Notes: generated by a model not told the origin, from the letters alone. 64,000 nucleotides of DNA from Natronoglycomyces albus (GCF_016925535.1 NZ_CP070496.1:3348001-3412000); one strand, 5' to 3'. Positions 1-64,000 are shown, numbered from the stretch's first letter. Numbers and translations are program-made.

Positions 1-492
1 AGCTGCCCGGGTTGCCAGTACTTCGAACTCACTTATGGCGAACAGATCAAAGAGTGGGTGAACAACGACCAGATCACGTTGAACTACCACCCGGTCAACT
101 TCCTCACTCGGGTCGGCGACCAGTTCTCGCTGCGAGCGGGAGCGGCCTCGGTATGCGCCGCCGATGAAGGCGAGCAAGAATACCTCGACTTCACTTTGGC
201 AATGTTCCAAAACCAGCCGGAAAGCGCCTCACAGAACGTGACAGACTCTGAAATCATCACGATCGGCGAAGGCGTCGGCCTGGGCCAGAGCTTTGCCGAC
301 TGTGTCAATGACGGTCGCTACCTGGGTTGGATTAGCGAAGGTTCGCAAGAGGCACGTGACGCGGGTATCGAGGGGACGCCGAGCGTCATCGTCAATGGCA
401 ACACCATTGGCAACGATGACGTGGTCGCCGAAGTGGAAGCCGCGATCGCCGAGGCCGGTGGCGAAGAGCCCACCGATGGCGAGGACACCTAA
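1..492 (+). CDS. DsbA-like thioredoxin-fold protein (5' end outside window)
   Basis: The reading frame is open from base 1, so the gene starts upstream. The visible part begins SCPGCQYFE, a CxxC (CPGC) redox motif at the start of a helix. Later come an alpha-helical insert and 'GIEGTPSVIVNG', the cis-Pro loop typical of DsbA-family proteins (cis-Pro after Thr). The C-terminus is a short acidic tail. DsbA-like proteins of actinobacteria are usually anchored at the membrane and oxidise or isomerise disulfides in exported proteins. The membrane anchor would lie in the missing part. The fold assignment is firm; the exact substrate is unknown. Confidence 0.85.
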   Translation, partial: SCPGCQYFELTYGEQIKEWVNNDQITLNYHPVNFLTRVGDQFSLRAGAASVCAADEGEQEYLDFTLAMFQNQPESASQNVTDSEIITIGEGVGLGQSFADCVNDGRYLGWISEGSQEARDAGIEGTPSVIVNGNTIGNDDVVAEVEAAIAEAGGEEPTDGEDT

Positions 493-1047
493 TCACCGGC
501 TGGGCACTCCTCAGAGTGACGCTTTAGTCCAGCTCCCAGTTTACGCCGTCACGAGGTCGTTGGGGCGGCAAAGGCTGGTAACACCAAGCGCGGGTTCATA
601 CCTAGTGGGTATGAACCCGCGCTTGGTGCTTCGGGAGGAGCTGGGCGAACATTGACTAGATCGAGCCCACTGGAAGTGGCGTCTAAGCAGGTAGACCAAC
701 CAGCTATAGCCTGGAACGTTTCGTATGCGCACGTTTCGATTTGCCACTCCTTTCGCAGGCCATCGGTAGGCGAAGCCATAGGCGTACAGCCGGGCTGAGG
801 AATGCCTCGGACTCCACCATCCCCAATGGGCTTTTTAACCGAAGGCACTTCTGCCTTCCTCAATGGAGACAACAAGCCAATGTGGATTTTAGTAGTCGAG
901 CACATCTCCACCCACATTGATAGCCAAGTGGCACAACGGATGGTAAAGAACTGTCCGTTCTCGCATAGGCGAGTATCCTGTTAGTAGGAATCCCCAACCC
1001 ACCCAGTTAGAGACCAACCCCAGACTTCCACGCAGCAAAGGGAAACC
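493..1047. other. Intergenic stretch with a large hairpin, otherwise no gene seen
   Basis: This 555-nt stretch lies between the DsbA-like gene and the WXG-type genes. It holds the perfect 21-bp inverted repeat at 582-628 and a weaker short hairpin around 840-860 (GAAGGC/GCCTTC). I see no convincing reading frame with coding character or a ribosome binding site. A promoter for the downstream gene probably lies near 960-1030 but I cannot single one out. Confidence 0.5.
582..628. repeat. Perfect 21-bp inverted repeat (hairpin)
   Basis: Bases 582-602 and 608-628 are perfect inverted copies (arm begins CACCAAGCGCGGGTTC) around a 5-nt centre. It lies 90 nt after the DsbA-like stop codon. It lacks a following T tract, so it is not a classic terminator. 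Its inner core, GTTCATACC next to GGGTATG, is also found at the centre of the 164-bp repeats at 7279, 48776 and 55486, which suggests a related palindromic element. Confidence 0.75.
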
Positions 1048-1536
1048 ATGAGCACCCCAGATTCCCCTGCCCAATTTGTCCTAAACGCTGACGACCTTGC
1101 CGCCTCGGGTGTGGTCGTGGACCTAGCTGAGCTCGACCTTTTCAACCAAAAGATGGGTGAGCTGCTGTCAGTACTCAGACAGGTAGACCACGCGCTGGAG
1201 AAACGGGACCTCTCCGTGCTGCCCGGATTCGCCTCACGGGCGGTGAATGCCGACATGACATCGCTACCAATCGGCACCTTCGAGGACGCGGTGGAGGTCA
1301 ACCGCCGCTATCGCGAGTCCGTCTTCGCCCAGCGCAGAGACGAGATCGGCCGCATATTGTGGGGCACCGAGGTATGCGGGCATGTAGCCAAGAACTCCCG
1401 CGAACGCTATGCGGCTACCGAAGACCATTTGCGTGCCGAGCACCAAAACATCGAGCATGAGATCGACGCGATCAGGCGAGGAAAGAAACGCCAGATCACC
1501 TCGACGGCCCCCAGCGAAGTGGAGCCAACCCCGTGA
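1048..1536 (+). CDS. Small ESX/WXG-associated hypothetical protein
   Basis: The product is 162 aa, largely helical, with no signal peptide or membrane segment. Residues 25-60 form an amphipathic helix (DLAELDLFNQKMGELLSVL) and the C-terminal third is charged and coiled-coil-like (RERYAATEDHLRAEHQNIEHEI). The stop codon overlaps the next start (GTGA at 1533-1536), so it is translationally coupled to the PPE/WXG-like gene. No family is recognised from sequence alone. Size, helicity and context suggest a partner of the larger WXG-type protein, as PE/EsxA-like partners are in ESX loci. That role is inference. Confidence 0.6.
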   Translation: MSTPDSPAQFVLNADDLAASGVVVDLAELDLFNQKMGELLSVLRQVDHALEKRDLSVLPGFASRAVNADMTSLPIGTFEDAVEVNRRYRESVFAQRRDEIGRILWGTEVCGHVAKNSRERYAATEDHLRAEHQNIEHEIDAIRRGKKRQITSTAPSEVEPTP

Positions 1537-3434
1537 GCAGTCCCCAGGGCAGCGGAAAAGGCTACGAGCACTACCGCAAGCTGCCGCACGAGAAGCTATT
1601 CGCGTCGATCATGTCCGCCGACCCAGACGCGGTGGAGACTATCGCCGATGGGTGGAAAGTGTCCGCAGAAGTCCTCGCGCAAGCGGAGTCCGATATGTCG
1701 ATGGCACTGGATCGACTGATGGGCCAATGGAAAGGCGCGGCGGCCTCGGAGTTTCAGCGCCGCGTCGGCCTGTTGCGCGAGTACATGGCCGCCACTCAAG
1801 CCGAAATGCGCCATACCGACGACACCCTTAAATACATCGCATCCACCGCCCGCTGGGCGAAAGAGGAAGCGGCGAACAAGGCCGACCCCAACGACAACCT
1901 CGACCCCTCCGAATATCTGCGCGAGTTTGGGAACGACCCATTCGGGACGGCCCGTGAATTGCTGGAATCACACAACAAGCCCCGACACGATCGGCTAGCT
2001 CAGATCGTGGCCAAAGCTGCCGACGACTACCAGTACTGGATGGACGGCGAGAAGCCACCGCGCGTGCCGAGCCAGGAAATGCCAGGCGCGCCAAGCTATC
2101 CGGGGGCGGGGCAGTCTCCAGCCGCCGAGGACATCGTCGGTGGGCCCTACCTTGTCGACAGTGTGCCGCCAGCGATCGCCGACCGGTTCGAGAACCCGCC
2201 CACGCCAGGGGTAACTCCGGTTTATCCCGACGGTGGGCCTTATCCCGGTTCGCCCCCGGACCGCATTGGCAATTGGTTGCCGGTGGATGACCGAGGGATA
2301 TGGGGCGGACCAGAACCGGCTTCGCCCCCACCCGGGATCGGTTTTGACAATCCGACCCCACCCGTGAGCCAGCAGCCGCCTCGCCCCGACCAAGGAATCA
2401 TCGGCGGGCCCGCTCCAGGGGCGAGTTCACCGGGTTTTGGGACGAATCCGGTATCCCCGGGCCCATCGTCCCCGTCTCCTCAGCCGTCACCCGGATGGCC
2501 GACCCCAGGCCCCGCTGCGCCCTCAGGAGACGCTGCGGCTCCCCCGCCAACGGAGTCGCCCAATTGGTCATTCCCTTCGCCCTCCGAAGACCCACGAGAC
2601 CGCCCTCGTTACTCCGACGGCCTCGCCTCAGGCACACCAGGGACAGGCGCGGCGCTCCCAGGCAGTGGTCCCAGTGGTGCCACAACCGCACCGGCTCCAG
2701 GTACCACCGCATCCGGTGCGAGCTCCGCCTTCGGCGGTTCGTCCCGCATGGGGGGCAGTTCCTCATCCAGCGGGAGCTCCCCGAATGCGGCGGGGCGCAG
2801 CAGCGTGCCCGGTTCGGCTTTCGGCAGTTCCGGCACGTCCTCTGGCAACTCTGGCACTGGGACAGCTGGGGGATCTCGCGGCACGTCCGGCCTGTCCAGC
2901 AATGCCGGGTCCGGTGGTTCTACTGGTGCCCGTGGCACCGGCGGGGGCATGATGCCCATGATGGCCGGAGCTGGAACCCAGGGCGGGTCAGCCGGGGGTG
3001 CGAAAAAAGGCCGTGGCGGCAAAGCGAAGTCCACATCCACCGATACGAAGACTCCCAAGTCCGTCGAGGCCAGTAAGAAAGCCGATGGTCTCACCAACGC
3101 CAAAGGCAATCCGTCGGGCAAGGGCAGCTCCAGCCTTAGTCTTCTCAACCACGGTGGTTCCAAGCAGAAATCCGAGGAAAAGAAGGCCGACAAGGCACGT
3201 GGAGCGGCTGCGGCTCAGGTGCCAGACATCAGACCGGACGACGGTATGAACAGTGGCGTCGACCTGATGGAGACTGAGTTCAACTGGATGGAATTCGACC
3301 CCGACGTTGGACCCGATTCGAACGACCCAAAGGACGTACTTATTTGGGAAATGAAGTATGACCTCTGGCTCGAAGAACAAAAGCAGGCAGATATCGACCA
3401 GCGCTGGAGCCAGAAGCAATGGCGAGACAGGTAG
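1533..3434 (+). CDS. PPE/WXG-like protein with long Pro- and Gly/Ser-rich region
   Basis: The product is 633 aa. The N-terminal about 120 residues are helical and carry a WXG-type turn (GQWKGAAASEFQRR at about 65-78), as in WXG100/PPE-like ESX substrates. Residues 160-380 are rich in Pro and Gly with repeated GGP motifs (IVGGPYL, IWGGPEP, IIGGPAP). Residues 380-500 are a Ser/Gly/Thr low-complexity stretch. A basic Lys-rich segment follows, and the last 60 residues are acidic and Trp-rich (WLEEQKQADIDQRWSQKQW). The start GTG overlaps the upstream stop. A type VII secretion substrate or associated protein is likely by architecture. No secretion ATPase or membrane component is encoded nearby. 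Confidence 0.65.
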   Translation: MSSPQGSGKGYEHYRKLPHEKLFASIMSADPDAVETIADGWKVSAEVLAQAESDMSMALDRLMGQWKGAAASEFQRRVGLLREYMAATQAEMRHTDDTLKYIASTARWAKEEAANKADPNDNLDPSEYLREFGNDPFGTARELLESHNKPRHDRLAQIVAKAADDYQYWMDGEKPPRVPSQEMPGAPSYPGAGQSPAAEDIVGGPYLVDSVPPAIADRFENPPTPGVTPVYPDGGPYPGSPPDRIGNWLPVDDRGIWGGPEPASPPPGIGFDNPTPPVSQQPPRPDQGIIGGPAPGASSPGFGTNPVSPGPSSPSPQPSPGWPTPGPAAPSGDAAAPPPTESPNWSFPSPSEDPRDRPRYSDGLASGTPGTGAALPGSGPSGATTAPAPGTTASGASSAFGGSSRMGGSSSSSGSSPNAAGRSSVPGSAFGSSGTSSGNSGTGTAGGSRGTSGLSSNAGSGGSTGARGTGGGMMPMMAGAGTQGGSAGGAKKGRGGKAKSTSTDTKTPKSVEASKKADGLTNAKGNPSGKGSSSLSLLNHGGSKQKSEEKKADKARGAAAAQVPDIRPDDGMNSGVDLMETEFNWMEFDPDVGPDSNDPKDVLIWEMKYDLWLEEQKQADIDQRWSQKQWRDR

Positions 3435-3667
3435 GGGTTCGTGTGAACCTCGATTTCGTCCGCGCACAAGTGACATTCTTATCTGGGGTGAGGCGGCTTA
3501 TTTCCCGCCTTCCTGGAACTTAATTACCAGTGCTGAGCCCAAATCCCGAACACACGCTGTTTCGAGCAGCAATGGCCACACCCGCCCTTGAATGGAAACC
3601 CGGAGGCGAGTTCCGAAGGCTTGCTCCACTTCCCCCTATTCACCAGCATGTAGAAACCAGGAGACCG

Positions 3668-4048
3668 ATGAGCGACGACGGCTATGACTACCCGATTGAG
3701 GAGATGCGCAAGGTTGCACGCGAGAACCTTCCTGACATCTCCGAGACGATATATGACGCGACAAATCAACTACAGGCCGTGCATAGATACACCGGCGCAG
3801 CGTTTCACTCCAAAGAGAGCACAGTTCTTGGAGTGCCCAATCCAAGAGGTCCAGCTCCCTCTTTTGCCGAAGTGCAGGAGAAATGGAGTACCGCGTTGCG
3901 GGAATTCACCAACACCAGCCTCACGTCTATGACCCGAATTGGTGGGGCTGCCACTGAGCTAAAGCGGCAAGCTGATGCCTATGACGAAGACGATGTCGAA
4001 GTCAGCAACGCCCTCCGTAAGATCACCGAACGCTTTGATCCGAAGTAG
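3668..4048 (+). CDS. Small helical WXG-type hypothetical protein
   Basis: The product is 126 aa. I chose the ATG at 3668 because an AGGAG box lies 5-9 nt upstream; the frame is open further upstream without a better start. The protein is soluble and mostly helical, with a central helix-breaking stretch (LGVPNPRGPAPSF) and a helix containing VQEKWSTALREF. A gap of only 15 nt separates it from the next gene, so they are probably one operon. It resembles the small WXG100-like partner found beside larger ESX substrates, but no canonical WXG is visible, so the role is inferred. Confidence 0.6.
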   Translation: MSDDGYDYPIEEMRKVARENLPDISETIYDATNQLQAVHRYTGAAFHSKESTVLGVPNPRGPAPSFAEVQEKWSTALREFTNTSLTSMTRIGGAATELKRQADAYDEDDVEVSNALRKITERFDPK

Positions 4049-4063
4049 TGGAGGAGACACCAC

Positions 4064-5020
4064 ATGCCTACCAACGATGAGCTTTTTTACTCCGACACTG
4101 AAAACGCCTACGATCAGTTTCGGGAGGCTACCGAGGACAACCTCGGCTGGTCGGTAATCCACGGAATTCGCACTGAGGAATCCGAACTGCTCCTCCGTCG
4201 CTTTAACTGGTACTACGACTACTTCCGGGAGCTGGGAGCGATCTCCAACGGGACGCGTCCTATCTTGCGAGAGTTGCGAAACGAAGTCATGGTCACCATG
4301 AATGATTTCGTTCTTTCGGAGCGATTCAGTCCGACCGGCATTATCGATGACGAACTCACCGACTGGCGGGGACCTACTGGCAACAAGTTCCGCAACGAAT
4401 ATCTGAGGGACCTCAATAAGGCCTTGCTGACCAGATACGAGGCGGTCGGCTCATTGGCCACCATTATCGAAGTACACGAAGCCGTCATCAATCAAGCTCG
4501 GAAGAAATATCTCGACCTTCTCGATAGCACCATCGAAGCGATTGAGGGTATAACGGCCTCCCGGCAGTCCAATAGCGCCAAGCTGGTCGCGATCATAGCC
4601 GAAAACGCGATTCTTGCCCTCACTGCCGCGATTCCAGGGGGCACGCTGATTATCGCCGCACGCATCCTGATAGCAGTGAAGACTGCGGGCCAGCTCATCG
4701 ACGCGGTCAGTACCGATGTGTCCGGGGACAACTGGTGGGACGTCATGGAACAGACTGTCGAGAAATGTTCCGACATCAAGAAAGCCGTCGAGGAGGCGAC
4801 ATCTGATGTTGCCGAAGACCTCGACCGAGCGCTGCTGTTCTTGGAGGGCCAACACATCGAGGAGGTTCTGCCACCGCTAGTGGCTCCAGAAGCAGATGAA
4901 GATATCACCGATGTGATCGAGGACCCAGCCACAAACTCAGCCGAAGGCGCTCAAAGCAACGTGGAGAATTCCGCTCCAAACACACCGGCTTCGATGCCGG
5001 TCCCCACGGCCCCGCAATAA
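4064..5020 (+). CDS. WXG-like helical protein, candidate type VII substrate
   Basis: The product is 318 aa, preceded by a strong GGAGGAG box. The first 170 residues are long helices with a WRG turn (LTDWRGPTGNKFRNEY, about 103-118), the WXG-equivalent position between two helices. Residues 180-215 are hydrophobic (IIAENAILALTAAIPGGTLIIAARIL) and could form a hairpin in the membrane. The C-terminal 60 residues are acidic and Pro-rich and probably disordered. With the 3668 gene it forms a two-gene unit, and it ends about 100 nt before the bcp gene. The WXG-type architecture is visible; secretion by an ESX system is inference. Confidence 0.6.
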   Translation: MPTNDELFYSDTENAYDQFREATEDNLGWSVIHGIRTEESELLLRRFNWYYDYFRELGAISNGTRPILRELRNEVMVTMNDFVLSERFSPTGIIDDELTDWRGPTGNKFRNEYLRDLNKALLTRYEAVGSLATIIEVHEAVINQARKKYLDLLDSTIEAIEGITASRQSNSAKLVAIIAENAILALTAAIPGGTLIIAARILIAVKTAGQLIDAVSTDVSGDNWWDVMEQTVEKCSDIKKAVEEATSDVAEDLDRALLFLEGQHIEEVLPPLVAPEADEDITDVIEDPATNSAEGAQSNVENSAPNTPASMPVPTAPQ

Positions 5021-5116
5021 AGCAAGCCACTTTGCAACCCAGCCGTAGACACTTCTCAGGCTCTTGCCAGGAACAGGCGAGCAAACTACCAGCTAGAGGC
5101 GGTAGAGTACGTAACC

Positions 5117-5587
5117 GTGAGTATTAAGCTGCAAGAGGGGGACGCGGCCCCTGAATTCACCCTGCCGACCGACACCGGTGATGAGCTGGCACTGTCGAGC
5201 CTGCGGGGACGCAAAGTGATCCTGTACGCCTACCCGAAGGCCATGACGCCCGGCTGCACCAAGCAGGCCTGCGACTTCCGTGACTCGCTGGCTTCGCTGC
5301 AGAAGGAGGGCTACGTCGTCCTGGGTATTTCTCCTGACTCCCCTGAGTCGTTGGCTAAGTTCGTCGAGCGAGACGCGCTGACGTTCCCGCTGCTGGCAGA
5401 CGTGGACAAGAAAGTCCTCGCAGCCTATGGCGCGTTCGGGGAGAAAAAGAACTATGGCCGAGTAGTGCAAGGAGTCATCCGTTCCACCTTCGTCATCGAT
5501 GAGGACGGCAAGATCGAGAAGGCTCTCTACAACGTCAAGGCCACCGGCCATGTCGAGCGACTGCGCAAGGAACTCAACGTCGCCTAA
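5117..5587 (+). CDS. bcp: Thioredoxin-dependent peroxiredoxin, BCP/PrxQ type
   Basis: The product is 156 aa, the usual length. It shows AYPKAMTPGCTKQACDFRDS, in which the first Cys (about residue 46) is the peroxidatic Cys and the second, five residues on, is the resolving Cys typical of the alpha2-type PrxQ. GISPDSPESLAKF and the Arg near residue 120 (GVIRSTFVID) complete the active site. It reduces hydrogen peroxide and organic hydroperoxides in the cytoplasm using thioredoxin. The start is GTG at 5117. A strong terminator follows. A second, diverged PrxQ is encoded at 15060-15530 on the other strand. Confidence 0.93.
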   Translation: MSIKLQEGDAAPEFTLPTDTGDELALSSLRGRKVILYAYPKAMTPGCTKQACDFRDSLASLQKEGYVVLGISPDSPESLAKFVERDALTFPLLADVDKKVLAAYGAFGEKKNYGRVVQGVIRSTFVIDEDGKIEKALYNVKATGHVERLRKELNVA

Positions 5588-5603
5588 GGTGACACTATTC
5601 AGA

Positions 5604-5645
5604 AGCGTTGCGGTGCCCTATCGGGGCCCGCAACGCTTTTCTTTT
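5604..5645 (+). terminator. Rho-independent terminator after bcp
   Basis: A 10-bp stem (AGCGTTGCGG/CCGCAACGCT) with a 14-nt loop is followed by TTTTCTTTT. It begins 17 nt after the bcp stop codon. Confidence 0.88.
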
Positions 5646-6021
5646 CGCAAATGGGGCATTCGAGACGTAGTGCCACCTGCGGATTCACCGTCCGACACCG
5701 GGCGCGTTCGAGATTTGAGCCACCCGCGACAACGTTGGGTAGCCATATGACGGCCGCAAGCTGGGGTTTCATTTCGGATACGCCCGATAAACATGCGGTC
5801 TCAATCAGCGCCAGCGGCGGTCTTTGCTTGTACTCTTCGGTAGTGATCCTTTCAGGGGTGACGCGCGATCGTTTGGTTGTCCGCAGCGCGGCGGGCACTC
5901 ACGCGCACCACCGGACTGCCGGGGTTGCCCTGGGCCGAAACTAGCGGCTCGCGGAGTCCTCCTCCTCGCCCGCTGCCTGCGTCCCACCCCTCTGACCCAC
6001 ACCGTGCGAGAGACAACCATA
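5646..6021. other. Intergenic region upstream of a membrane protein gene
   Basis: This 376-nt stretch follows the bcp terminator. Open frames here (e.g. around 5651-5944) lack ribosome binding sites and look like chance. The promoter of the 6022 gene should lie here. I could not identify a clear -35/-10 pair. Confidence 0.4.
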
Positions 6022-7224
6022 ATGCGCGACCAGCACAACGACCTTCCACTTCCGCCAGAGAAGATCCGCCCTGGCGGACGCAAGAGCGTGAATAAGTGGT
6101 ATTCCGATCGCGACCACGTGCGCCGGTTCGCCCCTCACTACTCCCCCATCAGCAATGAGATCATCGCGCTGTCCACTACCTTGTCCGCCGCGGTCACCGG
6201 TCCAGATGAGCTGGCGAAGGACCGTTCGAGCCGCCTGGAGCCGGACACGTCCAACCGCGAACGCGATGCCGTTCTCGACGTGATCCTCCTGCCCTCATCG
6301 GGTTTGCCGCTGCTGTTGGTCAACGGCGAGGTGGTCTCGCTGGGGCGCGGGCGCGCCGAAGTGATTCTGCCCGCCGGGCGGCACGTGGTGGAGGTGCAGG
6401 ACAACCACAGTCACAGCATTGTGGTGGACCTGAAGTCAGGCTGCCGCGAGTTCATCGGCTACCGCTATGACTCAGATGACGAATCGGTCCTAGGGCGTTC
6501 TCCCAGCCTCGATGAGGCAATTCCCCCCTCCACGTGGCATGCCCGTTTCCGCTATTGGGCGGCCATTGGGGTGCTGGTCAGCTTGATCGGTTCGGCCGTC
6601 ACGGGAGTCATCGGGCACAGCCTTGCGGTCTATTTGCTCGGCCTGGCCGGGGCACTCGCCCTCGTGGTCGGCCTGGAGGTGCTGGGTTCGTGGGCGATGA
6701 ACCGGTCTAAGCCCGCATTGCATGCGGCATGGGAACGCCCCGCCCCACAACCATTCCCCTGGGGAACCGTTGACAGTCAGGCTCCGGTCTTCCTGGGCGG
6801 CGACCATCAGGGGCCAAAGAACACGCCGGGCGTCATTATCGACTTTCACTTGGATCGGCACGTAGCGACCGTTCCCTTTCACAAGTTCGTGCCGCCGCGC
6901 TGGGACGAACTGGCCGCGCAATCGGCCTTGCCTCCGCAATTGTGGATCGACGGCACCCCGAAGCCCGCTTCCTGGGGCCGGTGGTGGTACCCGCTTACGC
7001 CCGGAGAACACCAAATACAAGTCGTGGTGGACGGACGTCCCGGTCCCGATGTTGATACAGACCAGGATGACGCCGAGGACGTCATCAGCCGCTTTGAGAC
7101 GGTTACGGTGCCAGTAGATGGCTGCGCGTCGCTGTCGGTGCGGGGCAGTGTCTACTTCGTCCGCAAGATTGCTTCGGAGGAAATGACGCACTTTCAGCCG
7201 CGCCTATGGATCGAGCAGAATTGA
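6022..7224 (+). CDS. Membrane protein with two PEGA-like beta domains
   Basis: The product is 400 aa from ATG 6022, chosen because GAGAG lies 10 nt upstream; GTG 6004 is an alternative. Residues about 85-145 form a PEGA-like beta unit (LLVNGEVVSLGRGRAEVILPAG followed by RHVVEV). Two adjacent hydrophobic helices follow at about 175-225 (YWAAIGVLVSLIGSAVTGVI and LAVYLLGLAGALALVVGLEV). A second PEGA-like unit sits at about 310-345 (LWIDGTPKPASWGRWWYPLT, then PGEHQIQVVVDG). Both units have the 'small-sidechain turn, PGxHxVxV' pattern. The membrane hairpin probably leaves both beta units on the same side. Function is unknown. Confidence 0.65.
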   Translation: MRDQHNDLPLPPEKIRPGGRKSVNKWYSDRDHVRRFAPHYSPISNEIIALSTTLSAAVTGPDELAKDRSSRLEPDTSNRERDAVLDVILLPSSGLPLLLVNGEVVSLGRGRAEVILPAGRHVVEVQDNHSHSIVVDLKSGCREFIGYRYDSDDESVLGRSPSLDEAIPPSTWHARFRYWAAIGVLVSLIGSAVTGVIGHSLAVYLLGLAGALALVVGLEVLGSWAMNRSKPALHAAWERPAPQPFPWGTVDSQAPVFLGGDHQGPKNTPGVIIDFHLDRHVATVPFHKFVPPRWDELAAQSALPPQLWIDGTPKPASWGRWWYPLTPGEHQIQVVVDGRPGPDVDTDQDDAEDVISRFETVTVPVDGCASLSVRGSVYFVRKIASEEMTHFQPRLWIEQN

Positions 7225-7278
7225 CCCTGCGCGACCTCGGGCAGCTTGCGCGCCAAATGAGGCCGTTGAGGCTTATTT

Positions 7279-7442
7279 AGAGCTCCTATCAGGTTTGTTT
7301 CCTTGGCGAGGACGGTGTGCTGTCAGTGCGTGGGGAGGCGGAGGTTCTTGTTCATACCCAACGGGTATGGGCAAGGGCTGACAACGCGGCCAGGCGCGGC
7401 AGCACACCACCGCAGTAGGAAGAGAAACCTGATAGAAGCTCT
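7279..7442 (+). mobile_element. MITE-like 164-bp element, copy 1
   Basis: The ends are inverted repeats (left AGAGCTCCTATCAGGTTT, right AAACCTGATAGAAGCTCT, one mismatch). The 164-bp body matches the copies at 55486-55649 (same orientation) and 48776-48939 (opposite orientation). It has no coding capacity. The centre is itself palindromic (GTTCATACCCAACGGGTATG). The element sits 54 nt after the PEGA-like gene. A matching flanking duplication is not clear for this copy. Confidence 0.85.
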
Positions 7443-7685
7443 ACGGTAGCGCCATTGGCATGATGCTCGGGTCAGATGTCCGGCTCTTGCCTTGCGTGGC
7501 ATACATGTCGCGTCGAGATCCTTGCCTGGGAGTTTCGAAACCATCAGCAGCACAGTAGACGCAAAGATACAGATTTGAGGCCATGTTGCCTGTCGAGCGG
7601 TGAACTACGTTGCGTACCCGGCGATACTAGTGCCTGGCCCGCAATTCCCGTGTTGGGAAACGACACCTCGACTTTCGGAGAGAAC

Positions 7686-8126
7686 ATGTTGCTAGCCGCT
7701 ATCGCGGTCGCCCTCATCGCAGCGTTGGCGTGGTGGCTCTTTGCCCGCCGACGCCGAGCCGAGGTACCGCGCCCGAGTGGGCCGACGCCCTCGGCTCCGA
7801 AGCCCCCTGGTGAGGCGCGACCGAAGCAAATCTGGTGGGCTGATGTTCCCTTCTCCGACGGAACCGATTCGAAAATCCGGCCGTGCCTGGTGTTGGGCTA
7901 CAACTCGCGCAACTACCGGATTCTCAAGATCACCAGCCAGGATTATTCCCACCGTGACGACCATGTCGAGATTCCGACGAAGGACTGGGACCCCAAGGCC
8001 GAATCCAATAGCTTCTTGGATTTGCGACCAATCCTCTTGAGTCCCAAGATGTTCAAGAACCAGGCTGGAACGCTGGATGCGAAAGCGTGGAATGCTGTTC
8101 GCGCTTATCACGACGAACGCTCGTGA
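7686..8126 (+). CDS. Membrane-anchored PemK/MazF-like protein
   Basis: The product is 146 aa. ATG 7686 is chosen because GGAGAG lies just upstream and it places a transmembrane helix at the N-terminus (MLLAAIAVALIAALAWWLFA, then RRRR as a stop-transfer signal). A Pro-rich linker is followed by a PemK/MazF-like barrel (QIWWADVPFSDGTDSKIRPC, then LVL). The IWWADVPF...RPCLVL signature matches the first strands of MazF-type RNases. No antitoxin gene is adjacent. Either a membrane-tethered RNase or a non-toxic MazF-fold regulator is possible. The barrel is clear, the activity is not. Confidence 0.7.
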   Translation: MLLAAIAVALIAALAWWLFARRRRAEVPRPSGPTPSAPKPPGEARPKQIWWADVPFSDGTDSKIRPCLVLGYNSRNYRILKITSQDYSHRDDHVEIPTKDWDPKAESNSFLDLRPILLSPKMFKNQAGTLDAKAWNAVRAYHDERS

Positions 8127-8178
8127 AACGTTCCGAGCCGATTAGCTCGGCCTTTCACCGCATTGGCCCTAAATTGAC

Positions 8179-8212
8179 TGTCCGCCGCACGTCTAGACCC
8201 GTGCGGCGGACA
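8179..8212. terminator. Shared terminator between convergent genes
   Basis: A perfect 12-bp stem (TGTCCGCCGCAC/GTGCGGCGGACA) with a 10-nt loop lies between the PemK-like gene and the convergent Rpn-type gene. A short T-rich run follows on the plus strand. Confidence 0.8.
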
Positions 8213-8217
8213 TTTCA

Positions 8218-9093
8218 TTATTGATCGAGGAAGTCCGGGCTCTCAGCGGTAATGGCTTGCTTAATCCATTCATCAAGCCTTTGCAAGTCGGTGCATTCGC
8301 GGACGCTCTGCGTCTGACTCTCGCTTAGCGTGAGACCCCGGCTGGCCAGGAGCAATAGCAAGGAATCAGCCTTTCCGCGAGCCTCCCCGCGAGCCTCGAT
8401 TTCGTTGGCGGCATCTCCGAGGAGTTCACGGTGGTAGTCGAACTGTTCCAGTTTCACAATCCCCTCCATTACCATGCGTGCGGCCTCCGGCAAGATGCGA
8501 AGTGCATTACTAGCGTACTCAACGGCGCGATCATTAGGTAGTCCTCCGAATTCATGGTCCAAAATAGGAATGATGGTTGCCGCATGTGCGGGGTCATGCC
8601 CGTGCATGAGTGCCGACAAAAAGGTCAGCGCCAAGGCATCGGACCCCGCCAACGATTCAGTCGTCACCGGAACCTCGTCGGGGCCGATTACCCAAGGCGC
8701 AAAAACCAAATCTTGGTGCCCTATAGACAGAGGAGTCTTGGCCCACGCAGCCGTTGCCCGATCGAAACACAGCACGATCACATGGGTGGGGACCTGGTGA
8801 CGACGCCATTGATTGGCCAAATAGCTCAGCCACGCGCCCGGTTTAAACCGGTCACGCCTCAGCTGCACCTCAACGATGACCGCTGCGACGGCTTCCCCTG
8901 CGGAGTCGTAGCAGACGTTAACCGCATCGCAAGTGAGCTCCGCAGGGTTCATTGTGGTCAAGGCCTCTGAAGCAGCTTTGACTGAGGTGTACTGGGGAAG
9001 GTCGATTTTCAATAGCCGCTGAACCAACGCGGGCCCCATAGCGGGGTCATCGCGCAAGAAGCTCAGGGGCATCTCGTGTTTGTACGTGACCAT
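8218..9093 (-). CDS. Rpn/PD-(D/E)XK-type nuclease family protein
   Basis: The product is 291 aa. The N-terminal domain has the PD-(D/E)XK core: CDAVNVCYDS (catalytic Asp about 56), then VIVEVQLRRDRFK (Glu and Gln about 75-77), followed by a Trp-rich helix and 'VIVLCFDRATAAWAKTPLSIGHQ'. This arrangement is typical of a large actinobacterial family related to Rpn recombination-promoting nucleases. The C-terminus has the usual ARGEARGKADSLLLLLASRG helical module. These genes are often scattered in many copies and linked to mobile DNA. A possible minus-strand promoter is TTGCGT, 16 bp, TAGAGT just upstream of the start. DNA cleavage is expected from the family, not shown here. Confidence 0.75.
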   Translation of the reverse strand: MVTYKHEMPLSFLRDDPAMGPALVQRLLKIDLPQYTSVKAASEALTTMNPAELTCDAVNVCYDSAGEAVAAVIVEVQLRRDRFKPGAWLSYLANQWRRHQVPTHVIVLCFDRATAAWAKTPLSIGHQDLVFAPWVIGPDEVPVTTESLAGSDALALTFLSALMHGHDPAHAATIIPILDHEFGGLPNDRAVEYASNALRILPEAARMVMEGIVKLEQFDYHRELLGDAANEIEARGEARGKADSLLLLLASRGLTLSESQTQSVRECTDLQRLDEWIKQAITAESPDFLDQ

Positions 9094-9250
9094 GATTCGA
9101 AATTACGCGAAACTCTATAAAGTTCGCGGCGACACGCAATCGCCCCAACCATAAACTAGAGTCACATTCACGACAGAATTCACGTTTGTCAATCTTTCAG
9201 TTCTCGCGAGAAAGGCCGCCCTGAGCACTGGATCCGACCACTCGTGACGC

Positions 9251-10645
9251 TCACGCTCGGGAGGCAGCCCGGCCCATCCAGTTCGCAATGATTCCGATTC
9301 CCGCTATCGCACTGGCGGGAACCCACAATGGGCTCGTTCCGACCTCGGCGGACCACGAGTGCCCTCCAATCATGATCGTGAGTATGGAAACCCCTAGCGC
9401 CCCTCCCAACAAGTTGGCAATGAACAGGGTGCTGCTGCCGGAGGGGACCAGTCTCGCCGGAAGGACGCGGAACAGCTCCGCCGCAGTGGGGCTGGCAATT
9501 GCGCCGACCCCGAGGCCAAGGAGAAAGGAGGAGCCCAACAGCGCGATAGTCGAAGCTTGCGGGCCGGCCACGAGCAGCGCAACGAGCCCCAGGAGAGTTG
9601 AGGCAGTGCCCGACCAAACCAGGTGCCGAACATCGATCATGTCGCTGAGCCGGCCTGCCAGCGGCATGGCGATAAGATTTCCGATCCCATAGGGAATCAT
9701 CAAAGCTCCCGCTGTCATCGCACTGACTCCCATGACTTCCTGGTAGAGCTGCGGCAGACCAAAAAACAGCGGATAGACCGTAGCGCCGGTCATAGTCATG
9801 ATCAGGATGGCCGGAGTGAAGCCGGGAACGCGAAAAGTCGAAATATCAACGATCGCTCGGTCACGTTGTCGACGTGCCCACTGCACGAACGCCATGAGCG
9901 CGATCCCGGCGGCGGCGATGAGGCAGACAGCCCAGATATCGAATCCGGCGGGGGTTGAAGCCCGGCTAAAGCCAAGCATTCCCAGCATTGTCATCGCTGC
10001 CACGAGAACCAAGCCTGGAAGGTCTAGTTTGATGGCCTTGGTTGGTTCTTCGCTGAGAACTATCACCGAACCGATCGCAATCGCGACTCCCGCCACTGCT
10101 GATGCGACAAAGATCCAACGCCAGCCCAGGGTACTCATGCCGAGTCCACCCAACGCCGGGCCTGCCAGCGGCCCGATGGACATGACGGCGGCCGCCATCC
10201 CCATGACACGACCCATGCGTTGGGGACCAGCCGCTCGCGCCAAAACGGTCAACATGATCGGCTCCAGCGCTCCCCCTCCAAATCCCTGAATGGCGCGGGC
10301 GATCACAAAGGTTTCGATCGTGGGAGCCACAGCGCTGCCGAGAGCGCCCAGCACGAACAATCCCAACGCCGCCATCCAGGTTGTGCGCACCCCGAATCGC
10401 ACGCTAGCCCATGCGCTAATGGCGATTCCTAGCCCCGCTGCCAAGAGATATGCGGTAACTACCCACTGAGCTGAGGAGATGTTGGTGTCGAGGTCGGAAA
10501 TAACGTCGGGGATCGTCACTCCGACGACCGTTGTGCTCAACAGCGCGAGCAACCCGCCGGGGATGAGGACCGACGCGGTTCGCATGAGGGTGGGTTCCGG
10601 TGAAACCACCTTAGTGAACTCATGGGTTTTGTTATTTGAACTCAT
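9251..10645 (-). CDS. MFS multidrug exporter, DHA2 (EmrB/QacA-like)
   Basis: The product is 464 aa with about 12-14 hydrophobic segments. Residues 20-60 show the DHA2-type start (STTVVGVTIPDVISDLDTNI, then SAQWVVTAYLLAAG). I start at ATG 10645 because a promoter (TTGGCA, 16 bp, TATATT on the minus strand) places transcription start at this ATG, giving a leaderless mRNA; GTG 10660 is the alternative. It would pump out drugs using the proton gradient. It is divergent from a TetR gene 54 nt away, with operator-like repeats between, so it is probably repressed by that regulator. Confidence 0.88.
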   Translation of the reverse strand: MSSNNKTHEFTKVVSPEPTLMRTASVLIPGGLLALLSTTVVGVTIPDVISDLDTNISSAQWVVTAYLLAAGLGIAISAWASVRFGVRTTWMAALGLFVLGALGSAVAPTIETFVIARAIQGFGGGALEPIMLTVLARAAGPQRMGRVMGMAAAVMSIGPLAGPALGGLGMSTLGWRWIFVASAVAGVAIAIGSVIVLSEEPTKAIKLDLPGLVLVAAMTMLGMLGFSRASTPAGFDIWAVCLIAAAGIALMAFVQWARRQRDRAIVDISTFRVPGFTPAILIMTMTGATVYPLFFGLPQLYQEVMGVSAMTAGALMIPYGIGNLIAMPLAGRLSDMIDVRHLVWSGTASTLLGLVALLVAGPQASTIALLGSSFLLGLGVGAIASPTAAELFRVLPARLVPSGSSTLFIANLLGGALGVSILTIMIGGHSWSAEVGTSPLWVPASAIAGIGIIANWMGRAASRA

Positions 10646-10693
10646 GGGTAAAATATACACGCGAGTTCAAGTCTGCCAACTGACCAGTACAAT
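10615..10693. promoter_or_regulatory. Divergent leaderless promoters with repeated operator
   Basis: TGAACTCATGGGT occurs twice as direct repeats (10615-10627 and 10637-10649, 22 bp apart), and the inverted half GAGTTCAA lies at 10663-10670. The minus-strand promoter for the exporter is TTGGCA (10674-10679) and TATATT (10652-10657), so the inverted half falls in its spacer. The plus-strand TetR gene has TACAAT at 10688-10693, six nt before its ATG. TetR binding here would block both genes. Confidence 0.6.
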
Positions 10694-10699
10694 TAGCCC

Positions 10700-11374
10700 A
10701 TGACCGTGTCTTCTCGCACCCAGCCCGACAAGGCAGAACGGATTCTGATTGCGGCTCTGGAAGTGTTTGCACAGCAAGGTTTTGATAACGGCAAAATCGA
10801 GGAGATCGCACACCGAGCCGGAGTAGCCAAACCCACGATCTACAACCGGTTTGGCGACAAACGGACCTTGTTCACCGAAGCGGTCAACCGTGGAATCAGA
10901 CGCTCGGGGGCCCGGGTGCTTGCGGCAATCGACTCTTTCGACCTAGAACCCAGTAATCTTCGCGCCGAACTCGAACACGTCGGACGCCAGCTCGTCGGCT
11001 GTTTCGCACATGAAGAGGGATCCAAAGTCATGCGCCTGCAAATGACCGAAGGACATCGCTTCCCCGAACTCGTCGACGGCAGCACTAACCATTCCCGGAA
11101 CGTCGACGCCCTAGCGGGGAAGCTGGCCCAACTGGCGACCACTGGCTACCTGCGACTGTCGAATCCACAAAGGGCAGCCCGGCAACTCATTGCCCTCGTC
11201 ACCTCAGACGCGCCAGTACTCAGCGGATTCGGCCGTCGGGTGCTCAGCGATGAGGAACTGGACGATCCGGTTAAAGACGCCGTCGACACCTTTCTGGCCG
11301 CCTTCGGCGTGCCCGCTGAGGCACAACGGCCGACCACATCCTTACCTGCCACCACCGCGCCCTCGTCCGCATAG
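10700..11374 (+). CDS. TetR family transcriptional repressor
   Basis: The product is 224 aa. The N-terminal helix-turn-helix is clear (IEEIAHRAGVAKPTIYNRFG followed by DKRTLF, about residues 33-58). The C-terminal part is the ligand/dimerisation domain, with an extended tail rich in Thr and Pro. It is divergent from the DHA2 exporter and probably senses its substrate and represses it. The ATG follows a TACAAT -10 box by six nt, so the mRNA is probably leaderless. Confidence 0.9.
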   Translation: MTVSSRTQPDKAERILIAALEVFAQQGFDNGKIEEIAHRAGVAKPTIYNRFGDKRTLFTEAVNRGIRRSGARVLAAIDSFDLEPSNLRAELEHVGRQLVGCFAHEEGSKVMRLQMTEGHRFPELVDGSTNHSRNVDALAGKLAQLATTGYLRLSNPQRAARQLIALVTSDAPVLSGFGRRVLSDEELDDPVKDAVDTFLAAFGVPAEAQRPTTSLPATTAPSSA

Positions 11375-11670
11375 AGCGGTGTGAGGTGGTGATGGCGGGG
11401 AGGTTCCCAGCTGCGGTGGTGTGATGCCCGGCGGGATACCGGTCGCATCGCCCGCCAGGTGATGTTGGGGGCCCGCCGCCCACGATCTTCCGAGCTGGCT
11501 CCAGCGCCCCCTTTATTCTTGGCGCGAACAAGCCAGCCGTCTAGACACACCGCCTGCGGCTTGATCACCCCTCCCCCATGGTGTTCGACCCGCAACATCA
11601 CCTTGAGCCGGTCCCAGACCCCGACCTCACTAGCCCGCCAGATGTCGCTGTGTGTGCGTTGCTGATCGTG
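11375..11670. other. Intergenic region with no gene seen
   Basis: This GC-rich stretch lies between the convergent TetR and CGNR genes. Frames are open on the minus strand but lack coding character, a start with a ribosome site, or any recognised motif. It could be a decayed gene. Confidence 0.35.
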
Positions 11671-12189
11671 CTATTCGGTCGAGCGAACCCGCTTGCGGTG
11701 GGCACGGACCTTGGCGATGCTGCCGCATGAGCGACCGTCAGGTCCGCCCGCGGTCATCTTGCACCAGCGCTTGCTAGCGTTGCGACTGTGGTCGTAAAAG
11801 ATCCAACGGCAATCGGGACAGGCTTTGAGTCGGTGCCAGTGCCGGCTCGCGACTGCCTCCAATACCGCGCAAACCAGATCTCCGGCCAGGCCGGCTTCGT
11901 GGCCGAAGTTCAGTTCTTCCTCCGCCACGCGCGGTTGAATCGCCAATCGCTCGACCCATGGGTTCACGACCTCGGCGGTTGGACCCGCTCGTTCGACTGC
12001 CATACGAAGGTCATCTCGCAGCGCCTTAAGTTGACTAAGTTGTGAGCGCGGCACGCTTGAACGCTCAACATATGCGTCGAGATGATCCTCGGGTTCGCGG
12101 GTGTCATTGGGGATCAGCCAGGTATTGAGCAGGAGGCGCACCGCCTCGAGGTCCCCTGGAGCTGCTTGGCCATTCGATCTGTTAACCAC
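11671..12189 (-). CDS. CGNR zinc-finger regulator
   Basis: The product is 172 aa from GTG 12189; a longer frame upstream would overlap the divergent gene and is not expected. The N-terminal part is the helical ABATE-like domain (LEAVRLLLNTWLIPNDTREP). The C-terminus has the zinc finger (LKACPDCRWIFYDHSRNASK, then RWC and CGSIAKVRAHRKR). Compared with the usual 'RWCSMxxCGNR', the linker between the third and fourth Cys is longer (CKMTAGGPDGRSC) and CGNR reads CGSI. These are probable DNA-binding regulators. It is divergent from the 12226 gene and probably controls it. Confidence 0.8.
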   Translation of the reverse strand: MVNRSNGQAAPGDLEAVRLLLNTWLIPNDTREPEDHLDAYVERSSVPRSQLSQLKALRDDLRMAVERAGPTAEVVNPWVERLAIQPRVAEEELNFGHEAGLAGDLVCAVLEAVASRHWHRLKACPDCRWIFYDHSRNASKRWCKMTAGGPDGRSCGSIAKVRAHRKRVRSTE

Positions 12190-12218
12190 TGTACGATCAT
12201 ACCGCCAACCTGTTAACC
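12180..12218. promoter_or_regulatory. Direct-repeat operator between divergent genes
   Basis: TGTTAACC occurs at 12180-12187 and again at 12211-12218, 31 bp apart (three helical turns). Each contains the palindrome GTTAAC. The region spans the start of the CGNR gene and ends 8 nt before the 12226 start, so it is a likely autoregulatory site. Confidence 0.5.
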
Positions 12219-12225
12219 TATGTAA

Positions 12226-12747
12226 ATGATAGATGGTTACGCACTCACGGAACTCCATGCTCAGGGTCCTCACCCCGACCTCGAACCCGGATTGTCGCTT
12301 TTTGGCCAGTTCATCGGAACCTGGACCCTGCGGGTCCGCTTCTTCGACGCGGCGGGCGAGGTGTCCGTCGACGAATCTGGCACCTGGTCGTTTGGCTGGG
12401 TACTTGATGGCCGGGCCATCCAGGACGTCCTCACCTACCCGCGTGCCGGTAGCGCGCACCCAGGCGAACGGGGCATCGGCACATCCCTGCGGCACTACGA
12501 CGCCACGACCGAGACTTGGAGCGTCTTCTGGCTCGGCGCGGTGTCGGGCACCCGGATCTTCCTGACCGCCAAGGCAACCGACGAGGGTATCCGCCTCGAG
12601 GGTCGCGACGTTGACGGCAGCCCATTGAACTGGGCCTTCACTGACATCACTCCCGACAGTTTCCACTGGCAGGGCCGAATCCAAGACCCTGAGGGCACCT
12701 GGCGCCTGGAACAGGACATGCTTGCCCGTCGCATAAAGGACCACTGA
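12226..12747 (+). CDS. Lipocalin-like DUF1579-type hypothetical protein
   Basis: The product is 173 aa and lacks signal or membrane segments. It shows a repeated beta-strand pattern with FGQFIGTWTLRVRFFDAAGE, SGTWSFGWVLDGRAIQDVL, WSVFWLGAVSG and a Trp-containing C-terminal strand (DSFHWQGRIQDPEGTWRLEQ). This layout fits the DUF1579/YybH-like beta-barrel group that binds small hydrophobic ligands. The next gene overlaps by one base (TGATG), so the two are coupled. Divergent from the CGNR regulator. Function is unknown. Confidence 0.65.
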   Translation: MIDGYALTELHAQGPHPDLEPGLSLFGQFIGTWTLRVRFFDAAGEVSVDESGTWSFGWVLDGRAIQDVLTYPRAGSAHPGERGIGTSLRHYDATTETWSVFWLGAVSGTRIFLTAKATDEGIRLEGRDVDGSPLNWAFTDITPDSFHWQGRIQDPEGTWRLEQDMLARRIKDH

Positions 12748-13280
12748 TGAACCGTCAAGTAATGTGGACTGCCCGCGAGTGGCCGGGCTGCGAGCATCTA
12801 GATCTTCGCTTCAGCGCCGGCCAGATCATCGCCGACGGCGTTATCCTCGCCGCGCTAAAAGGAAGACCGATCCGGCTGGCCTATCGAATCGAAGCCGACC
12901 CGAGCTGGCGCACCAAATCACTCGCTGTGGATGTCCACGGACACCACCGCCGTACGCTCACCCACGACGAACACGGAGACTGGTTTGAAAACGGCAGTGC
13001 GCGCCCCGACTTGACCAACTGCACCGACGTCGACATCTCCCTGACGCCATTCACCAACACACTCCCCATCCGTCGCCTCGACCTCGCGGTAGGAGCCACA
13101 GCTCAGATTCGGGCCATCTATCTACGGTTCACACCCGAGCTGGACTTCACCGTCTCCAAACAGCGCTACACCCGCCTCGAAACCGGCTACCGCTACGAGT
13201 CCGAAGGCTTTCGCGCCGACCTGGACGTCGACCACGACGGCCTCGTCATCAACTATCCCCATCTGTGGGCCATGGAGTGA
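12747..13280 (+). CDS. Putative glycolipid-binding family protein
   Basis: The product is 177 aa. It has the features of the 'putative glycolipid-binding' family: starts with WTAREWPGCEHLDLRF, continues VILAALKGRPIRLAYRIEAD and LPIRRLDLAVG, and ends ETGYRYESEGFRADLDVD with a terminal YPHLW. The family is a beta-barrel whose lipid-binding role is inferred from one characterised lineage. It is translationally coupled to the DUF1579-like gene, and both may be under the CGNR regulator. A terminator follows. Confidence 0.75.
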   Translation: MNRQVMWTAREWPGCEHLDLRFSAGQIIADGVILAALKGRPIRLAYRIEADPSWRTKSLAVDVHGHHRRTLTHDEHGDWFENGSARPDLTNCTDVDISLTPFTNTLPIRRLDLAVGATAQIRAIYLRFTPELDFTVSKQRYTRLETGYRYESEGFRADLDVDHDGLVINYPHLWAME

Positions 13281-13293
13281 CACGGCAACCATA

Positions 13294-13315
13294 AAGGCCC
13301 TGTCGGCAGGGCCTT
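13294..13315 (+). terminator. Terminator after the glycolipid-binding gene
   Basis: An 8-bp stem (AAGGCCCT/AGGGCCTT) with a 6-nt loop starts 14 nt after the stop codon. The T tract is weak. Confidence 0.65.
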
Positions 13316-13432
13316 CACTCTGTGCGTAAGAGGGACTTACCGAACCCCAGCTGGCCCACGTCCGTTAATCGGACACCAGCACCGAAACTCGCGTGGGCAA
13401 CCATGCGGCCAACAACCACACCCCGGGCACGA

Positions 13433-13462
13433 AAAAACCTGTCGGGCTACCCGACAGGTTTT
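13433..13462 (-). terminator. Terminator downstream of tRNA-Leu
   Basis: Stem AACCTGTCGGG/CCCGACAGGTT with a 3-nt loop, with an A run at 13432-13437 that is a T run on the minus strand. It lies just 3' of the tRNA. Confidence 0.85.
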
Positions 13463-13469
13463 CCGTCTG

Positions 13470-13551
13470 TGCGCGAGGAGGGACTTGAACCCTCACGTCC
13501 GTAGACACAGGAACCTAAATCCTGCGCGTCTGCCAATTCCGCCACTCGCGC
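13470..13551 (-). tRNA. tRNA-Leu (anticodon UAG)
   Basis: Read on the minus strand, the acceptor arm GCGCGAG pairs with CTCGCGC. The D arm has GGCAGACGCG. The anticodon stem CAGGA/TCCTG encloses the loop TTTAGGT, giving anticodon TAG. A long variable arm typical of leucine tRNAs and the GTTCAAGTC T-loop follow. The CCA end is not encoded. It decodes CUA and possibly other CUN codons. Confidence 0.95.
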
Positions 13552-13677
13552 GAGCAAAGACTTCACCAAAGCGGTGCGGCAAAATCCGCTCATAAGTGTG
13601 CCATACCCGGGTGACCCCCGCACAGCTGGCTCTGTCCCCGGTGGCCGGGGTCAATGTCGCCGTTTACGCTTATGGGG

Positions 13678-14412
13678 ATGACTCGAAGTGATAAACGCGC
13701 CGCCGACCAGCTGCGCCCAGTGAAGTTCACCCGTTCCTGGACCGACCACCCGGAAGGCTCCGTCCTGGTCGAGTTCGGCCGCACCCGCGTGCTGTGCACC
13801 GCCAGCGTCAACACCGGCGTACCGCGCTGGCGGCGAGGCTCCGGCGAAGGATGGGTGACGGCCGAATACTCCATGCTTCCCCGCTCCACCCACTCCCGTT
13901 CCGACCGCGAGTCGATCCGAGGCAAGATCGGTGGGCGCACACACGAGATCTCGCGCCTCATCGGCCGTTCCCTGCGCGCCTGCGTCGACTTCAAAGCCCT
14001 CGGTGAAAACACGATCACTCTGGACTGCGACGTGCTCCAGGCAGACGGCGGGACGCGCACCGCGGCCATCACCGGCGCCTATGTCGCGTTGCATGACGCT
14101 GTCACATGGCTGGGCGAAAAGAAGATCGCCCGCAAGCCCGACAAGGTTCTGGTCGACTCGGTGTCGGCCATCAGCGTTGGAGTCGTCGGTGAGGCTCCCC
14201 TGCTCGACTTGTGTTACGAGGAGGATGTGGCCGCCGCAGTGGACATGAACGTCGTCATGACCGGTGACGGCTCGTTCGTGGAGATCCAAGGCACTGGAGA
14301 GGAGCGTTCCTACACTCGGGACGAACTCAACCAGATGCTGGACCTGGCCGAGAAGGGTTGCAAGGAGCTTATGAGCCTCCAGGCCCGCACGTTCATGGAG
14401 CAGCTGACATGA
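13678..14412 (+). CDS. rph: Ribonuclease PH
   Basis: The product is 244 aa from ATG 13678, where the sequence matches the usual family start ([15 protein letters not shown]); ATG 13654 would add eight residues and has a better-spaced G-rich site. Clear motifs are [30 protein letters not shown] and [20 protein letters not shown], the phosphate- and RNA-binding segments. It is a phosphorolytic 3'-5' exonuclease that trims tRNA 3' ends. It overlaps rdgB by four bases (ATGA), a gene order common in actinobacteria. Confidence 0.95.
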
Positions 14413-15002
14413 AGATCCTGCTGGCATCCGGCAACCGTGGCAAGGTCACGGAGTTGCGCGCCATTCTCAGCGAGGTCGTGCCTGGCATTGAGATCGTCGG
14501 TTTGAAAGATATCCCCGCCTATCCGGAGACGCCGGAAACCGAGCTGACTTTCGCGGGCAATGCCCTGTTGAAGGCCCGTGACGGGGCTAAGCAGTCTGGC
14601 TTGCCATGTGTGGCCGACGATTCGGGTCTAGCGGTGGAGGCGCTCAACGGAATGCCCGGGGTGCTCTCCGCCCGTTGGTCGGGGCTGCCTAAGGACGACG
14701 AGCGCAACAACCGACTGCTGTTGGACCAGCTGGCGGATGTGCCAGAGGGCAAGCGGCAGGCGAAGTTCGTGTGCGCCGCGGCCATTGTGTGGCCCGACGG
14801 CAGGCACGAGGTAGTCGAGGCCGATATGCCCGGTCGGATCGGCTTTGACGAACACGGTGAGAACGGATTCGGGTATGACCCCCTGTTCGTGGCAGATGGC
14901 CAGGAGGTCACCAACGCCCAGCTGACGCCCGAGGTCAAGAACCGGTTGTCGCACCGGGGCCAAGCGTTTCGGAAGCTAGCCCGGCATATAGCCGGAACCT
15001 AA
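14409..15002 (+). CDS. rdgB: Non-canonical purine NTP pyrophosphatase (RdgB/HAM1)
   Basis: The product is 197 aa. It begins [20 protein letters not shown], the NTP-binding SxNxxK motif, and has [27 protein letters not shown] and a terminal [11 protein letters not shown], all conserved in the family. It hydrolyses dITP, XTP and similar damaged purine nucleotides to monophosphates, keeping them out of DNA and RNA. The start overlaps the rph stop, so the pair is translationally coupled. A strong bidirectional terminator follows. Confidence 0.95.
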
Positions 15003-15004
15003 GC

Positions 15005-15046
15005 GATAAAGCGGCTCCTCACATCACGCTGAGGAGCCGCTTTATC
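15005..15046. terminator. Bidirectional terminator between rdgB and prxQ-like gene
   Basis: A perfect 17-bp stem (GATAAAGCGGCTCCTCA and its complement) with an 8-nt loop lies between the convergent genes. The TAAA/TTTA ends serve both directions. Confidence 0.9.
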
Positions 15047-15059
15047 ATGTGGGCAGAAA

Positions 15060-15530
15060 CTATGAGGTGCCCTCGCCCTGCGCGCGTTCGCGCAGGACTT
15101 CCAGGGCTCGGTCGGCGTGCACGCTCATGCGCATCTCGCTCTTGATCACTTCGATGACTGTCCGGTCGGTGTCGATCACGAACGTCCAGCGCCGAGTAGG
15201 GAGCGGACCGAATGAACGACGCACGTCAAAAAGTTCGGCCACCTCGCCATCCTCATCGGAAAGCAGCGGATAGCCCAGCGTGTTCTTGTCGGCAAACTGA
15301 TATTGCTTGTCGACCGGGTCGGTGCTGATGCCGACGGGTCGGGCGCCCACGTTCGCGAAGTCCACAGACAAGTCGCGGAAGTGGCACGCTTCGACGGTGC
15401 ATCCCCCACTCATGGCGACGGGATAGAAGAACAACACGACGGGCCCCGAGCTGACCAGCTCGGACAGGGTTCGATCCTCTCCTTTCTCGTCGGGCAAAGT
15501 GAAATCGGGGGCGATATCTCCGGTTCGCAT
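15060..15530 (-). CDS. Peroxiredoxin, PrxQ/BCP-like (second copy)
   Basis: The product is 156 aa from ATG 15530 (MRTGDIAPDFTLPDEKGED). The active site reads FYPVAMSGGCTVEACHFRDL: the peroxidatic Cys is in GGCT rather than the usual PGCT, and a second Cys five residues on is present. RRWTFVID provides the active-site Arg. It is similar in length to the bcp at 5117 but clearly diverged, so the two probably prefer different peroxides. It is divergent from the 15607 gene with a 76-nt gap. Confidence 0.9.
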   Translation of the reverse strand: MRTGDIAPDFTLPDEKGEDRTLSELVSSGPVVLFFYPVAMSGGCTVEACHFRDLSVDFANVGARPVGISTDPVDKQYQFADKNTLGYPLLSDEDGEVAELFDVRRSFGPLPTRRWTFVIDTDRTVIEVIKSEMRMSVHADRALEVLRERAQGEGTS

Positions 15531-15606
15531 ACTTTTCACTTTAGCTCCCTCGAAACCAGGCAGTTGGGATACTGAGGGCAGTGAAATATCCGCGGAAGGA
15601 GGAACG

Positions 15607-16476
15607 ATGTCAGCGCCTTCCATCGCCGCACCGACTGAGGCTTCGCACTCCCAAAAAGCCGGGGATCTGGTGCTGCAATACATGAGTCACAACATCGACA
15701 TGCTCAACGGCGCTCTGGCGCGGGCTCAGCGGGCCGAAGCGGGCTCAGTGGGGCAAACTCGTGAGTCCACTCGTCGCATCCTCACCGCCACCGAAGGTTT
15801 CGGCCATCTTTTCACGGGAATGCCCGAAGCCGACCCGCAAATGCATCAGCTCATCGACTCGCTGCGGCGGGCCCACCATTTGGAAAGTTTGCAGGAGTAT
15901 TTTGCCGACCGGTTCGACCAGCTGGGGTTGCTGGAACCGGAGTACCCAAGCTGGTATGCGCGGCTAGGAGAACAGACAAAGCTGGCGTATTTGGAAGTGG
16001 AGCGTCTGGCGACGCAGACGTGGGTGGCGAGGATGATCGCCCGCATCCGTTACTACACCGAGCACCCGCACTTGACCAAGGAGGGCAATCAGCCAGCCGC
16101 GACCTTGGCGGCCGTGTTGACGGCGGCGCGGATGCGACTGATGGATTCCTATCGGCGTCTCAACGCCGCTGCGGATGTTGATTTGGCCCGCGATCAAACT
16201 CGACAGATTGCGCGCCGGGCCCGGTACTTGGCCGAGGCCACGCAACCGACCTTGGCGTGGGCTGCCCGCGACATCATCATTCCCGCCGGGCAGATGCAAC
16301 ATTTGCTGGGGCAATATCGCAATGCGATTGCCGCCCGCAATTGGCTGTTGAGGCTGCCGGGGGCTGACCGGGCCAAGTCGTTGACGATCTCGCTGGCGCA
16401 GCTGGAACGCGAACATCAGCGGCAACTGGCCGCTGAGATCGACGCGGTCGCCAAAGAGATCTTCGAACGTTGGTGA
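15607..16476 (+). CDS. Helical hypothetical protein
   Basis: The product is 289 aa. The start ATG 15607 has a strong AGGAGGA box. The sequence is nearly all helix, with many Arg, Ala, Leu and Gln residues and no signal peptide, membrane segment or catalytic motif. Arg-rich helices such as TWVARMIARIRYYTEHPH and QIARRARYLAEATQ recall alpha-helical polyphosphate-binding (CHAD-like) proteins, but the CHAD signature is not visible. I do not recognise the family. The gene stands alone between a divergent peroxiredoxin and a strong terminator. Confidence 0.6.
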   Translation: MSAPSIAAPTEASHSQKAGDLVLQYMSHNIDMLNGALARAQRAEAGSVGQTRESTRRILTATEGFGHLFTGMPEADPQMHQLIDSLRRAHHLESLQEYFADRFDQLGLLEPEYPSWYARLGEQTKLAYLEVERLATQTWVARMIARIRYYTEHPHLTKEGNQPAATLAAVLTAARMRLMDSYRRLNAAADVDLARDQTRQIARRARYLAEATQPTLAWAARDIIIPAGQMQHLLGQYRNAIAARNWLLRLPGADRAKSLTISLAQLEREHQRQLAAEIDAVAKEIFERW

Positions 16477-16480
16477 CAAA

Positions 16481-16515
16481 CGGCTGGGGCTCGCCATTAA
16501 CGCGAGCCCCAGCCG
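16481..16515. terminator. Bidirectional terminator
   Basis: A perfect 14-bp stem (CGGCTGGGGCTCGC and its complement) with a 7-nt loop separates the convergent 15607 and DUF885 genes. Confidence 0.82.
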
Positions 16516-16530
16516 CTGTTACGGGAGATA

Positions 16531-18183
16531 CTAGGCGCGTTCCTTGAGAATCCTGCGCAAGTTGTCCAGGCCGATGGGGCCCAGGTTGAGTGCTTTGGTG
16601 TGCCAGTCCTTCAGGTTGAAGGAAGCCCCGTCGCGGCTCTTGGCATCTTCGCGCGCGGCCAGCCAGGCCCGTTCGCCCATCTTGTAGCAGATGGCCTGGG
16701 AGGGCCAACCGAAGTAGCGCACGATCTCGGCTTCGGCTCGGTGCCCGGCGATGCGGCCACGCTGTTGCAAAACATCGAGCGCGACGTCGAAGTTCCACTT
16801 CGCGCCGTGACGCTTCGCCTCCTGCGCGGGAAGCGGCAAGTCAAGGTGGGTTCCGATGTCGATGACGACTCGGGCGGCGCGCATAGCTGAGGCCTTCAGT
16901 TGCCCCAGGCGCGCTCCTTCGGCTCGTTCGAACCAGCCCAGCTCGTCAGCAAGCCGCTCGGCGTACAACGCCCAGCCCTCGCCATAACCCGACAGGCTGC
17001 CGCTGGACTTCGCGAAACGGCTGAGCTTGTCGCCCACGACCTTGGTCTGCCCGATCTGCAAGTGGTGTCCGGGCACGCCCTCGTGGTAGACGGTCGTGTA
17101 CTCGCCCCACTTGGCGAACTTCTCGCGCGGACCAACGGGCCACCAGGTGCGGCCCTTGCGCGATAGGTCCTCACTGGGGCCGGTGTAATAGGGCGACCCG
17201 GCCGAGGAACCATGCACAAGCTGCACGTCCACGCTCATCAATCGCTCGTCGATGTCGAAGTGCACTCCGTTGAGCTCATCGAGCGCCCACTGGTGTTCGG
17301 CGGTGAGCCACGCGAGGTATTCCTCGGGAGTGTCGATGAGGTTGGTCGAGTCCAGGTGCGCGATGACCTCGTCGAGGGACTTGCCGGGGAGGATTTTGGA
17401 GGCTTCGGTGGCCATTTCCTCCTCGATGCGATACAGCTCGGCCCAGCCCCACTCGTAGGCTTCTTGCGGGTCGAGATCGGCACCGAGCATCTGGCGAGCG
17501 TGGGCTTTGTACAAGTCAGCGCCCACCCCGTCGGCTTCACGGGCGTCAGGAGCGTATTCGCGCTGCAGATAGTTGGCCAGTTCCTCAAACGCCGCGTAGG
17601 CCTCCTGAGCGGCCCTTTCTAGCTCGGGGCGCAACGGGCCGTCGCCGTAAGCTTCAGCGTGCTGGTCGAAGACGCGCTTGTTGGCGTTGAGACGGGCCTG
17701 TTCGGCTCCCTTGAGAACCTGGAGGCGAGCCACGGTCGTGCCGTCGGCTCGGCCCACTTCAAGGGTGGCCCGCATACCGGATACCGTGCCCGGGATGGCC
17801 TTGATGCGCTCCAGCAGGTGAGCCCAGTCGTCCTCGCTCTTGCGCGGGGCTAGGTCAACGTACGTGCACATGTTTTGGATCAGGCCATAGGGCACGCGCA
17901 GGATGCGCTTCCAGTCGCCAGTTTCGTGCAGCTGGGTGCTCGCCTCCAGCCGCTCCCTCATGTGCAGTTTGGCTAGCTCATCGTCCGAGCCAGTCGGCTC
18001 CATCGCCTCGAGGCGGCGCAGGAAACTCACCTGGTGTTCGTGGCGTGCCGCTATCCCGTCGGGACTGTAGTCGGTGGCGACACCATAGTCGCCTTCGATG
18101 CCGACCATATGACCGAAGGCGGGGTCGACTTCGGCGCGGGTGCGGATGTATTCATCGGCAAGTGCAAAAATGGGTGTGGTCAT
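16531..18183 (-). CDS. DUF885 family putative metallopeptidase
   Basis: The product is 550 aa, the usual length for the family. It carries YHEGVPGHHLQIGQTK at about residue 365, the HExxxxH-type motif that marks DUF885 proteins as likely zinc peptidases, and SGYGEGWALYAERLADELGW, the second conserved block with the likely third ligand Glu. The N-terminus has no signal sequence, so it acts in the cytoplasm. The family resembles carboxypeptidase or oligopeptidase folds, but substrates are unknown. It lies 21 nt downstream of nuoJ on the same strand and could be co-transcribed. Confidence 0.85.
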   Translation of the reverse strand: MTTPIFALADEYIRTRAEVDPAFGHMVGIEGDYGVATDYSPDGIAARHEHQVSFLRRLEAMEPTGSDDELAKLHMRERLEASTQLHETGDWKRILRVPYGLIQNMCTYVDLAPRKSEDDWAHLLERIKAIPGTVSGMRATLEVGRADGTTVARLQVLKGAEQARLNANKRVFDQHAEAYGDGPLRPELERAAQEAYAAFEELANYLQREYAPDAREADGVGADLYKAHARQMLGADLDPQEAYEWGWAELYRIEEEMATEASKILPGKSLDEVIAHLDSTNLIDTPEEYLAWLTAEHQWALDELNGVHFDIDERLMSVDVQLVHGSSAGSPYYTGPSEDLSRKGRTWWPVGPREKFAKWGEYTTVYHEGVPGHHLQIGQTKVVGDKLSRFAKSSGSLSGYGEGWALYAERLADELGWFERAEGARLGQLKASAMRAARVVIDIGTHLDLPLPAQEAKRHGAKWNFDVALDVLQQRGRIAGHRAEAEIVRYFGWPSQAICYKMGERAWLAAREDAKSRDGASFNLKDWHTKALNLGPIGLDNLRRILKERA

Positions 18184-18204
18184 GCCCCATAGCTTACCGG
18201 CCGG

Positions 18205-18717
18205 CTAGTCAACACGTTTACGGGTTCCCTGCGTTGCGATCATCACCGAACCAATCAGGGCACTCAGGAGCAACAGGGACAACAGTTCAAACGGCAACAC
18301 CCAGTGGGCGAAGATCTGCTCACCCAACACCGCCGGAGAGCCCGGCTCGACACCTGCCAAGTCCACCCGGCTCCAGCCAATCGCGCCGGTGAAAACCGCC
18401 CCTAGGCCCAGGCCGACCCCGGCGGCGATGATCACGCCCGGCCAACGGTTGCGGTCCATCTGCGCCGAGGCGTCCGTCGGAGCCTGCGTCAACATCGTGG
18501 CAAACAACAACAGCACCACAATCGCGCCCACATAGATCAGCACCAACACCCAGGCGAGCAACTCGGCGGTCATCACCAACACCGAGGCGGCCACGCCAGC
18601 GAACGACACCGCCAGCCACAACCCGGCCCGCACAATACGGCTGGTGGTGACGACCGCCAGCGCGGCGCCGATGGCGATGAGGCCGAAGGCGATCAGCAGG
18701 ATGTCGGCTATGGTCAC
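18205..18717 (-). CDS. nuoJ: NADH-quinone oxidoreductase subunit J
   Basis: The product is 170 aa with five hydrophobic helices. It matches NuoJ: the third helix ([20 protein letters not shown]) includes the [11 protein letters not shown] motif that is diagnostic for NuoJ/ND6. NuoJ is part of the membrane arm of complex I, next to NuoA, K and H. The start overlaps the nuoI stop by four bases. None of the other nuo genes lies nearby, and the downstream gene is unrelated. Confidence 0.92.
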
Positions 18718-19361
18718 GACTGGTCGTCCTCCGCGCTGGGCGTGTCAGTTTGGCCTGAGGCATCGCTTGGTTCGGTTGTTTTCTGGTTGGGGCGAGTGTT
18801 CTTGGCCGCTGGGTCGGTGGCTTCGGGTTCGAGAGTCTTGGCCACAGGCTTGTTCGCGGCTTTCTTGGCGGCGCGTTTGGGCGCGGCTTTGTCTTCTTTG
18901 GGCGCTGGCAGGTTGGCTTCGGGGACGGTGTCCATCCACTTGTTCAAGCCCTCTTTGTTGTGCAGGAGGTTGCGGATGTCGCCTTCGGCGTATTCGAATT
19001 CAGGGGACCAAAACAGCGCGTCGAAGGGGCACACGTCAATGCAGATGCCGCAGTACATGCACAGGGAGAAGTCGATGTCGAATTGGTCGAGCACGTTGAC
19101 TTGGCGGGGGCGTGCCGCGCCTTCCTCTTGCACTGTTTCCTTGTGCGAGTCGATGTAGATGCACCAGTCGGGGCATTCGCGCGCGCACAGCATGCAGGAG
19201 GTGCAGTTGTCGATGGAGAGCGCGATGACGCCGCGGGTACGATCGGGTAGGTCGGGCTTGTTTTCTGGGTACTGTTCCGTGACGGCTCGCCGCGTGGCCG
19301 TCTTTGCGGTGGTGGCCAAGCCTTTCAGCAGGCCGGAACCCGGGAATGACATGTCACTCAT
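18714..19361 (-). CDS. nuoI: NADH-quinone oxidoreductase subunit I
   Basis: The product is 215 aa from ATG 19361. It has the two CxxCxxCxxxCP ferredoxin motifs for the N6a and N6b clusters, at residues 53-63 ([11 protein letters not shown]) and 101-111 ([11 protein letters not shown]). The C-terminal 60 residues are Lys/Ala/Pro-rich and probably disordered, an extension common in actinobacterial NuoI. It carries electrons along the peripheral arm of complex I to quinone. It is coupled to nuoJ. The frame is open far upstream but that part is only a shadow of the 19802 gene. Confidence 0.93.
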
Positions 19362-19435
19362 ACTGGCACATGAGGTGCCCTTGAAGCTAGATGTCTGGCC
19401 TGTGTGGGTGTGAGGAAATGGCTGGGCCGATCTGG

Positions 19436-19798
19436 CTAGATGTATTCCTCGGCGATGTCGCGGACCTCTGAGCGGGGGGCCCAGATTTGGTAGACGCCGC
19501 TGTCGTAGGGCTCTAGGCCCAGTTGCGCGGCGATGTCGGCGCGTCCGCCTTGGTATTCGAGGCGGAGCCAGTCTCCTGATTCTCCGAGGATCAGGAATGG
19601 GTTGTCGCGCCAGTAACAAACGGTGCGGACGTAGAAGAAGTCGTCGAGTTCGTCTGCGGGGACGCCTCGGCGGTAGCGGCCTTCGGAGACGGGGACGAAC
19701 CCGGCCCCGGGGGTGGGTGAGTACAGGCGCACGTGGGCGCCGTCGGGGCTGGCGTCGTATTCGGCTCCGCGCCAACGAGCTACGTATCCGTCGCGCAT
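19436..19798 (-). CDS. Small hypothetical protein beside SseB-like gene
   Basis: The product is 120 aa, soluble, with alternating beta strands and many aromatic residues ([49 protein letters not shown]). It begins 3 nt after the stop of the large SseB-domain gene, so they form one operon. I do not recognise a family. The pairing with an SseB-domain protein suggests a partner or a protection (immunity-like) role, but that is only a guess. Confidence 0.6.
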
Positions 19799-19801
19799 GG
19801 T

Positions 19802-21937
19802 TTAGGCTCCTGTCCATTCGCGAGAGGTGAGGTGTGAGGACGAGTAGTCGCCTTCGCTTTGGCGGGGGATCACCGGGTTGGAGTCGAGGGAGGCTGGCCC
19901 TGACCCGATAGACGGACTCTCTCCTCTCCACGAGCGGGTGTCGGCGTCGTAGGAGGCTACGTGTGTGACGGCACCGTCGGCGGAGAGTTTGATCATTTGC
20001 GCGCCGTGTGGGAGGCGGGCGGAGTCGACCTTGTATTCGGGGATGTTGCTGTCGGGGTCTTCGGAGGCGGCGAATCCGTCGCCGCGGAATGGTGGGGCTT
20101 CGATGACCCAGCCTCCGCTGGCTTCCAGGTCTTGGAAGTTGTTGCCACCAAGGGCGGGTTGGTAGAGGTCGGCGCGGTAGCCCATCCAGCGGATGACGTG
20201 GACATCTGCGTCGGTGGGCATGAAGTTGTCGCTGCCGCGCAGGAGTCCCAGCGCCAGGTACAGCTGTGCGGGGGTGCGTAGTCGTTCGACGTCGGCGACG
20301 GGGTGGACGAATCCGGCGATGCGGTCGTAGCCGCGTTCGAGGAAGAATCCGACCTGGTGGTGGGGCACGACTTTCTGCCACATTTGCGGGGGTCGGCGAC
20401 GGCTGGCTTCGCGGGCGGCGGCTTCGGCCGCGGCTTGGCGCTTTTCGAGTTCGGCGGCGAATTCGAGCAGTCCGTGGGCTTCGGCCCAGGTCAGCAGGGG
20501 CTTGATTTCGGGGCCGGACATGTTCGCGCCGACTTCGGTGCCGGGGTTGACGTAGAGGGCGTAGAGCTGTCCGGGCCAGTGTTGGCATAGCCAGCCGAAG
20601 GGGACGCGCACGTACGGCACGTCGCCTTGGCGGCTTTGGAGGCGTTCCACGGTGGTGTAGACGGTGATGCCGTGGTGTCCGTCGACCACATCGGAGGCCC
20701 AGCGGAAGGCGGGGTCTCCCACGCGGATGTCAACGGCGTTGACGTCGGCCACTGGTAGGTACACGAAGGTGCGTAGCAGCGTGTGCAGGAAGACGGCGGT
20801 GTCGCCTTGGCTGGCCGCGTGGGCCAGGGTGGCTTCGGCGTCTTCTTCGCTCAGCTCGGTGAGGTTTTCTCCGGCGTGGCTGGTGACTTCGGCGGGAGCC
20901 GGGGGGCGCTCGTAGGAAGGCCGGTCGTAGGTGGGGCTTTCGTAGCCGGGGGTGTCGCGGTAGGAACCGGGGCTTTCGTAACCCCCGCCGCCGTAGGCGC
21001 CTTGGTCGGCATGGCCGTAGGCGTCGAAGCCGGTGTCGGTGGGCTGGTATCGGCTGTCGTCTTCGTATCCGGAGGCGAATTCCCCGGCCTCGGAGTGGTA
21101 GTTGTCCTCAACGGTCGGGTAGGTGTCGCTGGAATATCCGCTGCGATCGTAGTTGGCGGTCTCTTCCGCCGGAGGCGGGACTTCGCCGCCGAGGTGGTAG
21201 TTCGCTCCCGGGGCGCGTTGTGGGAGGCCGCCTTCGGTGGTTCCGGAGCTGACTGGGGTCTGGCTGGGGCCCACTGGTGCGGCGGCGTCGGCGGGGTTGG
21301 GAGCCGAGGAACGCTTACCGAAGGCTCCGGCGAGACCGCCCCCACGTTCGGGGCGGCGTGGGGAGCTGGGGACGTCGGGCACGTCTGGGGCGGGCGGCAT
21401 GAAGCTGCCGCGCTGCTGGTCGGTGGGGTATCCCTGGGAGCGAGCGGCTTGCTCGTAGGCGGTGCCGTCGCTGGGGGCGGGGGGCTGTCCGTAGAAGTCC
21501 TCGGGGCTGGAGTCGGCGTATTCGCCGCCGGTGTTCTCCTCGGGTACGGAGGTGTCGCCGTGGGCGACTTGGGCGACGAACCAGGCGGGCAGGTAGCCCT
21601 CGATGGGAAGGCCGGGGTTGACGGCGAGCCACCAGTCTTCGTTGGGCCAGGCGGAGGCGAGCTGGTCGTATCGCACCCGGCGGGCTGGGCCGGCGTTACC
21701 TCGCAGGCAGGCTTGCATCGCCGATTCGGAGGTGAACGACAGCACGTGGGTGCGTTCGTTGTCGGTCCAGGTGGCCCAGGTGTCGGTGGACCCGGAGGGG
21801 TGCGAGTCGTCCTGCGACAGCGGCAGGATCAACTCCATTTGCGACAAGATCTGGAAATAAGCGTCCTGGTCTTCGGCGCGCAAGGCTTCCCGAAGATGGT
21901 GCTCAGTTTCGTTACTTGGCTCCCACATCGATCCCAC
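19802..21937 (-). CDS. Large protein with two SseB-like domains
   Basis: The product is 711 aa (GTG 21937; ATG 21928 is an alternative). An N-terminal SseB-like unit lies at about 10-130 ([20 protein letters not shown], then [20 protein letters not shown]). A low-complexity Pro/Gly/Tyr-rich linker of about 200 residues follows, with repeated 'GYES...YDRPSYERP'. A second SseB-like unit lies at about 370-510 ([26 protein letters not shown]-like [12 protein letters not shown]). A C-terminal domain of about 150 residues has no clear match. SseB-domain proteins are common in actinobacteria near type VII loci, and a mycosin is divergently encoded next to it. Function is unknown. Confidence 0.75.
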
Positions 21938-22218
21938 TAATCCTTTGCCTGCTCATACGTGATGCGCCTGGCGCGTTGAGCATCGTTGATGGTGCGCTTC
22001 CCCCACGGTGGGTCTTTCGAAAACATAGCGGCCGGGGGTGGTCGTGTCCACCTCTTGCGGCCACAGGCCGATACATTCTCGTATTTGCGCGCGTCGACAA
22101 CGGTAACGCGCTAACCCGCATCACAAACGGTCAGCCGGGCAAAAATAACGAAATTGTAAAGGCGAAAGTGTGTCATTGGGCCAAAAGGGCGTGGGAACTA
22201 TGGAACTATCACCAACTG

Positions 22219-23463
22219 ATGGGCGCAATAGTACTTATATACAAGTCGTCTACCCGTTTCGGTTGGTTCTTGCTCGTCGCCATTCTCGCTGTGGCGACGA
22301 TGGGCTTTGCCCCAGCTCACGCCCACCAACACCAATACTCTTGGCACATGCGGACCTTGGATGTGCCCGCGGCGTGGGAATTGAGCACCGGCCAAGGCAT
22401 CACCGTCGCCGTGATCGATTCCGGAATCGACGCAACTCACCCCGACTTGATCAACGTCGTCCACCCCGGACGCAATTTCGTGCCCGATACTGCCCCACTA
22501 GAGGCCGAAGCGGGACTACATGAAGCCGCCCACACAGACCCAGCCGGACACGGCACCGCCATCGCTGGCCTTATCGCCGGAAACGGGACCACGACCGGAT
22601 CAATCGGGATCGCCCCCGACGCGAGACTATTGCCGGTACGGGTCCTCGACGAACACAACCGCTACCACGACTCCACCGTCGTCGCCGACGCCCTCACCTG
22701 GGCCGTCGACGAAGGTGCCGACATCATCAACTTGTCGTTGGGGGGCGCGAACGACAACCGCGCTGTGGCCGAAGCCCTCGAATACGCCCGAAAGAATGAC
22801 GTGCTCGTGATCGCCTGCACCGGCAACGTCCGCCAAGGCCGCGACAACCAAACCATCTGGTTTCCCGCCCGCAACGACAACACCCTGGCCGTGACCGGCA
22901 CCGGCCGCGACGGACGACTATGGCCCTCCGCCCTCACCGGACCCGAAACCCAGCTAGCCGCCCCGGCCGCCGAGTTGCCCGCCGCCATCCCCGGCGGAGG
23001 ACGCGGACACGTCACCGGGACGTCCTTCGCCACCGCCCTCGTCTCCGGTACAGCCGCCCTTTTGCGTTCAGCCAACCCCGACCTCGACGCGGCGGCCATA
23101 GCCACCCTCATGACCGAAACCGCCAGCTCCCCCACTTGGTCGACAGATCAGCTAGGAGCGGGAATCATCGACCCGGTCGCCGCATTGAGCGAGGACCCGG
23201 GTCGGTTCTCAGCCCCCGGTGAGGACCTGGGTTTGACGCTGGCGACCGACTCGGTGCCAGTGGCGATCTACGGGTGGCTCTCAGTTGTGGCCATCGCCGC
23301 TTTGGCGTGGTGGGGGATACGGCCACGATTGCGTAAACTAGCTCCATGGCCACCTCCAGGCAACCTCGCGTCCCCGCTGAACCACACCACGTTTCCGCCG
23401 ACGGCTCCTCACCTTCGGAACCCGCGCGCAAAGGAGCTGGCAAAAGCTCCGCGACCCCGGTGA
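22219..23463 (+). CDS. Mycosin-type membrane subtilase
   Basis: The product is 414 aa from ATG 22219; an upstream in-frame GTG at 22168 has AAAGG upstream and is possible. A signal peptide ([20 protein letters not shown], cut near HA) is followed by a subtilase domain with Asp 67 ([13 protein letters not shown]), His 111 (GHGTAIAGL), Asn 203 and Ser 269 ([11 protein letters not shown]). A C-terminal membrane helix ([18 protein letters not shown]) anchors it outside the cell. Mycosins stabilise and process ESX type VII systems. No eccB/C/D gene is nearby. The last 118 bases overlap the annotated nth start. Confidence 0.88.
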
Positions 23464-24233
23464 GGGCAAGCCGCCACGCTCGCATCGGCAAGGAGGAGTC
23501 GGCGCTGGCCAAGAAGCGTCGGGCCCGCAAGATTTCTCGGATTCTGGCCGAGGCCCACCCTGACGCGCACTGCGAACTGGATTATTCCAACCCCCTCGAG
23601 CTGGCTATTGCGACGATCCTGTCGGCACAGTGCACAGACGTGCGTGTCAACGCCACCACTCCGGCCTTGTTCGCCCGCTATAAGACCGCCGCGGACTATG
23701 CCGAGGCTGCCGCGGCCGACGTCGAGGAGATCGTCCGCCCCACCGGTTTCTACCGCAACAAGGCGAATTCGATAATCCGCTTGGGTCAGCAGCTCATACT
23801 CAAGCATGGGGGCGAACTTCCCGACACGCTCGAAGAGCTGGTGAAGCTGCCCGGTATCGGCCGCAAAACCGCCAACGTGATCCTCGGTAACGCCTTCGCG
23901 GTGCCTGGTCTCACCGTCGACACTCACATGATGCGCCTGGCCAATCGGTGGGGGCTGGTTGACGGCACCGACGCGGCCAGGAAAGACGCCGTCAGGATCG
24001 AATTTCAGCTCGCCGAGCTCATCGAGCGACGCGACTGGACCATGTTCAGTCATCGGGTCATCTTTCATGGCCGCCGCGTGTGTTCAGCTCGTAAACCCGC
24101 GTGCGGGGCCTGCCCGATCGCACGCCTGTGTCCTTCATACGGTGCGGGCCCGACCGAGCCAGACGAGGCCCGCAAGCTGCTCAAAGGCGATCGTGTCGCC
24201 GAGCTCATCGCGTTGGCTGAGGCCCAAGCATGA
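23346..24233 (+). CDS. nth: Endonuclease III
   Basis: The product is 295 aa from ATG 23346; a GTG at 23460 overlapping the mycosin stop would give the usual 257 aa. The core has the helix-hairpin-helix [13 protein letters not shown], the Asp in [11 protein letters not shown] and the catalytic Lys of the motif. The C-terminal CxxxxxxCxxCxxxxxC iron-sulfur motif is [17 protein letters not shown]. It is a DNA glycosylase/AP lyase that removes oxidised pyrimidines. The gene begins the conserved run nth, tlpA-like, nudix, marP. The next gene overlaps by four bases. Confidence 0.94.
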
Positions 24234-24808
24234 GGCGTTGGTCGACAGTGCTGGCCGCCGCCTGTGTCGCGGTCCTGGCCGCTAGCTGTGCTTCCGAGGC
24301 CGACACCGGCCAGACGACGGACGATGTGCTGGATACCGACTGGGCCGTGGCCTGCGCACCGGGCGAGGTTGACGCGGTCATCGACAACATCGGAGATATC
24401 GAATTGGCGTGCCTTGCCGATGGGGCCGACGTTCCTGTGGGCGTGCGCGATGGGCAGCCGCTTCTCATCGCGATTTGGGCTTCGTGGTGCCCGCCTTGCC
24501 ACGAGGAAGCGCCGCATGTGGAGGCTTTCGCTCAGCTCGCCCAGGGCCAGGTGGCGGTGTTGGGCGTGGATTCGGAGGATGTTCTCTCCCACGGCCGGGC
24601 GTTCGCCGGTGAGTACGACTGGACTTTCCCCTCGGTTTTCGACCCTTCTGGCCAGGTACGCAAGTCATTGGGGGTGACTGGCGTTCCCGGATTCGCGTTT
24701 GTCGATGAGTCGGGGTCTGTAGTTCACTTGATTGGCCAGCAGGGCATTACGACGTCCGACCTGATCGAGGCGGCAAACGCACACCTCGATGTCGACCTGA
24801 AGGAGTAA
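24230..24808 (+). CDS. TlpA/ResA-like thioredoxin lipoprotein
   Basis: The product is 192 aa. The signal peptide ends in a lipobox (LAASC, lipidated Cys about 20). The thioredoxin fold has WCPPC ([20 protein letters not shown]) at about 84-88 and a cis-Pro loop ([14 protein letters not shown]). It probably reduces disulfides at the outer membrane face, for example during cytochrome maturation. The position between nth and the nudix gene matches the mycobacterial arrangement, where its counterpart is adjacent to marP. The start overlaps the nth stop. Confidence 0.9.
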
Positions 24809-24814
24809 CCGCGC

Positions 24815-25540
24815 ATGCGCGAGACGCTAAGGCCGAACCCGTCCGACGAGACCGCGCCGTTGCCTGGTTGGTTCAACCCGCTGTTGGGTGAACTGGACGG
24901 ACTGGCCGAGTCAGACGTCCGGCCGGGGGTGCTACCGGTGCCACCACGGGAGGGCGAACCGAACAACTGGCATTCACAACCGGCTCGTCCCTCAGCGGTG
25001 TTGATTTTGCTTCAAGAGGGCGCCAATGGGGCCGGACCTCAGGTGCTTTTGCAGCGCCGCGCGGCCGGTCTGCGCCATCATGCTGGGGAGATCGCCTTTC
25101 CCGGGGGCATGATGGACTCCACCGACTCTGGTGCCGCTCAGTGCGCGCTGCGCGAAGCCTCCGAGGAACTTGGGGTGCGACGCGAATCGGTACAGGTCGT
25201 GGCGCAGCTGCCCAAACTGTGGATTCCGGTGTCAAACTTCGCCGTGACCCCGGTGTTGGGTTGGTGGCATTCCCCTCACGACGTGCGCCCCATGGGAGAG
25301 ACCGAGGTGGCCTCCGCCCTGCACGTGCCATTGTCGACATTGGCCAACCCGGCGATTCGGGTGAGGGTGAAGTTTCCCTCTGGGCACTTCGGGCCCGGCT
25401 TCCAAACTGATGTTGGCCTCGTGTGGGGGTTCACCGGCGGAGTCCTGGCCTGGCTACTGGAGCTGGGAGGGTGGGCTCAGGAATGGGACACTTCGCGGCT
25501 GGTGGAGCTGCCAGCGCGGCCGCGCCCAAATCCTGTTTAG
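24815..25540 (+). CDS. NUDIX hydrolase, CoA pyrophosphatase type
   Basis: The product is 241 aa. The NUDIX box is GGMMDSTDSGAAQCALREAS followed by EELGV, with Asp where many members have Glu at the second box position; the REASEELG catalytic core is intact. The upstream segment QRRAAGLRHHAGEIAFPGG is the UPF0035 CoA-pyrophosphatase signature (LRxHxGQ-like). It cleaves CoA or its derivatives to phosphopantetheine and 3',5'-ADP. It lies six nt after the TlpA-like gene, in the same operon. Confidence 0.88.
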   Translation: MRETLRPNPSDETAPLPGWFNPLLGELDGLAESDVRPGVLPVPPREGEPNNWHSQPARPSAVLILLQEGANGAGPQVLLQRRAAGLRHHAGEIAFPGGMMDSTDSGAAQCALREASEELGVRRESVQVVAQLPKLWIPVSNFAVTPVLGWWHSPHDVRPMGETEVASALHVPLSTLANPAIRVRVKFPSGHFGPGFQTDVGLVWGFTGGVLAWLLELGGWAQEWDTSRLVELPARPRPNPV

Positions 25541-25942
25541 GGGCGCGAGGCGTCCTTTGGGCGTCCGTTCACCCTGGCGGGTCGAGCGCGCCGAGGGCGA
25601 CAATCGCCGTGGCCATCGTCGATGCCGGGCCCTTCCGTAGGGTGAGATGTTCCCCTGAATTGCCTGATTCTTCCCCCACGTGGGGCTGGATGAGGACACA
25701 ATCGGCTACTACCCTTGGGTGACCGACGCGCACCGCCGGGGCACAGCTGCGCAATCACGACTCGGGACGAGAACCAGGTCAGTTTGCTCAACCGCCACGG
25801 CACGCTCCGGTGCCAGGTGCGCAAAGCTTCGTCGGGCCATCGTCTGACAGCCGCTGCCAGGGGGAACTGGCCGTCGGCCATCACGCCGACCGACAAGCAG
25901 CAGTGTGCGCCATTATCGGCCTCACGGAAGAGAGGTACGGCT
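25541..25942. other. Intergenic region upstream of marP
   Basis: This 402-nt stretch has several short open frames but none with a convincing ribosome site. The marP frame extends upstream to 25715 without a family match. A transcript may run through from the nudix gene or start here. I see no clear promoter or terminator. Confidence 0.4.
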
Positions 25943-27142
25943 GTGACGATCACCAGCGGTGGACTCGTCGTCGATGTCATCATCATCGTCCTCGCGCTGC
26001 TGTTCGCCATCCACGGATACCGCCAAGGCTTCATCGTCTCGGCCGCGACTTTCCTGGGTTTCCTTGGAGGGGCGCTCTTGGGGGTGCAAATCGCCCCCCT
26101 GGCCGTAGACCTCTATGTCGATCCGCTGGCTAAACTCATCGTCGCGCTCTTGGTCGTCTTCACGCTGGCTCTTCTGGGGCAGGCGGTGGCGACCTTCGTC
26201 GGCTTGAAGCTGCGTAAGAAACTGCCGGGCAAGAACACCAAACGCCTCGATCAGCTTGGCGGTCCGCTGGTTTCGGTGGCCACGGTGTTGTTGGTGACGT
26301 GGATGGTCGCGGCTCCGCTGGCCATGTCGGGGATGCCCGCGGTCGCCAGCGCGGTGCGTCATTCGTTCCTGGTCGGCGGGATTGACCAGCACATGCCCTC
26401 GGAGGTGCGCGGGGTTTACGACGCGATGCGCGAATCGCTCAATACCTCCGATATTCCCGATGTGTTTGGTGGGGTGCATCCGACGCAGGTCAGGGACGTG
26501 GACCCGCCAAATGGGGAGTTGGCCGATGACCCGGCCGCGATTGAGGCGCAATCCTCGGTGTTGAAGGTGCTGGGTTCGGCCCCCTCCTGTGAGCGGCACA
26601 TTGAGGGCTCCAGCTTTGTGTATGGGCCCGAGCTGGTGGCGACGAACGCGCATGTGGTTGCGGGGACGGACGCGGTTCAGGTGGAGTATGGGGACCGCCG
26701 CTGGTCCGCCGAGGTGGTCGTGTTCGATTCGAATCGGGACTTGGCGGTGTTGCATGTGCCGGGTTTGCCCGCGAATTCGCTGCCTTTGGCGTCGAGCACG
26801 GTGTCGTCGGGGGATGACGCGATCGTGGTCGGCTACCCGGGAGGGGGCGGCTATACGGCTTCTCCGGCGCGAGTTCGAGACGCGCAGACGGTGTCGGGGC
26901 CGGACATCTATAGCGCTTCGGACGTCACGCGCGAGGTATACCAGCTGTACGCGAACATCATTGGTGGAAATTCCGGTGGCCCGCTGTTGAACCCGGATGG
27001 TGAAGTGGTCGGAGTGATCTTCGCGGCGGCGGTGGATGACCCCAATACCGGTTACGCACTGACGTTGGAGGAGTCGCGTCCGATTCTGGACGAGGGACTC
27101 AATACGACCTCGCCGGTGTCTACAGGGGCATGTACTCAATGA
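25943..27142 (+). CDS. marP: MarP-type membrane serine protease
   Basis: The product is 399 aa, close to the mycobacterial MarP length. GTG 25943 is chosen because GAGAGG lies upstream. The N-terminal about 135 residues form four membrane helices of the CvpA type. The trypsin-like domain has His 237 (ATNAHVVAG), Asp 266 (SNRDLAVLHV) and Ser 344 (IGGNSGGPLL). Cys 216 and Cys 397 match the disulfide-forming pair of the mycobacterial enzyme, which keeps the protease active in oxidising conditions. It acts in the periplasm on cell-wall-related substrates and supports acid and oxidative stress survival. Confidence 0.93.
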   Translation: MTITSGGLVVDVIIIVLALLFAIHGYRQGFIVSAATFLGFLGGALLGVQIAPLAVDLYVDPLAKLIVALLVVFTLALLGQAVATFVGLKLRKKLPGKNTKRLDQLGGPLVSVATVLLVTWMVAAPLAMSGMPAVASAVRHSFLVGGIDQHMPSEVRGVYDAMRESLNTSDIPDVFGGVHPTQVRDVDPPNGELADDPAAIEAQSSVLKVLGSAPSCERHIEGSSFVYGPELVATNAHVVAGTDAVQVEYGDRRWSAEVVVFDSNRDLAVLHVPGLPANSLPLASSTVSSGDDAIVVGYPGGGGYTASPARVRDAQTVSGPDIYSASDVTREVYQLYANIIGGNSGGPLLNPDGEVVGVIFAAAVDDPNTGYALTLEESRPILDEGLNTTSPVSTGACTQ

Positions 27143-27589
27143 CCCTCTTTCAGGTGAAACCCTTCGGTGCCATTTTTGGTTCTTTTTTACGTCGTTGGCG
27201 TTTTTGCCGCGTTGTTCAATCCACTTGAGTGGATTGCGACAGTGAGTTGGAGCCTGGTTACGCTCACTATCGCCGGGGCTCATCGGGGAAACTGTGTGAA
27301 ACTGGCGCATGTCTTATTTGTCGCGTACTCTGGTGATGCGTCAACTTTGAGCAGGGCATTTGGGGTAAATACCCAGTTGGAGGCGTGAGTCCTTGATCAC
27401 CGTTTCTGAGAGAAAATAACGTACGCCACACTCGCGCACGCGGAACAATGTGCCTTCCACACCACAATGCCCCGTTTCAGCGTTAACGCCGAAGGCTGGA
27501 AATATGGGGGTCTGCCTCCCGCAATGCGGCAAAAGACCTACACTCAGAAGTTGCACGAGGTGTGCGTTAACGGAAAGGTGCCAGCGGAC
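27143..27589. other. Intergenic region upstream of crp
   Basis: This 447-nt region holds open frames such as 27167-27388, but none has a ribosome site or family character. AT-rich parts near 27400-27420 may carry the crp promoter. I saw no obvious TGTGA-N6-TCACA site. Confidence 0.4.
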
Positions 27590-28267
27590 ATGGAAGATGT
27601 ATTGGCCAGGGCCGCCCTATTCAAGGGTGTCGACCCTGAAGCCGTCGAGTCTCTCATCAAAGAGATGGAGTACATCGACGTAAATAAGGGCCAGACCGTC
27701 TTCACCGAGAACGAGCCCGGCGACAGTCTCTATATCGTCATGTCCGGCAAGGTGAAGCTCGGCCGCCGTTCAGCGGATGGACGCCAGAATTTGATCGCGG
27801 TCATGGGGCCGTCGGACATGGTTGGTGAACTGGCCCTGTTTGATCCCGGGCCTCGCACCGCGACCGCCACGGCGCTGACCGACACTCGTTTGGCTCGCCT
27901 GTCCAAGACCGCGTTGCGGCCCTGGCTGGCCAACCGGCCCGAAATTGCCGAGCAGCTGCTGCGCGTGATCGCGCGCCGCCTGCGCCGGACCAACGACTCG
28001 ATGGCTGACCTCATCTTCACTGATGTACCCGGTCGGGTCGCTAAGGCGCTTCTGCACATGGCTAGCCGGTTTGGCACCCGCGATGGCGGCGTGCTGCGCG
28101 TGACCCACGACTTGACGCAGGAGGAACTGGCGCAACTTGTCGGTGCCTCACGCGAAACGGTGAACAAGGCCTTGGCTGATTTCGCCGGTCGCGGTTGGCT
28201 GCGTCTGGATGGAAAGAGCGTCATCATCATGGACCCCGAGCGGTTGGCTCGCCGGGCCCGCGTCTGA
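27590..28267 (+). CDS. crp: CRP/FNR family transcriptional regulator
   Basis: The product is 225 aa from ATG 27590, which matches the usual start ([20 protein letters not shown]). The cyclic-nucleotide domain has [17 protein letters not shown] and [18 protein letters not shown], with the phosphate-binding Arg. The C-terminal helix-turn-helix is [20 protein letters not shown] followed by ALADF. It is closely similar to the mycobacterial cAMP receptor regulator. A strong terminator follows directly. Regulation by cAMP is inferred from the family. Confidence 0.95.
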
Positions 28268-28297
28268 GGCACGCGCTCTCCATCTCATCCGAGAACC

Positions 28298-28345
28298 TAA
28301 TTCAGCTCCCCTCCGCATCAGCGGTGGGGAGCTGAATTAATGAAG
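28298..28345 (+). terminator. Terminator after crp
   Basis: A perfect 14-bp stem (TAATTCAGCTCCCC/GGGGAGCTGAATTA) with a 14-nt loop is followed by a stretch with TTTTTT from 28351. Confidence 0.85.
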
Positions 28346-28567
28346 TTACCTTTTTTGGACGTTTCCGGATAAACACCACCACGGGGTGCGGTCGGGGAGT
28401 GATGTCGGCCGCCTGCCAGGTGGTGCTGGTGTGTACGGCATGCCAACTGGTGTTTAGACTCGTCTGCATAGTCTCTCTTCGCCAGAAGCGAGGCCTTTCC
28501 CCCGGGAGAAGCCCGGGAGAGTACCGACGGGTCGCGACCCGGAAGTTATCGATATTCGAGGAGCGCT

Positions 28568-28855
28568 GTGGCAAACCTGCTGAACGTCGAGCTTGTGGCC
28601 GTGGAAGAGAAAGTCTGGTCCGGCCAGGCGACTTCGGTCTATGCTCGCACCACTGAAGGCGAACTGGGTGTTCTGCCTGGTCACATCCCCATGCTGGGCG
28701 AGCTGGCGTGTCCCGGTGACGTGCGGATCAACACCGAAGACGGTCAAACTCTGACGTACAAGGTCAACGGTGGTTTCCTGTCGGTGACCACCGAAGGTGT
28801 CACGGTACTGGCCGAGACCGCCGAGGTGTACGACGGCGCGACTGCCGCCGCCTAA
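28568..28855 (+). CDS. atpC: F-type ATP synthase epsilon subunit, isolated
   Basis: The product is 95 aa from GTG 28568, with GAGGAG just upstream. It has the N-terminal beta sandwich of the epsilon subunit (LLNVELVAVEEKVWSGQATS, GELGVLPGHIPMLGEL, VNGGFLSVTTEGVTVLAE). The C-terminal helical hairpin is missing, as in several short actinobacterial epsilon subunits. In related genomes atpC follows atpD, but here crp lies upstream and no other atp gene is in the window. The following DUF2550 gene keeps the usual downstream order. Confidence 0.9.
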   Translation: MANLLNVELVAVEEKVWSGQATSVYARTTEGELGVLPGHIPMLGELACPGDVRINTEDGQTLTYKVNGGFLSVTTEGVTVLAETAEVYDGATAAA

Positions 28856-28985
28856 TCGGCTGACTCCCCTTGCGCGGGACGTGGCCTTCATACAAGATCT
28901 AGTGAGCTCGCCCCCTCAGGGCGGGCTCTCACGCCCAGGTAGTCCCTACCAATGGGCGATGTGAATGGAAAGGAGCGGGCCTGCA

Positions 28986-29426
28986 ATGGTTACAGCGCTT
29001 ATTATCGCTGCGTCGCTGGCGGCTGCGGTCGCTGCTTTCCTCATCTTGGTTTACGCGCGGCGTTACTGGCTGACCCGTTCGGGTTCGGTGGTGATGGCAC
29101 TACGACTGTCGCGGCGTAGCGCTGGCCGCGGTTGGGCTCCGGGCTATGCGATCTACAACCAGGGCGAGCTGTGCTGGTATCGCATGTTTTCCCTGTCTTT
29201 TGGGCCGCGCGAAAAACTGAACCGCAACCGACTTGAGGTTTCGAACCGGCGCGACCCCATCGGGTTCGAAGCCCAGATTTTTCCCGCCGGGGTGCAGATT
29301 TTGCAGTGTCAGACGCAAAAGGGCACGATTGCCGAACTTGCGATGACATCGTCTGCCGTAACCGGCTTTCTTTCTTGGCTAGAGGCCGCGCCACCTGGCG
29401 CGGCCTCTTCTTATTACGACCGTTGA
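28986..29426 (+). CDS. DUF2550 membrane protein
   Basis: The product is 146 aa. ATG 28986 is chosen for its AAAGGAG box. A single N-terminal membrane helix (VTALIIAASLAAAVAAFLIL) is followed by a soluble domain with GRGWAPGYAIYNQGELCWYR and SLSFGPREKLNRNRLEV. This family is always found next to the ATP synthase operon in actinobacteria and its function is unknown. The last 15 codons include a hairpin that probably acts as the terminator. Confidence 0.9.
   Translation: MVTALIIAASLAAAVAAFLILVYARRYWLTRSGSVVMALRLSRRSAGRGWAPGYAIYNQGELCWYRMFSLSFGPREKLNRNRLEVSNRRDPIGFEAQIFPAGVQILQCQTQKGTIAELAMTSSAVTGFLSWLEAAPPGAASSYYDR
29381..29408 (+). terminator. Hairpin inside the end of the DUF2550 gene
   Basis: A 12-bp stem (AGAGGCCGCGCC/GGCGCGGCCTCT) with a 4-nt loop, followed by TCTTCTTATTA, lies within the last coding codons. 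It encodes the tail AAPPGAASSYYDR. It probably ends this transcript. Confidence 0.65.
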
Positions 29427-29458
29427 GCGGTGTTGACCGCTAGCGCTCCCGCAGCTTG

Positions 29459-30055
29459 CTACTGGGCCTTCTCGTCGCGGTCGAACCCGCCGCCGGGTTT
29501 CCATAGGATCTCCGAGCCGCCTTGGTTGGCGTAGCGGGACAGCACGAAGAGCAGGTCTGATAGACGGTTGAGATACGTCGCTGGCAGCTCGTGGGTGTTC
29601 TCGGCGTCCACTTCTAGGAGTCCCCAGGTGGATCGTTCGGCACGGCGGGCGATGGTGCACGCTTGGTGCAACAGCGCGGCGGCCGGGGTTCCGCCCCGGA
29701 GGATGAACGACTTTAGCGGCTCCAACTCGGCGTTGTATTCGTCGATCCAGTTTTCCAGCCGCGTGATGTAGTCCTGCGTGATCCGCAAAGGCGGATACTT
29801 CGGGTCTTCGGCGACAGGGGTGGACAGGTCCGCGCCCACGTCGAAGAGGTCGTTTTGCAGCTGTTGGATGACCTCGATGAGTTTCTCGTCTAGGTCCCCC
29901 AGCGCCACGGCCACGCCAAGGGCGGCATTGGTCTCATCGGCGTCCGCGTAGGCGGTGATGCGCGGGTGAGTTTTGGGGATGCGGCTGAAGTCGGCGAGCC
30001 CGGTGGTGCCGTCGTCGCCTGTCTTGGTGTAAATCTTGGTGAGTCGTACCGACAT
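29459..30055 (-). CDS. Cob(I)alamin adenosyltransferase, PduO type
   Basis: The product is 198 aa. Clear family motifs are the N-terminal TKIYTKTGDDGTTGLADFSR (ATP-binding KxGDxGxT), ADADETNAALGVA, and the late LNRLSDLLFVLSRYANQGGS containing the conserved Arg, Asp and Ser/Asn residues. It transfers the 5'-deoxyadenosyl group of ATP to cob(I)alamin, giving adenosylcobalamin for enzymes such as methylmalonyl-CoA mutase. It is convergent with DUF2550, the same order found in mycobacteria near atpC. Confidence 0.93.
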   Translation of the reverse strand: MSVRLTKIYTKTGDDGTTGLADFSRIPKTHPRITAYADADETNAALGVAVALGDLDEKLIEVIQQLQNDLFDVGADLSTPVAEDPKYPPLRITQDYITRLENWIDEYNAELEPLKSFILRGGTPAAALLHQACTIARRAERSTWGLLEVDAENTHELPATYLNRLSDLLFVLSRYANQGGSEILWKPGGGFDRDEKAQ

Positions 30056-30239
30056 GACTCCACCCTAGTGCCACGCTCCCAAGTGAGGCTATGGCGGTAA
30101 CCGCGCCCGGGCGGAAAATTGGTGGTCCTCAGCTGTGCAGCATTCGTCTGATTGGCTGGGCGGGGTAGCCCTTTACCTAACGAGCGTTTAGGCTCGTGAG
30201 TGCTCTCAACTTAAGCCAGGTACGAGGAGGTACTGCTGC

Positions 30240-31094
30240 ATGTCGGGTCGTCTCATGGTCATCGGCTCCGGTCTGATGGGATCGGGGATCGCACAGGTCG
30301 CCGCCACCGCCGGGTGGAACGTCACCCTGTATGACAACAACGAGGAAGCCTTTGGTCGCGCTCGCGCCGGTATCGCGAAGTCGCTGGACCGCTTCATCAA
30401 GAAGGAAAAGCTGACGGCCGAGGAAGCCGCCGCGATCGAAGACCGCATCACCACCTCCACCAAGCTCGAGGACGCCAAGGGCTCCGACATAGTCGTGGAG
30501 GCCGTCTTCGAGCAGCTAGACATCAAGCAGGAGATCTTCCAGAAGTTGGATGTCATCTGTGGCCCCGAGACGGTGCTCGCCACGAACACTTCGGCCATTC
30601 CGATCACCCAAATCGCCGCCGCGACCTCTAGCCCGGAGCGGGTGGTCGGAACGCATTTCTTCTCCCCGGTGCCGATGATGAAGCTGTGCGAGCTGGTGCG
30701 CGGACTCAAGACTTCCGATGAAACCTTGGAGAAGGCCCGCAACTTCGCTGAGGCGGTTGGCAAGACCTGCGTCGTAGTGAAGCGCGACGTGGCTGGGTTC
30801 GTCACGACCAGGCTTATCACCGCGTTGGTCATGGAGTCGATCCGCCTGGTTGAGAACGGTGTTATCTCGGCCGAGGACTTGGACACCGCGTGCAAGCTCG
30901 GATTCGGGCACGCGATGGGGCCGCTGGCCACGTGTGACTTGACCGGGGCGGACATCCTCAAGCACGCCACTGAGAACATTTACAACGACACCGCCGACGA
31001 GAAGTACTTCCCGCCGGAGCTACTGGCCCGCATGGTCGAGGCCGGAGACTACGGACGCAAGACCGGTAAAGGCTTCTACGAGTACGACAAGTAG
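30240..31094 (+). CDS. hbd: 3-hydroxybutyryl-CoA dehydrogenase
   Basis: The product is 284 aa. The start has a strong GAGGAGG box. The Rossmann motif is VIGSGLMGSGIAQVAATAGW, with the Asp ending strand 2 in TLYDNN. The catalytic His/Glu region is GTHFFSPVPMMKLCELVRG, and the C-terminal domain follows (GFVTTRLITALVMESIRLVE and GLGxxMGP-like GFGHAMGPLATCDLTGAD). It interconverts 3-hydroxyacyl- and 3-oxoacyl-CoA with NAD(P), in butyrate, fatty-acid or polyhydroxybutyrate metabolism. It stands alone and is ended by a good terminator. Confidence 0.94.
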   Translation: MSGRLMVIGSGLMGSGIAQVAATAGWNVTLYDNNEEAFGRARAGIAKSLDRFIKKEKLTAEEAAAIEDRITTSTKLEDAKGSDIVVEAVFEQLDIKQEIFQKLDVICGPETVLATNTSAIPITQIAAATSSPERVVGTHFFSPVPMMKLCELVRGLKTSDETLEKARNFAEAVGKTCVVVKRDVAGFVTTRLITALVMESIRLVENGVISAEDLDTACKLGFGHAMGPLATCDLTGADILKHATENIYNDTADEKYFPPELLARMVEAGDYGRKTGKGFYEYDK

Positions 31095-31116
31095 TCCCGC
31101 GCCTAAATTCTTTGCC

Positions 31117-31158
31117 AGTGTGGCCCTGGATCGTCCGATCCGGGGCCACACTCTTTTT
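31117..31158 (+). terminator. Terminator after hbd
   Basis: A 10-bp stem (AGTGTGGCCC/GGGCCACACT) with inner pairing is followed by CTCTTTTTG. Confidence 0.9.
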
Positions 31159-31331
31159 GTGGAGTTGACGGGTTGTGTGGCAGCTCTTGGGGACTTGAAT
31201 GTTCTTCATTCTTGTTAGGGTTAAGGGCGAGCAGCCGCGTGCTTTGGAGCCGTGTAGTCGCCATTTTTTGTAGTCCCATCCCCCGCTAGTCCCCTCTTGA
31301 GCCCTCACTAGTTTGTTAGGAACTCCTTTGC

Positions 31332-32081
31332 GTGTCATTGATAGACGCGGTGATCTCCCGCCTTGATACCAACGCCGAGGCCGTGCGCGAATGCGCCACC
31401 CAGGTTGCCGGTACCAAGTCCACCCTGGAAGACATCGCCACCCAGTTTGCATCCCTAGCCGCCCACGGCAAAACCACCCAAACTAACGCGGCCATCGCCC
31501 AATGCGACCACATCCTAGCCACCCTAGAAACCATCGCCACCCAACTAGAACAGACCCAAACCAAAGCCCACACACTCAAAACCACCGGCGGCGCGGCCGC
31601 TAGCTCCGCGAACCACGAGGCGCAGTCAAAGTTTGAGGTCACCACTGGTCTAGAGCGAAGACCTACACCGCTTGAGGCAGCACCGACCCATCTCAGGGAA
31701 CCAGCCGCCAAGGTCGCAGACCCAGTCAAGCCAGTAGAAACCGAGCCAGGCAAGGACATCGGCATGTCTCGCGCAAGGAGGCTTGGCAGGAAGTCAGTTC
31801 GAGGTATGGACGATCTTAAGGAATTTGCCGAAGAGGTCGCACATCCCTACAGCGAACCATTGCTGGACAACTTCGATCCATGGGGTAAGGATTCACGTAC
31901 GGAATCACATCTAACTGCGGCTCCCGCTCAGCTCCACAGTCCCCAGCACCAGGAATCGAGCACTCCCGACATCATTGGAACTATGGTGTTCGTAACGGCA
32001 GCTGGTATCGAAGCTAGCTCCCGAATATGGGACCGTTTCCGTCAGAGCCGCCGAGCATCGAAGGAGACGACAAATGACTGA
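31332..32081 (+). CDS. Modular toxin-like protein, complete copy
   Basis: The product is 249 aa from GTG 31332. The first about 85 residues form an alpha-helical N-module (SLIDAVISRLDTNAEAVREC, followed by ATQVAGTKSTLEDIATQF and an A/Q/T-rich coil). This resembles short helical leader modules of actinobacterial polymorphic toxins, probably for type VII export. The variable C-terminal part (about 115-249) has a basic patch (MSRARRLGRKSVRGMDDLKE) and ends with a small-residue hydrophobic stretch (DIIGTMVFVTAAGIEASSRI). Related C-modules occur at 32539, and the N-module recurs at 33892. It overlaps the next gene by eight nt. Toxic activity is inferred. Confidence 0.6.
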   Translation: MSLIDAVISRLDTNAEAVRECATQVAGTKSTLEDIATQFASLAAHGKTTQTNAAIAQCDHILATLETIATQLEQTQTKAHTLKTTGGAAASSANHEAQSKFEVTTGLERRPTPLEAAPTHLREPAAKVADPVKPVETEPGKDIGMSRARRLGRKSVRGMDDLKEFAEEVAHPYSEPLLDNFDPWGKDSRTESHLTAAPAQLHSPQHQESSTPDIIGTMVFVTAAGIEASSRIWDRFRQSRRASKETTND

Positions 32082-32532
32082 CCTCAACCCGTTCCAGCAA
32101 GCTGTCAAGGCACTAGCCCTCGGCAAGCCAGATGCCAACGAGCTTGCCCGGCCCTTGCTAGTCAACGAGACCGAACGATTCGCCCTTTACGTAACGGCTG
32201 TATTCGTCGGTATTGTCGAGCGTCATTTCAAAGACGACCACTCGCCCGCGGCCATTACGGGTTTCATGGAGGAGCTTCGTTACGCCTTTCGAGATGCGAA
32301 CCCACCGCTGAAACCTCTCGCAACCGAGGCACTCATCAAAGCAGTCTGGGACGAAAATCATCCCATTGACGAAATCAGTTCCAAAGACCAGCATCTAAGC
32401 CAGCTCTCCGTCATTCGAATGATCACGCATGAGTCCGAAGAGATCCGTCACGACCTCGACGGATACTTGAGCGACGCGGAAACCTTGGCACAGGCGTGGA
32501 TCAATGAGATCGAGGAAGAAAACAAAATCTAG
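32074..32532 (+). CDS. Hypothetical protein, possible immunity partner
   Basis: The product is 152 aa, acidic, helical and soluble. It starts inside the previous stop region (overlap of eight nt), so it is tightly coupled to the toxin-like gene. Blocks such as NETERFALYVTAVFVGIVER and DEISSKDQHLSQLSVIRMIT have no family I recognise. Its size, acidity and placement right after a modular toxin-like gene fit an immunity protein. This is inference from context only. Confidence 0.6.
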   Translation: MTDLNPFQQAVKALALGKPDANELARPLLVNETERFALYVTAVFVGIVERHFKDDHSPAAITGFMEELRYAFRDANPPLKPLATEALIKAVWDENHPIDEISSKDQHLSQLSVIRMITHESEEIRHDLDGYLSDAETLAQAWINEIEEENKI

Positions 32533-32538
32533 TCCTGG

Positions 32539-32976
32539 TTGGTAGCGTACGCCAGGTTCAGCTTAAGAAAGCTCTTCTCCGAAGGCGGTGTGATCACCGC
32601 TGACCCCAGCAGCCAGTGGCGCAACGAAGTAGGCGAACCGCTCAAAGACCCCGAGGACCTGACAGAACCACGAGACGTTGGACGGGGAAAGCTAAGCAAG
32701 CTCGGCCGCAACATCGTTCGCAATAGCAGCGGGCTGAAGGGGCAAGCAGAGAAGTCAGCTAGCCATTCGACATCATTCACGATCAGTGATACTTATGACC
32801 CACTCCAAGGGTCATCAAGCCACTCGTTGGTCGACACCCGACCGCCAACATCAACCTCAACCACTACACCCGAAGTTCCGGTATCTGACATTGTTGGTAC
32901 GGGTTTCATCGTCGCGGCCGTAATCGTAGAGGGAGCAAGCCGCTTGCGGGAAGGCGAACGTGGCTCGATTCTCTGA
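32539..32976 (+). pseudogene. C-module cassette lacking most of the N-module
   Basis: The frame (145 codons from TTG 32539) matches the C-module of the 31332 protein: RDVGRGKLSKLGRNIVRNSS aligns with KDIGMSRARRLGRKSVRGMD, and SDIVGTGFIVAAVIVEGASR aligns with PDIIGTMVFVTAAGIEASSR. At its 5' end, AGTCCTGG (32531-32538) and TTGGTAG (32539-32545) are the bases that in the 33892 copy flank the GTG start, with the seven bases CGTGTCA missing between. The proper start and nearly all of the N-module are therefore gone. It is either silent or expressed weakly from TTG. Confidence 0.6.
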
Positions 32977-33020
32977 GGAGATCTCCACCTGCGAATGAGT
33001 GGAATCCGCTTGGGCTCGAC

Positions 33021-33082
33021 TTGCCTACACGCATGCGTCGCGACTGCTTGCCTGCGTGCATGCAATTTCGTATACTGACTGT
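33021..33082 (+). promoter_or_regulatory. Promoter and operator of the mazEF pair
   Basis: TTGCCT (33048-33053), 17 bp, and TATACT (33071-33076) form a good promoter. The antitoxin ATG at 33083 lies six nt after the -10 box, so the mRNA is leaderless. An imperfect direct repeat TTGCCT-N4-GCATGC starts at 33021 and 33048 (27 bp apart). Palindromes ACGCATGCGT (33029-33038) and TGCATGCA (33057-33064) sit in the two copies. This is a likely autoregulatory operator for the toxin-antitoxin complex. Confidence 0.7.
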
Positions 33083-33316
33083 ATGCGAACCGGAGCCGAC
33101 GAAACGACCATACGTGTCACGAAGAAGAACCGTGATGCGCTCGCCTCCATTGCCCAAACTGAATTGGGTGGAGCAAGCCTAGACGAGGCATTGAGATCGG
33201 TGATTTTCGAGCACCAGACCCGTGCGGCCTTTGCCCGGATGAACGCCAGCCAATTGGCCGATTATCAGGCCGAAGCCCAGCAACTAGCCGACATTGACCC
33301 ACAGGTCACCGAGTGA
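33083..33316 (+). CDS. MazE-like antitoxin
   Basis: The product is 77 aa. The N-terminal part (TTIRVTKKNRDALASIAQTE) has the beta-strand then helix pattern of ribbon-helix-helix antitoxins. The C-terminal half (FARMNASQLADYQAEAQQLA) is the flexible toxin-neutralising segment. ATG 33083 follows the -10 box directly. The toxin GTG overlaps its stop (GTGA). It would bind the MazF toxin and repress the promoter. Confidence 0.82.
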   Translation: MRTGADETTIRVTKKNRDALASIAQTELGGASLDEALRSVIFEHQTRAAFARMNASQLADYQAEAQQLADIDPQVTE

Positions 33317-33663
33317 GCAAGGGCGATTTGTCACGAAAGGTGGCACCATGGCAGATTTGGTGGGTAAATTTCGATCCTCATGTCGGCCATGAACAACGAG
33401 GGCAACGCCCCGCGATCATTGTTGGCAGCCTGCTGTCCTGCGACCTTCCAAACGGGCTGATAACTGCCGTCCCCTGCACCTCCACTGACCGCCAACTGCC
33501 CATACACCCAGAAGTCATGCTCGGCAGGACCCGCAGCTTCGCCATGTGTGACCAGCTGAAATCCATCAGCACCAACCGGTTGATCTCTCCACACCGAGCA
33601 AAGCTAACCGAGGACGAAATCGAAGCCATCAGATTCGTCCTCAAACAGCTCATTGACATCTGA
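33313..33663 (+). CDS. MazF/PemK-family endoribonuclease toxin
   Basis: The product is 116 aa, usual length. The first strands read PWQIWWVNFDPHVGHEQRGQ and RPAIIVGS, with the conserved Arg of the catalytic pocket; later come TAVPCTSTDRQLPIHPEVML (conserved Thr/Ser-bearing strand) and CDQLKSISTNRLI. MazF-type toxins cut mRNA at short motifs to stop growth when the antitoxin is degraded. It is coupled to the antitoxin gene upstream by a four-base overlap. It lies between the two rearranged toxin-module copies. Confidence 0.93.
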   Translation: MSKGDLSRKVAPWQIWWVNFDPHVGHEQRGQRPAIIVGSLLSCDLPNGLITAVPCTSTDRQLPIHPEVMLGRTRSFAMCDQLKSISTNRLISPHRAKLTEDEIEAIRFVLKQLIDI

Positions 33664-33689
33664 ACAAACCTGGCTGTCGTAGTTGCGGA

Positions 33690-33791
33690 TTAAAGATCGA
33701 ATTCGTTGTCCTTGACACCTTCGATGAACGCGACCCACTCTTGCGGGGTGTAGACGATTAAGTCGCCCTCAGGGGTAGCGCGACACGAGGG
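33690..33791 (-). pseudogene. Truncated DUF397 gene remnant
   Basis: The minus-strand frame ends TPQEWVAFIEGVKDNEFDL with a stop at 33690-33692 and matches the C-terminal half of the two DUF397 genes at 34628 and 34913. The upstream half, including the start and the SGC-type N-terminal strand, is missing. It is a remnant of a third DUF397 copy, separated from the others by the toxin-module remnant. Confidence 0.75.
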
Positions 33792-33891
33792 TTGCTCTTG
33801 GCGGCTGGGGTTGAATTAGGCAGCCGCGTGGTTCACCCTGGTGTAGCTTCCCCTATGCGCATCACCCCTTCTTCGGTAAGGAAGTCCTGGC

Positions 33892-34060
33892 GTGTCATTG
33901 GTAGACGCGGTGATCTCCCGCCTTAATACCAACGTGGAGGCCGTGCGCGAATGTGCCACCCAGGTTGCAGCGTGATCCTGTCACGAGATTGCGTGAAGTC
34001 AAAGTAATCCACAACGACCGCATCTACGACCTTGACCTCAACGCGAACAGGAAACCGTAA
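33892..34060 (+). pseudogene. Toxin-gene remnant: N-module joined to a toxin tip
   Basis: From GTG 33892 the N-module of the 31332 gene is repeated (SLVDAVISRLNTNVEAVREC, then ATQVA) but stops at 33973-33975. The similarity covers 33876-33968 (matching 31315-31408) and then ends. In another frame (33971-34060) there is an open tail, VTRLREVKVIHNDRIYDLDL followed by NANRKP, whose stop overlaps the immunity-like ATG by one base (TAATG). This reads as an internal deletion: the toxin body is gone, leaving its N-module and the last about 25 residues. Confidence 0.65.
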
Positions 34061-34551
34061 TGGCCGCACCTTCCTACCACCTTGAGTATGCAACGTCCGT
34101 AACGCCCAGGGAAGCCATCGAGTTCTTTGCCCGAGAACTCAACATGGAAATAGTCCCCATACCCGATGAGAGGGAAAGCTGCACCCGTCGCGAGCTCGAC
34201 ATCTACGCCTACGACGACCCGCCGAACGAATTCACCGAGTGGATGGAGGCGCTGGAGCTTGGAGTCGACAAAGTCCTCATCGTCTCGTTTTTCCCTGCGA
34301 AGTTCATGCCCGAGGGACACACCGAGTCAACCGTGGTCGCCAAGATTGTGGCTGCCTTGAAGCGCTTCGTCAGCGAAAACGACGGCCAAGGCTACTTCAC
34401 CATGAACTTCGAAATTATGCTCGGTGACTTCACCGGCGAGCGCCCGGCTTTCGACCCCTACCTCCGAGACGAAATCGACTACAACTCAAGCGGCGACTTC
34501 GACACTGTCTTGTCCGACGTCGATGTACGGCCACTGATGAAACTGCCATGA
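34060..34551 (+). CDS. SitI3-like immunity protein
   Basis: The product is 163 aa. It begins SYHLEYATSVTPREAIEFFA, a beta strand then helix typical of SitI3-type immunity proteins, and ends with NFEIMLGDFTGERPAFDPYL, like the conserved late strand of that group. It has no signal peptide. Its start overlaps the stop of the toxin remnant, so the pair was a coupled toxin-immunity unit. It survives although its toxin is deleted, as orphan immunity genes do. The SitI3 match is moderate. Confidence 0.65.
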   Translation: MAAPSYHLEYATSVTPREAIEFFARELNMEIVPIPDERESCTRRELDIYAYDDPPNEFTEWMEALELGVDKVLIVSFFPAKFMPEGHTESTVVAKIVAALKRFVSENDGQGYFTMNFEIMLGDFTGERPAFDPYLRDEIDYNSSGDFDTVLSDVDVRPLMKLP

Positions 34552-34578
34552 TCACATGGCACTACGACCGTCTACATG

Positions 34579-34609
34579 AAGGGCGGACCCGCGATGCGGG
34601 TCCGCCCTT
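34579..34609. terminator. Bidirectional terminator
   Basis: A perfect 14-bp stem (AAGGGCGGACCCGC/GCGGGTCCGCCCTT) with a 3-nt loop separates the immunity-like gene from the convergent DUF397 gene. Confidence 0.82.
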
Positions 34610-34627
34610 AACGCTTGTGTTCGGTTG

Positions 34628-34876
34628 CTAGAAGTCGAATTCGCCGTCCTTGACGCCTTCGATGAACGCCACCCACTCTTGCGGGGTGTAGACGATCAGA
34701 TCGCCATCGGGGGCGTGCGAGTGGCGGACAACCACCCGGCCCGAACCGTCCGCCAGCTGGCCGACCTCAACACAATTGCTGTTATTGTCACCGGTACTCT
34801 GAGTGCTCTTCTGCCACTTGATCCCGGCGATCTCGGCGGCCGTCAGATCTTGGTCAGTCTTCGGGAAAGTCATCAA
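34628..34876 (-). CDS. DUF397 protein
   Basis: The product is 82 aa. It shows AEIAGIKWQKSTQSTGDNNS, NCVEVGQLADG, and the end VYTPQEWVAFIEGVKDGEFD, the standard DUF397 layout (WxKSSxS, NCVEVA, then TPxEWxAFIxGVKxGEFD). These small proteins pair with XRE regulators of the DUF5753 type and are thought to modulate them. It follows a second DUF397 gene and the XRE gene on the same strand. Confidence 0.93.
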   Translation of the reverse strand: MMTFPKTDQDLTAAEIAGIKWQKSTQSTGDNNSNCVEVGQLADGSGRVVVRHSHAPDGDLIVYTPQEWVAFIEGVKDGEFDF

Positions 34877-34912
34877 GGCTCCTTAAAACAGGTCCGGGGA
34901 TCGGATCAGTCT

Positions 34913-35152
34913 CTAGAAGTCGAACTCGCCGTCCTTGACGCCTTCGATGAACGCCTTCCACTCTTGGGGGGTGTAAACGATCAAGTCACCGTCGGGGTGG
35001 TGCGAATGACGGACAGCAACCCGGCCCGAACCGTCCATGAGCGGGCCAGCCTCGACACACTGGCCACCTTGGCTCTGACTCCGTGTGCTGGTCTGCCACC
35101 GGATTCCTGTCAGTTGCTCGCTAGACAGATTTCGGTTGGTTGTACCGCTCAT
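34913..35152 (-). CDS. DUF397 protein
   Basis: The product is 79 aa: LTGIRWQTSTRSQSQGGQCV, EAGPLMDGSGRVAVRHSHHP and the end TPQEWKAFIEGVKDGEFDF. Its ATG overlaps the XRE stop by one base (TGATG), so it is coupled to the regulator. It is about 60-70% similar by eye to the next DUF397 copy. Confidence 0.93.
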   Translation of the reverse strand: MSGTTNRNLSSEQLTGIRWQTSTRSQSQGGQCVEAGPLMDGSGRVAVRHSHHPDGDLIVYTPQEWKAFIEGVKDGEFDF

Positions 35153-36012
35153 CAGATTCTCTCCGCATACATCTGGATCAGGGATATCGAGTCAGCCTCT
35201 GAGAGTGCTTCCTCTTCCAAATCTTCCCATATTGACAGTACTCTGCCGATGGCGTCACCTTCGAGGTACAAGGCCCCGCCGATGGTTTCGACGTTTGCGA
35301 CATCTGGATACGGTGACGGCATCCGGTAAAACACGAAGCTTCCTGTATGGGCGGCGTGAGAACCAGACTCAGTTTTGACAACACGTACCGTAATGTTGGG
35401 TTGCTGGGCCCGCTTGATGAGGTGCTCAAACTGATCTATCATCGTCTGTCGTCCGCCGACTGGCCGCTGAAGTACGGACTCTTCGATGATGCTGGCAACC
35501 TCAAGAGGTGTCTCACCGGCGAGAGCTCTTTGGCGTTCAAGTCTGAGGTCGACCCACCTCCTCATCTGTTCAGAGGTTGTACCAGGAGCTGCACGCTTCT
35601 TCACCAGTGCTTCGGCGTAGTCGCGCGTTTGAAGCAGGCCGTGTACGACCATATGCTCATAGTTGTTCACGCAATGGGCACGGCTTTCAATCCATGGAAC
35701 ATTGATGAAGTTTTGTCCCAGATCTTCACGGTGCTGGTCCCACCAGCCCTTTTGCCAGGACTCTTCGCAGAGCTGAATCAATTCATTACGTTCCTTCTCT
35801 TCCGACACGCCGAAGAGAGACAGCAAGGCCAACAGGTCCCCGCGTCTGACAGGGAAATGCCCAGCCTCGTACCTGCTGATAGTGCCAGCGTCTCGCTGGA
35901 GATAGTCCCCAACGAATTTCAAGGACATCTTGTTGCGTTTTCGCAGTTCTCGTAGCCGGTCTCCGACCCACTGCGTGCGAAGACTCGGGCCAGGGCCTGG
36001 GTAATTTGGCAT
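35152..36012 (-). CDS. XRE regulator with DUF5753 domain
   Basis: The product is 286 aa. The helix-turn-helix is at about 15-70 (LRELRKRNKMSLKFVGDYLQ, RDAGTISRYEAGHFPVRRGD). The C-terminal DUF5753 domain follows, with MVVHGLLQTRDYAEALVKKR and DQFEHLIKRAQQPNITVRVV. In Streptomyces such regulators act with DUF397 partners in development and antibiotic control. A CTTGC-N4-GCAAG palindrome lies about 50 nt upstream, a possible autoregulatory site. It is divergent from the 36247 operon. Confidence 0.92.
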   Translation of the reverse strand: MPNYPGPGPSLRTQWVGDRLRELRKRNKMSLKFVGDYLQRDAGTISRYEAGHFPVRRGDLLALLSLFGVSEEKERNELIQLCEESWQKGWWDQHREDLGQNFINVPWIESRAHCVNNYEHMVVHGLLQTRDYAEALVKKRAAPGTTSEQMRRWVDLRLERQRALAGETPLEVASIIEESVLQRPVGGRQTMIDQFEHLIKRAQQPNITVRVVKTESGSHAAHTGSFVFYRMPSPYPDVANVETIGGALYLEGDAIGRVLSIWEDLEEEALSEADSISLIQMYAERI

Positions 36013-36060
36013 ATCTCATCCACAATTCTGTCAGCTAGACGACAAAGAAACCTGGCGAAA

Positions 36061-36074
36061 CTTGCCTAAGCAAG
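36061..36074. promoter_or_regulatory. Palindrome between XRE gene and divergent operon
   Basis: CTTGC-CTAA-GCAAG is a short perfect palindrome 49 nt upstream of the XRE start. Placement suggests an XRE operator. Confidence 0.4.
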
Positions 36075-36182
36075 ATTGCGTAGACCATTTCCGTGTGTCA
36101 TGCTATCAATCATCGTGAGAGTGACGCTACTGTCTGTGGCGGGATGTTCTGAAGGGCACCTCTTGCGAAGTTCACATAAGCC

Positions 36183-36226
36183 GACCGGGGCGGCACTGAA
36201 GTTGGTAGCTCGTTTCCGCCCCGGTC
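36183..36226 (+). promoter_or_regulatory. Leader hairpin before the 46-aa ORF
   Basis: GACCGGGGCGG (36183-36193) pairs with CCGCCCCGGTC (36216-36226), 11 bp with a 22-nt loop. It ends about 10 nt before the GGAGG box of the small gene at 36247. It could control translation or act as an attenuator for the three-gene operon. Confidence 0.5.
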
Positions 36227-36246
36227 TCTAAATTCGGAGGTAGAAC

Positions 36247-36387
36247 ATGTCTACGCCCGACCCTGTCATTATCGCCCACGATGGCGATAAACCCAAACCC
36301 GATGCGCCCGAAGACAGGGCGCAATCTGTCCACGAGGAGCAACAGCCCTCGCAGACGATCTCCCTTACTGGAGGTCGCCATGAGTGA
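36247..36387 (+). CDS. 46-aa acidic small protein
   Basis: The peptide is 46 aa and starts at ATG 36247, seven nt after a GGAGG box. It reads MSTPDPVIIAHDGDKPKPDA, then PEDRAQSVHEEQQPSQTISL and ends TGGRHE. It is acidic and Pro-rich with no membrane segment. Its end overlaps the next start by eight nt, so it is coupled to that gene. I do not recognise a family. A precursor peptide or a small regulatory protein is possible. The box, the spacing and the coupling support a real gene. Confidence 0.55.
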   Translation: MSTPDPVIIAHDGDKPKPDAPEDRAQSVHEEQQPSQTISLTGGRHE

Positions 36388-36721
36388 GGCACCGGTCTTT
36401 ACCACCGTCAGCCCAGATACTGATCTGGAACGTTCTGTGTCTGCGTCTGGGCCGAAGACAACGCCGCAGGCGGTGGTGGAGTTTCCCTTCGACAATGCGC
36501 GGTTTATGATCTCGCCACACCCAGACCAGGGCTCGGCCCTGGCGTTGCGGATGCAGGGGCAGTGCATGGCCATCAACGTGGCCACCATCTGCTTTAGACG
36601 CGGCAAAATCACCCACACCCAATGGGAAACGCCTTTCTCCGGCCGCCCACCCGCATGGCAAGAAGCACTCCTGACCCATGTGGTCGCCAACGCCGACCCG
36701 GCCCTGCGGGAGGTGGGCTAG
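36380..36721 (+). CDS. Hypothetical protein in a three-gene operon
   Basis: The product is 113 aa. ATG 36380 has GGAGG 7 nt upstream. It reads as a compact alpha/beta protein with PQAVVEFPFDNARFMISPHP and ALRMQGQCMAINVATICFRR. No family is recognised. It is followed by two nt and then the 36724 gene, so all three are one transcription unit divergent from the XRE regulator. Confidence 0.6.
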   Translation: MSEAPVFTTVSPDTDLERSVSASGPKTTPQAVVEFPFDNARFMISPHPDQGSALALRMQGQCMAINVATICFRRGKITHTQWETPFSGRPPAWQEALLTHVVANADPALREVG

Positions 36722-36723
36722 GC

Positions 36724-37098
36724 ATGGAACCAGTGCGATTCAACCGGCCCATCATCAACATGCTTAACGGGCGCATCGCCCCAGCGGGCATACACATCGC
36801 AAACGGCCCTTCCGTTCTCGACCAGTGGGGAGCGCACATGGAACCCGGAAAATACTACGGACGTTTCTTGTCCGAGGGGACCTACTTCTACCTATACGGC
36901 TCCTGGAGAGGTGACTCGATCTCCATCCACCGCGAGGACAACCGCGACGCGGAACCCTACGCCCGCGTCTACCTCACCCCCCGGGGTGGATGGTGGATGC
37001 AACCCTACGTATGGGGCGCCAAAGCCGTCGGCCTAACCAGGCTAAATGACAACTTCCAAGCCTATATCAGCCAACACCCAGAACTAGGCAACCTGTAG
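36724..37098 (+). CDS. Hypothetical protein, Tyr/Trp-rich
   Basis: The product is 124 aa. It begins MEPVRFNRPIINMLNGRIAP and has many aromatic residues (KYYGRFLSEGTYFYLYGSWR and TPRGGWWMQPYVWGAKAVGL). No signal or membrane segment is visible. The family is unknown. It is the last gene of the small operon. Confidence 0.6.
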   Translation: MEPVRFNRPIINMLNGRIAPAGIHIANGPSVLDQWGAHMEPGKYYGRFLSEGTYFYLYGSWRGDSISIHREDNRDAEPYARVYLTPRGGWWMQPYVWGAKAVGLTRLNDNFQAYISQHPELGNL

Positions 37099-37197
37099 CG
37101 CGCACAGGCAGCCATAAACCACAACGAAGCCACAATCGAATTCAAGAATTCAATCGCACAACCGCATAGCCACACAACTAAACAGCCTCACAACCAC

Positions 37198-37299
37198 GAG
37201 GCTTCTGCGAAAAAACACTTTTCGGCGTTCTTGTCGGCTCGTTTAGGAGCGTAAACTTCGCCTCCTGCGGCCTTGAAAATACACTCTTGCAGAAGCCTC
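37198..37299 (+). repeat. 100-bp palindromic repeat family B, copy 1
   Basis: The ends are inverted repeats (GAGGCTTCTGC/GCAGAAGCCTC). The body matches the copy at 55653-55752 in the opposite orientation, best in the block GTAAACTTCGCCTCCTGCGG then CCTTGAA. Both flanks carry CAC, a possible 3-bp target duplication. No coding capacity. Confidence 0.75.
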
Positions 37300-37542
37300 C
37301 ACATAACTACACTTTTGGCTGTAGTGGGGGTGGCCCTGGCGCGGCAGCTGCGCGTCGGTCTAGATGGCCCTCACCCAACGGCACCGATCCCCGTTGGCGT
37401 GGAGACGACGAGACCCCCAACGAGTGCGATGTATCTAGAGCATCCGCACCATCGGGATTCCTCGACGGAGCGCACCGCAGCACCACCAGGCGCGCGGCAG
37501 CCACTCCACGACCAACGGGTCACAACTTCCTTAACTACTAAA

Positions 37543-37583
37543 AGGAAGACACCTTCGGCGACAGTTGCCGAAGGTGTCTTCCT
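37543..37583. terminator. Terminator downstream of acetoacetyl-CoA synthetase
   Basis: A perfect 17-bp stem (AGGAAGACACCTTCGGC and its complement) with a 7-nt loop lies about 60 nt after the minus-strand stop. An AAAA run on the plus strand gives TTTT on the minus strand. Confidence 0.82.
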
Positions 37584-37645
37584 ATATCTAAACAGCCTCG
37601 TTGCCACTTCCGGGGAAACTGTCTACCTCTAGGGAAGCTAGGTAG

Positions 37646-39580
37646 TTACTTCTTGTCTGGAAAGAAGTCCCGCAAAGCGTCCGGGTTGGCAAGCGAATCC
37701 ATCGACACCGCTTCCTCGGGTGGCGTGCCCAGCAGAATCTTCTTCACCGGAACCTCGACCTTCTTGCCCGAGAGCGTGCGCGGAATCGCGTTCACCTGCT
37801 CAATGCGGTCCGGCAAGTGGCGCGGAGACAGGTTGTTCTTAAGGTTCGCCCGAATCGACTTCTCCAAGTCGTCGGTCAACGTCGCCCCATCAGCCAACGC
37901 CACGAACAACACCAAGTCGTCGGCGTCGTCCTCGGTGAAGTGAACGACCAGCGAATCGGCGACCTCGTCGATGTTCTCCACCACCGCATAGAACTCTGCG
38001 GTGCCCATCCGCACGCCGCCCCGGTTGAGGGTGGCATCGGATCGGCCACTGATGACGCAGCTGCCGCGCTCGGTGATGGTGATCCAGTCCCCGTGCCGCC
38101 AGATACCGGGGAAGTCCAGGTAGTAGGTCGTCTCGTACATGAGCCCCTGCGCGTCGCCCCACAGCCCGACCGGCATACACGGCATGGGCTTGGTGATGAC
38201 CAGTTCGCCTTCGCGCCCGATGCCGGGGTCTCCTACGGAGTCATAGGATTCGACGCGGGCGCCCAGGCAGCGGGCCGAGATCTCGCCGCGCCAGACGGGC
38301 ACCGTGGGCGCACCGCCAACGAAGCCAGTGCACAGGTCGGTTCCGCCGGAGATGGATTGCAATTGCGCGGTCTGCGTGATGTGTGAATACACGTAGTCGA
38401 AACCGTCAGCCGGCAGCGGGGCACCGGTGGAGCCAATGCCATGCAGTTTGGACAGATCGGCAATGTCCTTGGGGGTGACCTCAGCTTTACGGCACGCCAT
38501 GAGGTAGGGGGCCGAGGTACCGAAAAAAGTGGTGCCGGATTCTTCGACCAGCTCCCACATGTTCGTGACCGTGGGCGCTCCATCGAACATGACCATCCCG
38601 GAGCCGACCAGCAGGCTGGAGACTTGATAGTTCCACATCATCCACCCGGTGGTGGTGAACCAGAAGAACAAGTCCCCAGGCCCGAGGTTGTGATGCAGCC
38701 CCAAGGCCTTGGCGTGTTCGAGGATGATGCCACCGTGCGAGTGAATGATGGCTTTGGGAAGTCCAGTGGTGCCCGAGGAGAACAGCACATACAGCGGGTG
38801 CTCGAACGTCAATTCGGCGAACTCCAGCGGCCCGGCTTCGCTTAGCAACTGGTCCCAGGTGGAGCCGCCATCGGGAACCTCTGAGGTCAGGTAGGGCAGG
38901 TGGACGACGTGTTGCAGACCGGGCAGTCCGGCTTTGACCTCCGCGACCTGGTCGACGCGGCTGATGTCCTTGCGTCCGTAGCGGTATCCGTCGACGGTAA
39001 CGAGGACCTTCGGTTCGATCTGCTGGATGCGGTCGAGCACCGCCCGCGGCCCGAACTCGGGCGCACAACTGGAGAACACAGCTCCCAGCGACGCCGAGGC
39101 TAGCAGCAAAACGAGAGTTTCGGGGATGTTGGGCATCCAGGCGGCCACGCGGTCGCCACGGTCGACGCCCAATTTCTTGAGGCCGGTGCGGCAGCGGGCG
39201 ACGGCGTCGCGCAGCTCGGCAAGCGTCCACTCTTCTGCTTCGCGGGTGTCGGAGTAGGACTTGATGATGACGTCGTCATCGGCGACACCAGGTGCGGCGA
39301 GCATGTTCTTGGCGTAATTGACCGACTGGTCGGGAAACCACACGGGGAAGGGCATAGTTTCGTCGGTGAGGACGCGGTGATCGGCGACTGGCTCACCAAT
39401 ATGGAAGTACTCCCAAATGGAGCCCCAGAACGGGCCGATCTGGTCGACAGAGTATTGCCACAGGGCCGGGTAGCTGGTGAGGTCTGTACCAGCTCGCTTC
39501 GAGAGCCATTGGCTATATCTGCCAATGTTTGTGGTTTCGGCTGCATCGGATGGCGGTATCCACAGAACCTCAGTAGTCAC
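37646..39580 (-). CDS. Acetoacetyl-CoA synthetase (acetoacetate-CoA ligase)
   Basis: The product is 644 aa from GTG 39580, chosen because GGAGGC lies 4-9 nt upstream; upstream ATGs would add 14 residues without family match. The adenylate-forming motif is YVLFSSGTTGLPKAIIHSHG, with A8-type GRSDATLNRGGVRMGTAEFY and a C-terminal NAIPRTLSGKKVEVPVKKIL carrying the catalytic Lys. The N-terminus FPVWFPDQSVNYAKNML matches acetoacetyl-CoA synthetases rather than acetyl-CoA synthetases. It activates acetoacetate with ATP and CoA, feeding ketone bodies or leucine breakdown into metabolism. It stands alone. Confidence 0.92.
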   Translation of the reverse strand: MTTEVLWIPPSDAAETTNIGRYSQWLSKRAGTDLTSYPALWQYSVDQIGPFWGSIWEYFHIGEPVADHRVLTDETMPFPVWFPDQSVNYAKNMLAAPGVADDDVIIKSYSDTREAEEWTLAELRDAVARCRTGLKKLGVDRGDRVAAWMPNIPETLVLLLASASLGAVFSSCAPEFGPRAVLDRIQQIEPKVLVTVDGYRYGRKDISRVDQVAEVKAGLPGLQHVVHLPYLTSEVPDGGSTWDQLLSEAGPLEFAELTFEHPLYVLFSSGTTGLPKAIIHSHGGIILEHAKALGLHHNLGPGDLFFWFTTTGWMMWNYQVSSLLVGSGMVMFDGAPTVTNMWELVEESGTTFFGTSAPYLMACRKAEVTPKDIADLSKLHGIGSTGAPLPADGFDYVYSHITQTAQLQSISGGTDLCTGFVGGAPTVPVWRGEISARCLGARVESYDSVGDPGIGREGELVITKPMPCMPVGLWGDAQGLMYETTYYLDFPGIWRHGDWITITERGSCVISGRSDATLNRGGVRMGTAEFYAVVENIDEVADSLVVHFTEDDADDLVLFVALADGATLTDDLEKSIRANLKNNLSPRHLPDRIEQVNAIPRTLSGKKVEVPVKKILLGTPPEEAVSMDSLANPDALRDFFPDKK

Positions 39581-39767
39581 TTTGCCTCCCATATCTCTCC
39601 ACTCCGCTGTGGCATATAGCACTCATCGTGCCCTATCTAGGGGTGCGATTCGGCGGCAGGGTCAGGGGTTTTCCAATCGATCACACGCCCGAGAGTGAGC
39701 TGCGTTTGCCGCCAGCACCGTCGCACGAGCCCTGCCCCATGCCACCATCGACACCTGGTAATCAAAC

Positions 39768-39946
39768 GCATACTTTCCCTTGCCGCCCAGTGGCAATACC
39801 AAGGGGCCGGAGAGCAAGGCCCGATTTCTGCCCGTTATTGCCTTTTAATCCAAGGATCTTGCGCTAGCTGGAATGTCTATCTCATGATGTGGAATAAGGA
39901 GGGCGCAGATGCACTACCGGCCCCCACGGCAAAAAATTGACACCCT
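39768..39946. other. Intergenic region sharing short blocks with 42.7-42.9 kb
   Basis: Blocks GCATACTTTCCCTTGCC (39768-39784) and TGACACCCT (39938-39946) recur upstream of the next protease gene at 42710-42726 and 42854-42862. No gene is visible in 39581-40185. The shared blocks suggest that the upstream non-coding part was duplicated with the gene. Confidence 0.5.
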
Positions 39947-40185
39947 CTGAGGTCGCCCGCTCACCAGCGCCCTCCCTTGGGATCGTCCCACCACCCTCGG
40001 GGACTCCTGAATATTTCCCCACCAACTGCGGACGACATGAATACTGGCATCCATTCGCATCGACCTTCATCAATGTCGCCAGATCAGCGCCATCAATGCC
40101 CTGCGCCAACCCTTGCCTTCTATTTTAATCCCCACGGCACATTTCCTCACCTTTAAAAAGTTGGGACATAAGACCAATTTTAATG

Positions 40186-40241
40186 TTTACTCCTCCTGAT
40201 CTGACTCATAAACTTCCGCAGAGATTCATAAACGTGAATCT
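40186..40241 (+). promoter_or_regulatory. Subtilase promoter with 5'-terminal hairpin, site 1
   Basis: TTTACT (40186-40191), 17 bp, TAAACT (40209-40214), then 7 nt and the hairpin AGATTCA/TGAATCT (40222-40228, 40235-40241, 6-nt loop). Start of transcription should be at about 40221, so the hairpin begins the mRNA. The 5' UTR would be about 185 nt. Confidence 0.75.
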
Positions 40242-40405
40242 GGTTCAACAAAGACACTGCTGCCGTAACCCCTATTTTGAGGCGTGGCCAACTTTGCAAA
40301 CCGACTTCGGCGGAGACCATTCTCTGATCCCCGCCGTTGGGCAAAGACAACCCCGCCTCGCCCGATAACCCACGGCCGCAGGACATTTAGAGGAGAACCC
40401 AGCAC

Positions 40406-42241
40406 ATGAGTAACAAAACATCCCTCCGCCAGCGGCTGCTAGCCGTCGGCTCGGCCGGGGCAATAGCGGCGGGCGCATTCGCCCTCGCGACCTCGCCAGC
40501 CCACGCCGAGGGCAACATCCTCGGCACCGACAACCCCGATGCCATCGAAGGCAGCTACATCGTCGTCCTCAACGAGAGCGAATTCTCCGCCCAGAGCGTC
40601 AACTCTCTGGCCACCAGCTACGACGCGACCGTCACTGCCGAGTGGGACCTCATCGACGGCTTTGCCGCCGAACTATCCGAGGCCGACGCCAAGAAACTGG
40701 CAGCCGACCCGGCGGTCAAGTACGTGGAACAAAACGCCGAAGTCAGTATCACCCAGGCAGGCGAGCAGCCAAACCCGCCAGCCTGGGGCATCGACCGCAT
40801 CGACCAGCGCTCACTTCCGCTGGACGATCTGTATGCCTACCCCAACACCGGCGCAGGCGTCACCATCTACGTGCTCGACACCGGCATCAACCTGACTCAC
40901 GAAGAGTTCACCGGACGCCTAGTACAAGGGCACGATGTGATCTCCCCCGGTGGCAACGCCAACGACTGCCACGGTCACGGCACCCACGTGGCAGGTTCGG
41001 CGGCTGGCACCCGCACCGGCGTGGCAAAGGAAGCCAGCCTGTCGCCGGTCCGCGTTCTCGACTGCAACGGTTCAGGCGCATGGGACGGCATCATCAGTGG
41101 CATCCAGTGGGCCACCGACGACATGAGCGGTCCGTCCGTGGCGAACATGAGCCTCGGCGGCGGCTACATTCAGTCGGTCAACGACGCGGTCAACGCCTCG
41201 TCCCGCGCCGGATTGACCCACGTGGTCGCCTCCGGCAACAACAACGCCGACGCCTGTAACTACTCTCCAGCCTCGGCCTCGGGAGCCATCACCGTCAACT
41301 CTTCGAATAGCCGCGACGCCAAGTCCAGCTTCTCGAACTTTGGAAGCCGCTGCACCGACCTGTACGCCCCCGGTGAGGCAATCTACGGGCCCTGGATCGG
41401 CGGCAACAACCGCTACAACTCCATTAGCGGCACGTCGATGGCCTCCCCGCACGTAGCGGGAGCGGCTGCTCTTTACTTGGCCGCCAACAACGGAGCGAGC
41501 CCCGAGCAGATTCGCAATGCCATCAACGGTAACGCCACCGAAGGTGTCATCTCGAACCCCAATGGAGACAACCTGCTGCTATACGTTGGCTTTATTGGCG
41601 GCGGCGACCCGGTCGACGGTTTCCGCGTCTCGGTGAGCCCCGATAGCGGCCATGTCGACGCTGGTGAATCCATTAGCGCGACCGTTCAGACCGAAACCAC
41701 CTCTGGCGACGCTCAGGAAGTCACCTTGTCGTACTCCGGTGCCGGTGAGGATGTCACGGTCGAATTCGCCGAGGACACCCTCACCACTGGTGAATCCACT
41801 GAGGTCACCTTTAGCGCCTCGGCCGATGCCGCTGACGCCGTCTATGACATCACCGTCACCGCATCGGGAAGCGTGGACCGCAGCGCGAGCTACACCCTCA
41901 GCGTGGGCGATGAGCCGGAACCTCCGGCTTGCTACGGCGAGAACAACTCGGCCCAGCCCATCCAGTTCGGCTGGATGACCACGTCGAACCTGAGTGTCGA
42001 ATGTGGCGACAAGTCCGGATCGGTGACCGTTGAGATCGACGTGAACCACAGCCAGTCGGCGGACTTGTGGTACATGCTGGTGGCTCCCAACGGCCAGACC
42101 TACACCCTGAAGAACGTCGGTCAACCCGACTCGGGTTCATACACGGTGAACGTCGGTGGAATCTCGGGCAACTACACGTTGCAGATTTTCAACCTGAGCT
42201 TCAGCGATGGAACTCTCAACGGCTGGTCCGTAGAAGGTTAG
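40406..42241 (+). CDS. Secreted subtilase with P-domain, protease A
   Basis: The product is 611 aa with GAGGAG upstream. Domains: signal peptide (1-34, cut after AHA), I9 propeptide (about 35-115, ending [12 protein letters not shown]), S8 catalytic domain with Asp 158, His 191, oxyanion Asn 278 and Ser 344 ([12 protein letters not shown]), an Ig-like segment (about 400-500), and a C-terminal P-domain ending [10 protein letters not shown]. The catalytic domain resembles proteinase K-type (S8A) enzymes. It is probably an exported protease that cleaves itself free of the propeptide. The P-domain may act in stability or substrate binding. Terminators follow at 42273 and 42643. Confidence 0.93.
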
Positions 42242-42272
42242 CCTTCCGCTCTGCGGGAGAAGCGCCCCTCAC

Positions 42273-42312
42273 CTCTGGGTTGCTTCGCACCAAAGTGTGA
42301 AGCAACCCAGAG
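42273..42312 (+). terminator. Hairpin after protease A
   Basis: An 18-nt stem (CTCTGGGTTGCTTCGCAC with one mismatch) and a 4-nt loop lie 32 nt after the stop codon. It lacks a T tract. Confidence 0.6.
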
Positions 42313-42642
42313 CGCTGAGGTTTCTCCACAGAGTTGAGGCCAGCGTAAGAGACGAGAGATCAAGCCCACGGCCAACACCGGGGTCCGGTGTATTCCGCGT
42401 GGCTACAGTGTCAAGACCGTCTAGTCGCCAGACCACCGGTAATTTTGCCGACGGCCAACTCTGACTCGTTTCAGGGGCCCGGCAATGGGAGGTTCCGGTG
42501 GTAGGTCGATTCGATAATGCGGTGTCATCGCCGGCCTTCGGAGGAATGGCCAGATACGCACTGTCTTGTCTCATAACGGCCTTGTGTCGCCACCGACCAC
42601 GCGAGAACGTATCGGGTTGACCCACCGGCAGGATCTCTTCTG

Positions 42643-42676
42643 GCCCCCATCACCTACAGACGCGGGTGATGGGGGC
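42643..42676 (+). terminator. Second terminator after protease A
   Basis: Stem GCCCCCATCAC/GTGATGGGGGC with a 12-nt loop and TTCATC following. The same 11-bp stem sequence is used 311 nt after the next protease gene. Confidence 0.65.
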
Positions 42677-42975
42677 TTCATCATGCCCAAGATTCGTACG
42701 AGCGCTCGTGCATACTTTCCCTTGCCACCCCCGCGAACCGTGCGGGGCTGGCCCCATGCGGGCCATTTCTCCCCCATATTTACCTTGTGATCGAAGGCGC
42801 ATGAGAATCGAAGGACAAACGCCAAAACCTTCATTCCAGCCGAAGAAAACGGCTGACACCCTATCTGCGTCCATCGGATTTTGGCCGCACCACTGGACCC
42901 TATGACCTTTCTTTCAAAGGCTAGAACTTTTGGCAGCGCCTGAAAGTTAGTTTTGTCAGTACGCACATCGAAACA

Positions 42976-43032
42976 TTTACATTTCGCCGTATCGAGGCTT
43001 ATGGTTCCGCACAGATTCACAGTCATGAATCT
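42976..43032 (+). promoter_or_regulatory. Subtilase promoter with 5'-terminal hairpin, site 2
   Basis: TTTACA (42976-42981), 18 bp, TATGGT (43000-43005), 7 nt, then AGATTCA (43013-43019) and TGAATCT (43026-43032) with a 6-nt loop. The 5' UTR to ATG 43170 is about 158 nt. Confidence 0.72.
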
Positions 43033-43169
43033 AATTCATATAAATTCCCTGTCGCCGTACCCCGATCGGTCGACTAAAGCTGGTTCGCCAACCCCGGTCA
43101 TCTCCGAATGACAAGGGCGGACCCACTTGAAGCGACACGGTGGCAGGACATTCAAGGGAGCACCTCTCT

Positions 43170-45014
43170 ATGAGTAAGAAAACAACCCTGGGAAGGCGGC
43201 TGCTCGCAGTCGCCGCCACCGGGGCGCTCGCGGCGGGCTCATTCGCCCTCATCACCTCACCCGCGCACGCCGAGGGAAATATCCTCGGCACCGACAACCC
43301 CGAGGCCATCGAAGGCAGCTACATCGTCACCCTCAAGGACGGCGCCAGCACTGCCAGCGCCGGTTCGCTCAGCTCCACCTACGATGCGGAAATCACCGCT
43401 GAGCTGCCCATCATCAACGGGTTCGCCGCCGAAATGAGTGAGGCTGACGCCAAGCGTCTGGCCGCGGACTCCTCGGTGGACTTCGTGGAGCAAGACGCTA
43501 TAGCGTCGGTGACATCGGCGGGCGTGCAACCGAACCCGCCGTCGTGGGGCCTGGACCGTATCGACCAGGTCAACTTGCCGCTGGACAACAGCTACTCCTA
43601 TCCCAACCAGGGATCGGGAGTCACCGCCTACATCTTCGACAGTGGCATGAACCTGGGCCACGAGGAGTTCACCGGCCGTATCGCTGGTAGCCGTGACTAC
43701 ATCAGCTCTGGTGGAAACGGTGCCGACTGTAATGGTCACGGCACTCACGTGGCCGGAACCGTTGGTGGCACCCGTACTGGTGTGGCCAAGAACGTCGACT
43801 TCTTCAACATCAAGGTGCTCGACTGCGAGGGAAACGGTCCGTGGAGCGGCACCATCAATGGGCTGCAATGGGTGGCCAACAATGCCTCCGGTCCCTCGGT
43901 GGTGAACATGAGCCTCGGTGGCGGCTTCAACCAGTCGGTCAACAACGCTGTCAACAACACGGTGGCCGCTGGGGTGCCGGTGGTCGTGGCCTCTGGTAAC
44001 AGCAACGCCAACGCCTGCAACTACTCGCCGGCCTCGGCCCAGAACGCCCTGACGGTCAATAACTCGACGTCTTCGGACGCTCGCCGCTTCGACTCCAACT
44101 TCGGTAGCTGCACCGATCTGTTCGCCCCCGGCGACCGGATCTACGCTCCGTGGATTGGTGGTAGCAACCGCTACAACACCATCGGTGGCACCTCGATGGC
44201 TTCCCCGCACGTGGCGGGCGCGGCTGCCATGTATTTGGCCGAGAACCCGAGTGCGACTCCGTCTCAGGTCTACAGTGCGATTACCAGCAATGCCAGCACT
44301 GGCTTGGTCTCGAACCCGGGTTCGGGTTCGCCCAACCGCTTGTTGAACATCGACTTCATTGGTGGTTCCGATCCCGGTGATCCAGAGGATGAGTTCTCGA
44401 TCTCCTTGAGCCCCAGCAGTGGCACGATTTCAGCTGGAGAGTCGGTCACCGCGACCCTTTCGAGCGAAACCACCTCTGGTGACGCTCAAGAAGTGACGTT
44501 GTCTCACTCCGGTGCCGGAAGCGGAGTCACCGTCGAATTCGCCAACGACACGCTGACCACTGGCAACTCCACCGAGGTGACCTTCACCGCCAGCACCAAT
44601 GCTCCGGCTGGGTCGCACTCGATCACCGTGACCGCAGCTGGTTCGGTTGAGCGCACCGCGGGCTACAGCTTGACGGTGGAAGGTGACAGCACGCCGCCGG
44701 AGTGCCGTGGCGAGAATTCCTCGTCACAGACCATTCACGCTGGATGGATCGCGGCTTCGAATATTCGCCTCGACTGCGGAAGCGCTAGGGGTTCGGTGAC
44801 CGTGACGGTCGACGTGTCGCACGCCAGCAAGGGTGAATTGTGGTACCGACTTGTCGGGCCCAATGGCGCGAGCTATGACCTGAAGCCGTTTGGCTCAGCC
44901 GACCGTGGCACCTACACGGTCAATGTCGGTGGTAAGTCAGGTACCTACACCCTGGAGGTGTGGAACTTCTCTAACCGCAACGGAACTCTCAACGGCTGGT
45001 CCGTGGCCGGTTAG
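43170..45014 (+). CDS. Secreted subtilase with P-domain, protease B
   Basis: The product is 614 aa from ATG 43170 (GGGAG box upstream). It has the same layout as protease A: signal peptide (cut after AHA at about 34), I9 propeptide, S8 domain with Asp 157, His 190, Asn 277 and Ser 342, an Ig-like segment ([20 protein letters not shown] is nearly the same as in A), and a P-domain ending [10 protein letters not shown]. The Ser motif is [12 protein letters not shown] where others have SGTS. The Asp motif is IFDSG instead of VLDTG. Secreted and probably self-processed. Confidence 0.93.
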   Translation: MSKKTTLGRRLLAVAATGALAAGSFALITSPAHAEGNILGTDNPEAIEGSYIVTLKDGASTASAGSLSSTYDAEITAELPIINGFAAEMSEADAKRLAADSSVDFVEQDAIASVTSAGVQPNPPSWGLDRIDQVNLPLDNSYSYPNQGSGVTAYIFDSGMNLGHEEFTGRIAGSRDYISSGGNGADCNGHGTHVAGTVGGTRTGVAKNVDFFNIKVLDCEGNGPWSGTINGLQWVANNASGPSVVNMSLGGGFNQSVNNAVNNTVAAGVPVVVASGNSNANACNYSPASAQNALTVNNSTSSDARRFDSNFGSCTDLFAPGDRIYAPWIGGSNRYNTIGGTSMASPHVAGAAAMYLAENPSATPSQVYSAITSNASTGLVSNPGSGSPNRLLNIDFIGGSDPGDPEDEFSISLSPSSGTISAGESVTATLSSETTSGDAQEVTLSHSGAGSGVTVEFANDTLTTGNSTEVTFTASTNAPAGSHSITVTAAGSVERTAGYSLTVEGDSTPPECRGENSSSQTIHAGWIAASNIRLDCGSARGSVTVTVDVSHASKGELWYRLVGPNGASYDLKPFGSADRGTYTVNVGGKSGTYTLEVWNFSNRNGTLNGWSVAG

Positions 45015-45018
45015 TCCA

Positions 45019-45050
45019 CCTTGGGCAGGGGCTTGAGCCTCTGCCCAAGG
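45019..45050 (+). terminator. Hairpin after protease B
   Basis: A 14-bp stem (CCTTGGGCAGGGGC/GCCTCTGCCCAAGG with one mismatch) with a 4-nt loop lies 5 nt after the stop codon. Confidence 0.7.
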
Positions 45051-45325
45051 AAACATTTTCTGGCAAGAGCGTTAGGTTCGCGGCGGTTACCGAGTTCGGT
45101 TCGGGGCCGCCGCGAATTCGGGCCTGTAGACGGGCTCTATGAGTTCGGGGCCGTGCCTAGCTCTGGGGAACTGTGTATTGCACGTGTTTCATTTCTAGCC
45201 GCACGTTTGAGCCCAGGTGCGGGTGTGTGGCCGATGGACCGGTTTCTCCTTCGGGTTCCTCGGCGGCACACGTCCGAAACTAGGTGGAATCGCAGAGGGT
45301 TGATTTGTGGCACGGTCGCTTTGCC

Positions 45326-45364
45326 GCCCCCATCACTGGAGTCCAATGGTGATGGGGGCTTTTT
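45326..45364 (+). terminator. Second terminator after protease B
   Basis: Stem GCCCCCATCAC/GTGATGGGGGC with a 12-nt loop followed by TTTTT. It has the same stem as the element after protease A. Confidence 0.85.
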
Positions 45365-45622
45365 CGTGGCTTTGGCGATGGCCGAACTTGGGTAGCTAGG
45401 AATGGGTGCGATGAGCATGGAGGGCAAGGCTTGGGTTCGCCTAAGTGGACTTCGATGGGTACCTTGTGCGACAGTCAAAGGCGCCCGAGCCATGTGGAAT
45501 TTTTCTTCACTCCAGGGTCAGACTTGGTGGAAAACTATTCACTGAATGCGGTTGAAACGTCAACAATCTCAACACAAATAGACAACCGCTCAATAAGTTC
45601 GGACGACGCGCCCATTTCAATA

Positions 45623-45678
45623 TTTACAGGCGTGGATATGGCTCATAGGCTTCCGCATAGATTCATAAACGTGAATCT
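45623..45678 (+). promoter_or_regulatory. Subtilase promoter with 5'-terminal hairpin, site 3
   Basis: TTTACA (45623-45628), 17 bp, TAGGCT (45646-45651), 7 nt, then AGATTCA (45659-45665) and TGAATCT (45672-45678). The 5' UTR to ATG 45851 is about 193 nt. Confidence 0.75.
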
Positions 45679-45850
45679 ATTGCAAACCGAATCCGCAGCA
45701 GCCTTCCTCCTCCTTTGTTTGGCCACCACCAACCTGAACGCCCCATAGGCACCAACTAGCACTTGGTCATAAGTCCCTTGCGCGTGAGATCGGTTCCCGG
45801 TGCGCCACATGCCTCCGGTAGGGCTGCCGCCAAGATAGGGAGCATCCACC

Positions 45851-47041
45851 ATGAAGACGAAGAAGACCCTTCGTGTACTTACCGCCCTAGGTTCCGCCGG
45901 CGCCATCGCCATCGGAACTCTGGCGCTATCGGCCACACCCGCGCAAGCCGAAGGAACCATCCTCGGCGCGGACAACCCCGACGCCATCGAGAATAGCTAT
46001 CTCGTCACGCTCGAGAGCGAATTGTCCACACCGGAGATCGGCAGCTTCGCCGAATCCTTCAACGGCACCGTCACCTCCGAATGGGACGTCATCGACGGCT
46101 TCGCCGTCGAAATGACTGAGGACGACGCCAAACTGATGGCGGGGCACCCCGACGTCAAGATGGTCGAGCAAGACGCCGAAGTCAGCATCACCTCACCGGG
46201 CCAGCAACCGAACCCACCTTCGTGGGGCCTCGACCGAGTAGACCAGCGCAACCTGCCGCTAGACAACAGCTACTCCTGGCCTAACTCCGGCACCGGAGTG
46301 ACGGTCTACGTTCTCGACACCGGCATCAACCTCACCCACCAGGAGTTCACCGGCCGCCTCGCCCGCGGATACGACGCTGTTACCCCCGGTGGCAACGCCA
46401 ATGACTGTCAGGGACACGGGACCCACGTCGCTGGCACCATCGGTGGCACGCGGACCGGCGTGGCCAAGAACGTCACCCTCGTACCGGTGCGCGTCCTCAA
46501 CTGCGCCGGCTCGGGAACCTGGGGACAGGTCATTGACGGCATCAACTGGTCGACCAATAACTTCTCCGGTCCTTCGGTGGCTAACATGAGCCTCGGCGGC
46601 GGCTCCAACGCCACCCTCGACGCGGCTGTCAACGCCTCGGTCAACGCTGGTTTGACCCACGTGGTCGCCTCCGGCAACAGCAATGCCAACGCCTGCAACT
46701 TCTCCCCCGCCGGAGCCGCCGGAGCTATTTCGGTGAACTCCTCCAACAGTGCCGACAGCCGTTCGTTCTTCTCCAACTGGGGAACCTGCACGGACCTGTT
46801 CGCCCCTGGTGAATCCATCTTCGGCCCCTGGATTGGTGGCAACAGCTCGTACAACACCATTAGCGGCACCTCGATGGCTTCCCCCCACGTGGCTGGCGGA
46901 GCCGCACAGTACCTCTCCTCCAACCCTGGCGCTTCCCCCGCGCAGGTACGTAACGCACTGACCAGCAACGCTACCCCTGGCGTCATCTCCAACCCCGGAC
47001 CTGGTTCCCCGAACCTGCTGTTGTACGTGAGCAACTTCTAA
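45851..47041 (+). CDS. Secreted subtilase without P-domain, protease C
   Basis: The product is 396 aa with a GGGAG box. It has the signal peptide (1-33, AQA), I9 propeptide (about 34-113), and S8 domain with Asp 156, His 189, Asn 275 region and Ser 341, ending right after the catalytic domain (LLLYVSNF). It lacks the Ig-like and P-domain parts of A, B and E. It is closely similar to protease D (same signal peptide, RNLPLDNSYSWPNSGTGVTV). Both are probably secreted S8A peptidases. Confidence 0.93.
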   Translation: MKTKKTLRVLTALGSAGAIAIGTLALSATPAQAEGTILGADNPDAIENSYLVTLESELSTPEIGSFAESFNGTVTSEWDVIDGFAVEMTEDDAKLMAGHPDVKMVEQDAEVSITSPGQQPNPPSWGLDRVDQRNLPLDNSYSWPNSGTGVTVYVLDTGINLTHQEFTGRLARGYDAVTPGGNANDCQGHGTHVAGTIGGTRTGVAKNVTLVPVRVLNCAGSGTWGQVIDGINWSTNNFSGPSVANMSLGGGSNATLDAAVNASVNAGLTHVVASGNSNANACNFSPAGAAGAISVNSSNSADSRSFFSNWGTCTDLFAPGESIFGPWIGGNSSYNTISGTSMASPHVAGGAAQYLSSNPGASPAQVRNALTSNATPGVISNPGPGSPNLLLYVSNF

Positions 47042-47090
47042 ACCTCAATCGCCACACAATGCGATAAGGCAGTGTCACCTTTGTGTCACA

Positions 47091-47127
47091 GGGCCCCGCT
47101 CAGGGAATTACATCCCCGGCGGGGCCC
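47091..47127 (+). terminator. Hairpin after protease C
   Basis: Stem GGGCCCCGC/GCGGGGCCC with a 19-nt loop lies 50 nt after the stop. Weak T tract. Confidence 0.6.
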
Positions 47128-47259
47128 GTTGTCGTTAGTCGGCCAGATCCACAAACGTCAATCAGCGCGACCAGGCCCCTAGAACTTGCCCCAAAGCCAT
47201 CTTCAGTAACACAACTGAACACTTACTCAATTTGTTCGCACTATTCATCCATTTCAATC

Positions 47260-47315
47260 TTTACAACCGAGGTCTTTCCTCTTACGCTTCCGCATAGATT
47301 CATGAACGTGAATCA
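47260..47315 (+). promoter_or_regulatory. Subtilase promoter with 5'-terminal hairpin, site 4
   Basis: TTTACA (47260-47265), 17 bp, TACGCT (47283-47288), 7 nt, then AGATTCA (47296-47302) and TGAATCA (47309-47315), one mismatch at the base of the stem. The 5' UTR to ATG 47480 is about 185 nt. Confidence 0.72.
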
Positions 47316-47479
47316 ATGCATACCGCATCCGCAGCAGTCCTCACCCCGACATTTGGCCGACGCCACCCTGGAAGCGCACCCGGCTCGCACCCTCACAATG
47401 CCCATGCCCATGCGCGAAGGCCGAACCCCGGCGCCACCTGTCGACGGCGTGCCTGCCGCAAAGATTGGGAGCACCCGAA

Positions 47480-48670
47480 ATGAATACGAAAAAGACCCTC
47501 CGGCGACTCATAGCCCTCGGCTCCGCTGGCGCCATTGCCATCGGCACCCTGGCACTTTCCGCCTCGCCCGCCCAAGCCGAGGGAACCATCCTCGGCACAA
47601 ATAGCCCCGGCACCATCGAAAACAGCTACCTCGTCACGCTCGAAGACGAACTGTCCACCTCCGAAATCAACGGGTTCGCCCGTTCGTTTCGTGGCACCAT
47701 CACCTCGGAGTGGGAAGCCCTCAACGGCTTTGCCATCGACATGACCGAGCGCGAAGCCAAGCGCATGGCCGCCCACCCCAACGTCAAGATGGTCGAACAA
47801 AACGCCGAAGTCAGCATCGCCTCCGCAGGTGAGCAACCCAACCCGCCCTCATGGGGCCTCGACCGAGTAGATCAGCGCAACCTGCCGCTGGACAACAGCT
47901 ACTCGTGGCCCAACTCTGGCACCGGAGTGACGGTCTACGTCATCGACACCGGCATCAACCTCAAACACGAGGAGTTCACCGGACGCCTCGCCCCCGGATA
48001 CGACGCCGTGAACCCCGGCCGCAGTGCCAATGACTGCAATGGCCACGGCACCCACGTCGCCGGCACCATCGGCGGCACGGAAACCGGCGTAGCCAAGAAC
48101 GTCACCCTTGTGCCCGTGCGGGTTCTCAACTGTTCTGGCTCGGGAACCTGGGAACAAGTTATCGACGGCATCAACTGGGCCACCGACAACTTCTCCGGTC
48201 CCTCGGTGGCCAACATGAGCCTCGGCGGCGGCGCCAACGCCACCCTCGACGCGGCCGTCAACGCATCAGTGGAGGCTGGCCTCACCCAAGTAGTGGCCTC
48301 CGGCAACAGCAACGCCAACGCCTGCAACTATTCGCCGGCTCGGGCCTCAGGCGCGATCACGGTGAACTCATCCAACAGCTCGGATGCCCGGTCATCCTTC
48401 TCCAACTGGGGAAGCTGCACCGACCTCTTCGCGCCAGGAGAGGCGATCTATGGCCCCTGGTCTGGCGGAAGTAAGGGCTACCGGACCATTAGCGGCACCT
48501 CGATGGCCGCCCCGCACGTGGCCGGAGGTGCGGCCCTGTACCTATCGTCGAACCCAAACGCCTCTCCCAGCCAAGTCCGCAACGCCCTGACCAACACCGC
48601 CACCACTGGCGTCATCTCCAACCCCGGAACCGGTTCTTCGAACCTGCTGTTGTACGTGAGCGACTTCTAA
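47480..48670 (+). CDS. Secreted subtilase without P-domain, protease D
   Basis: The product is 396 aa from ATG 47480 with GGGAG about 9 nt upstream; a TTG further upstream is unlikely. It is a close paralogue of C: same length, signal peptide cut after AQA, I9 propeptide, and S8 domain with Asp 156, His 189 and Ser 341 (SGTSMAAPHVAG). The Asp motif is VIDTGINLKH. It is most probably a recent tandem duplicate of C. The MITE-like copy 2 follows about 105 nt after the stop. Confidence 0.93.
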   Translation: MNTKKTLRRLIALGSAGAIAIGTLALSASPAQAEGTILGTNSPGTIENSYLVTLEDELSTSEINGFARSFRGTITSEWEALNGFAIDMTEREAKRMAAHPNVKMVEQNAEVSIASAGEQPNPPSWGLDRVDQRNLPLDNSYSWPNSGTGVTVYVIDTGINLKHEEFTGRLAPGYDAVNPGRSANDCNGHGTHVAGTIGGTETGVAKNVTLVPVRVLNCSGSGTWEQVIDGINWATDNFSGPSVANMSLGGGANATLDAAVNASVEAGLTQVVASGNSNANACNYSPARASGAITVNSSNSSDARSSFSNWGSCTDLFAPGEAIYGPWSGGSKGYRTISGTSMAAPHVAGGAALYLSSNPNASPSQVRNALTNTATTGVISNPGTGSSNLLLYVSDF

Positions 48671-48775
48671 TCGCGCATCTAAAAACTAGATAGGTCGTCG
48701 GCGTCGCTGCCATCACCTGGCATCGAATCCAGTGGCCCGGCACTGTGAGGTAGCTCTGTGAGACTGCCTCACCTA

Positions 48776-48939
48776 AGAGCTCCTATCAGGTTTCTCTTCC
48801 TACTGCGGTGGAGTGATGTCGCGCCTGGCCGCGTTGTCGGCCCTTGCCCATACCCGCTGGGTATGAACAAGGGCCTCCGCCTCCCCACGCACTGACAGCA
48901 CACCATCCTCGCCACGGAAACAAACCTGATAGGAGCTCT
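48776..48939 (-). mobile_element. MITE-like 164-bp element, copy 2
   Basis: This copy is the reverse complement of copies 1 and 3 with the same TIRs (AGAGCTCCTATCAGGTTT and AAACCTGATAGGAGCTCT). TAA lies on both flanks counted outside GAGCTC (TAA|GAGCTCC, GGAGCTC|TAA), a possible 3-bp target duplication. It lies in the 1.1-kb gap between proteases D and E. The rest of 48940-49356 shows no gene. Confidence 0.85.
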
Positions 48940-49356
48940 AAAGATCTCGCCCTGGGCCCCATTGAGGTGACCCAGGGCGAGATTCATTGTGGGGCGAATG
49001 TGCCAGAGCAACCCCTGTCAGTAGGCAGTTCCATTCGTGGGTCGACCCGTAATGACACCGGGTGCGGCGACTCGGGCTATATATCCTCGCCCTGTGGCGC
49101 CGCCACCAAAGCCCGCCCACAACGATCTCGCGCCCGCAGCTTTACGGTGCCCAGAAACCTCCACTGTGCGATCACCCCGGTTTCGCACAGTAGGAATACA
49201 GAAAATCCGATTTATATACGCACATCCGTCAATGCTTGCTTTGAAAAGACGTCACAGAGTTCGTGGGCCCAATGCAGGGATTTCACCTCATCGTCCCCTA
49301 TGTCAACTCGACTTAACACCCGCTAAATAAGTTGGATCTGTAAACGTATTTTATTG

Positions 49357-49412
49357 TTTACATTCATGGATTTGACTCTTAGGCTTCCGCTTAGATTCAT
49401 GAATGTGAATCT
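49357..49412 (+). promoter_or_regulatory. Subtilase promoter with 5'-terminal hairpin, site 5
   Basis: TTTACA (49357-49362), 17 bp, TAGGCT (49380-49385), 7 nt, then AGATTCA (49393-49399) and TGAATCT (49406-49412). The 5' UTR to ATG 49826 is about 434 nt, more than twice that of the others, and holds no convincing small gene. Confidence 0.72.
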
Positions 49413-49825
49413 GGTTCAACCGCGAATCTCATGCATTCACGGAGAAAAACGGCCGTTCGAGCACGCTCAATGCCCGAGCGACCAACGTGTCCCAACCTGA
49501 ACTGAACAGGCGACTCTCCCCCGGTCGTCGCCGCCACACCTACACACGATCGCCCCGGTCTTGTGAGTCACCCTTTCAGCGGCGTCAGACAGAAAACGAG
49601 TCTTGCCATTCAGCACAGGCGGAAACGACCACTCCGTAACGCATGCGATTCACACCCCGCCGTCACTGCCCACCCCGAATTGGCCACAGCCAGCATCGAG
49701 CACTCACCGCCCCTGTGCCGACCATCGACTGAAACGGCTTCCAGGGTCGCCTGAGCATTCGAAGCTGTCCTGCCCAATGCAAATCCGGCAGTCGCTGCGG
49801 GAAACCCTGAAGGAGAACCCAGCAC

Positions 49826-51676
49826 ATGAGTACAAAGAAATCCCTCCGGCGCAGCGTTATAGCTGTCGCCTCGGCAGGGGCAATCGCGGTGGGCACCATA
49901 GCCCTCGCCACCTCTCCGGCCCAAGCCGAGGGAAACATCCTCGGCACCGACCACCCCAATGCCATCGAAGGCAGCTACCTAGTCACCCTCGAAAGTGACG
50001 TCTCCATCCAAAGCGTCGACACCTTCGCCGACACCTACGGCGCCGAAGTCACCTCAGAGTGGACATCCTTTAACGGATTCGCCGCCGAGATGACCGAGGC
50101 GGAAGCCAAGAAACTGGCCGCCGACCCGGCCGTCAAGTTCGTCGAACAAGACGCCGAAGTACACCTAGCCAGCGCTGGTGTGCAACCCAACCCGCCCGCC
50201 TGGGGCATCGACCGCGTCGACCAGCGCAATCTTCCGCTCGATGGGCAATACGCCTATCCCAACCAAGGCACTGGTGTCACGCAGTACATCCTCGACACCG
50301 GCGTCTATTTGAGCCACTCCGAATTCACCGGCCGTATGGTGCAGGGATTTGACGCGATCAACCCCGGCGGCAACGCCAACGACTGTCACGGACACGGTAC
50401 GCACGTGGCCGGATCAGCGGCGGGAACTTTGACCGGCGTCGCGAAGAACTCCTACATTTCCCCGGTTCGGGTTCTCAACTGCCAGGGCTCAGGGTCGTTC
50501 GCTGGCATCATTGACGGAATTAACTGGGTTTCCAACAACGCCTCCGGTCCGTCGGTGGCCAACATGAGCCTGGGCGGCGGCTACAACGCCACCCTCAACC
50601 AGGCCGTGGCCTCCGGTGTCGCCGCTGGTGTCACGTACGTGGTTGCCTCCGGCAACAGCAACGCCAACGCTTGTAACTACTCGCCAGCCAGTGAAGCTAC
50701 TGCCATTACCGTTAACTCCTCGACTCGCACCGATGCCCGTTCGGGATTCTCCAACTGGGGAACCTGCTCGGACATCTTCGCTCCGGGATCTGACATCTAT
50801 GGACCTTGGATCGGAGGCAACAACGCCTTCCGTACCATTAGCGGCACCTCGATGGCTTCCCCGCACGTGTCCGGGGCCGCGGCTCTGTACTTGGCTTCCA
50901 ACCCCAGCGCCACCCCGGCGCAGGTGAAGCAGGCTTTGACCTCGAACGCCACCCAGGGTGTCATTTCCAACCCCGGCAGTGGATCGCCCAACCGCCTGCT
51001 TTACGTCGGATTCATCGACGGTGGCCCGGGCGAGCCCGAGGACGAGTTCTCGGTTTCGGTCTCTCCCGACAGCGCCGAAATTGAGCCCGGTGACTCTGTC
51101 ACCGCGACGTTGAGCACCGAGACGACCTCCGGCGACGCGCAAGAGGTCACCCTGTCGCACTCCGGAGCCGGTTCGGACGTGACTGTGGACTTTGCCGACA
51201 GCACCTTGACCACTGGTGAATCCACGCAGGTGACGTTCTCTGCCAGCTCCAACGCCAGCGACGCGACGCACTCGATCACGTTGACCGCCTCTGGAAACAA
51301 CGACGAATCGACCACCTTCACTCTGACGGTGGGCGATGAGCCGGTTGAGCCTCCGCCGGGCGACTGCGTCGAGGAGAACAACAACTCGCAGACAATCCAT
51401 GCTGGCTGGTTGGTCTCGTCGAACATTCTGATGGTCTGTGATGACGCTGGCTCGACGGCGACGATCAATGTGGACGTAACCCACTCGGCCACGCAGAACC
51501 TCGAATACTACGTGTTCGACCCTGCCGGTCAAGTGCACCTCATTAAGCCTCGGGGTCAGACCGACTCGGGCACCTACACGATCAACGCGGGCTCTGCTGG
51601 ATGGGGCTACTACACACTCATCATCTTCAACTACGGCAATTCCGGCACGCTGAACGGTTGGTCGGTCGAAGTCTAG
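49826..51676 (+). CDS. Secreted subtilase with P-domain, protease E
   Basis: The product is 616 aa with GGAGA upstream. The layout matches A and B: signal peptide (cut after AQA), I9 propeptide, S8 domain with Asp 157, His 190, Asn 277 and Ser 342 ([12 protein letters not shown]), Ig-like segment ([20 protein letters not shown]), and P-domain ending [10 protein letters not shown]. The 5' end up to the start codon resembles protease A closely. Secreted, probably self-processed. Confidence 0.93.
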   Translation: MSTKKSLRRSVIAVASAGAIAVGTIALATSPAQAEGNILGTDHPNAIEGSYLVTLESDVSIQSVDTFADTYGAEVTSEWTSFNGFAAEMTEAEAKKLAADPAVKFVEQDAEVHLASAGVQPNPPAWGIDRVDQRNLPLDGQYAYPNQGTGVTQYILDTGVYLSHSEFTGRMVQGFDAINPGGNANDCHGHGTHVAGSAAGTLTGVAKNSYISPVRVLNCQGSGSFAGIIDGINWVSNNASGPSVANMSLGGGYNATLNQAVASGVAAGVTYVVASGNSNANACNYSPASEATAITVNSSTRTDARSGFSNWGTCSDIFAPGSDIYGPWIGGNNAFRTISGTSMASPHVSGAAALYLASNPSATPAQVKQALTSNATQGVISNPGSGSPNRLLYVGFIDGGPGEPEDEFSVSVSPDSAEIEPGDSVTATLSTETTSGDAQEVTLSHSGAGSDVTVDFADSTLTTGESTQVTFSASSNASDATHSITLTASGNNDESTTFTLTVGDEPVEPPPGDCVEENNNSQTIHAGWLVSSNILMVCDDAGSTATINVDVTHSATQNLEYYVFDPAGQVHLIKPRGQTDSGTYTINAGSAGWGYYTLIIFNYGNSGTLNGWSVEV

Positions 51677-51753
51677 TGACTACGTCACGACATTGAATAG
51701 TTACCTACCGGTACAACAATTGAACAATGTGTATTCACTACTAAACTCAATGT

Positions 51754-51800
51754 GAATTAAAGGCCCACTGGCAACTTTATTGCCAGTGGGCCTTTAATTC
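51754..51800 (+). terminator. Strong hairpin after protease E
   Basis: A perfect 20-bp stem (GAATTAAAGGCCCACTGGCA and its complement) lies 78 nt after the stop, with a TTTAATTC end. It can act in both directions. Confidence 0.85.
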
Positions 51801-51973
51801 ACTGAATTACCGCTCAGTAATGTCTTACTCACTGCGCCAAATTACGCCGTGAGCAGGGAATACATCGAAGATGTGACCAATAGGGCCACCGTCAGAACAA
51901 ATTGTTAATTCAGACATATATATTGTTCTGTTATCACATTTCACTGCCCGCACTAAATCCAAACTTGCTTATA

Positions 51974-52030
51974 TTTACAGTTCTCGCCTATTCGAGTTAA
52001 GGTGCGACGTATGCCTCAAAAGATGAGGCA
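51974..52030 (+). promoter_or_regulatory. Subtilase promoter with a different 5' hairpin, site 6
   Basis: TTTACA (51974-51979), 18 bp, TAAGGT (51998-52003), 8 nt, then the hairpin TGCCTCA/TGAGGCA (52012-52018, 52024-52030, 5-nt loop). Same geometry as sites 1-5 but a different stem sequence with the same 7-bp length. The 5' UTR to ATG 52214 is about 203 nt. Confidence 0.68.
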
Positions 52031-52213
52031 GGTTCGCCAAGAACCCTTCGGGCGCTGCTCCCCAGCCCACCCGGACTTTGAATACCGACCCTCCTCCGCG
52101 TCTATTCATAAGACGAAGAAGAGCTCACCCGCATAGGACACGATGCGCATTCGAAGTTGGGCTGGACACTCCAGTTGCGGCGTTCGTTGCAGACCTTCAG
52201 AGGAGAACTGCAC

Positions 52214-53401
52214 ATGCAAAAGAAATCCCTCCGTCGCGCAGCAATAGCCGTCGCTTCGGCCGGCGCACTAGCCGCGGGCTCCTTCGCACTCGTTTCGGCA
52301 CCGGCCAGCGCCGACAACACAGCACCCACCGGCGACGTACTGGGCGTCGACAACACCGACAAGATCCACGGCGAATACATTGTGGTGCTCAACTCCGAGC
52401 TATCCACTATGAACACCGGCGCATACGACGTGGATATCACCGCCCAGTGGGAGTTCATGAACGGCTTTGCCGCTCAGATGACTTACGCTCAGGCGCAGAA
52501 GATCGCCGCCGACCCCAACGTCAAGTTCGTCGAGCAAAACGCCGTGGTCACGATCCAAGACGCTGGCAGCCAGCCGAACCCACCTTCGTGGGGGCTGGAC
52601 CGTATCGACCAAGCGGACCTTCCTCTTGACGAGACCTACAACTACCCCAACACCGCATCAGACGTCACCGCCTACATCCTCGACACAGGTGTCAACTTGA
52701 CCCACGAAGACTTCGCCGGACGCATGGTCGAAGGCTACGACGCCGTAACCCCAGGTGGCGACGCCGACGACTGTCAGGGGCACGGCACGCACGTGGCCGG
52801 CACCGTGGCGGGTACTGAATACGGAGTGGCCAAGGGCGCCAGCATCTCTCCAGTGCGGGTCCTCGACTGCAATGGTTCGGGCTCCTACGCTGGCATCATC
52901 GACGGCATCGAATGGGCCACCGAGAACGCCTCGGGTCCCTCGGTAGCCAACATGAGCCTCGGTGGACCGTCTGACGCTTCGCTTAACGCGGCCGTCGACG
53001 CCTCCTCGGCCGCTGGCCTGACCCACGTCGTGGCCGCAGGAAACAGCGGTGACAACGCCTGCAACTACTCCCCGGCCGGTGCGGACAGCGCCATCACCGT
53101 TGGTTCGACGACCAGCACCGATGCTCGCTCATCGTTCTCCAGCCTGGGCGAATGTGTTGACTTGTTCGCTCCTGGTTCGGACATCACCGCGCCTTGGATC
53201 GGAAGCGACACCGCCACCAACACCATTAGCGGAACCTCGATGGCTTCGCCGCACGTGGCCGGTGCCGCCGCCTTGTTCCTACAGGACAACCCGGACGCCT
53301 CCCCTGAGGACGTTCGCGCTCACCTGACCTCCACCGCTTCGGAAGGCAAGGTCGGCAACCCGGGCACCGGAAGCCCGAACCTGCTGCTCTTCGTCGGATA
53401 G
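52214..53401 (+). CDS. Secreted subtilase without P-domain, protease F
   Basis: The product is 395 aa from ATG 52214 (GAGGAGA upstream). It has a signal peptide (cut near ASA, 33), I9 propeptide, and S8 domain with Asp 157, His 190, Asn 277 (AAGNSGDNACNYSP) and Ser 342 ([12 protein letters not shown]). It is more distant from A-E: the mature part starts DNTAPTGDVLG rather than [10 protein letters not shown]. It is probably secreted. A strong terminator follows. Confidence 0.93.
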   Translation: MQKKSLRRAAIAVASAGALAAGSFALVSAPASADNTAPTGDVLGVDNTDKIHGEYIVVLNSELSTMNTGAYDVDITAQWEFMNGFAAQMTYAQAQKIAADPNVKFVEQNAVVTIQDAGSQPNPPSWGLDRIDQADLPLDETYNYPNTASDVTAYILDTGVNLTHEDFAGRMVEGYDAVTPGGDADDCQGHGTHVAGTVAGTEYGVAKGASISPVRVLDCNGSGSYAGIIDGIEWATENASGPSVANMSLGGPSDASLNAAVDASSAAGLTHVVAAGNSGDNACNYSPAGADSAITVGSTTSTDARSSFSSLGECVDLFAPGSDITAPWIGSDTATNTISGTSMASPHVAGAAALFLQDNPDASPEDVRAHLTSTASEGKVGNPGTGSPNLLLFVG

Positions 53402-53458
53402 CAGCGGTGCCTCACCAGGGGCCACCGAATTCTCGATAAACAAACGCACACCTTTCAC

Positions 53459-53487
53459 AGTGGGGCCCGCCTGCGGCGGGCCCCACT
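53459..53487 (+). terminator. Terminator after protease F
   Basis: A 12-bp stem (AGTGGGGCCCGC/GCGGGCCCCACT) with a 5-nt loop lies 58 nt after the stop. Confidence 0.75.
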
Positions 53488-53609
53488 TATGTATGCGCAC
53501 AATTTCGGTGGACAGCTCAGTTACCCGAGGGCCTCGCCAAAGCTGGGGCAGGTGCACCGTCACCGTTCAATCGGCCCCTGTGGACTGCTGCGATCGGTAC
53601 GCTAAGAGG

Positions 53610-55067
53610 ATGCGATGCGTGGTGTTCGGGGGAACTGGTTATATCGGCGGGCGGCTCGTACCAGAGCTCTTGCACAATGGTTACAACGTGTGTGTCGTCG
53701 CTCGGCACCCCGAGAAACTGCGCGAAACGCCGTGGGCGTCATTGGTCGAGGTGGTACAGGGCGACGTGACCGACGCCGACAGTATCCGCACGGTCCTGGC
53801 CCCCGGCGATGTCATCTACTACCTCGTGCATTCTCTCAATCGGTCCGACTTTGTCTCACTGGACCGCGAAGCGGCTCGAAATGTGGCCCGCGCCGCTGAG
53901 GAAGCAAACGCCAAGCGCATCATATATTTGGGCGGCATCATGCCCGAAGGCAATGACTTCTCCGCTCATTTGGCCTCCCGTAATGAGGTCGGACGCACCT
54001 TTGTGGATAGCGGTGTGCCCACCACCGTATTGCAGGCGGCCGTCATCATCGGGTCTGGATCGGCCAGCTTTGAGATGCTGCGCTACCTGACCGAACGACT
54101 ACCCGCGATGATTACCCCCCGCTGGGTCCACAATCGCATCCAACCCATCGCGGTGCGCGATGTGCTGCACTACCTGGTCGCCAGCGCTGTCTCCCCCGCG
54201 CGGGGGTCGCACGTGTTCGACATCGGCGGCCCCGAAGTGCTTTCCTACCTAGACATGATGCGGCGATATGCGCGCATCGCCGGCCTGCGTCGACGGATCA
54301 TTGTTCCCGTGCCGCTGCTGTCGCCGTGGCTCTCAGCGCAGTGGGTGAACTTGGTGACTCCGGTGCCGCGCAGTATCGCGGTGCCCCTGATCGAGTCGCT
54401 AGTTCATGAGCTGGTGTGTCGGCAAGGCGAGGTGTCGGCTCATATTCCACCACCGGAAGCCGGTTTGACCTCATATGAGGATGCGGTGCGGTTGGCGCTG
54501 GATAAGATCCGCGCTTTGGACGTGGCGTCGCGCTGGTCGGACGCGGCCTGGCCGCAAGCCCCCTCCGATCCACTACCAACAGACCCTCAGTGGTCCGGTG
54601 GTTCGATCTACGAAGATGTGCGGCAGCGGCAGACCACTGCCGACCCACAGGTCTTGTGGGAGGTCATCGAGTCGATCGGCGGCGAGTCGGGTTGGTATTC
54701 GTTTCCCCTGGCATGGTCGGTGCGGGGCTGGGCAGATCGGGTGGTGGGCGGAGTGGGGTTGCGCCGAGGTCGAAGGCACCCGCACCGTCTGACTGTGGGT
54801 GAGGCTCTGGACTGGTGGCGGGTGGAAAGTCTCGAGCGTGGACGCCTGTTGCGGTTGCGAGCCGAAATGAAGCTGCCGGGCCGGGCCTGGTTGGAGTTGA
54901 GCGTGGAGACCGCTGAGGGAGCGGACACCGTATATCGCCAGCGCGCGATTTTCGAACCGCGAGGTTTCGGTGGTCACTTCTATTGGAAGGCAGTCTCGCC
55001 CTTCCATGGAATTGTTTTTGGCGGGATGCTGCGCAATATCACGTCTGCGGCGGAGGAGTCTCCGTAA
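53610..55067 (+). CDS. NAD(P)-binding SDR protein with DUF2867 domain
   Basis: The product is 485 aa. ATG 53610 follows TACGCT (53598-53603) by six nt, so a leaderless mRNA is possible; GTG 53619 has AGAGG at good spacing. The N-terminal Rossmann motif is VFGGTGYIGGRLVPELLHNG. Residues about 120-330 are NmrA-like (MPEGNDFSAHLASRNEVGRT). The C-terminal about 150 residues are a DUF2867 domain (WYSFPLAWSVRGWADRVVGG). Related proteins are found in carotenoid and quinone-related loci but the substrate is unknown. It is an unrelated insert in the protease array. Confidence 0.8.
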   Translation: MRCVVFGGTGYIGGRLVPELLHNGYNVCVVARHPEKLRETPWASLVEVVQGDVTDADSIRTVLAPGDVIYYLVHSLNRSDFVSLDREAARNVARAAEEANAKRIIYLGGIMPEGNDFSAHLASRNEVGRTFVDSGVPTTVLQAAVIIGSGSASFEMLRYLTERLPAMITPRWVHNRIQPIAVRDVLHYLVASAVSPARGSHVFDIGGPEVLSYLDMMRRYARIAGLRRRIIVPVPLLSPWLSAQWVNLVTPVPRSIAVPLIESLVHELVCRQGEVSAHIPPPEAGLTSYEDAVRLALDKIRALDVASRWSDAAWPQAPSDPLPTDPQWSGGSIYEDVRQRQTTADPQVLWEVIESIGGESGWYSFPLAWSVRGWADRVVGGVGLRRGRRHPHRLTVGEALDWWRVESLERGRLLRLRAEMKLPGRAWLELSVETAEGADTVYRQRAIFEPRGFGGHFYWKAVSPFHGIVFGGMLRNITSAAEESP

Positions 55068-55127
55068 CAACCTGTGGATTGGGGCTGGCAAGGACCTGTG
55101 GGTTCCTTTCTTCACGTCCAGCCATTA

Positions 55128-55145
55128 AGAGCTCCTGTCAGGTTT
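55128..55145. repeat. Solo terminal repeat of the MITE family
   Basis: AGAGCTCCTGTCAGGTTT matches the 18-bp end of the 164-bp element with one change, preceded by TTA. No other half is near except the full copy 3 starting 358 nt away. It may be a relic of a decayed or larger parent element. Confidence 0.55.
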
Positions 55146-55170
55146 GACGGCTCATCGCATTGGATGGAGT

Positions 55171-55215
55171 AAAGACGATGTGGCGGCTTTGGTAGCGGGC
55201 CGCCACATCGTCTTT
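55171..55215 (+). terminator. Terminator after the SDR gene
   Basis: A 16-bp stem (AAAGACGATGTGGCGG/CCGCCACATCGTCTTT) with a 13-nt loop, ending in TTTGCTTT. It lies about 100 nt after the SDR gene. Confidence 0.82.
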
Positions 55216-55485
55216 GCTTTAGTTCATCTCGGGGCTTCGCACGGCGCTAGGTGATGTCGATAAAGCTCCGGTAAGTATCTATATTCGGCTTAATTCGATT
55301 GGGTAAGCGTTCTCAATCGGGCTAACTGGCGAATTTTCCCGTTGGCGGGCTTCACCTTTTTCTTTCCGCGACCAGGAGGTCCCCCATTAAGTGAGACCCG
55401 GGGTTACCCTGCTGCGCGTTCGCTCTTGGAACTGAGGTGAAAGACGTCGCCTGAATTCCTGTCGATTGCTTGACCATCTCAACTA

Positions 55486-55649
55486 AGAGCTCCTATCAGG
55501 TTTGTTTCCGTGGCGAGGATGGTGTGCTGTCAGTGCGTGGGGAGGCGGAGGCCCTTGTTCATACCCAGCGGATATGGGCAAGGGCCGACAACGCGGCCAG
55601 GCGCGACATCACTCCACCGCAGTAGGAAGAGAAACCTGATAGGAGCTCT
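55486..55649 (+). mobile_element. MITE-like 164-bp element, copy 3
   Basis: It has the 18-bp TIRs AGAGCTCCTATCAGGTTT and AAACCTGATAGGAGCTCT with no mismatch. The body is near-identical to copy 1. TAA flanks both sides outside GAGCTC, as in copy 2. It ends 3 nt before repeat family B copy 2. No other gene is visible in 55216-55813. Confidence 0.87.
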
Positions 55650-55652
55650 AAG

Positions 55653-55752
55653 GAGGCTTACGCACAAGTGCACATTCAAGGCCGCAGGAGGCGAAGTTTA
55701 CGACGGCAGACGAGTCGACGAGAACACCGAAAGCACCTCTTTCACGAGCCTC
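55653..55752 (-). repeat. 100-bp palindromic repeat family B, copy 2
   Basis: In reverse orientation to the copy at 37198-37299, sharing most of the body including the GTAAACTTCGCCTCCTGCGG block (seen here on the minus strand). It starts 3 nt after the MITE copy 3. Confidence 0.72.
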
Positions 55753-55813
55753 AATGATTCCTGTGACCACGGATGCGCTCTGCCCCATACGATTCCATGC
55801 CATCCATGAGTCA

Positions 55814-55841
55814 TTTACATTCATCTATTTGTTGCTATGAT
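55814..55841 (+). promoter_or_regulatory. Subtilase promoter candidate without hairpin, site 7
   Basis: TTTACA (55814-55819), 16 bp, TATGAT (55836-55841). Downstream I cannot find the 7-bp hairpin of the other six promoters. Confidence 0.5.
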
Positions 55842-56055
55842 TGGACAACGGCTACCCTGCCCAGCCTTCCCCATTGACCCCAGGAATGACCGGAATCGGC
55901 ACGCCTTTTGCCACGAGACTGACCGCCAAAAGGAAAGGGTTAACGCTGCTGATACGAACGACGCGATAATGGCGTCGTCGCCACACATCTCAAGGCAGCT
56001 CGTAGCGAAAGAGCGACCCGATCGACGGCTCTCCGCAAACACTGGAGACCCCAAC

Positions 56056-57246
56056 ATGGCAGCAATATCTCTGCGGCGCACCAGCCTCGCTCTGGTTTCG
56101 GCCAGTGCGCTCCTCATCGGCGCGATGACCTTGGCCCCCACGATGGCTACCGCCGATGTATCCCAGGACCGAGCGCAAGTGCTCGGCATCGACGATCCCG
56201 ACAAGATCCCCGGCAGTTACATAGTCGGTTTGCACAGTGAGCTTTCCACCACCAGTGTCGATCAGCTCGCCCTCCAATATGAAGCGACTGTATCCGCTCA
56301 GTGGAGTGTCATTGACGGATTCGCCGCCCAGATGTCTCACGCCCAAGCCGAACGGCTCGCGGCACACCCCGATGTCGAGTTTGTCGAACAGGACGCTCGC
56401 GTACACATTCCCGTCGGTGTCAAACCCACTCCGCCTGGCTGGAACCTCGATCGCATCGACCAGCGGTACCTTCCGCTGGATGGCATATACGATCCGTTGA
56501 ACAACGGCGCCGGGGTTGACATCTATATCCTCGATACCGGCATCTTCGCGGGCCACAACGACTTTGGAGGACGAGTCGGTGCCGGATACGACGCTGTCGG
56601 CGGCGGCACCGACGACTGCCAAGGCCACGGCACCTTCATAGCCGGGATTGCCGGAGGCACCCACTATGGAGTAGCCGCCGAGGCCAACCTGATTCCCGTG
56701 CGGGTGCTCAATTGCCACGGCTCGGGCTCGGTCGCGGGCATCATCGACGGTATCGACTGGATCGTCAACGACGCTTCCTCAACTGTGATCGCCAATGCGA
56801 GCATTGGCGGCATGTTGAACACCTCCCTCAACAATGCGGTGGACGCGGCCTTCGCCGCAGGGGTGTTCTTCGTGACTGGAGCTGGCAGCTCCAACGCCAA
56901 CGCCTGCAACTTCTCCCCCGCTAGCGCCCAGGGCGCATACGTGGCGGCGGCGACTAACATCAACGACACGGTTCCGCCGCAGTCGAACTGGGGCCCCTGC
57001 GTTGACATTTACGCGCCCGGAGTGAACATCACTGGGCCGGGTATCGGTGGACCCAATGACACGATAACCATGAGTGGTGGCTCATTCGCCGCGCCGCACG
57101 TGGCTGGGGCGGGGGCGATCGTGCTGCATGACAACCCTGGTTTCTCGGCCGCGGACATCGCCAGCTGGCTAAGCCAGAACTGCACCAGCGGCGTGATCGT
57201 GAATCCGAACGGCCCGGACTGCCTCCTGTATGTCGGCCAAGACTAA
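56056..57246 (+). CDS. Divergent secreted subtilase, protease G
   Basis: The product is 396 aa from ATG 56056, the first start that gives a proper signal peptide (SLALVSASALLIGAMTLAPT, cut near ATA). It has an I9 propeptide and an S8-type domain with Asp 160 (ILDTG), His 191 (GHGTFIAG) and Ser 343 (SGGSFAAPHVAG). The oxyanion-hole Asn of the other six is replaced: VASGN becomes VTGAGS, with Ser 278 in that position. The Ser motif is GGSF rather than GTSM. The protein may have weak or altered activity. It lacks a P-domain. Confidence 0.85.
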   Translation: MAAISLRRTSLALVSASALLIGAMTLAPTMATADVSQDRAQVLGIDDPDKIPGSYIVGLHSELSTTSVDQLALQYEATVSAQWSVIDGFAAQMSHAQAERLAAHPDVEFVEQDARVHIPVGVKPTPPGWNLDRIDQRYLPLDGIYDPLNNGAGVDIYILDTGIFAGHNDFGGRVGAGYDAVGGGTDDCQGHGTFIAGIAGGTHYGVAAEANLIPVRVLNCHGSGSVAGIIDGIDWIVNDASSTVIANASIGGMLNTSLNNAVDAAFAAGVFFVTGAGSSNANACNFSPASAQGAYVAAATNINDTVPPQSNWGPCVDIYAPGVNITGPGIGGPNDTITMSGGSFAAPHVAGAGAIVLHDNPGFSAADIASWLSQNCTSGVIVNPNGPDCLLYVGQD

Positions 57247-57268
57247 CGACAGCGCCCCGTGAGGAGTA

Positions 57269-57298
57269 AGGGGTAGTCGGTGCGGCTGCCCCTCTTTT
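57269..57298 (+). terminator. Terminator after protease G
   Basis: An 8-bp stem (AGGGG-AG/CT-CCCCT with a wobble) and loop are followed by CTTTTATT. Confidence 0.75.
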
Positions 57299-57317
57299 AT
57301 TGCGCTCCTTAGAGCTC

Positions 57318-58577
57318 CTAGGTGGTAGCCGCCTTCTTTTCAACAGGCCGGTCGAGTTCATCCTCCACGTAGATATCACGCACGATGTGTCGACCGACGA
57401 TGCTGAAGATGACGATAAGCGCGAACATGAAGATCATCGGCGCGTTCCATCCTCCGGTAACGCTGTAGAGGACGCCAACGACGAACGGTCCCAGCCCGGA
57501 GATGAGGTATCCGCCCGATTGTGAGAATGCCGAAAGCGCGGCGGTGCCCTCGTGAGTGCGGGCGCGCAGCCCGAACAGGGTCAGGCACAGCGGGAAAGAT
57601 CCCATGCCGACGACGATGAGGGTAAGCCACACCAGGGTGAGCCAGCCGGGCGGTCCGGCCCAGAGCCCGGCCAGACCGATTGGCAACGCGGCGATGATGA
57701 AGTAATACAAGAGTCTCTGGTCGCGGGTACGTGAGGCGAGCATGGGGATGACCATGTAGATCGGCACGGACATGAAGGTCAGATAGCCGAACAGGAATCC
57801 CGCTTCGGCGGGTGTGAAACCGTTGTCGCGCAAGATTTGCGGCAACCAACCGAACATGATGTAGGCGAAGGCCGATTGCAGCCCGAAGAACAGCATCATG
57901 TTGCGCGCCAGCTTCGAGCGCCACAGGCTGCTCACGGAGCGGGCGGTCGACGGTGAGTCCTCGTGGCCTCCACTGGTGTCTTTCCACCACATCCAAGGAA
58001 TGATCGCCAGCAGGGCGGGAATGGCCCATACGGCGATTGCGGGCCGCCATGAGCCGAACAGTTCGGCGAAGGGAACGGTCCCGGCCGCCGAGACAGTGGT
58101 TCCCAGCGCCAGGGCTGCGGAGTAGACCATCATGAGCGCACCGATGCGGTCGGGAAAGTGTTTCTTGATGACGCCAGGAATGGCGACGTTTCCGATGGCT
58201 CCGAAGGACAGGGCGACGGCGCTGAAGATGAGGAAGGTGACGGGGCCCTCGGCTACCGAGCGGGCGAAGAGCCCGATACTCATGATCACCAACGCGATCG
58301 AGATGACGTAGCGGTGGCCCCAGCGCCGGATGAGGGCCGGGGCGGTGATGCCGAACCCGGCAAAGGCCAGGACGGGCAAGGTGGTGAGGAGGCCAGCGGC
58401 AATAGGCGACATGCCCAGCCCGGTCTGCACTTCTTCCAAGACCGCACCGATGGAGGTGACGGCGGTACGCAGGTTGAGCGCGGCGAGGGCGATTCCGGCG
58501 ATGAGCAGCCAGGCGGTGAAGGGGATGGTGCGGTTGCGCGGCCCAGCGATGGGGTTGGTGGCGGCTTTGATCGCCAT
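57318..58577 (-). CDS. CynX/NimT-family MFS transporter 1
   Basis: The product is 419 aa with 12 hydrophobic helices. The first helix and loop (LAALNLRTAVTSIGAVLEEV) are typical of CynX/NimT transporters. It shares about half of its residues by eye with the two following MFS genes, for example TAALSAFSQSGGYLISGLGP. Members carry cyanate, nitroimidazole or other small organic acids. A 15-base site (AATCATGGGATGAAT) lies 51-65 nt upstream of its start, also present upstream of the MFS3/regulator gap. Confidence 0.87.
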   Translation of the reverse strand: MAIKAATNPIAGPRNRTIPFTAWLLIAGIALAALNLRTAVTSIGAVLEEVQTGLGMSPIAAGLLTTLPVLAFAGFGITAPALIRRWGHRYVISIALVIMSIGLFARSVAEGPVTFLIFSAVALSFGAIGNVAIPGVIKKHFPDRIGALMMVYSAALALGTTVSAAGTVPFAELFGSWRPAIAVWAIPALLAIIPWMWWKDTSGGHEDSPSTARSVSSLWRSKLARNMMLFFGLQSAFAYIMFGWLPQILRDNGFTPAEAGFLFGYLTFMSVPIYMVIPMLASRTRDQRLLYYFIIAALPIGLAGLWAGPPGWLTLVWLTLIVVGMGSFPLCLTLFGLRARTHEGTAALSAFSQSGGYLISGLGPFVVGVLYSVTGGWNAPMIFMFALIVIFSIVGRHIVRDIYVEDELDRPVEKKAATT

Positions 58578-58627
58578 ATGGGCCTCCTTAGCGTGAAGTC
58601 AGTATGCCTAACTCAATCGATTCATAG

Positions 58628-58642
58628 AATCATGGGATGAAT
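58628..58642. promoter_or_regulatory. Operator-like site upstream of MFS transporter 1
   Basis: AATCATGGGATGAAT, a near-palindrome (ATTCAT extends on the left as ATTCATAG). The same core appears at 61778-61792 (AATGATGGGATGAAT) and in looser form at 60381-60395 (AATCATTGTATGAAT). Confidence 0.6.
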
Positions 58643-58784
58643 TTGGCCTAGCCGTACAGAATAACACTTGTGCTGTGAATTTTGATCTCGTCTGTGACTA
58701 GAGGCACCGGACAAGCTCCCATACTGTGGGAGAAACCCCAGCTAACAGAGATCAGAGAGGTGGGACTCTGCGGGAGCCCCACCA

Positions 58785-60200
58785 CTAACGCCCCGCTGCT
58801 ACAACGTCCAGGCGTTCACGCGCTGAGCCCAACGAAACCGCATCAGTCTTGGCATTCTGCCCACTAGCCGGGTGCTGATTGATTCTTTCGACCTCGGCTG
58901 AGGGACCGGTTCGATCAGGCGCGATTTGGTCCTCAATGAAGTTGGGCCGCAAGAGGTACCGACCGGTCAACAACTGGCCGAACACCAACAGCAGGATGAT
59001 CGCAAACGGCACGGCCCAGCCGTCGGTCACCCCATAGCTCCAGCCCACCAGAAAGGGAGCCCCCGCCGCCAGCAGATAACCACTGGGTTGAGCGAATCCC
59101 GACAGTGCCGCCGTCCCATGGTGAGTGCGAGCCCGGGCGTTGAAAAACGTCAATGTCATCGGGAAGGTGCCCATGCCGATCCCCAGCAACGTCACCCACA
59201 GCCACATTTCCGGCCCCGTCAAACCAGCCAGAATCGCCACTAGCGCGATCGGGTAGCAGCTGATCATTACGTAGAAGACCCGCCGCGCCATCGTGGCGCG
59301 CAACGACAGCGCGGGCGTGGCCAGAAATACCGGGATGGTGACAAACACGAAGAACCCAAACATCGCCCCGGCTTCGGCCGGGCTGAACCCCGCGTCACGC
59401 AGCACTTGCGCCAACCACCCAAGCAGAATGTAGGAAGCTCCGTACTGACAGGCGCAAAAGAGCAAGATCATCTTGCCAATGGGGGTGCGCCATATCGAGG
59501 TGAACCGCAGGCCACCACGGGCGTTCCGGTTGGCTCCGGTATCGCTCTCAGGCCGCGGGTTCCACAGCAGCCACGGAACAATGGCCAGCATGGAGGGAAT
59601 GGCCCACACCGCCAGCGCCGGTCGCCAATCCCCCATCAGCTGTTCGGCTGGAACGGTCAAGAACGCGGCGAGTGCCCCGCCCAGGGCCAGCGAAACGGAG
59701 TAGGCGGTGGTGATGGAACCGGCCCGGTGCGGGAAATATTTCTTGATGATGCCGGGTAGGGCCACGTTGCCGACGGCCCCAGCGGCCAGCGACATGAGGC
59801 TAAAGAAAAGGAAGAGGCCCGCGTCCTCGCTCATGGCGCGCAGTATCAAACCGGCGCTCATGGCCACCAGCGCGCCGGACATGACGCTGCGGTGTCCCCA
59901 CCGACGGGTCATGACCGGGGTGATGGCCCCGAAAGCGGCGAAGGCGAGCACCGGCAAGGTGGTGAGCAGGCCGGTGAGTGCCTCGGGCATGGCTAGGCCC
60001 GTCCGAATCTCTTCCAGAATGACGCCGGTCGAGGTGACAGCGGTGCGGAGGTTCAGCGCGGCCAGGATGATGCCGGTGGCGAGCATCCAGAGGATGAACG
60101 AGGTACGGGCCGGGGAGTGACCGGAGGTGGGGTCGTCCTCGGGGATGTGGTGGGTCATGGTGCGGTCAAAGTTCTGCTGCGTCACTGTTTGTGAGGCCAT
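58785..60200 (-). CDS. CynX/NimT-family MFS transporter 2
   Basis: The product is 471 aa, with an N-terminal cytoplasmic extension of about 30 residues and 12 helices. It shares ILAALNLRTAVTSTGVILEE and TAALSGFAQPSGYLLAAGAP with its neighbours. A C-terminal tail of about 40 residues is present. It lies between MFS 1 and MFS 3, all on the minus strand, and the gaps (207 and 221 nt) suggest separate promoters. Confidence 0.87.
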   Translation of the reverse strand: MASQTVTQQNFDRTMTHHIPEDDPTSGHSPARTSFILWMLATGIILAALNLRTAVTSTGVILEEIRTGLAMPEALTGLLTTLPVLAFAAFGAITPVMTRRWGHRSVMSGALVAMSAGLILRAMSEDAGLFLFFSLMSLAAGAVGNVALPGIIKKYFPHRAGSITTAYSVSLALGGALAAFLTVPAEQLMGDWRPALAVWAIPSMLAIVPWLLWNPRPESDTGANRNARGGLRFTSIWRTPIGKMILLFCACQYGASYILLGWLAQVLRDAGFSPAEAGAMFGFFVFVTIPVFLATPALSLRATMARRVFYVMISCYPIALVAILAGLTGPEMWLWVTLLGIGMGTFPMTLTFFNARARTHHGTAALSGFAQPSGYLLAAGAPFLVGWSYGVTDGWAVPFAIILLLVFGQLLTGRYLLRPNFIEDQIAPDRTGPSAEVERINQHPASGQNAKTDAVSLGSARERLDVVAAGR

Positions 60201-60380
60201 TGCCGAGGTTCACCTCCGATTCACTTAGTCTGACGGGGAAGATCCTGCCTAAACATTGGATCTTGCGGGCACGTTAAGACTAACGCCGGAGTAGTGGCGC
60301 GGTAGACAATTTGTGATGTAAAAGACCGCTTGAACTTAGTGATGTGGCCCCTATGTCGCCACTTGTTTATACAGTTCGCA

Positions 60381-60395
60381 AATCATTGTATGAAT
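60381..60395. promoter_or_regulatory. Operator-like site upstream of MFS transporter 2
   Basis: AATCATTGTATGAAT, matching the other two sites in 12-13 of 15 bases. It lies about 180 nt upstream of the MFS 2 start and 27 nt beyond the MFS 3 stop. Confidence 0.45.
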
Positions 60396-60421
60396 ATTCA
60401 GAACAATTTGCTAACTCAAGT

Positions 60422-61738
60422 TTACGTTTGGCTGGCGCGCTGGCGAACCACGTCCGAGGTCCGCCCATTGAGGTGGGCCAACTCATCTTCCAAGAACCGG
60501 TCTGAAGTGGCATACCAACCGGCAAGCAGCTGCCCCAGGCCCGCAGCCAGCAAAATCAACATGGGTACGCCCCAAGAGCCAGTCGCACCATATGCGGCGC
60601 CAATGACCAGCGGCGAGATCGCCGCCACCAGGTACCCGCCGGACTGGGCGAAGGCGGACAGCGCCGCAGTGCCCTCATGAGTGCGAGTCCGCAAGGCAAA
60701 CAGCACCAAAATCAGCGAGAAAGTCGTCATTGACACGCCCAACAGGCCTACCCACACCCAGGTCAGCCAGCTCGGGCCCCCCGCGAACCACAGCCCGGCC
60801 AAGCTAAGCGGGAACAGGGACATGAGCGCGCACAGAATGCCGCGCTGGTTGCGGTGGCGAGCCGCTAGGACGGGAATGACCAGAAACATCGGAATCGCGA
60901 TCACGTTGTAGAACCCGAACATGGCCCCGGCAGTCGCTGGCGAAATTCCCTGGTCTCGCAACAGCTGAGCCAGCCAGCCGAACAAGGCGAACGCGCCCCC
61001 GGATTGCAAGCCGAAGAAGATCATCATCATCCACGCCAGCTTGGAACGCCACAGCCCGCGCAAACGTTCGCCAGGCGGCTGCTCGGTCGTGGACACAGAC
61101 TCTCGCCACAACAGCCACGGGATGGCAGCCAGTAGCGCCGGTAGCGCCCACACCGCAATGCCAAAGCGCCAGCCTCCCAACACATCACCAAAGGGGACGG
61201 TCAAGGCCGCGCCCAAGGTGGCACCCACCGTCAGAGCCGTCGAATAGGCAGTGGTCATGAGCCCGATATGGCCAGGGAAATGCTTCTTAACCACGCCAGG
61301 AATGGCCACGTTGCCGATCGCACCCGCCGCTAGCGCGACGGCACTGAACAACAGGAACCACCCGATGTGGCTCACAAAGGCGCGCGCCAACAGGCCGGCA
61401 CTCATCAGCAGCAGCGACACCGATATCAGGAGGCGGTAACCACAGCGGCGCAGCAGGGCCGGGACGATCGCGCCTAGGGCCGCGAAGGCGAGGACGGGGA
61501 GGGTGGCGAGCACCCCCGCCATTAGCTCAGAGATGCCCAGGGCTGCCTGGACGTCCCCCATCACCGCCCCAACGGATGTCACCGCAGTGCGCAAATTGAG
61601 CGAGGCGAGCACGATTCCCGCCGCCAGCATGAAAGCAAATGTGGGAATCCCGTGACCCGATGTATGACGTTTTCCCGCAATAGGGGATATTCCGGTAACG
61701 TCTGAAGAAGCTGTCGTTGCCGTGGTAGCCACCTGCAA
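60422..61738 (-). CDS. CynX/NimT-family MFS transporter 3
   Basis: The product is 438 aa with 12 hydrophobic helices. Signature blocks are LASLNLRTAVTSVGAVMGDV and TAALSAFAQSGGYLVAAISP. It is divergent from the FadR/GntR regulator 160 nt away, with a shared site between them (61778-61792). It is the transporter most likely controlled directly by that regulator. Confidence 0.88.
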   Translation of the reverse strand: MQVATTATTASSDVTGISPIAGKRHTSGHGIPTFAFMLAAGIVLASLNLRTAVTSVGAVMGDVQAALGISELMAGVLATLPVLAFAALGAIVPALLRRCGYRLLISVSLLLMSAGLLARAFVSHIGWFLLFSAVALAAGAIGNVAIPGVVKKHFPGHIGLMTTAYSTALTVGATLGAALTVPFGDVLGGWRFGIAVWALPALLAAIPWLLWRESVSTTEQPPGERLRGLWRSKLAWMMMIFFGLQSGGAFALFGWLAQLLRDQGISPATAGAMFGFYNVIAIPMFLVIPVLAARHRNQRGILCALMSLFPLSLAGLWFAGGPSWLTWVWVGLLGVSMTTFSLILVLFALRTRTHEGTAALSAFAQSGGYLVAAISPLVIGAAYGATGSWGVPMLILLAAGLGQLLAGWYATSDRFLEDELAHLNGRTSDVVRQRASQT

Positions 61739-61777
61739 CCCCCATTCTGGCCGATCCCGACACTCAGCAGCTCATAG

Positions 61778-61792
61778 AATGATGGGATGAAT
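61778..61792. promoter_or_regulatory. Operator-like site between MFS transporter 3 and regulator
   Basis: AATGATGGGATGAAT, same core as upstream of MFS 1. It lies 40 nt upstream of MFS 3 and about 105 nt upstream of the regulator, suitable for control of both. Confidence 0.6.
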
Positions 61793-61897
61793 AGTAGACT
61801 AGCTTTACTGGCCTTCACATCACCAGCATGTCCAGCCACATGCTGCCTCAGCCGTAACTGACCCCTTGCTCAAGACGACCCCGGAGAGGTGTTCAAC

Positions 61898-62569
61898 GTG
61901 GCACTCCGATCCGCCCGCAAATCGGCCCTGGTTGACCAGGTCATCGAGCAATTGCGAGCCCAGATTTCCAGCGGCGAGTGGCCGATGGGATCAAAGATTC
62001 CGACCGAAGCCCAACTGGTTGAACAGTTGGGAGTGGGACGAAACACCGTCCGCGAAGGTGTTCGGGCACTCGCCCACGCCGGGCTACTCCAAATACGCCA
62101 AGGCGCGGGCACCTTTGTGGTGGGCAACTCCGAGGTGGCCGGGGCGATGCGACGCCGGGTCGCCCGAGGGCGTTCCGGCGAAGCCATGGAAGTGCGGCGC
62201 GGACTGGAAATAGAGTCCAGCCGCCTCGCGGCCATGCGCCGCACCGACGAGGACATCGTCGAACTGCGCAAATACCTCGACATGCGAGAAGACGCCTGGA
62301 AGCGCAAGGACCGTGCGGCTTTTATCGCCGCCGACCTGCACCTACACCAGGCCGTCGCTGCGGCCAGCCACAATAAATTGCTGCATGACCTCTACTTGCA
62401 CCTGGGCGACGCGATCGGCGACTCGGTCGAAGCGGCGCTAGGCGAGCGGATGGAAGAAGTGCCACATCTGGATCACACCGGTCTCGTCCAAGCCATCATC
62501 GACGGCGACCCGGTCGCCGCGGCCAACGAAGCCAGCGGATACCTGCACGAACTCATGGGAGACAACTAG
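61898..62569 (+). CDS. FadR-type GntR regulator (FCD domain)
   Basis: The product is 223 aa from GTG 61898 (GGAGAGG about 10 nt upstream). The N-terminal winged helix is QVIEQLRAQISSGEWPMGSK with LVEQLGVGRNTVREGVRALA (recognition helix). The C-terminal helical FCD domain binds a small organic effector and has the Asp/His metal-site pattern in DLHLHQAVAAASHNKLL. It probably regulates the CynX-like transporters in response to their substrate or a related metabolite. Confidence 0.92.
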   Translation: MALRSARKSALVDQVIEQLRAQISSGEWPMGSKIPTEAQLVEQLGVGRNTVREGVRALAHAGLLQIRQGAGTFVVGNSEVAGAMRRRVARGRSGEAMEVRRGLEIESSRLAAMRRTDEDIVELRKYLDMREDAWKRKDRAAFIAADLHLHQAVAAASHNKLLHDLYLHLGDAIGDSVEAALGERMEEVPHLDHTGLVQAIIDGDPVAAANEASGYLHELMGDN

Positions 62570-62622
62570 GCGGGCCCGCTCTACCCCCTCCCGAATCAAA
62601 GCGCGTCTCATCTAGACGGTGA

Positions 62623-62668
62623 CCTCACCGCAGGTGGCGGGCAGGACTGTGGGCCACCTGCGGTGAGG
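62623..62668. promoter_or_regulatory. 15-bp palindrome upstream of the Rrf2 gene
   Basis: CCTCACCGCAGGTGG (62623-62637) and its perfect complement (62654-62668) with a 16-nt centre. It lies between the FadR stop and the Rrf2 start (16 nt before the ATG). It could be a terminator for the upstream gene or an Rrf2 operator. Confidence 0.6.
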
Positions 62669-62684
62669 CTGTCACAATGGGCAT

Positions 62685-63149
62685 ATGCGTCTCTCAGCTC
62701 GGGTCGACTATGCACTGCGCGCCGCCATCTGTCTAGCAGATGCCGGTCAGGCCTGGACGCGTGCCGAACGCATCTCCGCAGGCCAGAACATCCCCTTGAA
62801 GTTTCTCGAATCCATCTTGCTGCAACTGCGCCACGGCGGACTGGCCGAGTCGCGCCGGGGGCCAGATGGTGGACACCGTTTGTTGAAGAACCCCGCTCAG
62901 GTGAGTTTGGCCGATGTCATTCGCATCGTTGACGGTCCGCTGGTGGGCGTGCGGGGTCAGCGCCCCGAACACGTCGACTATTCGGGCCCCGCCGAGGCGC
63001 TCTCGCAAGTGTGGGTGGCGCTGCGAGTCAACGAACGCAACATCCTCGAAGAGGTCAAGCTGGCCGATGTCGCCCAAGGGAAGCTGCCGGAGTCGATCAC
63101 GCGACTATTGGCCGACCCCGAAGCCTGGACCAGCCGGTCACCGCACTGA
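62685..63149 (+). CDS. Rrf2 family transcriptional regulator
   Basis: The product is 154 aa: MRLSARVDYALRAAICLADA at the start, and RRGPDGGHRLLKNPAQVSLA with the winged-helix wing. It lacks the three-Cys cluster of iron-sulfur IscR/NsrR proteins, so it probably senses something else, like the CymR-type. The ATG lies eight nt after CACAAT, so the mRNA may be leaderless. Confidence 0.9.
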   Translation: MRLSARVDYALRAAICLADAGQAWTRAERISAGQNIPLKFLESILLQLRHGGLAESRRGPDGGHRLLKNPAQVSLADVIRIVDGPLVGVRGQRPEHVDYSGPAEALSQVWVALRVNERNILEEVKLADVAQGKLPESITRLLADPEAWTSRSPH

Positions 63150-63319
63150 GACCACCGCGTGACAAACCGATACGGTGTTGGGCCCCACATTCGTTTCCGC
63201 CTAGCCCGCAGCGGCGACCAGAATCGAATCACAGCATTCACAAAGCTGGCGGGCGGGCACCGGGCTTGCGTTCCTAACCGCCGACGCTGGCCACTAGGAA
63301 GTCATGTCCAGGAGCACCC

Positions 63320-64000
63320 ATGATCGTCGTCATCATGCTCGCGGCCTTCGCCGCACAAGGGCTAGGTGGCAGTGTGGGTATCGGAGCGGATTCCATGCTG
63401 GCTTGCGCGCTGTTTGGCCTGGGGCTCACGCCCGCCGTCGCCATCACCACCCTTCACTTGAGCAAAGCCGGGGTCGGTTTGGGGGCCACGGTTGCCCACA
63501 CACGCGCGGGCAATGTGCATTGGCCCACCGTTGCTCGACTCGCCATCCCCGGCAGTATCGCCGCTGGAATCACCGCCGCCGCCCTTGCCGCCGCGATCTC
63601 ACACTCCGCCTCGACGGTGACGTGCTTGGCTTTGGCCGCATTGGGAGGAATCGTCCTGTTCCGGTTCGGTTTCGGGCCGCTTCCCTCCTTCAACCCGGCG
63701 CCGTCAGGCTGGGTGGCGCCCGCCGGTCTCATCGGAGGAGCCTTTAGTGTCACCAGCGGCCTGGGATGGGCCTCAGCCCCTGTGTCTGTCCTGCTGAGCA
63801 CTACCCGGGCCGAACCACGACATGTCCTAGGCTCGACGGCGGCGGCCGGAACGATGGTGTCGTTCACTGCCGCCATAGTCCTATTTTGGAGGCTTCCGCA
63901 AGCGGGCATCGTGTGGCCGCTGGTGGCTGGCATCACCGTGGCCGGAGTGCTCGTCGCCCCATTCGTGGCTTGGATTGTCCGCAGGCTGCCTCCGGCCGTT
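63320..64000 (+). CDS. TSUP-family sulfite/sulfonate exporter, cut by window end
   Basis: The frame is open from ATG 63320 (AGGAG 5-9 nt upstream) to the last base (227 codons). It has repeated hydrophobic helices with LGGSVGIGADSMLACALFGL and GGAFSVTSGLGWASAPVSVL, the two half-repeats of TauE/SafE-type membrane proteins. These export sulfite, sulfoacetate or related anions. The missing C-terminus would hold only the last helix or two. Confidence 0.85.
   Translation, partial: MIVVIMLAAFAAQGLGGSVGIGADSMLACALFGLGLTPAVAITTLHLSKAGVGLGATVAHTRAGNVHWPTVARLAIPGSIAAGITAAALAAAISHSASTVTCLALAALGGIVLFRFGFGPLPSFNPAPSGWVAPAGLIGGAFSVTSGLGWASAPVSVLLSTTRAEPRHVLGSTAAAGTMVSFTAAIVLFWRLPQAGIVWPLVAGITVAGVLVAPFVAWIVRRLPPAV

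Follow-up and report, generated by a model that had tools for sequence, protein, structure and literature searches.

A predicted 5'-terminal mRNA hairpin downstream of a common promoter type at subtilase genes of Natronoglycomyces albus and related genera

The soda-soil actinobacterium Natronoglycomyces albus ACPA22T (Glycomycetaceae), which hydrolyzes casein and gelatin (PMC8289206), carries a tandem array of secreted subtilase genes, six of which share a promoter followed immediately by an inverted repeat. This arrangement raises the question of whether the repeat acts as RNA structure at the 5' end of the mRNAs or as a DNA operator bound by a protein. The genome has been described as a 3.94 Mbp chromosome with two plasmids of 59.8 and 14.8 kb (PMC8289206), and the assembly used here comprises 4,012,379 bases in 3 contigs. 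The window, i.e., the whole stretch of 64,000 nucleotides that was analysed (NZ_CP070496.1:3348001-3412000), lies within the 3,937,850-base chromosome. Genes A to F encode, in tandem, secreted S8 peptidases with an I9 propeptide, to which a P_proprotein domain is added in A and B. The Peptidase_S8 domain was identified in all seven cluster proteins (A to G) with scores far above the cut-off. The genes and their promoter sites are as follows, in window coordinates.

Site A, 40186..40241, + strand: -35 TTTACT (40186-40191), -10 TAAACT (40209-40214), hairpin AGATTCA-TAAACG-TGAATCT (40222-40241)
Gene A, 40406..42241, + strand: secreted subtilase, S8 + I9 + P_proprotein
Site B, 42976..43032, + strand: -35 (42976-42981), spacer 18, -10 TATGGT (43000-43005), hairpin AGATTCA-CAGTCA-TGAATCT (43013-43032)
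Gene B, 43170..45014, + strand: subtilase, S8 + I9 + P_proprotein
Site C, 45623..45678, + strand: -35 (45623-45628), -10 TAGGCT (45646-45651), hairpin (45659-45678), extendable to 9-10 bp
Gene C, 45851..47041, + strand: subtilase, S8 + I9
Site D, 47260..47315, + strand: -35 (47260-47265), -10 TACGCT (47283-47288), hairpin (47296-47315), one outer pair broken
Gene D, 47480..48670, + strand: subtilase, S8 + I9
Site E, 49357..49412, + strand: -35 (49357-49362), -10 TAGGCT (49380-49385), hairpin AGATTCA-TGAATG-TGAATCT (49393-49412)
Gene E, 49826..51676, + strand: subtilase with C-terminal extension, S8 + I9
Site F, 51974..52030, + strand: -35 (51974-51979), spacer 18, -10 TAAGGT (51998-52003), gap 8, hairpin TGCCTCA-AAAGA-TGAGGCA (52012-52030)
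Gene F, 52214..53401, + strand: subtilase, S8 + I9
Promoter of gene G, 55814..55841, + strand: TTTACA-16-TATGAT, no 5' hairpin, the exception within the cluster
Gene G, 56056..57246, + strand: seventh cluster subtilase, without hairpin, S8 + I9

All six sites have the layout that the first-pass annotation had reported, i.e., a -35 box TTTAC[A/T], a spacer of 17 (A, C, D, E) or 18 (B, F) bp, a -10 box TAnnnT and, after a gap of 7 (A to E) or 8 (F) nt, a 7-bp stem enclosing a loop of 6 (A to E) or 5 (F) nt. The arm sequences likewise agree with that description: AGATTCA/TGAATCT is common to A to E, with one mismatch in D, and TGCCTCA/TGAGGCA is found in F, where three of seven pairs are altered on both sides relative to the A to E stems. 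The A to F hairpins were compared by hand, as MAFFT leaves the left arm of F out of register with A to E because the F loop is 1 nt shorter. At six of six sites the hairpin starts 7-8 nt past TAnnnT, which is the usual start-site position and thus the predicted 5' end, and in the complete predicted leaders its pair probability is about 0.97 (A to D) or about 0.59 (E). From hairpin end to ATG the leaders measure 137-413 nt. One point of the annotation needed adjustment: the cluster contains gene G as a seventh subtilase. The only Rfam match in the window was a tRNA, with no riboswitch or other RNA family at the hairpins. The cluster also contains a 168-nt element in two inverted copies (48772-48939 and 55486-55653; 99% complementary, with ends like TAAGAGCTCCTATCAGGTTT) and a partial end of it at 55120-55145; it resembles a MITE and flanks part of the array. 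In addition, several S8 genes have in common an upstream block (TTCAAGGCCGCAGGAGGCGAAGTTTACG...), located at 55660-55740 of the window and at two loci elsewhere (L161 and L163).

Within the genome, the pattern AGATTCA-N4..8-TGAATC occurs five times in 4.0 Mb, always in the subtilase cluster, with 0 expected from window shuffles, and TTTAC-N-15..18-TAnnnT occurs about 40 times; these counts come from pattern searches requiring one restricted end base and an exact TAnnnT. A genome-wide promoter-like set was assembled from TTTAC- and TTGAC-type sites with TAnnnT and searched for hairpins (stem of 7 bp or more with no more than one G-U pair, loop of 3-9 nt) starting 4-11 nt after the -10 box. Such hairpins follow seven of nine S8-linked promoters vs two of 95 others (1/65 TTGAC and 1/30 other TTTAC sites; Fisher p=6e-8, or 6e-4 with A to E counted once). 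The seventh positive S8 site precedes a gene of about 1022 aa at 3586807 (minus strand), where TTTACA-17-TAGGCT-8 leads into a 10-bp stem unrelated in sequence to A to F. Its large S8 neighbor at 3590036 (minus strand) has TAGTCT-10-GCGCGGA(8)TCCGCGC, and between the two genes the stem carries three double changes while the loop CCCCCTT is kept. The two S8-linked sites lacking a qualifying hairpin are those of gene G and of a gene at 333440 (minus strand); in the latter, part of the A to E sequence persists in register although the stem is broken, and a 7-bp hairpin with a 6-nt loop lies 16 nt after the -10 box, 9 nt further on than usual, which looks like a shifted hairpin. Two other protease genes of this genome have pairing of a different layout: an S8 gene (L163, G000:C1:2265766, plus strand) has a perfect 12-bp hairpin 50 nt before the ATG with no clear promoter, and an S1-type protease gene (L347, G000:C1 near 3014400) has TACGCT followed by TGTCTGA[20 nt]TCAGACA, which might form a 5' helix around a larger loop. 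As a control set, trypsin-family (PF00089) genes yielded one recognizable promoter only.

The first-pass annotation had proposed a search of related genomes for the promoter plus hairpin upstream of S8 genes. This search, in the nearest relatives (other genera of the same GTDB family), returned the same promoter and position with unrelated stems: in four other genera, the hairpin of S8 genes lies at the same offset from the -10 box, with arms unlike those of A to E. Small S8 genes of genus g5 (G004, G372, G373) have TTTACA-17-TACKCT-4..9-GGYUCGU(GCCC)GCGARCC, followed by a second hairpin; that of G013 has TTTACA-17-TACTCT-6-UGUCGUACC(CAAC)GGUAUGACA, and that of G025 a 10-bp stem. G163 and G178 have one common promoter sequence, yet their stems are UGUGAG/CUCACG and CAUAAG/CUUAUG, respectively. 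Furthermore, promoter and hairpin also precede a second, larger S8 family in about 25 related genomes. In genus g12, its orthologues (21 genomes) are preceded by TTTACA-17-TAGGCT-7-GUGCGCCGC...GCGGCGC, and another, inner hairpin is frequent there. In g5, the leader of G372 has TACGAT-7-ACAUGCGC(8)GCGCAUGU as a terminal hairpin, and G004 and G373 carry an identical stem. A g12 group with TAACCT promoters is a weak case: at the start there is no more than a GNRA mini-hairpin of 3 bp, and the better hairpin lies further in.

S8 genes account for 17 of 49 TTTACA-17-TAnnnT sites in 12 genomes, and a hairpin follows the -10 box at 11/17 S8 vs 7-8/32 non-S8 TTTACA promoters of the clade (p=0.008), a contrast that is no longer significant with loops of at most 9 nt. 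The element is favored by S8 genes and is not exclusive to them. Non-S8 examples include an rbpA-like gene of genus g12 (L301, G180:C7:111526-111596, minus strand; G165:C1:141443; G011:C34:84906) with TTTACA-17-TAGAAT and the 5' hairpin GGGCGG/CCGCCC, a DoxX-like gene (L300, G165:C1:195497) with an 11-bp hairpin (one G-U pair) 3 nt after the -10 box, and a maltose-binding-protein-like gene. In a wider set of 191 upstream regions of S8 genes from many phyla, no peak of hairpins was found at a particular gap after the -10 box; either the feature is clade-limited or promoters elsewhere went unrecognized.

Compensatory base changes, which the first-pass annotation had suggested looking for in relatives, were found in the homologous leaders. 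In the g5 small-S8 alignment (six sequences), 96% of cells are paired and 8 are double-change cells; none of 500 shuffles reached its covariation score, and all slid controls scored far lower. In the g12 large-S8 alignment (21 sequences), 99% are paired, with double changes at two pairs and G-U pairs; the exchanges run from G-C to A-U and from C-G to U-A with G-U intermediates. Few events underlie these counts, so their weight lies in the recurrence across independent sets. The g5 loop GCCC is kept while the arms around it change, as is CCCCCTT in the large-S8 pair of N. albus. Folding z-scores of 32-nt windows against dinucleotide shuffles point to the same place: in 20 small-S8 promoters of relatives they drop to about -1.3 to -1.7 at 0-9 nt past the -10 box, whereas they stay near 0 over the stretch 60 to 20 nt ahead of that box and again once 30 nt beyond it, and at the A to G promoters of N. 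albus they reach -3.4. In the homologous leaders, pairing rather than sequence is thus kept through compensatory and G-U changes, while the A to E arms are conserved in sequence as well. Taken together, covariation, G-U pairs and kept loops favor RNA structure over one conserved protein operator, and we are largely confident that the element exists and that the clade has conserved it as an RNA structure. The reading of RNA structure instead of an operator put forward in the first-pass annotation is well supported by the different stems at the same place, the compensatory changes, the G-U pairs and the kept loops of related genera, and is qualified by the A to E arm sequence, whose conservation amid saturated surroundings it had missed.

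The mechanism that we consider the most probable, albeit with appreciable doubt, is that these predicted mRNAs start with a 5'-terminal hairpin, selected for its pairing and position, that hides the 5' end from decay and gives long-lived protease messages. Each subtilase gene would be transcribed from its own sigma-70-type promoter (TTTACA/TAnnnT), and with initiation some 7 nt past the -10 box, the mRNA would open with a hairpin of 7-10 bp (about 20 nt), leaving almost no free 5' nucleotides. Selection would act on the pairing and the 5'-end position and not on a single fixed sequence. Like a cap, the hairpin would probably keep pyrophosphohydrolase and the 5'-end-dependent RNases (RNase J, RNase E) away from the 5' end; an RNase J homologue (496 bits) is encoded in the genome. 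The outcome that we infer, from start site through stabilization to benefit, would be durable messages for abundant secreted proteases and a sustained exoprotease output. That a 5'-terminal hairpin guards mRNA against 5'-end-dependent decay is established elsewhere (PMC3997798). In Mycolicibacterium smegmatis, however, a tested 5' double hairpin gave no mRNA stabilization and no general correlation was found (PMC11728522), which makes the step from structure to stability uncertain in Actinobacteria. Protection from decay at the subtilase mRNAs is therefore put forward as plausible.

Structure alone does not account well for the A to E group. Their proteins are 60-82% identical, fourfold sites 41-62% and leaders 23-45%, whereas identity reaches 93-100% in the arms and 71-100% in the TTCCGC discriminator. 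Selection on structure alone would let the arms drift, so their conservation amid coding regions saturated at fourfold sites counts against a purely structural reading and suggests that the sequence itself is also read there. The A to E group may be subject to a DNA- or RNA-binding factor or to a constraint on the start site. One alternative thus combines an RNA hairpin with a sequence that, in A to E, is read in trans by an RNA-binding protein or small RNA or is held by a start-site or promoter-escape constraint. Pairing kept across the clade with sequence kept in A to E only is what it expects, but no candidate partner was found and the variable A to E loops (TAAACG, CAGTCA, TGAACG, TGAATG) speak against loop recognition; we consider it unlikely, with some chance of being right. 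In a broader form, to which we give the same low credence, the leader hairpins would amount to lineage-wide post-transcriptional exoprotease control, one promoter class being joined to a 5' hairpin that a protein or small RNA would read in trans as well; if so, many protease mRNAs would be stabilized or released together.

Slightly less probable still is a pure protein operator, in which a dimeric repressor or activator would bind the dyad AGATTCA-N6-TGAATCT at +1 to +20 and co-regulate A to E, with F and the relatives binding other proteins or being unrelated. A dyad over the predicted start site is in a classic operator position, the AGATTCA dyad is confined to co-located genes, and the arms and discriminator of A to E have kept their sequence where divergence has affected loop, spacer, leader and fourfold sites. 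Against this, F and the S8 genes of four other genera have other arms at this offset, and to account for them a whole series of regulators would have to be assumed; in g5 as well as the large-S8 pair, it is the loops that are kept and the arms that covary, whereas an operator predicts the reverse; and G-U pairs are present. A half-site common to all promoters, as a dimeric operator would have, is seen only within A to E, since F and the relatives differ. No regulator gene with the AGATTCA motif was found: a search of the genome for a second dyad near such a gene returned a sole other match with one mismatch, at 194821, in a gap near ispE and rsmA-like genes. Finally, it is very improbable that the A to E hairpins merely reflect recent duplication or gene conversion and the others random GC-rich stems: A to E do lie in tandem, GC-rich leaders fold easily and 7-8/32 non-S8 TTTACA promoters of the clade have a stem there, but the fourfold sites are saturated and the leaders unrelated, which excludes that entire regions were copied recently; only at the 5' end do the z-scores against dinucleotide shuffles peak; and covariation recurs in independent homologous sets.

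The preferred reading, a protective 5'-terminal hairpin, has well-known counterparts. In the Bacillus subtilis aprE (subtilisin) mRNA (Hambraeus et al. 2000, 2002, cited in PMC11805744, PMC3997798 and PMC7509114), a stem-loop likewise lies at the extreme 5' end of a secreted S8 protease message, upstream of a strong ribosome-binding site; it makes the mRNA extremely stable, and its removal shortens the half-life from >25 to about 5 min (PMC11805744). Unlike in N. albus, that system belongs to another phylum, with no sequence relation expected, and concerns one gene instead of two S8 families with a common promoter type; stabilization was measured there and is predicted here, where leaders reach about 430 nt. 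The first-pass annotation had professed to know of no such cassette in subtilase arrays, which is fair for this lineage, although B. subtilis offers a known subtilisin message with a stem-loop at its 5' end; the open-access literature held no description of such an element in this lineage, which is weak evidence of novelty. The Escherichia coli ompA and papA stem-loops, as summarized in PMC3997798 (citing Emory 1992, Arnold 1998, Bricker 1999), also combine 5'-terminal pairing with an exact stem sequence that is immaterial, and block 5'-end-dependent decay; in contrast, these are gamma-proteobacterial outer-membrane and pilin genes in which the effect was tested, while here we infer it. Closest in phylogeny is the esxB 5' UTR of M. 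smegmatis, an actinobacterial mRNA with a double hairpin near its 5' end, whose failure to stabilize a reporter is a warning for the mechanism proposed here (PMC11728522). We therefore regard the N. albus element as a genuine, lineage-conserved predicted 5'-terminal mRNA hairpin with a likely protective function. Its presence at two S8 families in at least four genera, together with the similar B. subtilis device, suggests that a structured 5' end has arisen repeatedly on exoprotease messages. These hairpins are natural, repeated and covarying, and occur in Actinobacteria, where a role of such structures in stability has recently been questioned (PMC11728522); with their naturally varying stems, they offer a direct way to test what 5' structure does in actinobacterial mRNA decay.
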